A stretch of DNA of 64,000 nt, taken from NCBI RefSeq assembly GCF_964355755.1, contig NC_092678.1:2379922-2443921 (forward strand), given 5' to 3'. Below are positions 1 to 64,000 of the stretch, one piece after another. Position 1 is the stretch's first letter; each line of letters begins with the position of its first letter. The notes below the pieces were generated by a model. It was not told the origin of the DNA and did not search any database. It was given only the letters and a program-made list of their open reading frames with translations. The DNA comes from Antedon mediterranea (lineage: Eukaryota; Echinodermata; Crinoidea; Comatulida; Antedonidae). Made by a program: the position numbers and the translations under genes.

Positions 1-196
1 GTCACAACGCGTACATGCATGATTTGTTGTTTGTACGTATGCATTGTGACTTTTTCCCCCAGACCCTTCCCATCATGCATTGTACAGTGAAGCTCCTCAC
101 GAAATCAAGCCATTTGCGATAAAACTTATTACTCAGAGTTATGGAACTACATAAGTAGTGTACCGTAAACTGTATATAAACAATATGGTGCATATC

Positions 197-475
197 TTAT
201 TTTTTTTTTTTTTTAAATTTTATTTCATACTCATCCAACAGCGAGTAACCCGCCAATTACAGGATGGATAAACTATTAAATAATTTCACAAGACAAACAT
301 ATACACAAGATGCTCTACATAAACAAAGACTTATTATTAAGTCTTTGGGAGTGGAGTTGTAAATTGTCATGAGAAAAAAACCCTGACATATGACAGGACT
401 TGAACCCAGGACCCTTAGATTGGTAGCCAAGCATCATAACCACCAAGCCACAGCTTTTAATTTCATAATTCACTT
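197..475 (-). mobile_element. tRNA-derived SINE, copy 1
   Basis: Read on the minus strand, the element opens with a tRNA-like head near 475 containing a B-box-like GGGTTCAAGTCCTG. A non-tRNA body follows (about 400 down to 260), and it ends at about 197 in an A-rich tail. The same head and body recur at 55866-56155 (+) and, more degraded, at 36715-36866 (-), which makes it a dispersed family. An internal Pol III promoter plus an A-rich 3' tail is the standard layout of tRNA SINEs mobilised by a LINE. It sits in the intron before the first PBRM1 exon seen here. The tRNA of origin is not certain. Confidence 0.8.
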
Positions 476-929
476 TGCAGTACATAGAACGCTATCTTTT
501 GGACACACTAGAGGCCAATTTAAACAGACGAGCGGTAACGGTATTAAAAATATAGAATCTATGTTATTCCTTATGACCATTTACCCACACCACGTAGCAG
601 ACGGGTGGTTTCTGCCCAGGATAGATACAGATTCTACGTGGGGACAAGCTACACGGTTTTCCGCTTACCGTTACCGCTTGTCTGTGTAAATTGACCTTTA
701 CAACATGGCATACTTATCATTACAATTCAAGTATTTGCTATTACAAAGAGTTAGAGGTTCTTTTTCTGTTTATTAATGCATATTTCGTTAATCCCATAAT
801 TCATAGTCTTTTTTCAACATGCTTTTATTTTGGACATTCTTGCATTTTATGGTCTGAATGCAGTTCTCATATTGTCAAGTTACTGGAGTCACTTGTATTC
901 TAAAATCCTTAATTTCTTGTTTATTTTAG

Positions 930-1935
930 GAGTTCAAATGAATCAGAATCAGTTGAACGTTCAACCTCAGCCGCCTCCGCAGCCAATGTTTGTTGCTCCG
1001 CCCCCAAAAACTCAACGATTGCTCCACTCTGAAGCCTACATCCGGTAAGAACTTGTTAATGTGTCTCTTATTTATAGAACTTCTGTTCATTCCGGAGAGC
1101 AATCAATACATGACCTACTCTGATGTCTACAAATTGCAAGGAAACCTCAGAATCACAAAGAATACATTTATAAGCCCATCGTCTTTCTCATAAATTGACA
1201 AAGCAGAAGCTCAGAAATATATGTACTGTAGTTGTGGTTTTAAAGTTTTCTAAAATGTTATTGACCACTTTAACCTATATTCTTGTTTCTCTTGTCATAT
1301 AGGTATATCGAAGGTCTAACGCCGAACAAGACAAGCGTCGGGGACTGGGAGAGGAACCTGTACATTCGCCCTGAGCATGTTCCACCAACGTCTGACAACA
1401 GAGGGCGCAATGTTAGTCAGTGGTTAGAGAATAAACCCGCAGATGGCGATGTTACCAAGGCATTGTGGAAGCTACGCGACTACATGCTCAATGATGCGTT
1501 AAGAATTGATCGTACTTATGAATTGTAAGCTTTGGGGTTTTTTCAAATAACATTTTAAAAGATGTGTTGTGTGTCGATTTTAGATGTTAATGACCTGCAT
1601 AATGGCAGTGACGTAACACAGGAGGAGGAGGAAGGCCTTGGTTTAACACTTCTAAGAGGCCCTCCATCGCTGCTCATGCTCTGGTGCCCCTTAAGCTCTT
1701 GGGCCCTAGGTTAAGCCAGTGATAGCTTATTGCCACTGCAGTATTAACAATCGCAGAATAGAATATTCTATCAATGGTTGGCTTGCCAATGACAAAACCA
1801 ATTTATATGAACGTAACAACATTTGTAAATATTGAGGAGCGCCTTTTTATAATAGTATATTTATTTCCTTTTTTCAGTGAGGAAAAAGAACCACAATTCA
1901 GAGATGATGATATCATAATAGAGGTGACTAGATGA
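930..1935 (+). CDS. PBRM1: Polybromo-1 (BAF180), C-terminal exons
   Basis: The 3' end of a gene for polybromo-1, the multi-bromodomain subunit of the PBAF (SWI/SNF) nuclear chromatin-remodelling complex. Three exons join in frame: 930-1044, 1303-1524 and 1878-1935, each bounded by AG acceptors and GTAAG donors, with the stop at 1933-1935. The spliced peptide has a Pro/Gln-rich lead (QPQPPPQP), then QRLLHSEAYIRYIEGLTPNK, a WLENKP segment and ALWKLRDYMLNDAL, and ends DDDIIIEVTR. The block around LHSEAYIRYIEGL and the following W..LRD.ML pattern resemble the C-terminal end of vertebrate PBRM1. The bromodomains, BAH domains and HMG box would lie upstream of the window. Codons are split across both introns (CG|G and TT|T), and frame continuity supports the joins. 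Identification rests on recalled family sequence. Confidence 0.85.
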
Positions 1936-2330
1936 TCACATGTAAAAATACTGTATGTAAATTATTAATTTATTAATAACTTTGTTCAAGTGCTGGATTA
2001 AAATGTGAAAAAAGTTAAGTTGCTTAATTCCTAGGCAGTAAAAACCAACTTCTTTATCGTACCAATTGTTGTTCTATATTTAGCCTCAAGATGACATCAT
2101 ACCAATTGTTGTTCTATATTTAGCCTCAAGATGACATCATACCAATTGTTGTTCTATATTTAGCCTCAAGATGACATCATACCAATTGTTGTTCTATATT
2201 TAGCCTCAAGATGACATCATACCAATTGTTGTTCTATATTTAGCCTCAAGATGACATCATACCAATTGTTGTTCTATATTTAGCCTCAAGATGACATGAA
2301 CGTGTCAATAAACAATGTTTCAATTTGTTT
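1936..2330 (+). other. PBRM1: PBRM1 3' UTR with poly(A) signal
   Basis: Non-coding sequence after the PBRM1 stop, most of it the 40-bp tandem array at 2061-2297. An AATAAA at 2307-2312, just after the array, is the likely polyadenylation signal, so the mature 3' UTR would contain the whole array. The cleavage site itself is inferred. Confidence 0.6.
2061..2297 (+). repeat. 40-bp minisatellite, about 6 copies
   Basis: A 40-bp unit beginning ACCAATTGTTGTTC starts at 2061, 2101, 2141, 2181, 2221 and 2261. The copies are essentially identical, so the expansion is recent and copy number probably varies between individuals. It lies in the predicted PBRM1 3' UTR. Confidence 0.97.
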
Positions 2331-2870
2331 TCTAGAAAAATATAAACAAGGTTTTGTTGACTTTTAATTTATTTTATACTTTTTTATGTGTATAATTTTT
2401 TTTTGTTATTAGTTTAATATGTTATTACATAGTAGCAAAGAACTTATAAAAAAAGAATCTCCTGTTAGTCCAATGGCCATTGAAAACACAGTAAAAGGTC
2501 AAGCTGGGCGACGCCATTTCACAGCATGGAGCAGCGCCCTCTCCAAACTAGAAAGGCAAAACTATTAATTACTATAGATTCTTTCTTTCTAACATGTTGA
2601 GGGAGCACTACTCTATGGCTCCAGATGCTCTATTCTATCCTACAATGCCTTTCGAAAATTTTACACGCTTCAGACGAACACGAGATTCTTGTGTTGCAAG
2701 TTCTTTGATAGTAGTTGTAAATTGTACCTTCCATTAGTATAAAATATTAAGATATAATAACTAAAATATTCCATAAAAATGTTTGTAATCTCCTAATAAA
2801 CTCAAAAACAAATAATTTAGTATTGTGTATATTATTAAAAATGTTGTGGAATATAAAATATTCCCTAAAC
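2313..2870. other. Intergenic, no gene seen
   Basis: AT-rich sequence between the PBRM1 poly(A) signal and the foldback array. I see no splice-bounded coding segment and no clear repeat. Confidence 0.5.
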
Positions 2871-3722
2871 AACATTTTGGCATACATGGCGTGTCATAAC
2901 TATGTTATAGAGGGTGACAAACCGATAATTATGATTATGAAACTGTAACAGTGATTGTGATTGTATACCAGAAGACAGAGGGCGCCAAACCGATGAAGTT
3001 GTAACAGTGATTGTATACCAGAAGACAGAGTGCGGCAAACCGATACTTTTAATTATCATGAAGCTGTAACTTGATTTGGCATACATGGCGTGTCATAACT
3101 ATGTAAGTTATAGAGGGCGGCAAACCGATAATTTTAATTACCATAAAGCTGCTGTAACAGTGTGATTGTATACCAGAAGAAGACCGATAATTTTAATTAT
3201 CATAAAACTATAACAGCGATTTGGCATACATGGCGTGTCATAATTATGCCAGTTATAGAGGGTGGCAAACCCATAATTTTAATTATCATGAATATGATTG
3301 AATATTATTACAGGTATTAGAGTTTATAAGTTTGTGTATAATAGTGTTGATGGCTTTCTGAGATCTCATTGATATTTTAGAGGCCTTATATGTGCAGGGG
3401 GACAGAGACAGTTTATGGCAAAAACTGCTATTTAATTCAGTTTTACTGTCGTCTCCTGAACGACTAGTAGTTACTTTAAATATTCATAGAAGAAAATATT
3501 TTGGCATACACGGCGTGTCATATTTATACCAATTATAGAGGGCGGCAAACCGATAATTTTAATTATCATGAAGCTGTAACTTGATTTGACATACATGGCG
3601 TGTCATAACTATGCCAGTTACAGAGGGCGGCAAACCGATAATTGTAATGATCATAAAGCTGCTGTAACAGTGTGATTGTATACCAGAAGACAGAGAGCGG
3701 CAAACCGATAATTTTAATTATC

Positions 3723-6213
3723 ATGAAGCTGCGCTTTCGAAAACGAAACAAAAATGGACAAACACTCATAGATTTCTGTGAAAAACACAATTTATTCATA
3801 ACTAACAGCGCGTTTCAGCATTCAGCACGTCATATAACTACATGGTCCCAACAGAGAAGAAATTCCAAAGGAGAACTGATCAAACTGTACACTCAAATAG
3901 ACTATATTATATGTAAAAGTAGATACAAGACTCTCCTAAAGAACGCTAGGTCATACAACGGAACACTTTTAGATAGTGATCACAGAATAGTAATCACAAC
4001 ATTCAACTTAAAATGGCATCGCGTCAACAAACAAAACACTAACAAAAACACTAACTTATTTGCATGTGAAAAGCTAGTGACAAGCGAAGAAACTAGGAAT
4101 TTATACGTAGAAAAACTGAAAGAATGCATAGATGTTGTTGTGAAACCGGATCAGCCAACCGTTACATGGCAGGAATTGAAAAGCGTCGTGAAGGCAGCTG
4201 CAAAACATACAATAGGACCAAAACAAAAGGTCGGCTACAACAAAAGGACATACGATGACACAATCCAACGCCTATCAACGCAGCAAAAAGAACTTAGACT
4301 ACAAATACCTAACTGCAAGTCGGAAATCGAACGTACATCATTAAAGCAAAAAAGAAACAAAATCATGCATGACATTCAAAAAAGAGTAATTGAAACACGC
4401 AACAAAGAACTTGATCAGAAAAGTTTGGATATCGACAAAGCGATAGGGGGCGCCCAAATGTTTAAAGCAGTGAAAGATCTTAATAGAAAACCATTCGAAA
4501 ATCCAAAAGTGTTTGATGCTAACAAAAAGTTTATTGCCTCACCAAATGGAATAGCGAAAGTAATTGGCAATCACTTCAAAAATAAATTTTACGACGGAAG
4601 CAAACAAAATATAGATTCATTTGAGGGAAATCCTAGGCCATTAAATAAAGAAATCAGTGAAGAGGAAGTAACCAAGAGTCTTAAACGCCTAAACAACAGT
4701 CGAGCAACAGGTGAGGATGGTATCCCAGGAGAACTACTAAAATACGGTTCCCCTGTTCTAGCTCCAATGATTTCAGACATTTTAAATCAAATATTTACAA
4801 AACATGAATTCGTGGATATTAATAAAGGAACACTCATAGCACTACCAAAACCGGGTAAGGAAAAGGGTCCAACTAAGAATTTACGACCTGTTATTCTACT
4901 TAACACCATACGCAAGTGCCTATCGCTTATAACACTGGATAGAATTACATCGAAAGTAGACGCATTCTTACCACAAAGCCAAAGTGGGTTTCGCAAAGGC
5001 AGAAGCACAAGTGATATAGTTTTTACACATAGATGGCTTATAGCTAAAGCACAAAAAGAAAAAATAAATATTTACATAACCGGTATAGATATGTCCAGCG
5101 CGTTTGACACAGTGGACAGAAACAAACTCCTCGACATACTCAAACATATTATAGACGAAGATGAACTTAGGATCGTTAGATTTCTGCTGAGTGAAACCGG
5201 ACTAAATCTAAAAATAAAAGGTGCAAAAGAACAGCCAATATTCCTAACCAACATCGGCACCCCTCAAGGAGATAGCTTAAGCCCGGTCTTATTCACTGTT
5301 TACCTTGAGTCTGCGCTACGAGGAATCAGAACAATTATCCAAACAGAAATACCTCAAGAGATATCATATGCTGATGATGTAGATTTTTTGAGTCTAAATA
5401 GCAAGCATAATGTAAACGAATTAGAACGCCATTTATCAACTTTCAACTTAAATGTAAATAAAGAAAAAACAGAACACACTATCGTAAGACGAGAAAAAGA
5501 GGACATACAAGAACAATGGAGAAACACGAAAAAAGTAGGATCGCTCCTTGGGGACAGACAAGACATAATTAGAAGAAAACAACTAGCGCGTGTAGCAATG
5601 ACCAAACTAAACTCGATGTGGCTTCGAAAAGATAAAATCAAATTAAAAATACGTATCAAGCTGTACAACTCACTAGTTAAAAGTATATTACTCTACAACT
5701 CTGAAACATGGGGACTCACAAAAGAAGAAGCACATAAACTCGACACATTTCACAGACAGCAACTTCGCAAAATCATAGGTATCAGGTTCCCAGACAGGAT
5801 ATCGAACATTAATTTATACAGAAGGACAGGAACAAAACCGATTTCATTAGAAATAGTCGACGCAAGATGGAGACTATTGGGTCACATACTTAGACAAGAC
5901 CCATGTACACCAGCCAACACAGCAATAAGCTATTATTTCAGCAACACTACCAATATAAAATTTCGAGGAAGACCGAGAACCACCCTACCAATAACTCTCA
6001 GCAACGACCTACTCACCCTTTATAAGCATAATACAGACATTAAGTATCCCGGACAATTGAAAACAAAGAAAGACATGAAACAACTTAAAGAACTAGCCAA
6101 TGAAAGATCAGACTGGAAGAAACTAGTAAAAGAGATTTACGGAGCAGCCCAAGCGGAAATGTCGGCAGACTTTTCAGCGGAAAGGCAGTAATAATATAAT
6201 ATGAAGCTGCGCT
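3723..6213 (+). mobile_element. RTE-like LINE, 5'-truncated, with 13-bp target duplication
   Basis: The 13-bp sequence ATGAAGCTGCGCT stands on both sides (3723-3735 and 6201-6213) of a 2465-bp insertion (3736-6200) inside a type A unit of the surrounding array. An uninterrupted unit near 7200 shows the related sequence without the insert. The 5' end lies inside the endonuclease domain, as expected from incomplete target-primed reverse transcription. Only about nine bases (TAATATAAT) separate the stop codon from the target duplication. A very short, TAA-like 3' tail is typical of the RTE group of non-LTR elements. Confidence 0.85.
3736..6191 (+). CDS. LINE endonuclease remnant plus reverse transcriptase
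   Basis: An open frame of about 818 codons inside the LINE. The frame also runs upstream to 3672 through the host repeat, but those residues are not element sequence. Its N-terminus is the end of an APE-type endonuclease (TLIDFCEKHNLFITNS, QIDYIICKS, then a SDHRIV motif), lacking the upstream catalytic half. The reverse transcriptase follows: EEVTKSLKRLNNSRATGEDG, LRPVILLNTIRKCL, QSGFRKGRSTSDI, the catalytic aspartate region TGIDMSSAFDTVDR, GTPQGDSLSPVLF and the catalytic box YADDVDFL near 5370-5390. A C-terminal LYNSLVKSILLYNSETWGLT region and a GHILRQD segment match the tail of RTE/CR1-type polymerases. No stops or frameshifts interrupt it, so the copy is young. Clade assignment to RTE rests mainly on the short 3' end. 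The copy cannot be autonomous without its endonuclease. Confidence 0.9.
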
Positions 6214-8733
6214 GCAACAGTGATTTGACATACATGGCGTGTCATAACTATGCCAGTTATAGAGGGCGGCAAACCGATAATTTTAATTATCATGAATAAT
6301 ATGGAGGATGAGGATGGAATATTATATTATTAGAGTTTATGACTTGGTAAGTTTGTTTATAATAGTATTGATGGCTTTCTGAGATCTCATAGATATTTTA
6401 GAGGCCTTGTGCAGGGACAGAGACAGATTATGGCAAAAACTGCTATTTAATTCAGTTTTTCTGTCGTCTCCTGGACGACTAGGCCTAGGCCTAGGTAAAT
6501 ATTCATAGAAAAAAATATTTTGGCATACACGGCGTGTCATAATTATACCAATTATAGAGGGCGGCAAACCGATAATTTTAATTGTCATGAAGCTGCTCTA
6601 ACAGTGATTTGGCATACATAGCGTGTCATAACTATGCCAGTTATAGAGGGCGGCAAACCGATAATTTTAATTATCATCAAGCTGTAACATTGATTTGACA
6701 TACATGGCGTGTCATAACTATACCAGTTATAGAAAGAGGGTGGCAAACCGATAATTTTAATTATCATGAATACGATTGAATATTATTATTAGAGTTTATA
6801 AGTTTGTGTATAATAGTGTTGATGGCTTTCTGAGATCTCATTGATATTTTAGAGGCCTTATATATGTGCAGGGGGACAGAGACAGTTTATGGCAAAAACT
6901 GCTATTTAATTCAGTTTTCCTGTCGTCTCCTGAACGACTAGTTACTTTAAATATTCATAGAAGAAAATATTTTGGCATACACGGCGTGTCATATTTATAC
7001 CAATTATAGAGGGCGGCAAACCGATAATTTTAATTATCATGAAGCTGTAACTTGATTTGACATACATGGCGTGTCATAACTATGCCAGTTACAGAGGGCG
7101 GCAAACCGATAACTGGAATGATCATAAAGCTGCTGTTGTAACAGTGTGATTGTATACCAGAAGACAGAGAGCGGCAAACCGATAATTTTAATTATCATGA
7201 AGCTGCAACAGTGATTTGACATACATGGCGTGTCATAACTATGCCAGTTATAGAGGGCGGCAAACCGATAATTTTAATTATCATGAATATGGAGGATGAG
7301 GATGGAATATTATATTATATTATTAGAGTTTATGACTTGGTAAGTTTGTTTATAATAGTGTTGATGGCTTTCTGAGATCTCATAGATATTTTAGAGGCCT
7401 TGTGCAGGGACAGAGACAGATTATGGCAAAAACTGCTATTTAATTAAGTTTTTCTGTCGTCTCCTGGACGACTTGGCCTAGGTAAATATTCATGGCAAAA
7501 AATATTTTGGCATACACGGCGTGTCATAAGTATACCAATTATAGAGGGCGGCAAACCGATAATTTTAATTGTCATGAAGCTGCTCTAACAGTGATTTGGC
7601 ATACATAGCGTGTCATAACTATGCCAGTTATAGAGGGCGGCAAACCGATAATTTTAATTATCATCAAGCTGTAACATTAATTTGACATACATGGCGTGTC
7701 ATAACTATACCAGTTATAGAAAGAGGGTGGCAAACCGATAATTTTAATTATCATGAATATGATTGAATATTATTATTAGAGTTTATAAGTTTGTGTATAA
7801 TAGTGTTGATGGCTTTCTGAGATCTCATTGATATTTTAGATGCCTTATATGTGCAGGGGGACAGAGACAGTTTATGGCACAAACTGCTATTTAATTCAGT
7901 TTTCCAGTCGTCTCCTGAACGACTAGGCCTAGTTACTTACTATTAATACTAATATTCATAGAAACAAATATTTTGGCATACATAGTGTGTCATAACTATG
8001 CCAGTTATAGAGGGCGGAAAACCGATAATTTTAATTATCATGAAGCTGGAAGCTGTAACAGCGATTTGGCATACATAGCGTGTCATAACTATACCAGTTG
8101 TAGAGGGCGGCAAACCGATAATTTTAATTATGAATAAGGTATAAATATGACACGCCGTGTATGCCAAAATATTTTTTCTATGAATTTTTAAAGTAACTAG
8201 TCGTCCAGGAGACGACACAAAAAACTGAATTAAATAGCAGTTTTTGCCATAAACTGTCTCTGTTCCTGCACATATAAGGCCTCTAAAATATCTATGAGAT
8301 CTCAGAAAGCCATCAACACATTATAAACAAACTTACTAAGTCTAATAAACTCGAATACAGTAATAATATTCAATGCATATTCATGATAATTAAAATTATT
8401 GGTTTGCCGCCCTCTATAACTGGCATAGTTATGACACGCCATGTATGCCAAATCAATGTTACAGCTTCATGATAATTACAATTATCGGTTTGCCGCCCTC
8501 TATAACTGGCATAGTTATGACACGCCATGTATGTCAAATCACTGTTACAGCTTTATGATAATTAAAATTATCGGTTTGCCGCCCTCTGTCTTCTGGTATC
8601 ACTGTTACCGCAGCTTCATGATAATTAAAATTATTGGTTTGCCGCCCTCTATAATTGGTATAATTATGACACGCCGTGGCCATGTGTGTGTGTGTTGTTT
8701 GTTTGCAACATTGATCACGTGTGTTCTGTCAAA

Positions 8734-8736
8734 ATG
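8734..8736 (+). other. Possible start codon followed directly by a splice donor
   Basis: TCAAAATG runs directly into GTAAGTTA, and a CACGTG E-box lies just upstream (8716-8721). A first coding exon ending at its start codon is seen in some housekeeping genes. I could not find a matching second exon, so this is only a candidate. Confidence 0.2.
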
Positions 8737-8739
8737 GTA

Positions 8740-9285
8740 AGTTACGCTGTGTTATTTGTAATAAAATATAACTATATTGACAAATATACTTATAACTACT
8801 AATACTATATCATTGTGGTAATTATCTCAATTATTGGAAGAGTTTTACGGGGATAATTGTAGGTTTTAGATTGTCTTTTATTAGACTCACTCAGGCGAAG
8901 TCTCTAGCTAGCTAGTCCCTAGTTTATAGGCCTGGTCTGTATAGCTTTGGTAGCGAACTAACCCCAGTCAGCATGGCTCGTTGGTCTCAGTGTAGGTGCG
9001 AAAAGGCGGTAGCTCCTGGTATAGTGCACTGTGCCATTGTGATTGTTTTTTTTGGGGGTGTAAATTATTAGAGGTGTTGTTAACGTAGTTAGGCAGGAAT
9101 AAAGGAATTAAAAAGGGAAAAAAATATAATATTTATTGAGTTAATATGATATTTAAGTTAATTGTACTAACTAAGAGTTAAGACGCAATTTTTTTTCAAT
9201 TTCGATCTGTCTACACTCACGCTAAGGTCAAATTTGCTTTTTGTAAAATTGACAACAAATTGTAAATTCTTCAGCAAATTTTTAA
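8740..9285. other. Intergenic, no gene seen
   Basis: AT-rich sequence between the foldback array and the 2.15-kb TIR element. No convincing exon or repeat was found. Confidence 0.5.
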
Positions 9286-11435
9286 AACGCTGTGGTTAGG
9301 ATTCCGGCACCGGAACTCAACTGCCCAGCGTTAGGGAATCCGACACGCTATTGCGCATGCCCAGAGCAAAGTAATTATAGCTTGTGCACTAGAGTGCTGC
9401 CGCAGACCGACCACACCACACCAAGAGTCGCGAGAGCGATGGATGAAACTTGACCTAGGCCTTCAATGAATAAATAATTAAAATACAAATACGCCACACG
9501 TTAAAATAACTATGATATTAATAAGAATCGGTATCTATCTAAGAATCGTAGTGCTGTAATTGTATTGGACAAAGAAAATATGAAGTTCGGAACGGGAAAA
9601 ACACAGGCCTGCCCTAGTTTCAAAACGAGCTATGCACCTCTCACATCGATTTAATTTCATTCACGTCCTCTCTCTGCCTGTTATGTATAGTAGTTCACAC
9701 TACTATACATCAAGGTAGAAAGGAATTGACTCTGTACTATTTTTAGCATCATATTCTTCCGTATTTCAGTGTACGAAAGTGAATAGCGTTACAACTTGCA
9801 GACCTTGATTTATAAATATAAGAGGAGAGCTCCTTATGGCTCTCCTAAATATGTTGAGGAGAGCCATTATTTTGATTAAGTATCCGAGGCACAGGCCCAC
9901 CATGGTTGGGCCTGTGGCGAGCCGAATTTTGATAAATGACACCTCTAGATGGCCGGAAATGGTACTCTCGCACGTAAAATTCATCGTAGGTCATTGTTCT
10001 CTAAAGTATTGTTCGTAGCCTACGGTGTATTTTTATGATAATTATCTACGCGTCGATCGTACGGTGGTTCGTAGTAGAGGGTTAGTAAACACCATTGTCA
10101 TCGCCTTTAGAAGCATGGACAAACAAACAATGTATTGTTTGCTAATTAAAATCCTATCTAACGATAGTAGACGTCAATTTTTGTAGCCGCCCTAGCCTAG
10201 GCCTACGCATCGGTTTTCCTAATTTGGACGGAAATCCGCCGACGAGACGACATCGGGTCCGTGGACCTCAGCTCACGCAGAGAAAGAGTCGAGGCTATCT
10301 AGTCTAGTTTCGGAGGCCTACACTATAAATTATTTAATCCTACCTTGGGTTAGCGAATTATAAAAACAACGACACCTAGGCTAGGACACCAACAAAATAT
10401 ATGCAAAATAAATATATATTCCATATTAATTACTGTAAAATTTAACATAAGGCTTAAGCCTTTTAAAATGATTACGACATGTGTATTAAGAAAAGGCCCG
10501 ACCAGAATTTGGAGGGGAAAAACATGTGAGTAGTTTAGAGAGAGTATTATGTTTCATGTCATGTGACACAAAATCCAGGTACACGATCTTAATTACTGCT
10601 TTATCGTCGTCAGACGGCAGCCACCCTCTCGTCGTACAGAGTAAAAAAAAACATGTGAGATGTTGCGGTAAAGCAGAGAGTATCGCGTTTCATGCCATGT
10701 GACCAAAAAAACTAGGTCTGTATTAATTTCGGTCTTCTGTCGGCAGTCTTTTTGAGCGACCGATTGAATGTTCTGATACTATATTTAGAATGAATTGTTT
10801 ACGATTTTTTTCTCGCAACATCAAAGATCGTAGGCACGCCTAGCCTATCGGGGGTAGCCATAACAAAGATCGTTTGCGCGACTATATATAGACTGTGTGT
10901 TGTATTCGGGGTTAATATTCTTATTATTATATATATTTTTATGACGCACTGTAACAGGTTGGGGAGCGCTATTTTAGGCGCTCCTTTGATCGTTTTCAGG
11001 AGCGCCAAGGAGCGTCAGCGCCATGGCGCTCCTTTTAAATCAAGGGCTGAACTTGGTGGTACGATTGCTGTATCATGTATGGTATAATGATGCGTTATAT
11101 GAAATCTTTTATTTTGTACTTGAAAAATACTAGTCATGTAATTATAATTCATAATTATGTTTATATATGAATGAAGCAACCACTTTTTTAATTACGAAAT
11201 AAATAAGCCACTGGTCACCGGCTGGTACTCTAGTATAGGCCTAGTTATAGTAGGCATCTAGGCTAGTCCTAGTAGCTATTTTACACTGTGGGAGGAGCTA
11301 TGTCATGATGAATGATCCATCGCTGTTAGTCTGTGTAGAGTAGAGGCGCCGATTATTTCGTTCTGGGCATGCGCAATAGCGTGTCGGAATCCTAACGGTG
11401 TTGAGTTCCGGTGCCGGAATCCTAACCAGGGCGTT
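9286..11435. mobile_element. Non-autonomous TIR element, 2.15 kb
   Basis: The segment at 9286-9375 (CTGTGGTTAGGATTCCGGCA onward, ending TTGCGCATGCCCAGA) reappears in reverse complement at 11364-11435. The inverted ends are about 85 bp and more than 90% alike by eye, with 28 bases fully identical including the palindrome TTCCGGCACCGGAA. Between them is no transposase-like frame. The interior holds short hairpins (9820-9866, 9892-9918, 10965-11035) and a ~600-bp core shared with the element at 20.05-21.82 kb. Target duplications are not clear, so the superfamily is left open. Confidence 0.75.
10216..10815 (+). repeat. ~600-bp core shared by two different TIR elements, copy 1
   Basis: Begins TCCTAATTTGGACGGAAAT and ends TTGTTTACGAT followed by a T run and CTCG. 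It matches 20341-20937 closely in the same orientation, with small indels. The hosts of the two copies have unrelated inverted ends. Neither copy has a long open frame. Confidence 0.85.
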
Positions 11436-12827
11436 ATTAAAAACCATGAAAATGGCTACATTTTTCGGTAACTACATCAAATAAATGTGTAGGTGGTTGT
11501 CTTGTGTTGTTTTTATCTTAATATATTCATTCAACATTTGTAATTCAAATACAAATAAAACATTACCGCATGCAAAAATGCTGGGCAGCCTCACCAGCGT
11601 CACCACAGCCGAGTCATGTGTGATCGGTGTCGGGCCTCTATTAGCATGCACAGCCTATCTGGATCAAGTTTTTCATTACAAAATAATAAATAGTTTTGTT
11701 TGTGTGTTTTATTTGCTTCTTATTCACTCGCATGTTAAATGTTTTCAATTTTCACAAAAACATCGACACTATACAGATTCATTTATTGTCCAATATAAAT
11801 GGAAATTACAGTGCTCATAAATTATCTTGGCTTGCCTAAAATAAATATAATATAAGGGTGAAAAAAAGAACTATCTAACAAATCTTTTGCCTTATCCCAG
11901 CTGGGTAGAACGAGTACTTGTAACGGTCCGTCTGCGCGGCAAGACGTTCGCTGTAGAAAGAGTCAAACCATAACAAACGTACGCTCATTGTCAGAATGTT
12001 CATCATGCATCCATGCAGCATATTTGTTATTGCACGATGTTTGCGGAATCAGCAGCTATACACATGCGCAGTTTGTTTGTTTGTAATTACAAAATAAATT
12101 CTCCTCAGTTACAGATAACTTCCAACTACTTGCTTGTACACTGCAAGCCTTCGAATGGAAATCTCGTTTTAATATACTCGAGTGTTGATAGCCAAGTAAC
12201 GTAATATCTCACTTAGGCTGGCGAAAAATTATTTTCTCCAATCGCCATTTGTGAAAATGCGAACGGCTAGCATTAGCATAGTCTGTATAGATGACCTCTA
12301 GGCTCATGCTAGCATGACTTCTTTTTCACCAAAATTACAAAAAGTTAGTAGGCCTAGGGGTATATTTCTTTTTTAGTCAATTAACCAAATTAAAAAAACG
12401 ATATAATTATCGGCAAACAATGCCTATATGCAAGATACTGAGCTTTACGTTGTTTTGTCATACATAATTAAATCATTAAAATAAATTGCGAAAATGTAGT
12501 AGGTTCTTATCAGCCGACACCGTATGTTCTTACCACAGCACCCACTTTCGCATCAAGCTTGCACTGGTCATGTGATGGTAGATTGAGCGCTAAAATAAGT
12601 TTGAAAGAGCTTATGACATTTCTTAAGTAATTTTTTTATTCGGGTGTAAAGTAATTATTCTACATAGTAAAAACAAACATAATGTACCACCACCTCGACC
12701 CTTGTGTGTTTGTAGCATTCCATTAATTACAGGAATGTTTTTTAATTTAAGAACCTATTAAAACTGTGCCTCTACCACTGTTTTAATCATAATGCTTTTT
12801 GACATCCCTACATTAGCAATTGGCTGT
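11436..12827. other. Intergenic, no gene seen
   Basis: Unique-looking AT-rich sequence. Short open frames here (for example 11485-11820) have no splice context or protein resemblance that I recognise. Confidence 0.4.
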
Positions 12828-12943
12828 TCTGTTTATCATGTGACTGATTCACAGCGCTTACTAGATTACATTATTGATGGAATTGTCTGTTTATCATGTT
12901 ACTGATTCACAGCGCTTACTAGATTACATTATTGATGGAATGG
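12828..12943 (+). repeat. 58-bp tandem duplication
   Basis: A 58-bp unit starting TCTGTTTATCATGT is present twice (12828 and 12886), with two or three differences. Confidence 0.95.
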
Positions 12944-13570
12944 TCCACTAATATAAGAGCATTTAAACATGTGCCTCAATCAGTGTTTATTTTAAATTGT
13001 TAATTTGTTACGCTCATAAATTGACAAGCGCATATTTTGTAATCATGCCATTGGCAAACGGCTAGCGTGAAATGTCACGACTCTATTTAAAGTTAGTTCA
13101 GTTGTAGATCTCTTTTCACATTGGTTAAGTGTAAGTTTGTCATCAAGGTCTAATACGGTTGATGATCATTCATACCAATTGAGCTAAGGCTTATTCGTCT
13201 TTAATTCAGTAAAGGCTCATTTACAGTAGGACAGTAACGATTGACGATAAATAGATAAATATGCATATTTCATACATAAAGCAAAAGAAATCTAACACGT
13301 TTTCATCTTATAACTATACGATAACCATCTATAGTATGTTGCCCTTGATGAAAATAACATTTTCACACATCCAATCAAATGACGTTATGATTGATATGAG
13401 CAATAATATCGGGACAATACAACAATTTTATTCTTTTTATTAATCATGACATCATTTGATTGGGTTTTAAAAATAGTATTTTTATCAAAGACAGCATAAA
13501 TGATTATACTATAGTTCTAAAATGAAAACCTTTCCTTTGTTTTATGTAAGAAAAATGCATGCTTATATAT
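12944..13570. other. Intergenic, no gene seen
   Basis: AT-rich, without repeats or coding signal that I can support. Confidence 0.4.
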
Positions 13571-13822
13571 TTACCATCGATCGTTATCGTCCTAATGTAA
13601 ATGGGCTTAGATCTCCCCTTTTACCATCGATCGTTATCATCCTAATGTAAATGGGCTTAGATCTCCCCTTTTACCATCGATCGTTATCGTCCTAATGTAA
13701 ATGGGCTTAGATCTCCCCTTTTACCATCGATCGTTATCGTCCTAATGTAAGTGGGCTTAGATCTCCCCTTTTACCATCGATCGTTATCGTCCTAATGTAA
13801 ATGGGCTTAGATCTCCCCTTTT
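13571..13822 (+). repeat. 50-bp minisatellite, 5 copies
   Basis: A 50-bp unit beginning TTACCATCGATCGTTATC starts at 13571, 13621, 13671, 13721 and 13771. Copies differ at one or two positions only. Each contains a GATCTCCCCTT end and an ATCGAT site. Confidence 0.97.
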
Positions 13823-14179
13823 AGGTACTGGGATCAAATTCATTATAGATCATTAACTAGGAATATTTCCCTATTTAAAAGTGCTTCTTAGCTTTTTCAT
13901 ATTCGTCCGTAGATAGTTTATCAAAACCTTGTTCAACATGGTTGTACCAGTTGCTCACCATTTCATCCTTGGTGTTGCCTTTAATTCCATCACCCCCTCT
14001 TCTTTTTTCTTGCAAAGTGAGTTAGTACTTATGATTTATGTAGGCATGTAACAGGGAAAAATTTCATCTTAAAATTTTGTTTAGCAACATTGCTAATAAA
14101 ACTGATTTTTAAGTCGAGAAACATAGTTTTCTATTGTATTTTTTGCTACACAATTGTAGATATGCAGGGCATCACGTAT

Positions 14180-14280
14180 GCAAAACCCAGGAGAGCAACA
14201 AATCGCTCTCCTCAAATCACCGAGGAGAGCAATTCGCTCTCCTTGCAAAAATTTTAAATCGCTCTCCTCAAATGTTTATG
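14180..14280. repeat. Nested GGAGAGC/GCTCTCC hairpins
   Basis: Several short inverted repeats built on GAGGAGAGC and GCTCTCCTC follow one another, for example GGAGAGCAATTCGCTCTCC. Related clusters occur at 9820-9866, 10965-11035 and 15410-15665. Confidence 0.7.
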
Positions 14281-14554
14281 TAAATATGTAAAAAAATTAC
14301 AATGTTTGAATTTGACCACAAAAGTTAAATTCTATTGGTTTTGCTACCAACAAAAAATTATTAGTGCACGCTGCCGCTATAATCTATTATATTTATATGT
14401 CATGGATTATAATTAAAAGTAACAACAACAGGTGTCTTGGCATGCCCAGGGCTGAAAATTAACCTTTAAACCATAGTGGCCAGCAGGGCCAGTTGAAGAA
14501 TGGTCGTCCTTATTAAAAATGGCTGGCCCTTATTAATTTTTGTACACATTTCTC

Positions 14555-14555
<1 letters not shown>

Positions 14556-14586
<31 letters not shown>
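14556..14586 (+). repeat. Poly(C) tract, 31 bases
   Basis: An uninterrupted run of 31 C ending at a G. Its length is probably unstable, and assembly errors are likely here. On the opposite strand it is a G tract able to form quadruplexes. Confidence 0.97.
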
Positions 14587-14587
<1 letters not shown>

Positions 14588-14799
14588 CCGGGCACAACAA
14601 ATGTATACTGTACCTCTCCCCTAAAATCCCCCACACCCACCTTCACACACAATATTTTCCGTGGGGATCGTATTATTCTACAGTAAAAAAACTCAAGCCA
14701 ATTTTTTTTTTATGGCCTGGGTAGATTGGGTTTAGGAGCCTGGAGAATCCTGTCCTGGCCAACTATGCCTTTAGCCTAGCTTTTCTAGCCTAGCTTTTC

Positions 14800-15400
14800 T
14801 AGCCTAGCTTGTTGGCCTAGAAATCAGACAGAAAACCTGAAAAGTATTTACCTGCAATTCATAAATTATACAATTCTAACATGCAACAGCCATTAAAATA
14901 TTGATAATAAGGTACAAAGTGTCATTTTAAAATAATTAAGAAAGATATTTGATCGTGTTTACATGTGTCACACATGGGCGCACGCACAATAGGGGAGGGC
15001 TGAGAGAGAGCTTCTAGAAGATGCTGACGTCACACGTCAGCACGTGTTTTGAGGAGGATTTGAGTGACCAAAATTGGTTAGAACTTTTGAAGAAATAATC
15101 CATCTTGATTTACCTTGATTTAAATGACATAATTAAAGCAACCAGCAGCTAAGCTTTTTTAAATAATAAACATTATATTTAGGCCTCCTATATTAATGTT
15201 TCCTTTTAAAATTAAATATATTTTATTAACTCATTCCATAAAAACATAAAGGGAAAAATTATTGGTTGGGACATGATCTTCCTGTAAAAAGGAGGTGTTT
15301 CTATGACACCGTACTGGTTGCACTATGAGGCGATGAAGTAAACTCGCCCTTGAATTGCGCGCAGGCAGGGGAATACCCTTTGTTGGTACCTCGCACTGTG
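14800..15400. other. Intergenic, no gene seen
   Basis: AT-rich sequence with TAGCCTAGCTTTTC triplication near 14770-14815 and no coding signal. Confidence 0.4.
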
Positions 15401-15409
15401 AGATGGAGC

Positions 15410-15665
15410 ACGATGAATTGCTCTCCTTTTCGAAGGTTGTTGATTGCGATCGCGCTCGCGATCCTTAAAAACGAGGGACTGCCATTAGGCTTGTAGCTTT
15501 ATAACTTAGCTTATTATTAGCCTAGGCCTAGATTGGTTTTAACTTTTAAAAATCCACTGTCAAAAGCTAGGCTCTATTTTGAAAATTAAGGAGCGCGATA
15601 AATTGCTCTCCTCGAAGCCTGTTGAGGAGCGCGGAGGAGCGCGGTCGCGCAGGCGCTCCTTATAA
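15410..15665. repeat. Hairpin cluster with GCGCTCC/GGAGCGC arms
   Basis: Contains GATCGCGCTCGCGATC and several GGAGCGCG/CGCGCTCC arms. It is similar in style to 10965-11035, pointing to a dispersed small foldback family. Confidence 0.6.
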
Positions 15666-16339
15666 ATGATGCCCTGGATATGTGTAGCAAGAAGGTTTGT
15701 TTGTATAGCTTTTTGATATGCTACACTGGCAAAATTATTCCCTGATGTAAGCTTTTGTTTACTATGCTCAAATTCAATATACTGTACAAGAGTCGTCTAT
15801 GATTTTTTTACCATTTCATGTTTGATTTTAAATAGTTGTTGATAGTTGATAATGTGCGCTATGTCTGATTATACAAAATTGGGCTAAAATTAGGCAATTA
15901 AAAATACTTAAGTTATACTTTTAAAAAAATAAATAAATTGTGTGTATACAGAGTAAAACAAATTATATTAGAACATAAAATTAATTATTAAACACAATGG
16001 CCCAAGAAAAAGGGAAATGTTTAACAATACTTGGGAGCTTAATGTCCATCTTGCTCCCTCCCCCTCTTGTCTTTCTATCATCAGACTTCTCATTGGAAGT
16101 ATAATATCCCCAATAGGAGTGATTGTGCAGGGGAGGGGAGTACCCCATTATGATACATTTTAATTGAATTTAAACTAAATTCTTGTAATTGAAAAATGAT
16201 TCACTTTTTAAAAACAACCTTAAATATTAATTTACACACACATCTGACTGTGCCAAGAAATAGAAAATTTAAATTACATGTTTGGTTACAGTATAACACT
16301 GTGACCAAATAATCTATTTTTCTTGATATAAATAATATA
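15666..16339. other. Intergenic, no gene seen
   Basis: AT-rich sequence leading to the splice-acceptor-like CTTGCAG at 16361-16367. No supported feature. Confidence 0.4.
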
Positions 16340-16367
16340 TTGTTTCAATTATTTCGTAATCTTGCAG

Positions 16368-17157
16368 GAATTACAGTGGTACAGTATTTTGCCAGTCTTG
16401 AAGAGACAGTTAGGTTGGTGCATCAACACCATGTGATAAGTGGACATGGGAATATGCAACAAGATTGTGACTTAGTAGGAGAGGCAGCTGGGCTGTCACC
16501 ACAACACCCTGTGATAAGTGGACATGGGAATATGCAACAAGATTGTGACTTAGTAGGAGGGTCAGCTAGGCTGTCACCACAACACCCTGTGATGAGTGAA
16601 CATGGGAATATGCAACAAGATTGTGACTTAGTAGGAGAGGCAGCTGGGCTGTCACCACAACACCCTGTGATAAGTGGACATGGGAATATGCAACAAGATT
16701 GTGACTTAGTAGGAGGGTCAGCTAGGCTGTCACCACAACACCCTGTGATGAGTGAACATGGGAATATGCAACAAGATTGTGACTTAGTAGGAGAGGCAGC
16801 TGGGCTGTCACCACAACACCCTGTGATAAGTGGACATGGGAATATGCAACAAGATTGTGACTTAGTAGGAGGGTCAGCTAGGCTGTCACCACAACACCCT
16901 GTGATGAGTGAACATGGGAATATGCAACAAGATTGTGACTTAGTAGGAGAGGCAGCTGGGCTGTCACCACAACACCCTGTGATAAGTGGACATGGGAATA
17001 TGCAACAAGATTGTGACTTAGTAGGAGAGGCAGCTGGGCTGTCACCACAACACCCTGTGATAAGTGGACATGGGAATATGCAACAAGATTGTGACTTAGT
17101 AGGAGAGGCAGCTGGGCTGTCACCACAACACATCCCGTTGTAACACAACAAAACAAG
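16368..17157 (+). other. Candidate exon made of a 78-bp minisatellite
   Basis: The segment lies between an acceptor-like CTTGCAG (ending 16367) and a strong donor AAG|GTAAGT (from 17158). One frame is open until a TAA at 17141-17143 and would encode nine near-identical 26-residue units such as GNMQQDCDLVGEAAGLSPQ. It needs one base from an upstream exon. I recognise no family. Because 78 is a multiple of three, all frames of a unit without stops stay open, and the opposite strand is open too, so length is weak evidence of coding. It may be an exon of a non-coding or decayed transcript. Confidence 0.3.
16424..17127 (+). repeat. 78-bp minisatellite, 9 copies, dimeric higher-order pattern
   Basis: Units start at 16424, 16502, 16580, 16658, 16736, 16814, 16892, 16970 and 17048. 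Two variants (GGAGAGGCAGCTGGG and GGAGGGTCAGCTAGG) alternate in units 1-7, so a 156-bp dimer has been amplified. Units 8-9 repeat a single variant. Confidence 0.97.
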
Positions 17158-17159
17158 GT

Positions 17160-17610
17160 AAGTTAGTGCTTAAATAAAAGCTTTACTGTACTTCTTTTAC
17201 ATAAAAAAGAGAGGGACGGATGTCTGAATCTACCTTTCCTCTGATCCTCTGAAGGTGGGCATTGGACGAGAGAAGCCCATTGTCAATTATTGACTAATCA
17301 AAGGTGCTTTAAACAGTCCTGGCTTAGTTTCATCCATCATTAAGATGAATGTAAAACTAATTGATATTGTCGTTCATTACAGACGTCGGCCATGAACATT
17401 CCCTTCTAAAGAAGGAATCTACTAGGCTGAATTGTGCAGATGTGTGGGCAACACATACTATAAATTTCTACTCCCCTAAGAATCCCTTTGTGTCGAGTGC
17501 TGCCACCAGCATATACACCAGACACAGATGAGTCTCCATGCTAATACTATATACTATAATACATGAAAGATACCTGCCCCTGGTTTTCAATTTGGTAATG
17601 ATGTTCATAA
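17160..17610. other. Intergenic or intronic, no gene seen
   Basis: No convincing exon. A possible acceptor CATTACAG ends near 17381, but nothing coding follows. Confidence 0.4.
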
Positions 17611-17790
17611 AGCGTAGTTCCCACTAGCGACACAACACAAGGACGTAACGGCAACGCAAGTGAATTGACAAATCACAAGCGATGGCTTATTCGCTTGTGA
17701 TTGCTAACTGTCTATAACTTCGCTTGTCATTGGTTAAAACGCTTGCGTTGCGTTTACGTCCTTGCGTTACGTTCTAGTGGGAACCAAGCT
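17611..17790. mobile_element. MITE with GTTCCCACTAG ends, copy 1
   Basis: The left end AGTTCCCACTAGCG, with ACACAAGGACGTAACG inside it, is mirrored at the right by CGTCCTTGCGTTACG and CTAGTGGGAACC. A second perfect inner inverted repeat (AATCACAAGCGA/TCGCTTGTGATT) lies at the centre. About 180 bp, without coding capacity. A second copy is at 21907-22064. Confidence 0.85.
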
Positions 17791-17825
17791 TAACATTGTA
17801 AGTATTATTGTCAATTGTTTTACAG

Positions 17826-17943
17826 ATTTTCTGAGCCTGGTGTGAAGCCAGTTTTGCACAATGTTCCTGATAGCATACGATGCAAAATATTACCTGTCAT
17901 GATTCTTTCCTACAAGAACAAAGTTAACTTAATAAACTCATTG
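17826..17943 (+). other. Candidate coding exon of an unidentified gene
   Basis: A 118-bp segment between TTTTACAG (ending 17825) and CATTG|GTAAGT (from 17944), open in one frame. It would read SEPGVKPVLHNVPDSIRCKI and continue KILPVMILSYKNKVNLINSL. Both splice signals are strong and the composition looks protein-like, but I recognise no family and cannot link it to another exon. Confidence 0.35.
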
Positions 17944-17999
17944 GTAAGTTGTTTTTTTTTTTTTAAGCTATACTATTTTTATACCAAGCATAGGTTTAG

Positions 18000-19290
18000 G
18001 ACTAGTGATGTTCCTTCCCCCTCCCTCACAATCTGTACTGTTAGTCAGCATACAGGTATTTTGGTCGCGATTCCACGAGATGTATTGTTTTTGATCGCGA
18101 TCCTACGAACTGCATTGTTTTTTTAACGCAATTATAGAGAGGCATTGTTTTGCCCCGCATCTATTGTAATGTGTTACAAACAACATTGTTATCAATGAAT
18201 CAAGGGGAACAATGATTGAAAAATACACCAGTTACGCCCTATCTAGGCCCAGAGTCTAGCGATTAATGTTTAAAATAACACAAAGTACAACGCAGCCTAC
18301 GCCAGCCCTGAGTTTGTACAGAGTACCTATCTATAGCCTAAGTGCAATACTAGATAGTATTAGTAGGGGTGTGTAGAAAGCGACGACCTCGAATTGGACG
18401 ACCCGGGCGACCTCGAATTGGACGACCCATAACACGAAACTGACGACTCCTATAGCCTAGCCTAGGCCAAAGTGTGGTATAACATCCCGAAGCCGAACAT
18501 AGCCAAAGATATTTAAACCATACCTTATATATTTAAACCATACCTTATATAATACTCGCAAGCAAGCAATTGATTTAAAAAATACAGAAATATCGCCATT
18601 TGATACTGAATGTGTCGACACGAACAAACGAACAGATATGGAACGCCAAGAGTGCATCATTAAAACTACAATGTGGGTCATGGGTCTTTCAATTTTATTC
18701 AACCAATGTATTAACATTAGCGATGTTGGCTGATTTGTTTGTATAGGACCCTATTTAGAATTACTATTTACGCAACATATCATATTATTTTGTCATATTT
18801 TAACATGAAATATATTGATTTAAATCAAGTTTTCTAGAGATACTCCCACGACGAAATTTATTAATATTTAATATCAACAATCGCTAGGTTCTGGGCCTAC
18901 TCGGGCGTAACTGTGGGGGTAAAATTCAGTGATCCAGGGTGCGTTATTATACTAAAATTGTTCTCTTTTGATAACTAGTAACAATGGTGTATTAACCCTT
19001 GTTATCAGAGGCACAGCAAAACAAATCCTCTCGTACATATCCGGACAACTACCCCCTAGACAATTACCATTGGAAAAACTACCCCCAAGGACAACTACCC
19101 CTAGGAAAACTACCCCCTAGGACAACAAACAATGGCCAATGTGTAGACTACGAAAGGGTTACATGTGGGAACGGAGCAGTAATTAATAGCTGTACTGTAT
19201 GAAGCAAGTCTATTGGATTTTGTTAAGCTTCTACATTTAGACTGTGAATTGAGCTTGATTCTACAGTACTAATTCATTTCATTTTACAGA
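18000..19290. other. Mostly unassigned sequence with two small repeats
   Basis: Contains a short GACGACC.CGAATTG repeat at about 18380-18425 and a ~15-bp motif (GGACAACTACCCCTA-like) repeated at about 19040-19125. A reading frame over the latter (18999-19202) encodes NYPLDNYHWKNYP-like repeats. This is low complexity, so I do not call it a gene. Confidence 0.4.
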
Positions 19291-19307
19291 GTGAAGCAAT
19301 CAACAAT

Positions 19308-19779
19308 GAGTGATGATGACGCTTTGATGTTCTGAAGAAGGCTAGACTACGACAAGCAGAGATTATGAGTGGTGAAGACGCTTTGATGTTCTGAAGAAGA
19401 CTAGACTACGACAAGCAGAGATTATGAGTGATGAAGACGCTTTGATGTTCTGAAGAAGGCTAGACTACGACAAGCAGAGATTATGAGTGATGAAGACGCT
19501 TTGATGTTCTGAAGAAGGCTAGACTACGACAAGCAGAGATTATGAGTGGTGAAGACGCTTTGATGTTCTGAAGAAAGCTAGACTACGACAAGCAGAGATT
19601 ATGAGTAATGAAGACACTTTGATGTTCTGAAGAAGGCTAGACTACGACAAGCAGAGGTTATGAGTGATGATGACGCTTAGATGTTCTGAAGAAAGCGGAA
19701 CTACGATGAGCAGAAGTTATGAGTGGTGAAGACGCTTTGATGTTCTAAAGAACGCGGGACTACGATGAAAAGATGCTAC
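19308..19779 (+). repeat. 59-bp minisatellite, 8 copies, each with a mini-ORF
   Basis: Units start every 59 bases from 19308 (19308, 19367, 19426 and so on to 19721). Most units contain an ATG followed by MSDEDALMF-like codons and a TGA, so the frame resets in every copy. The array is preceded by TTTTACAG (ending about 19289) and followed by CTGGAG|GTATGT near 19812, which could make it an exon. Confidence 0.95.
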
Positions 19780-19995
19780 ATATCTTTCATCTACTACTAC
19801 TTACAACTGGAGGTATGTAAAAACACAAAACATTTTCTTTTTATTGTAGACAAGTACCGACAATGAAAGACCCATTTGTTATTCATGTCACCAATTCTTA
19901 TTGTGGGAGAGTTCTCTCAGCCTATGTTTCATCCACACTCTATAGTTATCAATTAATCTCCTTTACAACCAGCTAAGTTTCGCCTTAAATAAAAC

Positions 19996-20052
19996 CTCTA
20001 TCCTATTACATTATATCAGGGTATTGTCATGTTTAAAACCTCTATCCTATTA
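19996..20052 (+). repeat. Tandem repeat interrupted by the Harbinger-like element
   Basis: The unit AACCTCTATCCTATTACA followed by TTATATCAGGGTATTG occurs at about 19996-20040. It resumes at 21821 and occurs again to about 21895, so the element at 20053-21820 split this small array. Confidence 0.9.
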
Positions 20053-21820
20053 GGCGTCATCTACAAATTATTTCAGACCACAGAGACGCGTCTGAAAACT
20101 TGCAACCCATCAGACGCGTCTGTCCAATGCTGAACCTCATTAACGATCTATTATGAATATTCATGAGCTACCCAATCGCGGCGAAGACGCGTCTGTGTGA
20201 TTAAAACCCGTCTTCGCTGTTAGTAGGTAAAACAATAGAAAACGCGTCTGAGTGATTAAAACCCGTCTGTATTGCTTGTATGGTGAAACAACATTGGTAT
20301 CATTTCACAGAACCAACAAATCTGAGACTAGGCCTAGGTTATCCTAATTTGGACGGAAATTCGCCGATGAGACGACATCGGGCCTGTGGACCTCAGCTCA
20401 TGCAGAGAGAAAGAAAGTCTAGGCTAGCCTAGTTTCGGCGGCCTACACTTCTATCTAGGCCTCCTAGCCTAGCTAGGCCTATAAATTATTTAACGCTCCT
20501 ACCTTGGGTTAGCGAATTATAAAAACAATGACGCCTAGGCTAGGATATGAAAATAAATATATATTCCATATTAAGATTTAACATAGGCCTAGGGCATAGG
20601 CCGTTTAAAATGAGTACGACATGTGTAAAGAAAAAGGCTCGACCAGAATTTGGAGGGGAAAAAACATGTGAGCAGTTTAGAGCTAGAGATTCGAGAGAGA
20701 GTATTATGTTTCATGTCATGTGACACAAAATCCAGGTACACTATCTTAATTACTGTTTTATCGTCGTCAGACGGCAGCCATCAGAGTATCGCGTTTCATG
20801 CCATGTGCCCAAAAAAACTATGTCTGTATTTATTACGGTCTTCTGTCGGCAGTCTTTTTGAGCGAAATGTTGAGCGACCGACTGAAAACGTTCTGATACT
20901 ATATTTAGAATGAATTGTTTACGATCTTTTTTTCTCGGCATCGTTCTGGATGGACTGGACGTTCGCTATAATATGTTTATTAGTTGGCCTGTTCGTTGAG
21001 GTTCACCTGTGTTGGATCGCGTGTCTCTACGTTTACATCGTGGGAAATTTATATTTATATTCGCCGTTGAGTAGGTAAACACGCACGAAGGAAACGATTA
21101 CGATTAAAAAATATTATATTATATTTACAACTTGGTCCTCCGCCAGTTAAATTTAACACATTAATTTCACACCTTACTTCACTAAGAACATCGTAGGGTT
21201 GTTTATTTAGGTTAACTCCCTACGAAGTTCAGAATGTAGTTCATTGAAAGTTGTTTATTGAGGTTACGAAGCCAAACAATGGAACCTACGAAGACAACAA
21301 CGTGGCCTACGATCAAGCTACTTCGTAGGTAAAGTTGCAGTATTTTCTTTCTGTACTGTCTGTAGGTCAATAGTTTGAGTGATTCCATGTTCCAAAAGTT
21401 AACTTTAACGTTTTTGCATGTGGTAAATTCACTCTTTACCACAAGAAAAATAAAATCGCAAAAAATAAAAGGTCGCGAACCCGGTCGCGAATAAATAGAA
21501 ACGAAAATTTGCGCTTTACATACTCTGTCGGCGGTAAAAGGGTATACCTGTACTGATTTGTTTGTCTTACTGCCGGTTGTAAATAATAATTTAATATCAC
21601 ACGCTCTCAATGAATTCACTTGTATGTAGCGCATTTAACACCAGTACACAGTATAACAATGTGCAGTCAGCCGTATATAGGGGCGGGGCCATAGTCGAAC
21701 ATGCATATTGGCGTCTAGACGCAGCCAAATCAGACGGGTTTTGAGACGCGTTTTTGGGTAAACAATAGAAAACACGTCTGGACGCTGATTTGTGGTCTGA
21801 AATAATTTGTAGATGACGCC
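20053..21820. mobile_element. Non-autonomous PIF/Harbinger-like DNA transposon
   Basis: The ends are perfect 30-bp inverted repeats starting GGCGTCATCTACAAATTA. The target trinucleotide TTA is duplicated at 20050-20052 and 21821-21823, and the uninterrupted repeat next door gives the original CCTATTACATT site. A TTA (TWA) duplication is the signature of PIF/Harbinger. Subterminal ACGCGTCTG motifs recur near both ends (about 20095-20260 and 21715-21780), as expected of transposase-binding sites. The 1.77-kb interior has no transposase frame. It carries the ~600-bp core at 20341-20937. Confidence 0.88.
20341..20937 (+). repeat. ~600-bp shared core, copy 2
   Basis: Close match, same orientation, to 10216-10815, though inside an element with quite different ends. 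A short frame at about 20610-20720 (MSTTCVKKKARPEFGG onward) is open here but broken in the other copy, so it may be a gene remnant. Confidence 0.85.
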
Positions 21821-21906
21821 TTACATTATATCAGGGTATTGTCATGTTTAAAACCTCTATCCTATTACATTATATCAGGGTATTGTCATGTTTAAATAAT
21901 TAGTTA

Positions 21907-22064
21907 AGGTTGGTTACCACTAGGACGCAACACAAGAACGTAACGCATTGCAAATTGATTTGACCAATCAAAAGCAATTGATTATTGGAACAGTTGCGTT
22001 TGATTGGTCGACCTGCTTGTGTTACGTCTACGTCCTTGCATTGCGTCAAGTGGGAACCAAGCTT
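21907..22064. mobile_element. MITE with GTTCCCACTAG ends, copy 2
   Basis: The left GGTTGGTTACCACTAGGACG and right CGTCAAGTGGGAACCAAGC form inverted ends. The outer part matches 17611-17790, while the interior differs (here a GATTTGACCAATCAAA/TTTGATTGGTCGACC inverted pair). Confidence 0.8.
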
Positions 22065-22400
22065 TGGTGGGAGGAATCACGTCTTGGAGTAAATCCTGAT
22101 CATCTCTTCTCTTTGCAAATAATGTTGTTTTGATATGGATTTTCCATTCAAAGAAGAGGCCATAGGAGCAAAGAATGAGGCCATAGGAGCAAAATATTTT
22201 ACCTAATTCATCATTCTTGCATTGTTCATAACATTAAGTCAAAATTTGAAATTAATTAAATGGTTTTTTTTGTGTTTTTCAGGTTACGCAAGATTGGAGA
22301 TGGACAACTTATTTCTATTTTTTATTAATTTTTTTTATTTTGCACATAGCTTTCATAATTTAATTAAATTAATTAAAAATAAATAATATAATTATAAAAT
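22065..22400. other. Intergenic, AT-rich
   Basis: No gene seen. A small direct repeat, GAGGCCATAGGAGCAAA, lies near 22158-22193. Confidence 0.4.
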
Positions 22401-22409
22401 AAATTTTGT

Positions 22410-24030
22410 AATTAGCAAATCCTCACTAGCAATGAACAAAATTTAACCTTAAAAAGCAATCAAATTTCTTAAAATATAACTTCAAATTGTATAGTGATCA
22501 CCCACACAGGAGTGCTTCCTTGATATCATGATTGTATGCATTTTAAATTTCTCTATTTTTCTTTTAAATGGTATCAAGAAAAATTAAAATTTATTCAATT
22601 TATAGTTGATCACCTACGCCAGAGGGGATACTGATATCATGATTGCTTTCATTTTTCTGATTTGGTTTTACATGGTATCAAATAAATGAAATTTAAACTA
22701 AACTGTTTTAATTGAATAATCACTAATCAATAGTGATTTAATAATTAATATTTTAATTATTGTAATTTGTTTTTGCTGGTGAGGTTCTTTTTTCTTCTAT
22801 GGTGTATTAGCAAATCCTCATTAGCAACAACAAAATAATTGTAATAATTCAAAACAAAAATTTAAATCTTGTTTAAATGAAAATCAAAATTTATTTTTAA
22901 ATTTCCTAAAATTATATCTAACTTTATATTAAATCTGGATTCACTTGTCTCGGAATGTCAAGTGTATTCCCTGATACCATGATTGTTTTAAATTTTTCAC
23001 CTCTATTTTCTTTTTTCATGGTATTATAAAAAAAATTCAAAATTTGAAATCTCATAGGGGTTTACTTGTCTCGGAATGTCAAGTGAAATCCCTGATACCA
23101 TGATTGATTGTTTTTATTTTACATTTTTGTTTTACATGGTATTCAAATAAATAAAAATTGTAAATGTTATACAATTGCTAACAACTTTGGCTTAAGTAAT
23201 TTATTTAAATGTAAACATTTATTTTTGCTAATGAGGTTCTTTTTTTTCTCTCTTGGGTGCAATTGTAATTCAGAACCCCACATTAGTGAATTTAATCAAA
23301 ACAAATGTAATTTTATTAAAAATTTAAAGGGGTTTTCTTAAAATTTTTTCCAATATTTGCTTACATTTCTTGAAATAACTTGAAATTTAATTTTAAAAGA
23401 CATCTCATTCTGAAAATGTTGAGGGTAATTCAAGATACTATTATTAACAATTTAAATCTATTTCGTTTGGAATGGTATCTTAAAAATCAATTTATAAATA
23501 AAAAGTACATACTGTGTCTGCACAGTATGTATCAAAATTGTTGAATTGATACCATGATTGTTTTTATTTTAAATGTTTCCTATTTTGGTTTACATGGTAT
23601 TAAAAAATAATAAAAAAAATTTAAAAAACTAATAAGTAAATGATGTTTGCTAATGGGGTTCTGTTTACTCTTGCTTTGGTCCTGGTGCAATGTTTAGAGT
23701 TCAAATTGTGTACACTCATTAGCAATGAACAAAATAACTGTAATTTTATATTAACTTGTTGAATTTCTTTTTTAAAATCTTGAAAATACTTTTGGCAATT
23801 ATTAATTTATTTAAATCTAAATTGAATGTACCTATCCATGTATTAACCTCTGTGGGATAGGATAATGCGTGATACCATTATTATTTACTATTTTGGCTTT
23901 ATATGGTATCAAAAGAAAACATATTTATATTTAAATTTATTCAAAACGTTTCATTATATAAACTGTGATACTTTACAAATTTGACTAAAAATTTAAATTT
24001 AGTGATTTGTTTTTGCTGATGAGTTTATTT
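22410..24030. repeat. Strongly diverged ~430-bp units keeping hairpins
   Basis: About four AT-rich units share layout more than sequence. Each has CTCAYTAGCAA, then one or two hairpins of the form TGATACCATGATTG...CATGGTATCA, then TTTTGCTRATGAGGTTC and a T/C-rich stretch. Those hairpin starts lie near 22521, 22632, 22972, 23093, 23434 (weak), 23548 and 23869. A second, variable hairpin usually precedes each, for example TACATACTGTG-TCTG-CACAGTATGTA at 23507-23532 and CACTTG...CAAGTG at about 22942 and 23065. CTCATTAGCAA can pair with TTGCTRATGAG. Confidence 0.6.
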
Positions 24031-24361
24031 TCTTTCTTTGTACAACTTAGTACCGTACTTGCGTAAATAAGCTGCCGTTTATTTTGGATTTAGTAATCAC
24101 CCTCTTAAAGCGTTAAGTTTGCGCAATTGCTAGACGCATGGTTATTGCCTACAAACATTTTAAAATTTTAACTGATTTTCGCCCATGGGTTTTCTACATT
24201 ATAAATTTAGTATATGGTCTTAACGTTGTGTGTTATTTTCCGAGAACATATCTCATCTAAAAAATGTCCTGTAAAATTCCACTGCAAAACTTCTGCGTAA
24301 TAAGAGAGAGTACGGTACCTTAATCTATTTTAATTGTGTAGATATAAATTGTTTTTTAACC

Positions 24362-24879
24362 ATGTTTGTTGATCACTTGAAATACGATGAGAACCAATGC
24401 AATGGTACCACACATACCAATGACGTTGACGGGGAGCCACAGAATGTGATGAACCATTTACAGATGTTTAAATGGTATGTCTGCAATATTCAAAATTTGT
24501 TTTAATTATTATTTATTCTTAATAGTGTCTGTAAAAATGAACATGATACTAGCCTAACTTAACTTAGATTTTTAGCTTTACCCATATTTATATTAATAAT
24601 GTATATTATTATCCACATTTATTTGATAAGCAGTGGTGATTGGGTAACATACATTAACATAAGAAGACTTCTTATAAAAATGAATTCATCATTTGAAAAA
24701 CTAAGGTGAATAACTGTCATCACTTATCAGTGTTAAATATATGTTCTTTCAGGTACGTGCTTCGACCAATCAAAGAAGACTATTTGTCGAGGAGCATCTC
24801 AGAGGAGGAAGCTTCGATTCACCACCAATTTCAAGATCAACAAACATTTATATATTTGATTGTCATTTTAATATTGTAA
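24362..24879 (+). CDS. Small two-exon protein with hydrophobic C-terminus, unidentified
   Basis: Exon 1 (24362-24474) starts at an ATG after AACC and ends at TG|GTATGT. Exon 2 (24753-24879) follows TTCTTTCAG. The join completes a TGG codon and the frame stays open to a TAA at 24877-24879, giving 79 residues. The N-terminal part is polar and acidic (YDENQCNGTTHTNDVDGEPQ). A basic/acidic middle (YVLRPIKEDYLSRSISEEEA) follows, and the last eleven residues (TFIYLIVILIL) are strongly hydrophobic, as in a tail anchor. I recognise no family. The consistent splice signals support a gene, but length and isolation leave room for chance. Confidence 0.4.
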
Positions 24880-24884
24880 TTGTT

Positions 24885-25309
24885 AAGTGAAGTGGAATAA
24901 TCTTTATAACAATTTTCAAAATTATTTTTTCTATTGGCAAATGTTTTGGCTATTTGTTTAAAATTTATCTAATTTTATTTTAAATTGATTAAATTATAAT
25001 TTTTTTAAATGGAAATTTGGTTTTAAATTATTTATTATTAGTTTTATTGTAAATTGTGATTTAAATTCAAATCAAATTTAACCTTGCAAATTTCAAATAA
25101 AATTATTTTTTCTATTGGCAAATGTTTTGGCTTATTTGTTTAAAATTTATGTAATTTTATTTTAAATTGATTAAATTATAATTTTTTTTAATTGAAATTT
25201 GGTTTTAAATTATTTATTATTAGTTTTATTGTAAATTGTGATTTAAATTCAAATCAAATTTAACCTTGCAAATTTCAAATAAAATTTTTACGTGAATTCC
25301 ACTTCACTT
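24885..25309. mobile_element. Small foldback with internal 181-bp duplication
   Basis: A 14-bp perfect inverted pair, AAGTGAAGTGGAAT at 24885-24898 and its complement at 25296-25309, encloses two tandem copies (period about 181 bp) of a very AT-rich sequence beginning ATTATTTTTTCTATTGGC. It starts six bases after the stop of the small gene. Confidence 0.7.
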
Positions 25310-25384
25310 TTTATTTTTATATTATGTATTTATAGTTATTTTGTATTTAGTTACAGATTTCTTCCGAACTCTAAGCATTGTACA

Positions 25385-25497
25385 ATGCACCTCTCTGCCA
25401 CCCCCTCGTGTGCCCCACTACACCGATGGGTATCAGCCTGCTCGGCTACACGGTGGATGCTTCCTCGGGTCGTGTTCGTTGCTCCTGCTAAGTGGTG
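25385..25497 (+). repeat. GC-rich ~100-bp dispersed segment, copy 1
   Basis: CTCGTGTGCCCCACTACACC and GCTCGGCTACACGGTGGATG, ending TCGTGTTCGTTGC, stand out as GC-rich in AT-rich surroundings. The same segment lies inverted at 29338-29447. Here it follows TAGTTACAG and runs into a GTGAGT donor at 25496, so it could be an exon. Confidence 0.8.
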
Positions 25498-25499
25498 AG

Positions 25500-26125
25500 T
25501 TTGCTTTAAGATTTTCTATGAAAGTTTTAGATACACGTTTCATGTTCTATGTAAACTACATTTTGACCAAATGCTTGTGAGAGTCCTTTACAGTCCTTTG
25601 TGGTGTTGGCATTGTGGCGGTGGCACCATCATCAGTGTATGGGTTTACGAACTAAACAAAGCAGGAGTTAAATAACTTAATAGACTGGTTTCAGTATATT
25701 TTATGGTTCCGTTTCCAATTTAAATAATTTAATAACTCAAAAGACATTTGCGTGCATGTACAGTAAAAATGTTTTGAACTTTTTGGTGGTTAGACAAACT
25801 TTGTGTGATGCATTCCTCTTCGATCTGGCTAAGTAAGCAGGCAGGAAATTATACGATACTATTCTCAAAGTATGCTTGATATATTTATCCCAAAGATTTG
25901 GTACCAATTTAATTAAATACAATCAAATAATTTAGCATACCAATAATTCACAATCTCACACATTACAAGCAATACAATAAATATAAATTTTTATATTTGC
26001 AACAAAAATGATTAATATAACTATTTGAAAAATAATTTGAAGGTGACATTTTAAATTGAAAATTCTCTAAAAATAAATATTAAAATTTTAAATTAACTAA
26101 ATTCATTGTAAATTTAATTTTGTTT
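25500..26125. other. Intergenic, AT-rich
   Basis: No gene or repeat recognised between the GC-rich segment and the 28-bp array. Confidence 0.4.
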
Positions 26126-26129
26126 AAAC

Positions 26130-27255
26130 TTAGCTGCCAGTTAGTGGATTTTAAAACTTAGCTGTCTGTAAAGGGATTTAAAAACTTAGCTGCCCGTAAG
26201 GGGCTTTTAAAACTCAACTGCCCTTAAGAGGCTTTTAAAAATTGGCTGCCAGTAAGGGGCTTTTAAAATTTAGATGCTCGTAGGGGGCTTTTAAAACTTA
26301 GCTGCCCGTAAGGGGCTTTTAAAACTTAGCTGCCCGTAAGGGGTTTTTAAAACTTAGCTGCCTGTAAGGGCCTTTTAAAACTTAGCTGCCCGTAAGGGGT
26401 TTTTAAAACTTAGCTGCCCGTAAGGGCCTTTTAAAACTTAGCTGCCCGTAGGGGGTTTTTAAAACTTAGCTGCCCGTAGGGGGCTTTTAAAACTTAGTCG
26501 CCAGTGAGTGGTGCATTTAAAACTTAGCTGCCAGTAAGGGGCTTTTAAAACTTAGCTGCTCGTACAAGGCTTTTAAAACTTAGCTGCTCGTAGGGGGATT
26601 TTATAACTTAGCTGCCCGTAAGGGGCTTTTAAAACTTAGGTGCCCGTAAGGGCTTTTTAAACTTAGCTGCTCGTACGAAGCTTTTAAAACTTAGATGCCC
26701 GTAAGGGGCTTTTAAAACTTAGGTGCCCATAAGGGGCTTTTAAAAATTGGCTGCCAGTAAGGGGCTTGTAAAAATTGGCTGCCAGTAAGGGGCTTTTAAA
26801 ATTTAGCTGCTCGTAAGGGGCTTTTAAAACTTAGCTGCCCGTAAGGGGTTTTTAAAACTTAGCTGCCCATAAGGGCCTTTTAAAACTTAGCTGCCCGTAG
26901 GGGGTTTTTAAAACTTAGCTGCCCGTAGGGGGCTTTTAAAACTTAGTCGCCAGTGAGTGGTGCATTTAAAACTTAGCTGCCAGTAAGAGGCTTTTAAAAC
27001 TTAGCTGCTCGTACAAGGCTTTTAAAACTTAGCTGCTCGTAAGTGGATTTTATAACTTAGCTGCCAGTAAGGGGATTTTAAAACTTAGCTGCCCATAGGA
27101 GGCTTTTAAAAATTAGTCGCCAGTAAGTGTTGAATTTAAAACTTAGCTGCCAGTAAGGGGATTTTAAAACTTAGTCACCTGTAAGGGCCCCTAGTTGCCA
27201 GTTATTGGTGAATTTAAAACTTAGTCACCAGTGAATGGTTAATTTAAAACTTGGC
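26130..27255 (+). repeat. 28-bp tandem array, block 1 (~40 copies)
   Basis: The unit is close to ACTTAGCTGCCCGTAAGGGG followed by CTTTTAAA. Most copies can fold as GCCC-GTAA-GGGC or with one extra G. A second subfamily reads TAGTCGCCAGTGAGTGGTGA and pairs GCCA with TGGT. Copies are diverged, with subfamily patches repeated as longer blocks (for example 26450-26600 resembles 26895-27050). Confidence 0.95.
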
Positions 27256-27580
27256 TTTAATCTATGAAGTCAATTTGCTGACCATTTACTTATGGAAATT
27301 TTTATTCCAATAAATAAATGTTGTTAAATTTATTTGTTTCATTTTGTTAATATTTTTTGTTGCAAATATAATAAAAACAATTTAAATATATGATTTAAAC
27401 CCTGCATCAATGCATAATTTAATTTATTTTGGTCCACACAAATTCAATGAGAAGTCGTCATTGTAATTAAACATTAGATTATAAACAATTCATTAAGTAT
27501 TTTGTAAAGCATCATTCATCATTCAAGTGTATTTTCTACCAAAACAAACATTAATAAATTACTAAAGCTAGGAATCATTT
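27256..27580. other. Unrelated AT-rich spacer between the two array blocks
   Basis: Sequence without the 28-bp unit. It begins with CTATGAAGTCAATTTGC and has no coding signal. It could be an insertion into a once continuous array, but no target duplication is evident. Confidence 0.5.
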
Positions 27581-27584
27581 TTTT

Positions 27585-28520
27585 TTTAAAGCTTAGCAGC
27601 CCGTAAGTAACAATTTAAAACTAAGTTGCCAGTGATTGGTGAATTTGAAACTTGGTTGCCCGTAAAGGATTTTAAAACTTAGCTGCCTGTAAGAGGCTTA
27701 TAAAACTTAGCTGCCCGTAAGGGGCTTTTAAAACTTAGCTTCCCGTAAGGGGCCTTTTAAACTTAGCTGCCTGTAAGGGGCTTTTAAAACTTTCTCTGCC
27801 CGTAAAGGGCTTTTAAAACTTTACTGTCTGTAAGTGGCTTTTAAAACTTAGCTGCCCCTAAGGGCCTTTTAAAACTTAGCTGTCCGTAAGGGTCTTTTAA
27901 AACTTAGCTGCCCGTTAAGGGGCTTTTAAAACTTAGCTGCCTGTAAGGGGCTTTAAAAACTTTCTCTGGCCATAAGGGGCTTTTAAAACGTAGTCTCCCG
28001 TTAGGGCCTTTTAAAACTTAGTCACCGATGAGTGGTGAATTTAAAATTTAGCTGCCGTAAGGTTTTTAAAACTTAGCTGACCGTAAGGAGCTTTTAAAAC
28101 TTAGCTGCCTGTTAGGGGCTTTTAAAACTTGGTCGCCAGTGAGTGGTAAATTAAAACGTAGCTGCCCGTAAGGGAATTTTAAAACTTGGCTGCCCGTAAG
28201 GGGCTTTTAAAACTTAGCTGCCCGTTAGGGGCTTTTAAAACTTTGTCGCCAGTGAGTGGTAAATTAAAACTTAGCTGCCTGTAAGGGCCTTTTAAAACTT
28301 AACTGCCAATAAGGAGCTCTTAAAACTTAGCTGCCCGTTAGGGGCTTTTGAAACTTAGTCGCCAGCGAGTGGTAAATTAAAACTTAGCTGCCCATACGGG
28401 GCTTTTAAAACTTAGCTTCCCATAAGGGGCTTTTAAAACTTAGTCGCCCGTGAGTGATGAATTAAAAACTTAGCTGCCCGTAAAAAGGCTTTTAAAACTT
28501 AATCGCCAGTGAGTTTGTTT
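27585..28520 (+). repeat. 28-bp tandem array, block 2 (~33 copies)
   Basis: Continuation of the same unit and both subfamilies in the same orientation, with GTCGCCAGTGAGTGG-type copies interspersed roughly every few units in the second half. Confidence 0.95.
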
Positions 28521-28524
28521 TGGT

Positions 28525-29335
28525 AGAGTTTATACATACAGACATTTGGTTACTACAGACATTAAGAATGTAAACAAATTTACACTAAAGCAAATAATGG
28601 CTTCTCTTAATTTAAGATAGGAATAGTTGGTACCGTATCTGAAGGGTAAATGAGTTGGGCAGTATAACAATTACACTGTGCTGTCCTGAAAACGAAGTCG
28701 TTGGGTTTGGTATTACCAGAGAGTCAACCTTATTAAATTATATAATCCAAATTATGTACTGCACAATTTGTTTTCTTGAGCTAATATAGGCATCAAAATT
28801 ATTGACATCAAATTTTCTGAAACCAGTCTGGCTTTATTTTCCACAACAAAAGATTGGGTTTGCATTCGTGTCGTGCGAAGCTATTACAAGCTTTGTTCAA
28901 CATAAATGCGTCCAGTTTGATGTTTTGGGAATTTAGTCTTAGGACCTCTTACCTTTCCAACTGTAAATATTAATATACAATGTAACCTTCTGGTTATGTT
29001 TAAAATAATATAGGTGATTATATGTATATCAAAACTTGTCAAAATTCTTTATTATTCATATTTATTTTATAGATTTTTTAATATTAAAACTTGTCAAAAT
29101 ATAATTGAAATATCCAAATTTTAATATAAACATATTCAATAATTCCTATGCTCAAATAGCATATAACTCCACTCCTGATGACGTTTAGGAGAGCCCAGGG
29201 CGATTCCCTCATGTGTCAGCGTCCCTGCATTGGAGTATTGGGTTCTCACTTGTGTTTGGTCTTTCTGTAGTTTACATTGAACTTTAATCGTTGTCGATTG
29301 AAACTTGTGTCTTTGACTTTCTAGATGTCTTGGAG
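28525..29335. other. Intergenic, no gene seen
   Basis: AT-rich. Short frames are present but without splice or family support. Confidence 0.4.
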
Positions 29336-29337
29336 CA

Positions 29338-29447
29338 TTCTTGCAGCTTAGTAGTTGTGGCGGACACGACCCGAGGAAGCATCCACCGTGTAGCCGAGCG
29401 GGCTGACCCGATCGGTGTAGTGGGGCACACGAGGGAGTGGCAGAGAG
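29338..29447 (-). repeat. GC-rich ~100-bp dispersed segment, copy 2 (inverted)
   Basis: Reverse complement of 25385-25497 over about 100 bases with few changes. Together the two copies flank the 28-bp array in opposite orientation, about 4 kb apart. The splice donor next to copy 1 is not conserved here. Confidence 0.8.
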
Positions 29448-29532
29448 GCTTTGCTTTATTTTGTACATGAAATAAAAATGATTGATTCACTATGTGCACT
29501 CTTGTCTTTTATTCATTGGTGTAATTGCGAGC

Positions 29533-29961
29533 ACCCTCTACTAAAGAGGGTACTCCCATGTTGGTTCCCTCTATTAAAGAGGGCGCCCTCATTGTTGAAA
29601 CACCCTCTTTGGTGCAAGGCTTTAATTACAACCTTTGCACCAAAGAGGGCGTCCTAACCATGAAGGCGCCCTCTTTAGTAGAGGGACCCTCTTTAGATTA
29701 AGGCTCTATTATTATAGAGCCTTATTACTAAAGAGGGCGTCCTTTACACAGAGCACAATCTTTAGTGTAACGGCACTATAATAGAGCTTTTACACTAAAG
29801 AGGGCACCCTTTATATAGAGCACCCTCTTTAGAGTAAGGGCTTCATTATAATAAAGCCTTTACACTAAAGAGGGCACCCTTTATACAAGCTCTATACTAC
29901 GGATAAAGCACCCTCTCCAAATATAAAATCTCTATCAATAGAGACTTTACACTAAAGAGGG
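29533..29961. repeat. Row of hairpins on CCCTCTTTAG...CTAAAGAGGG
   Basis: At least five consecutive hairpins occur at 29603-29649, 29687-29737, 29757-29804, 29823-29874 and 29911-29961, with shorter palindromes before them. Outer stems are conserved (CCCTCTTT/AAAGAGGG). Inner stems differ but still pair, for example GGTGCAAGG/CCTTTGCACC versus TTAAGGCTCTAT/ATAGAGCCTTA. No coding capacity. Confidence 0.85.
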
Positions 29962-30230
29962 CGCATTTATAATACCTGTAGTATAGAGCGTGTGGCAATT
30001 CACTTACCTTTACCTGTGACCTTATTATATGGCCGCAACACAATAAGCCTACCACTAAATATTGACCATACTGTATGCCTACCACTAAATCTTACGCACA
30101 TTAATAACGGTTGTATGACATAAAATATAGGCCTAGACTAAATAATATAACACTAACAGTGGTATAACTTGCAAAAGTCGGCGTGATAATGTATATGCCT
30201 ACCAAACTAAAACACAACACAGGGAGTGAC
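29962..30230. other. Downstream region of the minus-strand unknown gene
   Basis: No feature beyond the poly(A) signal at 30231-30236 (minus strand AATAAA), which belongs to the exon at 30272-30373. Confidence 0.4.
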
Positions 30231-30271
30231 TTTATTCAGATTGGGGGATGGTTAAAATACAATTTTTATAT

Positions 30272-30373
30272 TTAAATGTGATAGCGAAGATGTAACGTTT
30301 CCACTTCATCAAAATAGATTTTCCATCTCCGTTCTTGCCAATAGTCTGGACAGAGCGACTGTTCAATTGACAT
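30272..30373 (-). CDS. Candidate terminal exon, unidentified gene
   Basis: On the minus strand a good acceptor (TTTTTTACCTTTCAG) is followed from 30373 by an open frame. It reads MSIEQSLCPDYWQERRWKIY and continues FDEVETLHLRYHI, then TAA at 30272-30274, with AATAAA about 40 bases later (30231-30236). Composition and signals look like a real last exon. I recognise no family. It may belong with the first-exon candidate at 31537-31634. Confidence 0.45.
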   Translation of the reverse strand: MSIEQSLCPDYWQERRWKIYFDEVETLHLRYHI

Positions 30374-30690
30374 CTGAAAGGTAAAAAATAACATATCAAT
30401 AATGGTGGTCGACAACTGAACAAAATAATGCACTTGTCAATTGTATGACATTTTTTGTCAGAGAAAATAATTACAAATACATATTACATAATTGAAACTA
30501 ATTAACTGCGGTCAACATGAGTTCTCTTTGATTGAATACCGGAGGAGGCAGGTAAAGACAAATGTATTATTAATTAAAAAGTTACCTTTGATATTAGTCA
30601 TGTAGGAGCTAATTGTGTTCTATTAACAAGCATCTTTAACTGGTTGACGTACTATAAAATTCCTGTAGAAAAACGAAAGTGAAGATAGAA

Positions 30691-30935
30691 TTTTAAGGCC
30701 ATGTTTTCGCAGCCAAAAATTAACCAATAAAAATTAACCAATATTAACAATATACTGTCTGTGAAAACAGGGTTTAAACGATTCCACTCAAGAAAAATTA
30801 ACCGATTAAATTATATCCTTCAAATCGATAATTATTAATCTTTGACCTGAAGGACAAATTGTTGCGTTGTGATTGTGCATCTGGTTGTTTGATTAACCGA
30901 TAATTTTGTTTTGGCTGTGGAAACACGGCTTAAAA
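30691..30935. mobile_element. MITE with TTTTAAGCC ends
   Basis: The left end (TTTTAAGGCCATGTTTTCGC, then AGCCAAAA) is matched by the complement of the right end (TTTTGGCTGTGGAAACACGG, then CTTAAAA). It is about 245 bp, AT-rich, with several internal AATTAACC motifs and no coding capacity. Confidence 0.75.
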
Positions 30936-31536
30936 AGTTACACAAGTTTCCAACAAAATCACCTTGGACACCTACTAGTACGCCGAGACAATCAGGGCTT
31001 GGGCCCTCTAAACCGTAATTAAAAATCATCCCTCTAGGCAATGGTGGTACACCCCTAGCCGCAGTACCATGTCCATACCCATACCACTAAAAAGTCAGCC
31101 AACCAGTCAAAACGGGGGTCGTATATTATAGTGAGTGGGTCATACAATTGACAAGAAGTGCAAAAAAAAGGGAAATAAAATCAGACTATAATAAGGCCTA
31201 CTAACTAAAGAATCAGGGGCCCATTTCATCCACCTTGAGAACCTTAGACTAGCGTAATCTAAGCCTAGGCTAGGCCTATCATGCAGCAGCGTTTCTATCT
31301 CTCGAATGGTCGAATCCATGCAGCCCACACAATGCATTATTATAGTAATGAAACCAGGCTAATTAGGCCTAGCATAATTCATGAAATTACTCACGTTAAT
31401 CCTAGACATATCTTTTAAAAAATACATAGATAATTACATTAAACTCTTTTGTACATAAAACCACGGTAAATTCTACAAATACCGCATTATATTCTCATAT
31501 TTAACTGGATTTTAAAGAAGCAAATAACATACTTAC

Positions 31537-31634
31537 AAATCGAATTTACCACCACGTGATGACGTCAGAAAGAAATTATACACGTGACTTGCCATAATTT
31601 CAAACAAAAAGGCTTCGAGAACATCGTCGACCAT
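31537..31634 (-). CDS. Candidate first coding exon, unidentified gene
   Basis: Minus strand: ATG at 31634-31632 opens MVDDVLEAFLFEIMASHVYN followed by FFLTSSRGGKFD, ending at GATTT|GTAAGT (donor 31536-31531). Two CACGTGA-type E-box-like stretches lie within the exon. No protein family recognised. Partner exons between here and 30373 could not be established. A weak possibility is the open frame at 30950-31060 (PPLPRGMIFNYGLEG). Confidence 0.4.
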
Positions 31635-31639
31635 GTTGC

Positions 31640-32270
31640 AGGCTTATATTTTTCTTTCATTTATTAACTATATAAACGTCGTCTTTGACAATAAATAAAT
31701 AAAATTTAGCTTTTTAATTGTTCTTCATTTTAATAACATTTTATCTATTCATACAAAAGACTCCGCTAACATTGCCAATGTTTTTACAAACTGTAGTATA
31801 TTATAATATTCAATAGTATTTATATATTAACCACTTTGTTATAATGTAAAATTATTTATTATATAAGTAATTAATATAGGCTAAAATATTGTCTCATATT
31901 TTTTATTGGCTATAATTCAAACTAATAATAATTCAATTCAAACTTATAATGAAATGCAAGGTTTTAAAAATCAGTTACAAAAATAAAAACAATGTACTGT
32001 AATATTTTTTAACAAATTAATTTTACTTTTCAGAAATTAAAACATTTATATTTTCCCACCACCAATAGCATCAATTACCACATAATTTAAAATAGATCTA
32101 ATATCAAGTGAGGTTGTCATTTTCATGTAATAAAATAACAAATTAGCTGCATTGTAAACATTTTTTTTCTAATCGAAAACCATGGATGAATGAATTATCT
32201 CCTGCGCCCCTAACAAGACTATAATGTAGGGCCTGGCTATATAAAGTCCCTAGATTCCTAGTAACTACCT
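31640..32270. other. Intergenic, AT-rich
   Basis: Between the unknown gene's presumed 5' end and the G6PD 3' end. No gene seen. A TTTATT at 32273-32278 is a possible G6PD poly(A) signal on the minus strand. Confidence 0.4.
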
Positions 32271-32547
32271 GCTTTATTATTAACTAAAAATTCATATTAA
32301 TTTAGCTGCACATATAGTACTATGAAATTATTTTTCTATTTTTCTAATTACTGTATACGAATACTGAGTTTATATATAAAACATTTCATATCTGTCTACA
32401 AATTTCTTTCTCTATAAATACATTATTTTACTATAGGAAATATAAAAAAACATTTTCTTTAAGTTGATGGTTATAAATGGTGGTCGTCTATCCATTAAAG
32501 GTTCGTTTTTGTTTGTTGTTTACATAATGTTGGTCGCTTGGTTGCAT

Positions 32548-34085
32548 TTAAAGAGCTGGCTTGGCCCATTTGTATGTACCGGTAAAAACAAAGTTATGTT
32601 TCTTAAGAAGTTCATCCGCTTCTGCAGGACCTCGTCTATAAACAAAAAAATGTATTATTATTAATATATTATTATAATAATTAACTGTTACTAATTAATT
32701 ATATATTCTAAGGGTTATCAGAAAACTTCGATTCTGTGAAGTATATCGTTCCTATAAATTTATTGCGTAAATAAAATTCAAGCTCTCACTAACAGGGCGA
32801 GCATCTTAACTGTTAGACCACAGAGGCTCCATAGTTAAACAAGTTCAAATAGCTATACATTGTTTATTGTCAAAGAGTGTTATTGATTTATTTATTTTCC
32901 AGTTTATCACTGAGTAGTTTCGTCATGCCTGTTAAATTTATATATACCATAACCGAGATACTCCTAGGGGGCTGGAAACATTATCAGGCTACAGTTAGGG
33001 GGTGGGCTTATACTCATGTATGGGATTATACTTGGGCATACAGTACATACACACCAATGCAATTGATAAGCATTGTCTACTTACCCTCCGTATTTATACT
33101 CAATTGGTTTCGGTTTATCGTTTTCAATTTTGTGCAAAAGTGGTGTAAAGATTCTCCATGCCTCGGCCAACTCATCACTAGAAATTTTTAAAAAAACAAT
33201 AAATTAGAGAGATATGATGTAACTTAATAATGAATTTGTCATGTTCACGAAACCATATTATTTCAACTACATTGGATAAACATACCTTCTGACAAAATGA
33301 ATTTGATGGCCACAGAAAACATCTAGAATCAACCTTTCATAAGCGTCCGGCATAGACACGCCTTTGTAACGAGAGCCGTAAGTAAGATCTAATTCAGTCT
33401 CCTCAACGTCAAAAGACATGCCTGGTTTCTTGGTCATCATTTTACAATAAACAGCTTCACCGGGTTGTACACGAATTACCAGCTCGTTACGCTTGCAATT
33501 ACCGCTGAAGATGTCTCCTGGTACGTCTTTAAACTGTACACGTACTTCAGCTTTTCTTTCATTCAAGGCTAAATATTGAAAAAGACTATTAGTTTAAAAC
33601 ATGTTCATTACCTAATGAAATTTGGATTAAATTAAGAAGGGGTCTGTTCTTGCTGCATAGCGCTGAATAAACCGTTTTTTTTCCCAAAGTATCAGTTTTA
33701 CGCAGACCGCATTTATACTAAATTTCTGCTCTCAATAAAGGTTAACAGCAGAAACAGGACCATGGTATTGCTTTTATCTTAGCTCTCATTACAAGGCTCT
33801 GATAGTAACACTCAAGTGGTCATATTCACCAATCACACTTAAGTATTAGGTCAATTAGGTCAATAAATATAAAAGGATTTCCTTATAGAAGAATGTTTTT
33901 AAATTTTAAGGGTTTTTCCCTTAGCCCAAGTGTGATTCGTGAATATGCCCACAGGTGTATGACTTCATGGAAAAACAATTATTCAAAATTCTTACCTTTT
34001 CCACATTTTAAGATAAAAGGTACACCTGAAAGATTAGTAAAGAAGAGTCAATTAATTAGTTTCATTGAAATAATATTATTATTAC

Positions 34086-34133
<48 letters not shown>

Positions 34134-37100
34134 AAATATCAGGCTTCTTAGTACAAACACCAAAGACGGCTTGCTTATTATTTTAGTTTTTTTTTTTCTA
34201 GCTGGATTTGCTGGATTTGGGAGATAAAAATGAGCACTAATAAAATCAGGTGATTCTTTTTTCAATTAAATAAGTGAATTTTTTACTAACCGTCCCATCT
34301 CTCATTTTGAATTTTGAAGACGGCCGTGGCAAATGTAGGAGTGACAGACCCTTTGGGAACAGTGGGATCATCAAGGTATCCTTCCTTGGCATCTACATCT
34401 CCATCTGGATCACCAACGTACTGACCTAACACAACATCATCTAAAGTTAAGGGTTCAATGCGCTTCAACACTTTTACCTATAAATGAATACAAAAAATTA
34501 TATATTTAAAGTTTACACTGTGAAGAGTTAAAACATGTCAACAATTGTATATACATAAGTTTACACTGTGAAGAGTTAAAACATGTCAACAATTGTATAT
34601 ACATAAGTTTACACTGTGAAGAGTTAAAACATGTCAACAATTGTATATACATAAAATCTAAGCTAATAAAACTAAGTTCTGAATATTGTATTCAATGTGA
34701 CTTGAGTCCAATGAGTGCGTAATGAGGCAGAGATTACTTTATTTGTTTTCACAAAATAAACTTTAAAATGATGCATAACTAATTCTGTAACATCAATTTA
34801 AGACCCTTTGATCCATTATTCAACAATAGCCTCATGGGGAATTATGCAACATAAAATTACAGTTATCAATTATTAACTTAGATTAGAAATGAAATTAAAT
34901 TCATAAAAAGAAAAACTTTTTTATACTCATGGCAAATTCATTCTCATGAATATATCATTTATCAAGCAATATCAATACATTAGTGCAAATTAAGTAATTA
35001 CATTATTTTATTGCACTATGATAACAAGTCAATCACAATACATTAAGGCTGATTATTCCTTATATTAATAAAATATATTAATTGTACTATAAATAGCTTT
35101 TTATACCTTCTCATCTCGTATGTCTTTTGCATCCGTTGACCCTGGTTTTTCCATTGCAAATAATGACAAAATTTGTAGAAGATGGTTTTGCATAACATCT
35201 CTGAAATTACATAAATATTATTTTCATTAATATATTAATATATAAGTGATAATATATAATATTACTGCCCTGTAGTCAGTGTCAACCATGCTTAAGCCTT
35301 GTTCACACTGGACTAGTCAGTGTCAACCATGCTTAAGCCTTGTTCACACTGGACCTTTTATGGTCAATTTAATCGCATAGCTTTACCCAATGTCATTGGA
35401 AGATTTTACCATTGTTCACGCAGTTAGATTTACCATAATTTTACCAAAATTTTACTGTGATGTAAAAAAAACCATTGACATTGTGTTAACATGAGTCGCA
35501 TGTTCGGATTGGACTTCTTAGCCATGTGGTTAGTATTACCAAGACCATGGTTAGTTTTACTGGACAGGCAGTGGTCGGTAAAAGTAACTATTGGACTTGG
35601 TTAATTTAACCTTGTGGGAATTGCAGGCAGTTTTCGGATTGGACTTCTTGGTCACTTAAGTTGGCGACTCGGTCCAGTGCAATCAATGCTTTAGTACCAT
35701 ACAAGATATTCTTTATAATATATTTTTTCCAATTCTCACTAACACCCTCAAAGAATTTCAATATACAGTACATGACTGAAAATCTTACTGTACCTTATAA
35801 TACCAAATTCATCAAAGTAGCCTCCCCTTCCAGTCGTTCCAAAGGGTTCTTTAAAGGTGATAATAACACTAGCTATGTTATCACGGTTCCAAACAGGTGC
35901 AAAAATGCGATTTCCAAACCTACACAAAAATAAAAAACAAAGAAATAACCCATGAATTTGATATAATAATAATAATGAGCTGATAGGCAGGGATGATCGG
36001 TGCGGCCTTCCAAGACTATGTCTATAATAGAATGTATAACAAACCAATCATCTGCTTTTCAATGTATATTATACCAAGGCAATCTAACAACAGGACACTA
36101 AGCTCGCCTTGCCAAGATAGGAACGTGTAACAGTCCTTTGATCTTATGTCTGGCTGCAACAAATACCAACAATACTGTACTATGTACATACTTTCCACAA
36201 CGAGCTGTGTCTGTTAACGGACGTTGAACTGATCGTGTCGCAGCCACAGATAAACCCTTTGATCTCCAGAGCTCAGCAGCCTCTTGTTAGATTATACTGT
36301 ATGTGTATTTTCTATTGTGTAATGCAATGGAGGGCACGCTAGTATAAGTTACAGTAAATGTCTTACACATTAAGTGCCACCAATCAAGTATGATGTACAT
36401 TCCCATATGTTAATAAACTACCTTACAAATACCTTAAAATCATTAAATTCTGCACCATTTCTTTGCCAAGATAATGATCAATACGGTACATCTGGTCTTC
36501 AGTGAATAACGCACTAAGGTGGTTAGAGAGGTCGGCAGATGATGCAGAGTCCTTCCCAAACGGCTTCTCAATAATCACACGTGTCCATCCTCTATTAACA
36601 TAACAAAATACAACTTGTGATGTGCCCATATATGGACATAATGATCATATCACTACCATATTTGAGCACATCACACTTTTCTAGTTTGATAGTGTAGACA
36701 GAGCTTTAAAGGTTACAATCAAACATATACACAAGATGCTCTACATAAACAAACAAATAAGTTTTAAACACGTTTTTGCAGTGGAGTTAATTTGTTTATC
36801 ATAACAAATCCCGACATCTAACAGGATTTGAACCCAGGACCCTATTACCCACTGTGTCACAACTCCGATATTTCAATACAAGTCATTGGATAATACTGTA
36901 CCTTTTGCTCATGCATTTTGCTTTGATGTGTTTTGTAACATCTTTGAAAACGCTTGGTGGAAGGGCGAGGTAGAACAGTCTGTTTGCAGGTTTGTCCTTT
37001 TTCTTATCTTCAATTGCTGTAAGTACATCATCTAAGTGTTCAAAGCCGTCTTCTTCTTTGTACGAACCCTTTACATAGCGATTCTGTTTAAAGAACTCAT

Positions 37101-40100
37101 CAAGTTTTGTGCGTTCGCCATCTTTCACCTAAAAATATTTAAATATTTAACTATTTTGTTCTGTAACAAATTTTAAAAACAGTTATACTTTGCAGGTTTG
37201 CCATCTTTCAGCTAAAAATGTTTAACATTGCATTTATACTTCTGGATGATAATGGTCTTATTCACCTTCATATATGGTTCAGATCTATTTTTAATATCAC
37301 TGATGGATAAAACCGATCGAGCATAACCAACAAAGATTGTGTTCTTTGGTAAGAGATCATCTTTAAAAAGCCACCTGCAATATTCAAAATAGTTCATGTA
37401 TAAATGTTTAATTAATCCACCTTCACAAAATTATGGAATTCAAATTCAAAACAGAACTAAGGGTAACATATTATAGTATATTAATATAAATGTGTTTATT
37501 ATTTCTTTTTAAAGACATTTAACAGTTCAAAGCTCTGTCTACCCTATCACATTTTATGATGACAAAAAAGTGTGATGTACCTAAATATTGTATGGTAGTG
37601 ATATGCCTAAATATGGTAGTGGTTTTGACATCATCAAGTCCATATATGGACACATCACATTATTTAAACTTTAAACTCCAACCACAGTATCAAAACCCAA
37701 CCACATTATATGGCTCAAATGAGGCAATTCTTTATATCTATCATCCATGGATTAGGCTAGTACTACATTTTTCAGTAATTTTAAATTTATATAAAACAAA
37801 ATATGCTTTTGCTTTGCTTTTCTTTCTGTTAGTCTTTCATTAATAAATAACTGGCCTTTGTTGTGATAATATTATAATTTAAATTACACATTACTTCCTT
37901 AACTGATGTTATCTTTACTATAGTGAGTTGGCTTTAATTAAAACTGCACAGTCACTCAGAACTCACAAACCAAGGCTTTATTTTACAGGTCAACAAATAG
38001 GTTAAACTAAGTGCAACAACTCAATTATCATTTATGTATGATACCTTTAGAATTTACGATAATTTTATATATTAAATTGTATGCTTACCACAATGTTGGG
38101 TAAATCTTTTTCTTGGCCAAGTCTCCCTGAAAAAAAAACAAATTGAAAATTGAATTGCCATTGTTGCCATATTAAATTATTGCATTCATATATCATACTG
38201 CACATACTTTATTGCCATTGTTGCCATATTAAATTATTGCATTCATATATCATACTGCACATACTTTATTGCCATTGTTGCCATATTAAATTATTGCATT
38301 CATATATCATACTGCACATACTTTATTGCCATTGTTGCCATATTAAATTATTGCATTCATATCATATACTGCACATACTTTATTGCCATTGTTGCCATAT
38401 TAAATTATTGCATTCATATAAACGGTCTGCTGTACCGTATATTGTTAATCTGCTTAACTCGAAATAATTGTTTTATATAGGATTTTTATAAGAAAATAAA
38501 TAAATTCATTTAAATTAATACTATTGTATATATTGCTTAAAATAAATTAAAACCTTGATAAATATTTTTAAAATACTAGATAAATTTTAATGATTAATGT
38601 ACAGTATATTTATTTTTCTTATGCATATTGTAAATTGTTTTGTATTTTTTATCTGTAATGTAAACTTTTTATATAATGTGCTACAATAATTTCAGACTTG
38701 TTCTGCTTTTTGTAATGTTTTATATACCGAAATAAATAAATAAATAAATAAATATATCATACTGTACATACTTTATTGCCATTGTTGCCATATTAAATTA
38801 TTGCATTCATATCATACTGTACATACTTTATTGCCATTGTTGCCATATTAAATTATTGCATTCATATCATATACTGCACATACTTTTGTACAAATCACTT
38901 CATATCACAAAAGGATAGATTGCATTTGCAGAATTTGCGGACAGTATTATAGTGCAGTTACACTTACAGTAAAATAATAGTATAGTACTTTATAGTATAA
39001 TACAGTATAGTATCAATACAGTATTAATATAGTAAAATAATAGTACAGTACTGTATTTTATATATAGTACAGTAATAGCATGATCAATAATACTATAGCA
39101 TAGCCAATAATAAATAGTACAGCAATAGTATAGTGCACTATACGATTTTATAATCACTCATAATATGAATCAATAGGTCAATTCTACTGTCACTTTAGAC
39201 CAGGTCACCAAGACAACTATTTGTTGTTTCCATGGTAACAGAGAGGCTGAACAAGCAAATATTAATTGCCAAAGACTGTACACTTCAATTAGCTATGTGA
39301 TAAAAAATTAATGCTTAATATATAAATTCTCATGGCTAAGTGAAGAGAGGAAGAGAGACTAAGTTTCTGCATGTTTTATTTTAGGTTAAAAAGTTAATTG
39401 GAACTTGACATATTAAAGCAATTTGTAGCCTAACACTTAACACACTCTTAACCCTTTTTTGTTGTTGAATTATTGACAGAAGGGAAATGTTACAAAACAT
39501 TATGAGTCCGAAAATAAATTTAAAAAAATGATTTAATATTACCGATGCTCCTAGGATGACAAAGATATGAGGCACCTCCTCCTGTTTCATGGTCTCCTTT
39601 AGCAAAGAAATACTGGTAACCTCCGCTGCGGCTTTTCCCTATAAAACACAATAAACAACAAATTAAAATGTATGTACCTTGGAATTTAAAAAGCCTTTCC
39701 AACTGAATACTGACTGAGAGTAAATAAAAATGGGAATACAGTTTTAAAACTCAAAAGCAATTAATACTATACCAAATTTGGTATTAACTTACATGTAGTA
39801 CCTCAATAACATGTTTGGTAATTAACATATGATATTGTATGTATTAAAAGTTTAATATTATTATTAATAAAATACTAACAAACAAACTGACACGTATACA
39901 GAAAGATATATTTAAGTTTTTAAAATATCAATCAATTAGTTTACAAACTAACTTTAAACCAAAATCAATACCAAATGTATTATATAATTTGTATTATTAG
40001 TATAGTATAATCCAAAATGCAGAACTAGACAAAAAAACGGAGTTCTTTTGGGTAAAAACTACAATAATTAATAAGGTTATAAAAAGAAATTTAATTTCAA

Positions 40101-43100
40101 TATTGCAACACTTAATTAACTTCCCCAGTAAATTTGTTTAAAAATGCTTTTTTCATTTTAAATATTTATATTTACAAGACCAGCATTAAATAATTAATTG
40201 AATAAATTATCATAAAATGCATACATGCACAAGTCTTGCATTAGTTACTGTAATTTTAGTACTAGAAAATGCAAAATATAACATTCAACTAAGTAACTGT
40301 AACTGTTTCCACTAAATACTGTGGAATAGCTTTGCATCGGGGTGTTGAGTAATTGGTCACATTTTGCCCTACTCTGACATAATTTGTACTTTATACTAAA
40401 AAGTAATTCTCGGGTGGGACTCAAATCTATGACCTTCAGATCACCAGCCTGGCGAGCGCTGAGGGCTAGTCCAGAGTAGTTTGGACATAAATGTAGGTGG
40501 TCAGTTGTGGACATGAGCATTGCAAAGGAGATCACGGAATACACTAACAGTGATCGCAAATAAAAAATGTTGAAATTATACAGTACTTAACGTAGAAAGA
40601 ATAAAACAATGCCTATTTGATGAGACATCAATGACAGATAATTTTTAAAGAATTAAAAGAAAACTAGAACCACAACATAATGGGACGAGAGTGGGAGAGA
40701 TGGGGAACTTGACAGTTCTCAAATTGAGTTATGCTGAGCCTGAGAAATTATTAGGTGTACTGTACTACTGTACATAGTATAACACAGACGGTGACAAAAT
40801 GTTGAAAATGATTAAAACAACACAATATCATAATAGCAGATGAACAAGAAAAAACACAAACTAACTGTAAGTGTGAATGAGGACCATGAGATCCTCAAAG
40901 AAAGTTGACTTGATGTCTACTGTAAAACTAAAGCTCTGTCCACACTATAAAACTAGTTTGACAAAAAAGTGTGATGTGCTCAAATATGGTAGTGATATGA
41001 CATCGTCATGTCCATATGGAAACATCACATTTTTTTGTAAGATTAAAGTTTGATACTGCAGACATTTAAGTATAACAATACATTACGGTACAAGAATGAC
41101 TTGATAATGTGACTGTATTCAATGAAAAACTGACATCGAAATGGAGGTTATTATTCATTATGTTTGTCTAGAATGTGGAGATATTTGTAAAACCATGGCT
41201 TATTCTTTATAAATAAAATACAAAATAAATAAATGCCTGAGTTGTTTCATTCAGCAGATAAATGAAGACTTTTCAATCACATAAACGCAATATGAAGTAC
41301 AAAACAACAACAAATAAGGTTACTAGCCAATTAGAATTGTTATAGCTTGTGTTGTAGTCATGGGCCTGTTTTTGCTGCTGCAAAAAATGAATAAATTACC
41401 CTGAATTTCTTTTTCATCAACAAACCACTGATTAGACTTATTTTTTTGGAAGCACATATTTCAAATAAATGGTTATTTGGTGCTATTCAGCAAAAACAGG
41501 CCCTATCACAACATTTTTTTTCAGTTTGTATTTTATGTAAACATTTGTTATGTTTGTTTGTTCTTGTTTCTTACGTAATCTAAATGTCCATATAATGTAA
41601 TGTTTTTAAAACAACTGATATAAATTTGAAAAGCGAGCGGAATGAGTATAACAATGCCATGCACGATACAAGCTTAAAAAATTGATACCTACGTCACAGA
41701 GAAAACAATTAATGATAAATTACTGTTACAAATATGATTATTTATATCAGTTTATGACACAGCTTCTAGTAGACTCCACTGTAAGGAAACAAAACATAAA
41801 ATGCCAAGCAAATAAAAATGATATACTGTATGTGACTGAATATAGTCCCAGGGGGTTGTTCCAAATGTAGGTTGGGGGTTGGATACTACAGTATTGACCA
41901 AATTGATGTGTCCATATTTAGCCTAAATTTGGAGGGGGACAGAATATACATAGAACATGGAATTATACTCTGTCATATACAGTATGGTAATAATAGTTTC
42001 ATTCTATTTCAACCATTTCTAATAGATGGATTGCCTCTTTTTACTGCATGCGTTTCTAAATCTAGTTGTATGGTGTATTTGTTGTACATGAGAATATTTC
42101 TGATTACTTAGGTGTACGGCCCATATGTCAAGGTACATTATTGACATCATTCTGCACTGCATTGTGGGTAATGATGATCTGGAATTTCCCATACAGAGTC
42201 TCCGAAAAATAAAGGAATAATTGGTTTAACTATTTCGAAATAGGAAGGCTCAAGCTATACAGTATTGTACGTGAATGAATACATTTTGCATATCTCAAGT
42301 GGTAATAATCATAGCCACTTGTTACAAGGAAGCTATCAGAGAAATTATAATTCAAATTTATATCCTGTTAGGAGGTATACAGACATTTTACTAACATTCT
42401 TGTCAATGAATACTTACGAAATCCATTGAAAAAAGACAAAGATAATTTATAATAGTTTCTATGAGTCAAAAAAAATATATCAATTTTGCCAAATGTTTAC
42501 ACATTATCGTGGACAAGAAGAGAACGCTAATTAATAACAATAATATAATAACAAAACTGATCAAGTAAGAGAAAGTTTCAAAAGTACTGTACTTTTGAAT
42601 ATCATCCAACAGTATAATGTACCTACCCTGATTGCCTGAATAATATTTTTTGATAAAAATGTACAAAGTAATTGTCCTGTTATTTTATACTTACCTAATG
42701 ACTACAGTTAAAGGCCTATGCTGAAATTGTAGCAATACTATTAATAGTACTAAAAACAGAGTATAAAATTTAACAGCCTCAACTCTCAAGTCATATAGTT
42801 ACTACTGTGTAGAAAGCAGGACAAAATACTGATCTATTAATTCAACATATACAGATCTTGCAGGTAGTTTGTTTTGAATTACAAATATAATGATGATGCT
42901 GGCATGCCTTCTAACTAGCTATTAGAAATTAATAATGTAAATGAGGTATTCACTGTGCTAATCACTAATTTGTATCATTATACATACATTAACAAGTTGT
43001 ACAGAAAAGCTGAGATGCTCTAAGTATGCTCAAATGACACTAGATTGGCTTACATATTAGGCTCTTCAATGGATAGGACGTCTAGTTACTCAAACATGAC

Positions 43101-46100
43101 GGTAGGTTTATTTGTGTTTGCTTGTTTCAATTTCCTGGGACGATACTGTTTTAGTATGTCACGATTTCAACAGTAGTTATTCTTTGGGACACCCTTATTC
43201 AGAGGGCACCCTCCTATAAAGGACAGGTAATACCCTAAGCAAGTGATTTTAAAGCACTTTCCTATGCAAGTCAATAAGATGCTCTAAGCATATTTTATTT
43301 TAAATATTACAGTCCGTCAATTATGTAAATATAGTACATTAGGTAAACCATAGATTGAGGACCATTAAACAATCAATATTCTATGAATGCATTCTGAAGT
43401 TAATTGAATATTAAAACTAAAGAGTAGATAGATTTTGTCTAGAGGGTGGAGCCTTTGTTGGAATCATTTTGTGTGTATACCATGGAGTAAAGAATTCATG
43501 GTCTATATGTAACAGGGTAACAGGTATGCTTATACCCAAATACTTGAATGATTTATCTGCTGAATCTGACTTGAATCTGAGAAACCTTGTGGGACCCATT
43601 AAAGTAAAAGCTGGAATGATAAATGACCATGCTATAAATAGATGAGTCACCTCATCCAAGTGGCGGGAAAATGGTCATGAATATTTAGTGTATAATGTTT
43701 CAGTATGGGTCAGTTCATAAATGGACAAGGGATTTTGTTAATTGATTTGCATTTTTAATAGTTTCTTTTTTGTATAACCGAACTTTAAATTGATAATTAC
43801 ATGTGTATGACTCGAGTTACAATACAATCGTTCTGTAAACTATGAAATAACGTTATGGTAAATGTATGTACCATCGGTTAAAAATTGTCATAGTACCCAA
43901 CTGGGAATGGATGACACTTACTAGTGCCTAGCCCAGAGTGAAGGTTTTCATCTCCTTCCGACTGGTTACTAGGTAAGCATCTATATTTTTATCTCTCTTA
44001 ATTTTAGAATTGTTTTACTATAGTTAATATAGTTGATTAGTTATTTGATGTTATACTATAGTTAATATAGTTGATTAGTTAATTGATTGTTACACTAGAC
44101 ACAACGCAATAGTAGCCTATACTGTCGTTAATGATACGATCACTGATGTTATCTTAAATAGTAACACTGTTTTTGTTATATCTCCTTCCGACTGGTTACT
44201 AGCTTCAATAAAAGAATTTAACTTTTCCAAACCAAGAACTGTCTCTGTGGATGATTTTATTGTGTTTGTGCCAGTGCTGCAGCTCCTGAAAATACTACGC
44301 GATAAAGCTACGACGCTAGTAGTACGAACCTGTTACATTTGGTGCCGTGACCAGGATTTGCTGTTCAGCCAGGAAGGGATCACTCTCAAGAAAGACTACG
44401 ATAAGTGCTGATTAGTCTTTTCTTGAGTTTTAACCAGCCATTTGGAAAGATGTGGATCTTACTCAACCTTACGTCCCTGAAGCTGCAGTACCAGAATCTG
44501 CTAATACAATATCCATAGAACAATAAGAAACACCATCTATCAACCCTGCTTCTGCCCAGGCATCTGTGGAACCGTCAGAAACTTCTCCTTCAACTGAGCA
44601 TGATATCACTCCCGTCGCAGTCGTCATGGATCATACTGATGATGATAACTCCTCAGGAGAAACACGTTCAGAACCAACCTTAAGTCTCCGACGTTCGAAA
44701 CGTGTAATTAAACCGCCAGACCGATACGGCTTTATTTCTAAGTGGCTCTGGGGAACCCCTACACTAACATCCCATGTGGGTTGTTTAGATGTTTGATTGT
44801 TTAAACTGTATTAATTTTGCTTGACACTTAACTTGTTTTTTTTATATAATTATGTCTGAGAGAAGACAATTTTACTTGATTTTTTAATTTTAATCTCAAT
44901 AGTTTAATTTGTTACCTTTATTGTATACTGTATCTTTTGTGTGATAATGTTTTTTTTAACATACTTGTTTGCCATGTGTATGGCTTGTGTTATGTTGGTA
45001 CATCACCTTGTGTTGGGTGGGATTGAACCTTCGAGTAGTAATCGCAGGATTTCGAGAAACTTCTGAAGTGTAAACGGGCACTTCTGTACACCGACTATTG
45101 TGGGTATGGCCACCCTTCAATAGTAATCCATTTGGATAAATTGTTATTGGTTGTTTCTAATAATTCTGCATAACTTGCTCTCATTGGTTCAATCAGGTAC
45201 AGGTATACTGTTGTGATATAACAGTTTCGTTTTTTTATAAATGCCATTTAGTTAAGTTTTTATTTTTTTGTTTTTTTATGTAATTCCCTATGATGTCATT
45301 TTCATTGTATAAATAGTGACTAAATGTACCGGTGTATTTAGGTTTAGGTTAATGCATTTGTATATCACTGAGATTTAGCAGATAAATGGGGGGTGAGTGT
45401 AACAGGGTAACAGGTATGCTTATACCCAAATACTTGAATGATTTATCTGCTGAATCTGACTTGAATCTGAGAAACCTTGTGGGACCCATTAAAGTAAAAG
45501 CTGGAATGATAAATGACCATGCTATAAATAGATGAGTCACCTCATCCAAGTGGCGGGAAAATGGTCATGAATATTTAGTGTATAATGTTTCAGTATGGGT
45601 CAGTTCATAAATGGACAAGGGATTTTGTTAATTGATTTGCATTTTTAATAGTTTCTTTTTTGTATAACCGAACTTTAAATTGATAATTACATGTGTATGA
45701 CTCGAGTTACAATACAATCGTTCTGTAAACTATGAAATAACGTTATGGTAAATGTATGTACCATCGGTTAAAAATTGTCATAGTACCCAACTGGGAATGG
45801 ATGACACTTACTAGTGCCTAGCCCAAAGTGAAGGTTTTCATCTCCTTCCGACTGGTTACTAGGTAAGCATCTATATTTTTATCTCTCTTAATTTTAGAAT
45901 TGTTTTACTATAGTTAATATAGTTGATTAGTTATTTGATGTTATACTATAGTTAATATAGTTGATTAGTTAATTGATTGTTACACTAGACACAACGCAAT
46001 AGTAGCCTATACTGTCGTTAATGATACGATCACTGATGTTATCTTAAATAGTAACACTGTTTTTGTTATATCTCCTTCCGACTGGTTACTAGCTTCAATA

Positions 46101-47577
46101 AAAGAATTTAACTTTTCCAAACCAAGAACTGTCTCTGTGGATGATTTTATTGTGTTTGTGCCAGTGCTGCAGCTCCTGAAAATACTACGCGATAAAGCTA
46201 CGACGCTAGTAGTACGAACCTGTTACATATACAGTTGACAATCTAGTACTTTACTAATACAGTATATCTATGATTATAATTAAACTGTCCAGTACCTTTT
46301 ATTCTTCATTTCGCCTTGCAGAAACTAGCAATGACAACCATAAGAGGTTTCAAATTAGATTATTATATTAAATACAATGTTAAAATAACAAATTACGGAT
46401 TGGTCTTTATTCTATCATGTTTAATTCCTTCGCAAATCACTTTATGAAATGTATGTTTTCAAGTAGCAATAGTTAAATGTTTTTTTTAGTAAATTTATAT
46501 TTTTTGTGAATTAATGATATATTTTCTATAAAGATATAGCTTCTCTTAAATAATTTATATACTTAATATATATAAGTGTTATTTGGAGAAACTTATTTAT
46601 GGAATTTCTATAATAAAACATTATGTGTGTGTAATGCATCATTAAATGCAAGATATGGACAACTAGTTAAGTCATTGTTAAATGGTGCATGAATTAATGT
46701 ATTAAATGTAAGTAGTATGTATTTCAAGCAAAAGCATAAGTTATCTTACGATATTGCGGTTACTATGCACATAGGCACAATTAGCAAGCATTGAATATTA
46801 AATTATATAAACTAATTTATGTGTAATTAGACGAAAAAGAGATTTAAAATCAGGTGTTTTAAAGTTCAAACATAGACAGGCTTGACAATATTGAGCCTCC
46901 TCAATTATAGAACCACTCCATTGAGACACATATACCCCAACACATGTACTTGTGAGTTGTGTGGGGCGGCAACAAGGTGGAATTATTTTAACACCAGCAG
47001 CCAATCCTATTTAATTAAGGGGAAACCTATTTGTTTGAGGTGGCTCCTTATACTGGGGTTCTACAGGTATTTTACATTTCAAAGCAATAAAATAAAAATG
47101 ACAATTTCTTAATTAAATATTATGACAATCCTTTTTTTTTTTATTATTATTTAATATTACGCAGGCCTAGCTAGATTTTTTAATATTTATTAAACAATAA
47201 TATAATAACATTTCAATTATAATTATTATTAATATTTAATATCTTTTTTTGGCTAAAAACAAATGACTGGCCTTTGCTAGAGATTATGCCAATAGTAATA
47301 CATCTCTATACAGGCGCTAGGCTAGGCCTAGGTAAGTACACAAAACTTGCCGAGTCATTCTTTTTCACATGGAGCGCGAGCTGCTACATTCATTGCACAC
47401 ACACACAAACAGTGTACACTACCTAGGCCCTAGCCTAGGCTTAGGCCTAGGCTAAATACTTCCGTGTGTAAATTGTGGCACTGGTACCAAATGTAGTGTT
47501 CTTTTTCACAAATTAAGAGCATAGCAATATAGAAAAGCGTTTTAATAAATAAAGTGACTTACATTGCTTTCAGACAT
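32548..47577 (-). CDS. G6PD: Glucose-6-phosphate 1-dehydrogenase, complete
   Basis: Cytosolic first enzyme of the oxidative pentose phosphate pathway. It oxidises glucose 6-phosphate with NADP+ and supplies NADPH. Thirteen coding exons join in frame (minus strand order): 47577-47563, 39638-39543, 38126-38089, 37374-37266, 37128-36902, 36591-36433, 35919-35794, 35200-35107, 34477-34291, 34025-33996, 33568-33286, 33177-33085, 32635-32548. The total is 514 residues against 515 in human. Visible motifs are the coenzyme-binding [13 protein letters not shown] across exons 2-3, EKPFGKD, the catalytic RIDHYLGK in exon 6, [15 protein letters not shown] in exon 7, MTKKPG near the structural NADP site, and a C-terminal TYKWAKPAL. 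Exon 3 is 38 bp, as I recall for human, and exon 10 is only 30 bp. Intron 1 is 7.9 kb. No disruption seen, so the gene appears functional. Start chosen: MSESN ending exactly at a GTAAGT donor. Confidence 0.97.
34071..34131. repeat. (ATT)n microsatellite in a G6PD intron
   Basis: About 18 nearly perfect ATT repeats between exons 10 and 9, likely polymorphic in length. Confidence 0.95.
34510..34653 (+). repeat. 48-bp minisatellite, 3 copies, in a G6PD intron
   Basis: Unit AGTTTACACTGTGAAGAGTT onward starts at 34510, 34558 and 34606, essentially identical, in the intron between exons 8 and 9. Confidence 0.95.
35290..35690. mobile_element. Possible MITE in a G6PD intron
   Basis: The left TGCTTAAGCCTTGTTCACAC, then TGGACC, is loosely mirrored by GGTCCAGTGCAATCAATGCT at the right. 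The left end is duplicated in tandem (35275-35356, period about 44 bp). The interior repeats TCGGATTGGACTTCTT. Ends are diverged. Confidence 0.5.
36625..36708. mobile_element. CTCTGTCTACACTATC MITE, copy a (partial)
   Basis: Shares CACTACCATATTTGAGCACA and the end TAGTTTGATAGTGTAGACAG with the other family members at 37.5, 40.9, 52.4, 54.5, 58.4 and 58.9 kb. One end is missing. Confidence 0.8.
36715..36866 (-). mobile_element. tRNA-derived SINE, degraded copy
   Basis: Minus strand: a GGGTTCAAATCCTG B-box-like head and a TTTATGTAGAGCATCTTGTG tail segment shared with the copies at 197-475 and 55866-56155. It abuts MITE copy a. Confidence 0.75.
37529..37680. mobile_element. CTCTGTCTACACTATC MITE, copy b
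   Basis: AAAGCTCTGTCTACCCTATC, GACAAAAAAGTGTGATGT and CCATATATGGACACATCACA match the family. The right terminus is eroded. It lies in G6PD intron 3. Confidence 0.85.
38154..38885 (+). repeat. 57-bp minisatellite split by a LINE fragment
   Basis: Unit ATTGCCATTGTTGCCATATT onward starts at 38154, 38211, 38268, 38325 and 38382, then resumes after the insertion at about 38752 for two or more copies. It lies in G6PD intron 2. Confidence 0.95.
38420..38752 (+). mobile_element. 3' end of a LINE inserted in the 57-bp array
   Basis: About 330 bp of sequence foreign to the array. It ends TATACCGA(AATA)n, a short A-rich microsatellite tail as in CR1/RTE-like elements. Array sequence ATATA flanks both sides and may be part of a target duplication. 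There is no coding remnant. Confidence 0.6.
38935..39140. repeat. Low-complexity TAGTA/ACAGTA-rich stretch
   Basis: Irregular repeats of ATAGTA and ACAGTA in G6PD intron 2. Confidence 0.8.
40385..40470 (-). mobile_element. tRNA-like SINE fragment
   Basis: Minus strand reads CTGGTGATCTGAAGGTCATA then GATTTGAGTCCCACC, resembling the anticodon-to-TPsiC part of a tRNA-like head. It differs from the main SINE family, so it may be a second family or a relic. Confidence 0.4.
40930..41068. mobile_element. CTCTGTCTACACTATC MITE, copy c
   Basis: Left end AAAGCTCTGTCCACACTATA with ACTAGTTTGACAAAAAAGTG, an inner CATATGGAAACATCACATTT and a decayed right end. Lies in G6PD intron 1. Confidence 0.88.
43508..44337 (+). 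repeat. 5' LTR
   Basis: 830 bp, TG...CA ends. Contains a TATAAATAG promoter-like box near 43632 and an AATAAAAG poly(A)-like signal near 44208. Confidence 0.95.
44566..44796 (+). pseudogene. Remnant of an LTR-element polyprotein C-terminus
   Basis: An open frame of 76 codons inside the LTR element. It is rich in Ser/Thr/Glu, then [18 protein letters not shown], then a short tail. An RRS.R..KPPDRY segment is common at the C-terminus of Pol or integrase of Gypsy/BEL-type elements. The catalytic domains are absent. Confidence 0.6.
45398..46227 (+). repeat. 3' LTR
   Basis: 830 bp, same ends and internal boxes as the 5' LTR, with one visible difference. Confidence 0.95.
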
Positions 47578-47745
47578 AATTAATTTGAACAAATTCTCTT
47601 CGATTTCGTTCACTGGATTTTAGAAAACTTTTTTATCACCTCACTAGCAGCAGAGTGTGCAGACTACTACTACACAACATCCAGGTACGCTCTGCTGGTT
47701 TCTGGATGATGATATGACAGCACTGCTGGTGGTGTGGAGCACAAC

Positions 47746-47751
47746 TTTATA
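47746..47751 (-). promoter_or_regulatory. G6PD: Putative TATA box of G6PD
   Basis: Minus strand TCTATAAAGTTG lies 169 bases upstream of the G6PD ATG. Transcription would start about 30 bases downstream, near 47716, giving a 5' UTR of roughly 140 bases. No start-site data support this. Confidence 0.45.
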
Positions 47752-48920
47752 GACTCCTTCCCTTCCTCCCTCTGATATATCTAGCCCTTTCAATACGAAA
47801 ACAGCATCTACCTAGGTATATGCCTTTTTAAATTTTAATAAATACTTTATGAATTAAACATCATTAAATAAATAAAAAGAAAATACATACATCTAAAGCT
47901 GCAATGCCTTCTGTATAATTTTAAGAGACCACCTTATTTATATATCAATCTTGTAGTATTCAAACTGTTTTTAATATTATTATTAATTGAATATAAATGA
48001 AGGTATAATAACATTTCCCGATACGTTATTATTATGTGCTGTTAGTAATTACAATTTTTTATATTCCCGTGTGACAAAATCATTTATACGCTATGTAAAC
48101 CATACACTAATTCTTCCCAATAAATAAGGTACTCTACCTGTACAAACAATTAAAAGTTTAAAAAAATGTTGTGGTGCAATATCGTGTGTAGCTAGCATAG
48201 GGTATTAGTGCGAGGTACTTTCGAATTTGTTGCGGACTTCTTTAATTGTGCGAGGAGCTTTCGAATTTGTTGCAGACTTCTTTAATTGTGCTTAGCTCTT
48301 CTTTAATTGCGTGTTTCTTCTTTATTTGTGCATTTCGTTTTATATTTTCATGCTTTCTTTTGTTTATGTGCAATTCCTTCTTTAATTGTGTGAATATGAT
48401 TTATATAGTGTGCGTGACAGATGTGGGTCACCGTGTATGAATAAATCTATTTTTGGTACATAAATTACCCTTGTGTGAAACAAGGGCTGAGAAAAATTGA
48501 GTTTAAACTCAATGAGTGTTCCCCTGCACGGAAATCTTTAGTAAAAGGCGAAAGATTTATGCGTGATGCAGAGAAACCAGAGTAACGATGTATGTATACC
48601 ATATATTATTAATATACCAAGTACTATCACAACAAATAAGTGTTGAATTTGGTAAAAAAACGTAAATTTATGTATTGGCAAATAAATATAAAATTTGTAT
48701 TTAATTTTGTTCTATTTACAGTTTTAAATTATATAAATAATAATGACCAATTTATTACTGAATAATCCAGCAAAAACTATAATTTTTATTTTAAAGATTA
48801 AATTATGAATATTTATTAGGTAAGGGTTTATATTATAGAGGGCGTGTTTTATAAATAAAGGAAACGGGAATGTTCTGTTTTGGTTTTTTTGGTTATTCTT
48901 TTTCTCATAAAAACAAAGGA
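47752..48920. other. Head-to-head interval between G6PD and LAGE3
   Basis: About 1.2 kb that should hold both promoters. It includes an imperfect repeat at about 48205-48380 (TTTCGAATTTGTTGCGGACT, then TCTTTAATTG) and no coding segment. Confidence 0.5.
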
Positions 48921-48923
48921 TAA

Positions 48924-49677
48924 ATGGAGAATTTAAAATGGTAAATCACAATTAATAATACTGTTGCAATGTTCAGGTCTGTCTAGTAGGTTGCCTGGTA
49001 GTTAACTTGCTATTAGCAGAGCGATAGAATGGCTAGTAGGGCTAGGCCTAACTAAGCTAGGCCCAGCCAGTGCAGTTCCAGTTGAACCCGTCAGGCTTTC
49101 GGCGTGTTTCTCCCGCCAGCATTTGGGTAGTAAGGTGCATTATTCATTGATTATATATTTTTTTTGGCTCCTAAAGTAACATCAGTGTGCCTTTTGGGAC
49201 AAGTCGAGAAGCAGAGATTGCTTACCAATCATTAAATGTTGATAAAGAACCAAGAAAAGGAGAAGTCACAAAGGAGTTGGCATACACTGATAATGTTCTC
49301 ACAGTGTAAGTAAGAAGATATTTATATTGAATCATATTCACATCCTAATGCTTGAGATAATGTTCTCGTCCGCCAAGTAATTTATCCTTGCTTATGTGTG
49401 CATCGTACAATAATAACAGGTGCCCACATTCACCATGTTTATTATGCAACTGCATTGTAATTATTCGTTCCAATCAGAGTTCAGGTGACACAAATATAGG
49501 TGTATGTCAAATAATTATTCCCATATATTCAAAATTCATAATTCTTATTTTTTCAGAGTTTTTACTGCAAGCCAAGCTAGGCTGCTTCGTGTTGCTGTCA
49601 ACTCATTCATGGATCACCTAAACTTGGTTGTACAAACGGTAGAATGTTTTGGACCCCCTGTGGTGGATAATACGTAG
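48924..49677 (+). CDS. LAGE3: KEOPS complex subunit Pcc1/LAGE3
   Basis: Small subunit of the KEOPS (EKC) complex, which makes the universal t6A37 modification of ANN-decoding tRNAs. Pcc1 dimerises and contacts Kae1/OSGEP. Three exons: 48924-48940 (MENLK plus TG), 49177-49305 and 49557-49677, stop TAG at 49675-49677, 88 residues in all. Exon 2 carries ISVPFGTSREAEIAYQSL. Exon 3 carries ASQARLLRVAVNSFMDHLNL and VVQTVECFGPPV, matching the VPF...AEIA and LR..V..F.D.L.LV..T...FGPP pattern of the family. Length is that of yeast Pcc1. The TG|T join gives a Cys before NISVPF. The 5-codon first exon is the least certain part. Candidate poly(A) signals are AATAAA at 49803-49808 and 49837-49842. Confidence 0.9.
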
Positions 49678-50159
49678 CAGCATTATTATGCTACACTTCT
49701 TCAGTTGTCAAACATTGCAAATAATATTTTAGTTTAGTCAAATGAATAGAGATTTTAAATCAACATTTGGCTAAAAAAACTCAACCAGATTTTAAAAGTA
49801 CAAATAAAGTACAGATTACAATACAGGACAATTAAAAATAAAGCTCAGACCAATGTATGTGTAGTCTAGTTGAAATAAGCGGTTCCAGACAAATGGGTTG
49901 CAGAAAACGCACAAGCAATATTTCAATTAGTACTGCAGCATTGACAGCAAAGTACTGTAGTAAGCCACAAAATCATGGCCATGATGATTATTCAGGAATA
50001 ATAATAATGTACTATAAGATTTGAGAGGTAGATGTTAAAATGTATTACTGCAATACAGACACCGCTTATGGAATTAGAAAAGCAATATGAATAGTAATAT
50101 TCATGGTTGTGAAATCAGTATAACAATAAATACCAACACAATTCGTAATGTTGAAATTT

Positions 50160-50600
50160 CTTGATATTATATTAAATGTTCTGTAAATTTGCATTTAAAT
50201 GTACACCTGCATTTATTATGCAAATTAATACAATACCACTTGCATTTGCAATATGACATAACAGTTAATAATCATGCATCGACATGTGCTCCTGCACAAT
50301 TCTTGTTTTTATATACAGTGCACCTGCACTAATTATCTATGCATAATTAATAATATATTCATGCACCTGACTATAATGTATTTGCATAATTAAAACAGAT
50401 GTAGATGTACAGTAAATACCGGGTTTCATAAGTGCACCTGCACTAATTATCTATGCATAATTGATAATATATTCATGCACCTGATTATAATGTTTTTGCA
50501 TAATTAAAACAGACATGGATGTACAGTAAATACCAGTGCGCCTGCACTATTTATATATGCATGAGAATTCAAATATGTACTGGTTAATTAAAACATGCAC
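50160..50600 (+). repeat. ~110-bp repeat rich in TGCATAATTA motifs
   Basis: GCACCTGCACTAATTATCTA and the following ATGCATAATTRATAATAT recur at about 50320 and 50434, with a partial third copy at 50539. TGCATAATTAA/TGCATAATTGA appears four times, plus TATGCAAATTAAT upstream. Such sites resemble POU-domain factor targets. Confidence 0.8.
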
Positions 50601-51240
50601 CTGTCTATGTAAAGTATGAATAATAGTGCTATTAGATGCGACAATAACACAACCATTTCCCTGGGTGCAGTCAATTGTATACATAAAGTAACCAGTATCA
50701 ACATTTTTAAGAGAGTATATTATTTTAGGCAGGAATTTCTAATATTTAAAGCACAGTGTAAATTGCATGATACTGTATTAACAATTTAATGTGTTATTGT
50801 TATTTGGACTACACATGTATTATTTACTATAATCTTTAGCCCCTTTACTTCTCTAAAATAATTCGCTCAACAGCTAATAAAGTAATTTTAATAACAAAAC
50901 TTTTGCTTATGCTTTAATATATTTGATTGAATCATAGCATAATTTGTATTTATGAATATAGAAATTTACAATGTACACAGTTTTAAATCTTATAATAGTT
51001 CAACAAAAAGTTTATAAATGCTCAAAATAAATTTAATAATATTTAAGCGAATCACATACACATTAACAGACGTTCCAACTTCTGAGGCTGGTAATCGTCG
51101 GAAAATTTCATTGTTCATAGAAAGAGAGTTACTGGTGCAATAAAATATTTGCAGCCTTTCAATACCTGCAAACTTTGTTATATTTTCTAATCCAAATTAA
51201 TTAATGAACAACTTCATATACACAAAATTATTGTAAGCAA
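50601..51240. other. Intergenic, AT-rich
   Basis: Between LAGE3 and the 3' end of AHCYL. No gene seen. Part may be AHCYL 3' UTR. Confidence 0.4.
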
Positions 51241-51242
51241 AC

Positions 51243-51410
51243 CTGTCCTTTGGGACACCCCATTCAGGGGACACCTCTGTTAAGAGGACACATTATTAAG
51301 GGGACATATTCCCATGAAACGAGCGAGGGAAATACAATCAACCCCTCTTAAGGGGATGCTTTGTTGGGTCCAGAAGGTGTCCCCCTTTAAAAAAGATTCT
51401 ACTGTGATAC
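51243..51410. mobile_element. MITE-like repeat with GGACACC motifs
   Basis: CCTTTGGGACACCCCATTCA and the complementary-style right part AAGGTGTCCCCCTTTAA enclose several short palindromes (CCTCTTAAGGGG). A partial relative lies at 43188-43230. Confidence 0.6.
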
Positions 51411-51681
51411 CATTTTAACATGTCACATTACTAGTGTTACCCTACTGTTTGTTGTAGGTCTGACTTGAGGCATGGTAACATGGTATAACTTAATATTACT
51501 CAGGTTTTTATTGTCAAAGTGCACTTTAACTGCTTACATACTGTATCTTAAATTGTTCGTGCTAATGAACAGAACATCAGCTTAAATTGACACCAGAAAA
51601 TTGTTCAAAATATTTAAATTTGTTATTAATTCATACTCTTCAAATGCTTTGTTGAAATTTCCAATCTTTATCTTGATTATA

Positions 51682-60641
<8,960 letters not shown>

Positions 60642-60649
60642 CTGTAATT

Positions 60650-63600
60650 AAAAAAAGCAATAGTGTTATTATAGAAACTGTAATGTTTTATTTAAATTTT
60701 AAAATGAGTATCCATGGCCTTGATGTGTGTCCACACTTCCTATAAATGTCTATAGGTCCGTGGTAATACTATATTCAAAAGTAAACATCCTGTTCACATT
60801 TAAAAACAATAGATTGTTTTCTAATAGTTGCTATTTGTTGCAACACCCAAGCATCCACTGGCCTGAAAGAAAACAAAAGGCTTTCTGTTCTCTCTTTGTT
60901 GGCTAATTAACAACCATGTTAACAACTAAACCACCAGAACAAGCCACTTAAGAACATACTTTAAATTACGGTTAGAAAGACTACCATTTTTTTTTACCTT
61001 TTCTCACGTAAATTTAAAAAAAAAATAGCTTATAATTTGGAAATAATTTATTACAAAACAAAAGTAAAAATATATTTATTTATACCAACGTCAAAGTTTA
61101 CATCTCGGTCGGTATTTTTGGAACGATAATAATTAAATGATCAATTACGAATGCTATCTTTTGACTGATCTGGTAAATTTCTCTCTGTTTATTAGGTAAT
61201 TGAACATTTGTTACGTATCATCACTATACTAACCTCATTTTAAACAATAGGCATAATATTATTCATTATTATTAAACTTATTTGAAAATAATTATAATAC
61301 AATCTAAACAATTAAACAATTAAAAGCAATAGTAGTACATTTCACAAATGACAACTAACAATACATTACTACTGTAGTATAATTTTAATACTGTATCATT
61401 AAAAACATTTTATACAAAAAGATGTAAAAAAAGATTTTTTATAAATATTATTACATAAAACAGTTTTTATCTAAAAATTATTACAAACCCTAGTATAAGA
61501 TGACATGTTTCTTCGACGACACAAAAACACCAGTTGAAAATTCTGTATAACAACAAACTAGAATTGTTGTTCCTACTGTACACACATCTTATGCAAGAGA
61601 ATAGGGCACAAAGAAGTACATCACTAAACTGCTGGCATAGGAATTCTGTGGTTTCACCAAAGGGTCAATTTACACGCTTCGTTGATTTTACTAATCTTAT
61701 AGTGGTTTAAGACTGTATCATTTAACAAAAAGGGGTGCTAATTTATTACAGCATATTATTAAAAGTACATTTATGATATAAATTATGCCTATTGTAGATT
61801 AAATTTAACAACTCTGTATCCATGTAAGAAAATGCTAAAATGTAATATTAATATTAGGATTATACCATTTAGATTATTGAATGCAAAATCTTACGGACAC
61901 TAGACAAAAATCGGCTATTCCAAAAAATATGGCCTAATGATACCAAATAAATCCACATGTCTGAAAGGATATGCTGTAAGTCAAAAGGTATGTACTCCAC
62001 CATATGGTGAAAAAAAGTGTCATTTAATCAGATAATAGGTACAACAATTTATGACAATTTGTGCAATGTTTTATGCATTTCCTGTAGTAAATAATGGTAT
62101 AAATGGATGGTGTAACAAAAAAAACAATGGTTTGGTATTATGACATTCTTTGTTACTTAGCCAATATAGTCTTATCAGCAATAAATACAAATCTATAAAG
62201 ATAACCACTTAATGATTTTAAGAAAAACACTTGAAATCTGTTTACACTGCAATACTATAATCACGATTGCTATGAAATTAAAATTAATGTATTTAATAAC
62301 CAAGTCCTGAGGATATTTGTTTAGCCATTCAGGAGACAGGATATACCGATCTCACTGTTGACACATATTATAGTATTTATCATCATAGACTAATTATTAT
62401 TGGGTTAACAAAATAAAATACTTGATTAATACAGTAATAAATTTCATTTTCACCTTGTTGTGGTCATGATAATAAAGATTTATCTTATCTTATCTTAATA
62501 AATTGAGTATTAAATTTAGAAAACTAGAACATCTTCAACTAGTTAGCCATTCGTGAAAACTGAACGGCACCGTATAACATTTGAATTTTTGCATGAACAA
62601 ACTACCATTTGCATAGAATTCTGCAGTGTGTACAGTGCAAATTATCCGGGTCATCCACTGCCTTCGCCCCACTAAATTCAGACGGATTTAAAAACTTGTT
62701 AAGGGATGATTACAGTTTTACGGGGACGTCCCCATTAAATGTTTTCTGTGTTTGCTTGCTTGCTTTCTCTTCTTATATTTTAATATTTCAATTCAATTCA
62801 ATTCAATTCAACTTCACATTTATTTCTTCCTTCAAGAAAATGAGGTAAACATAATAAATTCCAGTAAAATATATAACAAGTCAATTGATGATAAAAAAGT
62901 ATACAGTTATCAATAAGAGGAAGTAGGCAGTGCCCAAGAAGATAGAAATGTTTACAGACACAGGTAATACGGACTAAAATTCAAAAAAATACAGGACGTA
63001 TGGACAGGGACATAACAAGACAGCAAAAGGATATGGAACAATTATATAAAATAAAGTAATCTGCAATTAAATCAATTTAATTTACATTCAAATTGATTGA
63101 GTTAACTGGGTGACTATTTTAGCATTTAGGCCCTAAGTACATGATCCCATTAGGTAATATGTTTTATCATTTCTTTTAAACTATTTATAGACTACGTCGA
63201 ACATCAAGACATGTATGTGAGTCACTTTAAAATAGGAAATACAACATCCTGCTAGCGTCAGTTCAACCGAAGGTACTATAAATATAAAACTCATCAAAAT
63301 AAATAACAAATGGTTGGATTTGTAAACAAAATAATCAAAATCCACATTAATTCCAATATTATTAATATTATTATTATAGTATATGGTGCAAAAGCATGGT
63401 GGAAAAGCATGGTGCAAAAGCGAGAAATCTGGTTTATTGCTAATTGTTTTTGTTGTCGGCATTGAGATCAAATTATCAAAATGGAGGCCATTGGCCGGAG
63501 CGCCAACGATGTCTACCTTGACCATATCCACCTGATCAACTACCTGAACATTTTAGTTGAACAAAATTTAAATTGGACAAGGTTGGCAAGCATTCATACT

Positions 63601-64000
63601 CTTTGAAAGTGGGAACCTACTTTTAAAGTCCTCTACCCAGCCATCAAAGCTAATTCCACCCAACTTAATTTTAACACCCAGAAACCTCAAAGTACTATTC
63701 TAACCTTTGACACTACACTTCTATAGCTACATCTCTCGATCAAAAATTTAAAAAAATTGCATGAAAATATTAAAAAACAATTTTCAACCCTTGACCCCCA
63801 CCTATACGCATCCTCATCTTCCTTATACAGTAATTAGTTTTCTATGCATCATAAGTAATATCTTAATGTAAGATACTAGTCTATATTTCTGGTTCACTTT
63901 CAGGTATCAATATACACAATCTATATTCCGAAGGCTGAATTATTTACGCTTCATTCCACAATCAACATGCGCGTAATTAGATCGAAAGCCATGTGTCATA
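60650..64000. other. Upstream of the recognised AHCYL exons, no gene supported
   Basis: AT-rich sequence with a LINE-like 3' end at about 62440-62505 (TCATGATAATAAAGATTTAT followed by CTTATCTTATCTTA) and a (CAATT)n stretch near 62785-62812. An open frame at 63480-63531 (minus, MDMVKVDIVGAPANGLHFDN) is followed by GTAGAC-like donors. I could not connect it to AHCYL. The initiating AHCYL exon may lie here unrecognised or beyond 64000. Confidence 0.4.

Follow-up and report, generated by a model that had tools for sequence, protein, structure and literature searches.

The hairpin array at positions 22421-24024 of the window (the whole 64,000-nucleotide stretch of DNA analysed here, C9:2379922-2443921) belongs to a six-copy family located on one chromosome, whose members have lost their open reading frames, conserve splice-like and poly(A)-like signals and preserve base pairing of the RNA type. 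This is probably a family of spliced, multi-domain, structured long non-coding RNAs (lncRNAs) that act as protein-binding scaffolds. The reading that we favour, and to which we give somewhat better than even credence in its full form, is a spliced and polyadenylated non-coding gene with six paralogues on a single chromosome, its RNA folding as a row of domains, with a ~100-bp 3' hairpin and with hairpins on which protein docks. We infer the transcription, exon structure, protein binding and cellular role of the family from the DNA sequence.

Architecture of the hairpin array

How is the array built? The initial annotation had described about four units of ~430 bp, and both a check of the sequence and folding against shuffles bear out its observation, the motifs that it named being present where it had placed them. 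There are indeed four domains, but in this copy (copy W) they measure 311-421 bp and are not uniform. Each has its hairpins enclosed by a long-range stem of 12 bp, an arm of the CCTCAYTAGCAA type opening the domain and one of the TTGCTRRTGAGG type closing it. Within each domain lie one or two units, in which a variable hairpin is followed by a constant hairpin, TGATAYCATG, a loop of 22-36 nt and ATGGTATYA. The constant hairpin occurs six times in the window (at 22521, 22632, 22972, 23093, 23547 and 23870), two of these in d1 and two in d2, with a degenerate seventh at ~23433. The domains and variable hairpins are as follows.

22421-22784, + strand: domain d1, arms CCTCACTAGCAA/TTGCTGGTGAGG, two constant hairpins
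22816-23236, + strand: domain d2, arms CCTCATTAGCAA/TTGCTAATGAGG, two CACTTG/CAAGTG-type hairpins with a constant hairpin after each
22942-22964, + strand: variable hairpin CACTTG/CAAGTG, in d2
23273-23661, + strand: domain d3, arms GAACCCCACATTAG/TTTGCTAATGGGGTTC
23506-23531, + strand: variable hairpin TACATACTGTG/CACAGTATGTA, in d3
23714-24024, + strand: domain d4, arms ACTCATTAGCAA/TTGCTGATGAGT
23831-23861, + strand: variable hairpin CCTATCC/GGATAGG, in d4

Folded against shuffles, two hairpin pairs of the window gave z = -3.26 and -3.92. Across the six copies all 18 domains beat dinucleotide shuffles, with + strand z values from -2.2 to -8.2, usually more negative than those of the - strand. 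Consensus folding of 22 hairpin units supported the constant hairpin only, because the variable hairpins cannot be aligned between domain types. These differ in sequence and still pair, as the initial annotation held; several, however, are not homologous position by position and mostly show no strict covariation. No alignment can be made between the variable hairpins of d2 and those of d1, d3 and d4, so that pairing in the latter is not formal covariation and a comparison of paralogues is needed as the covariation test.

Six copies on one chromosome

Does the array recur elsewhere? The initial annotation had proposed looking for further copies, and a search of the genome (354 Mb, 18 contigs) with the array returned five further loci, all on C9.

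C9 1.003 Mb, - strand: copy A
C9 1.434 Mb, + strand: copy B
C9 2.402 Mb, + strand: copy W, the window copy
C9 2.758 Mb, + strand: copy D
C9 24.307 Mb, + strand: copy E
C9 24.766 Mb, - strand: copy F

All six lie no more than 2.8 Mb from one or the other end of C9, which is 26.05 Mb long. DNA searches of the 354-Mb genome with the array, two downstream blocks, the array of copy A, a 5' block and the 28-nt unit found no further member. Outside the family they matched a ~75-bp dispersed repeat that lies inside copy A, and a single 40-nt AT-rich stretch on C3. The repeat piece in copy A occupies ~4150-4230 of L023 (- strand), and the repeat itself is dispersed over many chromosomes. The exact constant-hairpin pattern gave 0 matches genome-wide; it misses the copies because their right arm has a T or they differ from the pattern in other ways.

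The array itself sits within a larger module, window ~22283-29490, of which the six copies span 7-15 kb and have an intron-like structure in common. Blocks shared by the copies lie at 24304-24517, 24707-24907, 25293-26035 (84-87% identity to W) and 28534-29519 (80-85% identity); identity of the array exon among the six is 53-83%, and overall divergence between copies is 10-45%. The module also contains a tandem array, found with TRF:

26126-28501, + strand: 28/29-nt tandem array (AAACTTAGCTGCCYGTAAGGGG...), present at six of six loci

Exact matches to a 22-mer of the repeat unit number 73 genome-wide, and every one falls in one of the six loci. Identity is mosaic, copies A and B being 91% identical in the last block and 56% identical in the array exon, which points to exchange between copies; exchange or gene conversion between loci of the same chromosome has probably occurred. 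A promoter-like block (CAATCAGCCAACCAG, TATATAGAG) 2-5 kb upstream is common to B, D, E and F; in the genome search none was found for W or copy A, and W could for this reason be silent. Copy D carries a palindromic insertion, GTTTGCGGTACACCACGTG...CACGTGGTGTACCGCAAAC, in its domain d3 (L025 ~5180-5340), probably a small mobile element.

Against this divergence two segments stand out, both predicted to be intronic.

25556-25643, + strand: 88-nt segment, without a difference among the six copies
29193-29247, + strand: 55-nt segment, invariant in the six copies

Their surroundings differ by ~10-20% among the copies. Neither core folds better than its shuffles, which suggests that the segments may be bound in linear form. 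The prediction of introns could also be incomplete around them.

Might the modules themselves be a dispersed mobile element, whether a non-autonomous DNA transposon, a Helitron-like element or a retroelement, with subterminal inverted repeats posing as domains? Such elements usually have inverted repeats, a high AT content, a tandem minisatellite and dispersed copies, all present here. Many copies across chromosomes would be expected of a DNA transposon or satellite, however, and there are six loci on one chromosome only, a distribution that also speaks against the known satellite that the initial annotation had named as what would overturn its reading. Nor does a mobile element fit modules of such length with a shared intron-like structure, the survival of 88 unchanged nt in copies so diverged, the strand asymmetry of G-U pairs described below, or homology whose ends vary from one copy pair to the next, with no coincident common termini. 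We regard this explanation as highly improbable.

Other features of the window

A complete U5 spliceosomal RNA gene (48467-48585, - strand, 98 bits) is the sole Rfam match in the window. Exons of G6PD, one of them sharing about three quarters of its residues with a solved animal G6PD, lie at 33267-36047 (- strand), and those of an AHCYL-type adenosylhomocysteinase at 53696-59450 (- strand). These two genes indicate an animal genome; searches for GFP and for COX1 gave no match, a result that does not show either to be absent. A reverse-transcriptase open reading frame of 839 aa (3672-6191, within 3500-8587) is flanked on both sides by arrays of an 85-89-bp repeat (TTTGRCATACAYGGCGTGTCATAACTATACC...), one of them inverted. 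At 16424-17131, nine copies of a 78-bp tandem repeat give open reading frames of 267 and 242 aa, one on each strand; the repeat may encode a repetitive protein, its period being a multiple of three, or may be a minisatellite.

A predicted spliced transcript

What kind of transcript would contain the array? Splice-like signals are common to the copies, and the array is therefore predicted to fall within a single exon of a non-coding transcript that is read from the + strand and spliced, with the following parts.

22275-22282, + strand: predicted 3' splice site (TTTTTCAG) before the array exon, polypyrimidine tract and AG in six of six copies
22283-24474, + strand: predicted array exon (d1-d4 and conserved block 1), homologous in the six copies
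24475-24752, + strand: predicted intron GTATGT...TTTCAG, donor in six of six copies, acceptor YAG in all
24753-24886, + strand: predicted exon (block 2), copies 78-81% identical to W in matched stretches, its 3' boundary (a GTGAAG donor) a guess
24883-24898, + strand: left half of a predicted intronic stem, TTAAGTGAAGTGGAAT, pairing with ATTCCACTTCACTT at 25296-25309, from sequence and alignments
24918-25286, + strand: 182-bp tandem duplication in copy W, intronic, found with TRF
25357-25494, + strand: predicted exon, left arm of the 3' stem, its acceptor and its donor (GTGAGT after G, 25495) kept in six of six copies
29325-29490, + strand: predicted terminal exon, right arm of the 3' stem, acceptor CTTTCTAG in six of six copies

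The array exon would be ~2.2 kb long. The donor at 24475 is GTATGT following AAATG; the acceptor of the same intron was located in copy A by alignment, the body of the intron being poorly alignable. A poly(A) signal, AATAAA, is found at 29471, and in all six copies one lies within 220 nt of the last acceptor.

The initial annotation had put the array just upstream of a small gene (MFVDHLK..., ATG at 24363). The product of that frame has no Pfam match, and in the paralogues this block 1/2 'gene' has lost its ATG and suffered frame-breaking indels; this block and the array appear instead to lie in one non-coding transcript, the array within an exon of it. The arms of the 3' stem likewise carry 1-nt indels among the copies, and the family has no conserved protein-coding frame.

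Conservation of pairing

If the paired segments function as RNA, how have they changed among the copies? All comparisons are among six paralogues within one genome; the G-U and A-C counts that follow are not phylogenetically independent. The arms closing the domains (19 domains with ungapped 12-nt arms, six copies) form 201 Watson-Crick, 18 G-U, 2 A-C and 6 other pairs. When arms are swapped between the nine distinct pairs, the paired fraction drops from 0.97 to 0.89; with unique arm pairs, the observed pairing was reached in ~3 of 20,000 shuffles (P ~1.5e-4). Double changes that keep a pair were seen in the outermost pair of d4 (C-G to A-U), between d1 and d2 (C-G to U-A), and in d4 (A-U to G-C, CTCGTTAGC/GCTAACGAG) and d5 (G-C to A-U, ATTAAC/GTTGAT) of copy A.

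The 24 constant hairpins comprise 206 Watson-Crick, 19 G-U, 1 A-C and 14 other pairs (P = 4e-5 for G-U versus A-C). In the CACTTG/CAAGTG hairpins of d2, pairing is kept mainly through G-U, with one two-sided change. Strict two-sided covariation is rare in the short hairpins (1 of 21 pairs), the signal being mostly G-U.

The third element is the 3' stem. The predicted exons 25357-25494 and 29325-29490 carry complementary arms, which predicted splicing would join into one ~100-bp hairpin in six of six copies. Across the six, the spliced hairpin has folding energies of -141 to -218 kcal/mol (+ strand) and -79 to -201 kcal/mol (- strand); the corresponding duplex energies are -141 to -216 versus -72 to -202 kcal/mol. 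Of the 87 pairs, which were taken from copy W irrespective of strand, each other copy retains 48-58 as Watson-Crick, 17-23 as G-U and 3-4 as A-C. G-U occurs in 30 columns as against 7 for A-C (two-sided binomial P = 2e-4, the columns not being fully independent), and in seven columns both sides have changed with pairing kept. The stem of W is near-perfect and may have been renewed by arm-to-arm conversion, in which case some two-sided differences may reflect conversion rather than stepwise compensation. From W to the majority, C>T changes in the right arm number 13 and G>A changes 3, versus 20 and 17 in the flank of the same block. Such an asymmetry in the paired arm, absent from the flank, is not predicted by cruciforms or by the neutral decay of inverted repeats.

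Base pairs are thus kept through substitutions in the domain stems, the constant hairpins and the 3' stem, and we take it as established by the sequence that these three separate structural elements preserve pairing in the manner of RNA, and specifically of the + strand. The initial annotation's view, that selection keeps the pairing as the bases change, holds up in the five further copies, given the compensations in the domain arms and in seven 3'-stem columns and the excess of G-U over A-C on the + strand. It had left the choice between RNA and cruciform open; because of the strand asymmetry of the non-canonical pairs, with G-U in excess of A-C, RNA is favoured and a DNA cruciform disfavoured.

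The same evidence bears on a satellite or cruciform array that acts at the level of DNA, has no RNA function and owes its form to slippage and inverted-repeat conversion. Conversion from arm to arm can maintain complementarity without selection, and exchange among the copies is visible. But conversion gives Watson-Crick pairs alike on both strands; G-U to A-C ratios of 19:1, 18:2 and 30:7 are not predicted by it, and neither is a C>T/G>A asymmetry confined to the paired arm. We consider this the least credible of the explanations weighed here.

The 3' hairpin and double-stranded RNA

Could the ~100-bp 3' hairpin be the active part of the transcript? The loci would then be a family of hpRNA/endo-siRNA loci or a dsRNA decoy, the hairpin being processed by Dicer to siRNAs that act on a target or remaining uncut as a sponge for dsRNA-binding proteins, and the 5' domains shaping the precursor. 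Such a role of the 3' hairpin ranks as the main rival to the scaffold reading. A long hairpin within a spliced transcript is what an hpRNA locus should have, and it is present in the predicted transcript, whose spliced exons unite both arms in six of six copies. The rncs-1 gene of C. elegans, a single small gene, makes a non-coding RNA with a long double-stranded hairpin, and offers a precedent for the uncut form, being described as resistant to dicing (PMC5415849); the hairpin is the likeness, and only the C9 family has an array of domains besides. Closer parallels are the hpRNA precursors of Drosophila, which are often spliced, polyadenylated and in related copies; in D. simulans, the two loci of one related pair lie at the two ends of the X chromosome (PMC10317233). 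They share with the C9 family a long inverted-repeat hairpin in a spliced precursor (here a predicted one) and related copies on one chromosome.

On the other hand, the arms of the C9 family are old and rich in G-U, the stem in five of six copies containing ~20 G-U pairs and several mismatches, unlike that of young siRNA hairpins. Among the best candidates scored there was no antisense match, and hence no target, outside the C9 family, which is weak evidence. The large conserved 5' domains are additional to what hpRNA precursors have, and the explanation does not account for them. We judge it rather unlikely.

Comparison with known RNAs

Rfam scans point to no known RNA family: the covariance models gave no match at E up to 1 for this copy and up to 0.5 for two others, and the gathering scan found only the U5 gene elsewhere in the window. 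What the six loci encode looks like a structured RNA family that is apparently undescribed.

Under the scaffold reading, the predicted RNA would fold into successive domains independent of one another, with a long-range stem closing each and one or two paired hairpins inside. The repeated hairpins would be multivalent docking sites for an RNA-binding protein, and the 3' hairpin might serve protection, maturation, stability or localisation of the RNA, or the binding of a dsRNA-binding protein.

This logic has parallels. The roX RNAs function in X-chromosome dosage compensation, and their roX boxes are bound by MLE/MSL2. In Drosophila, roX1 and roX2 are redundant lncRNAs with repeated, conserved stem-loops whose structure is kept beyond sequence (PMC7734150). 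The likeness, that of long non-coding RNAs with repeated and conserved stem-loops, is architectural only: flies have two genes as against six C9 copies, and the C9 family additionally has the long-range domain-closing stems and the long 3' hairpin. Xist and Rsx are long lncRNAs in which repeats, for example RepA of Xist, form structured protein-binding modules (PMC7734150); repeated structured modules in a long RNA, here a predicted transcript, are again the shared feature, and each is a single gene as against six paralogues near both ends of C9. The comparison with roX and with the Xist A-repeat and Rsx is one of working logic, in which they appear comparable, and not of membership.

Biological meaning

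Why should all six loci lie on one chromosome? They may produce an RNA specific to their chromosome, which it would mark or regulate, in sex-chromosome dosage or in meiotic pairing or silencing; we think this improbable. If true, it would be an invertebrate case of a chromosome-marking RNA that evolved independently of roX and Xist. The restriction to C9 may be functional, or it may have arisen by duplication and inversions within one chromosome; inversions stay within a chromosome, so that a restriction of this origin would carry no functional meaning. The structured RNA family would still be new.

To our knowledge, long RNAs with demonstrable selection on a multi-domain structure are rare and come mostly from flies and mammals. 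With six members in one genome, the family provides its own comparative data set for structure, splicing and copy-specific compensation, and the confinement of its loci to the two end regions of one chromosome opens a role at the level of the chromosome to direct testing.
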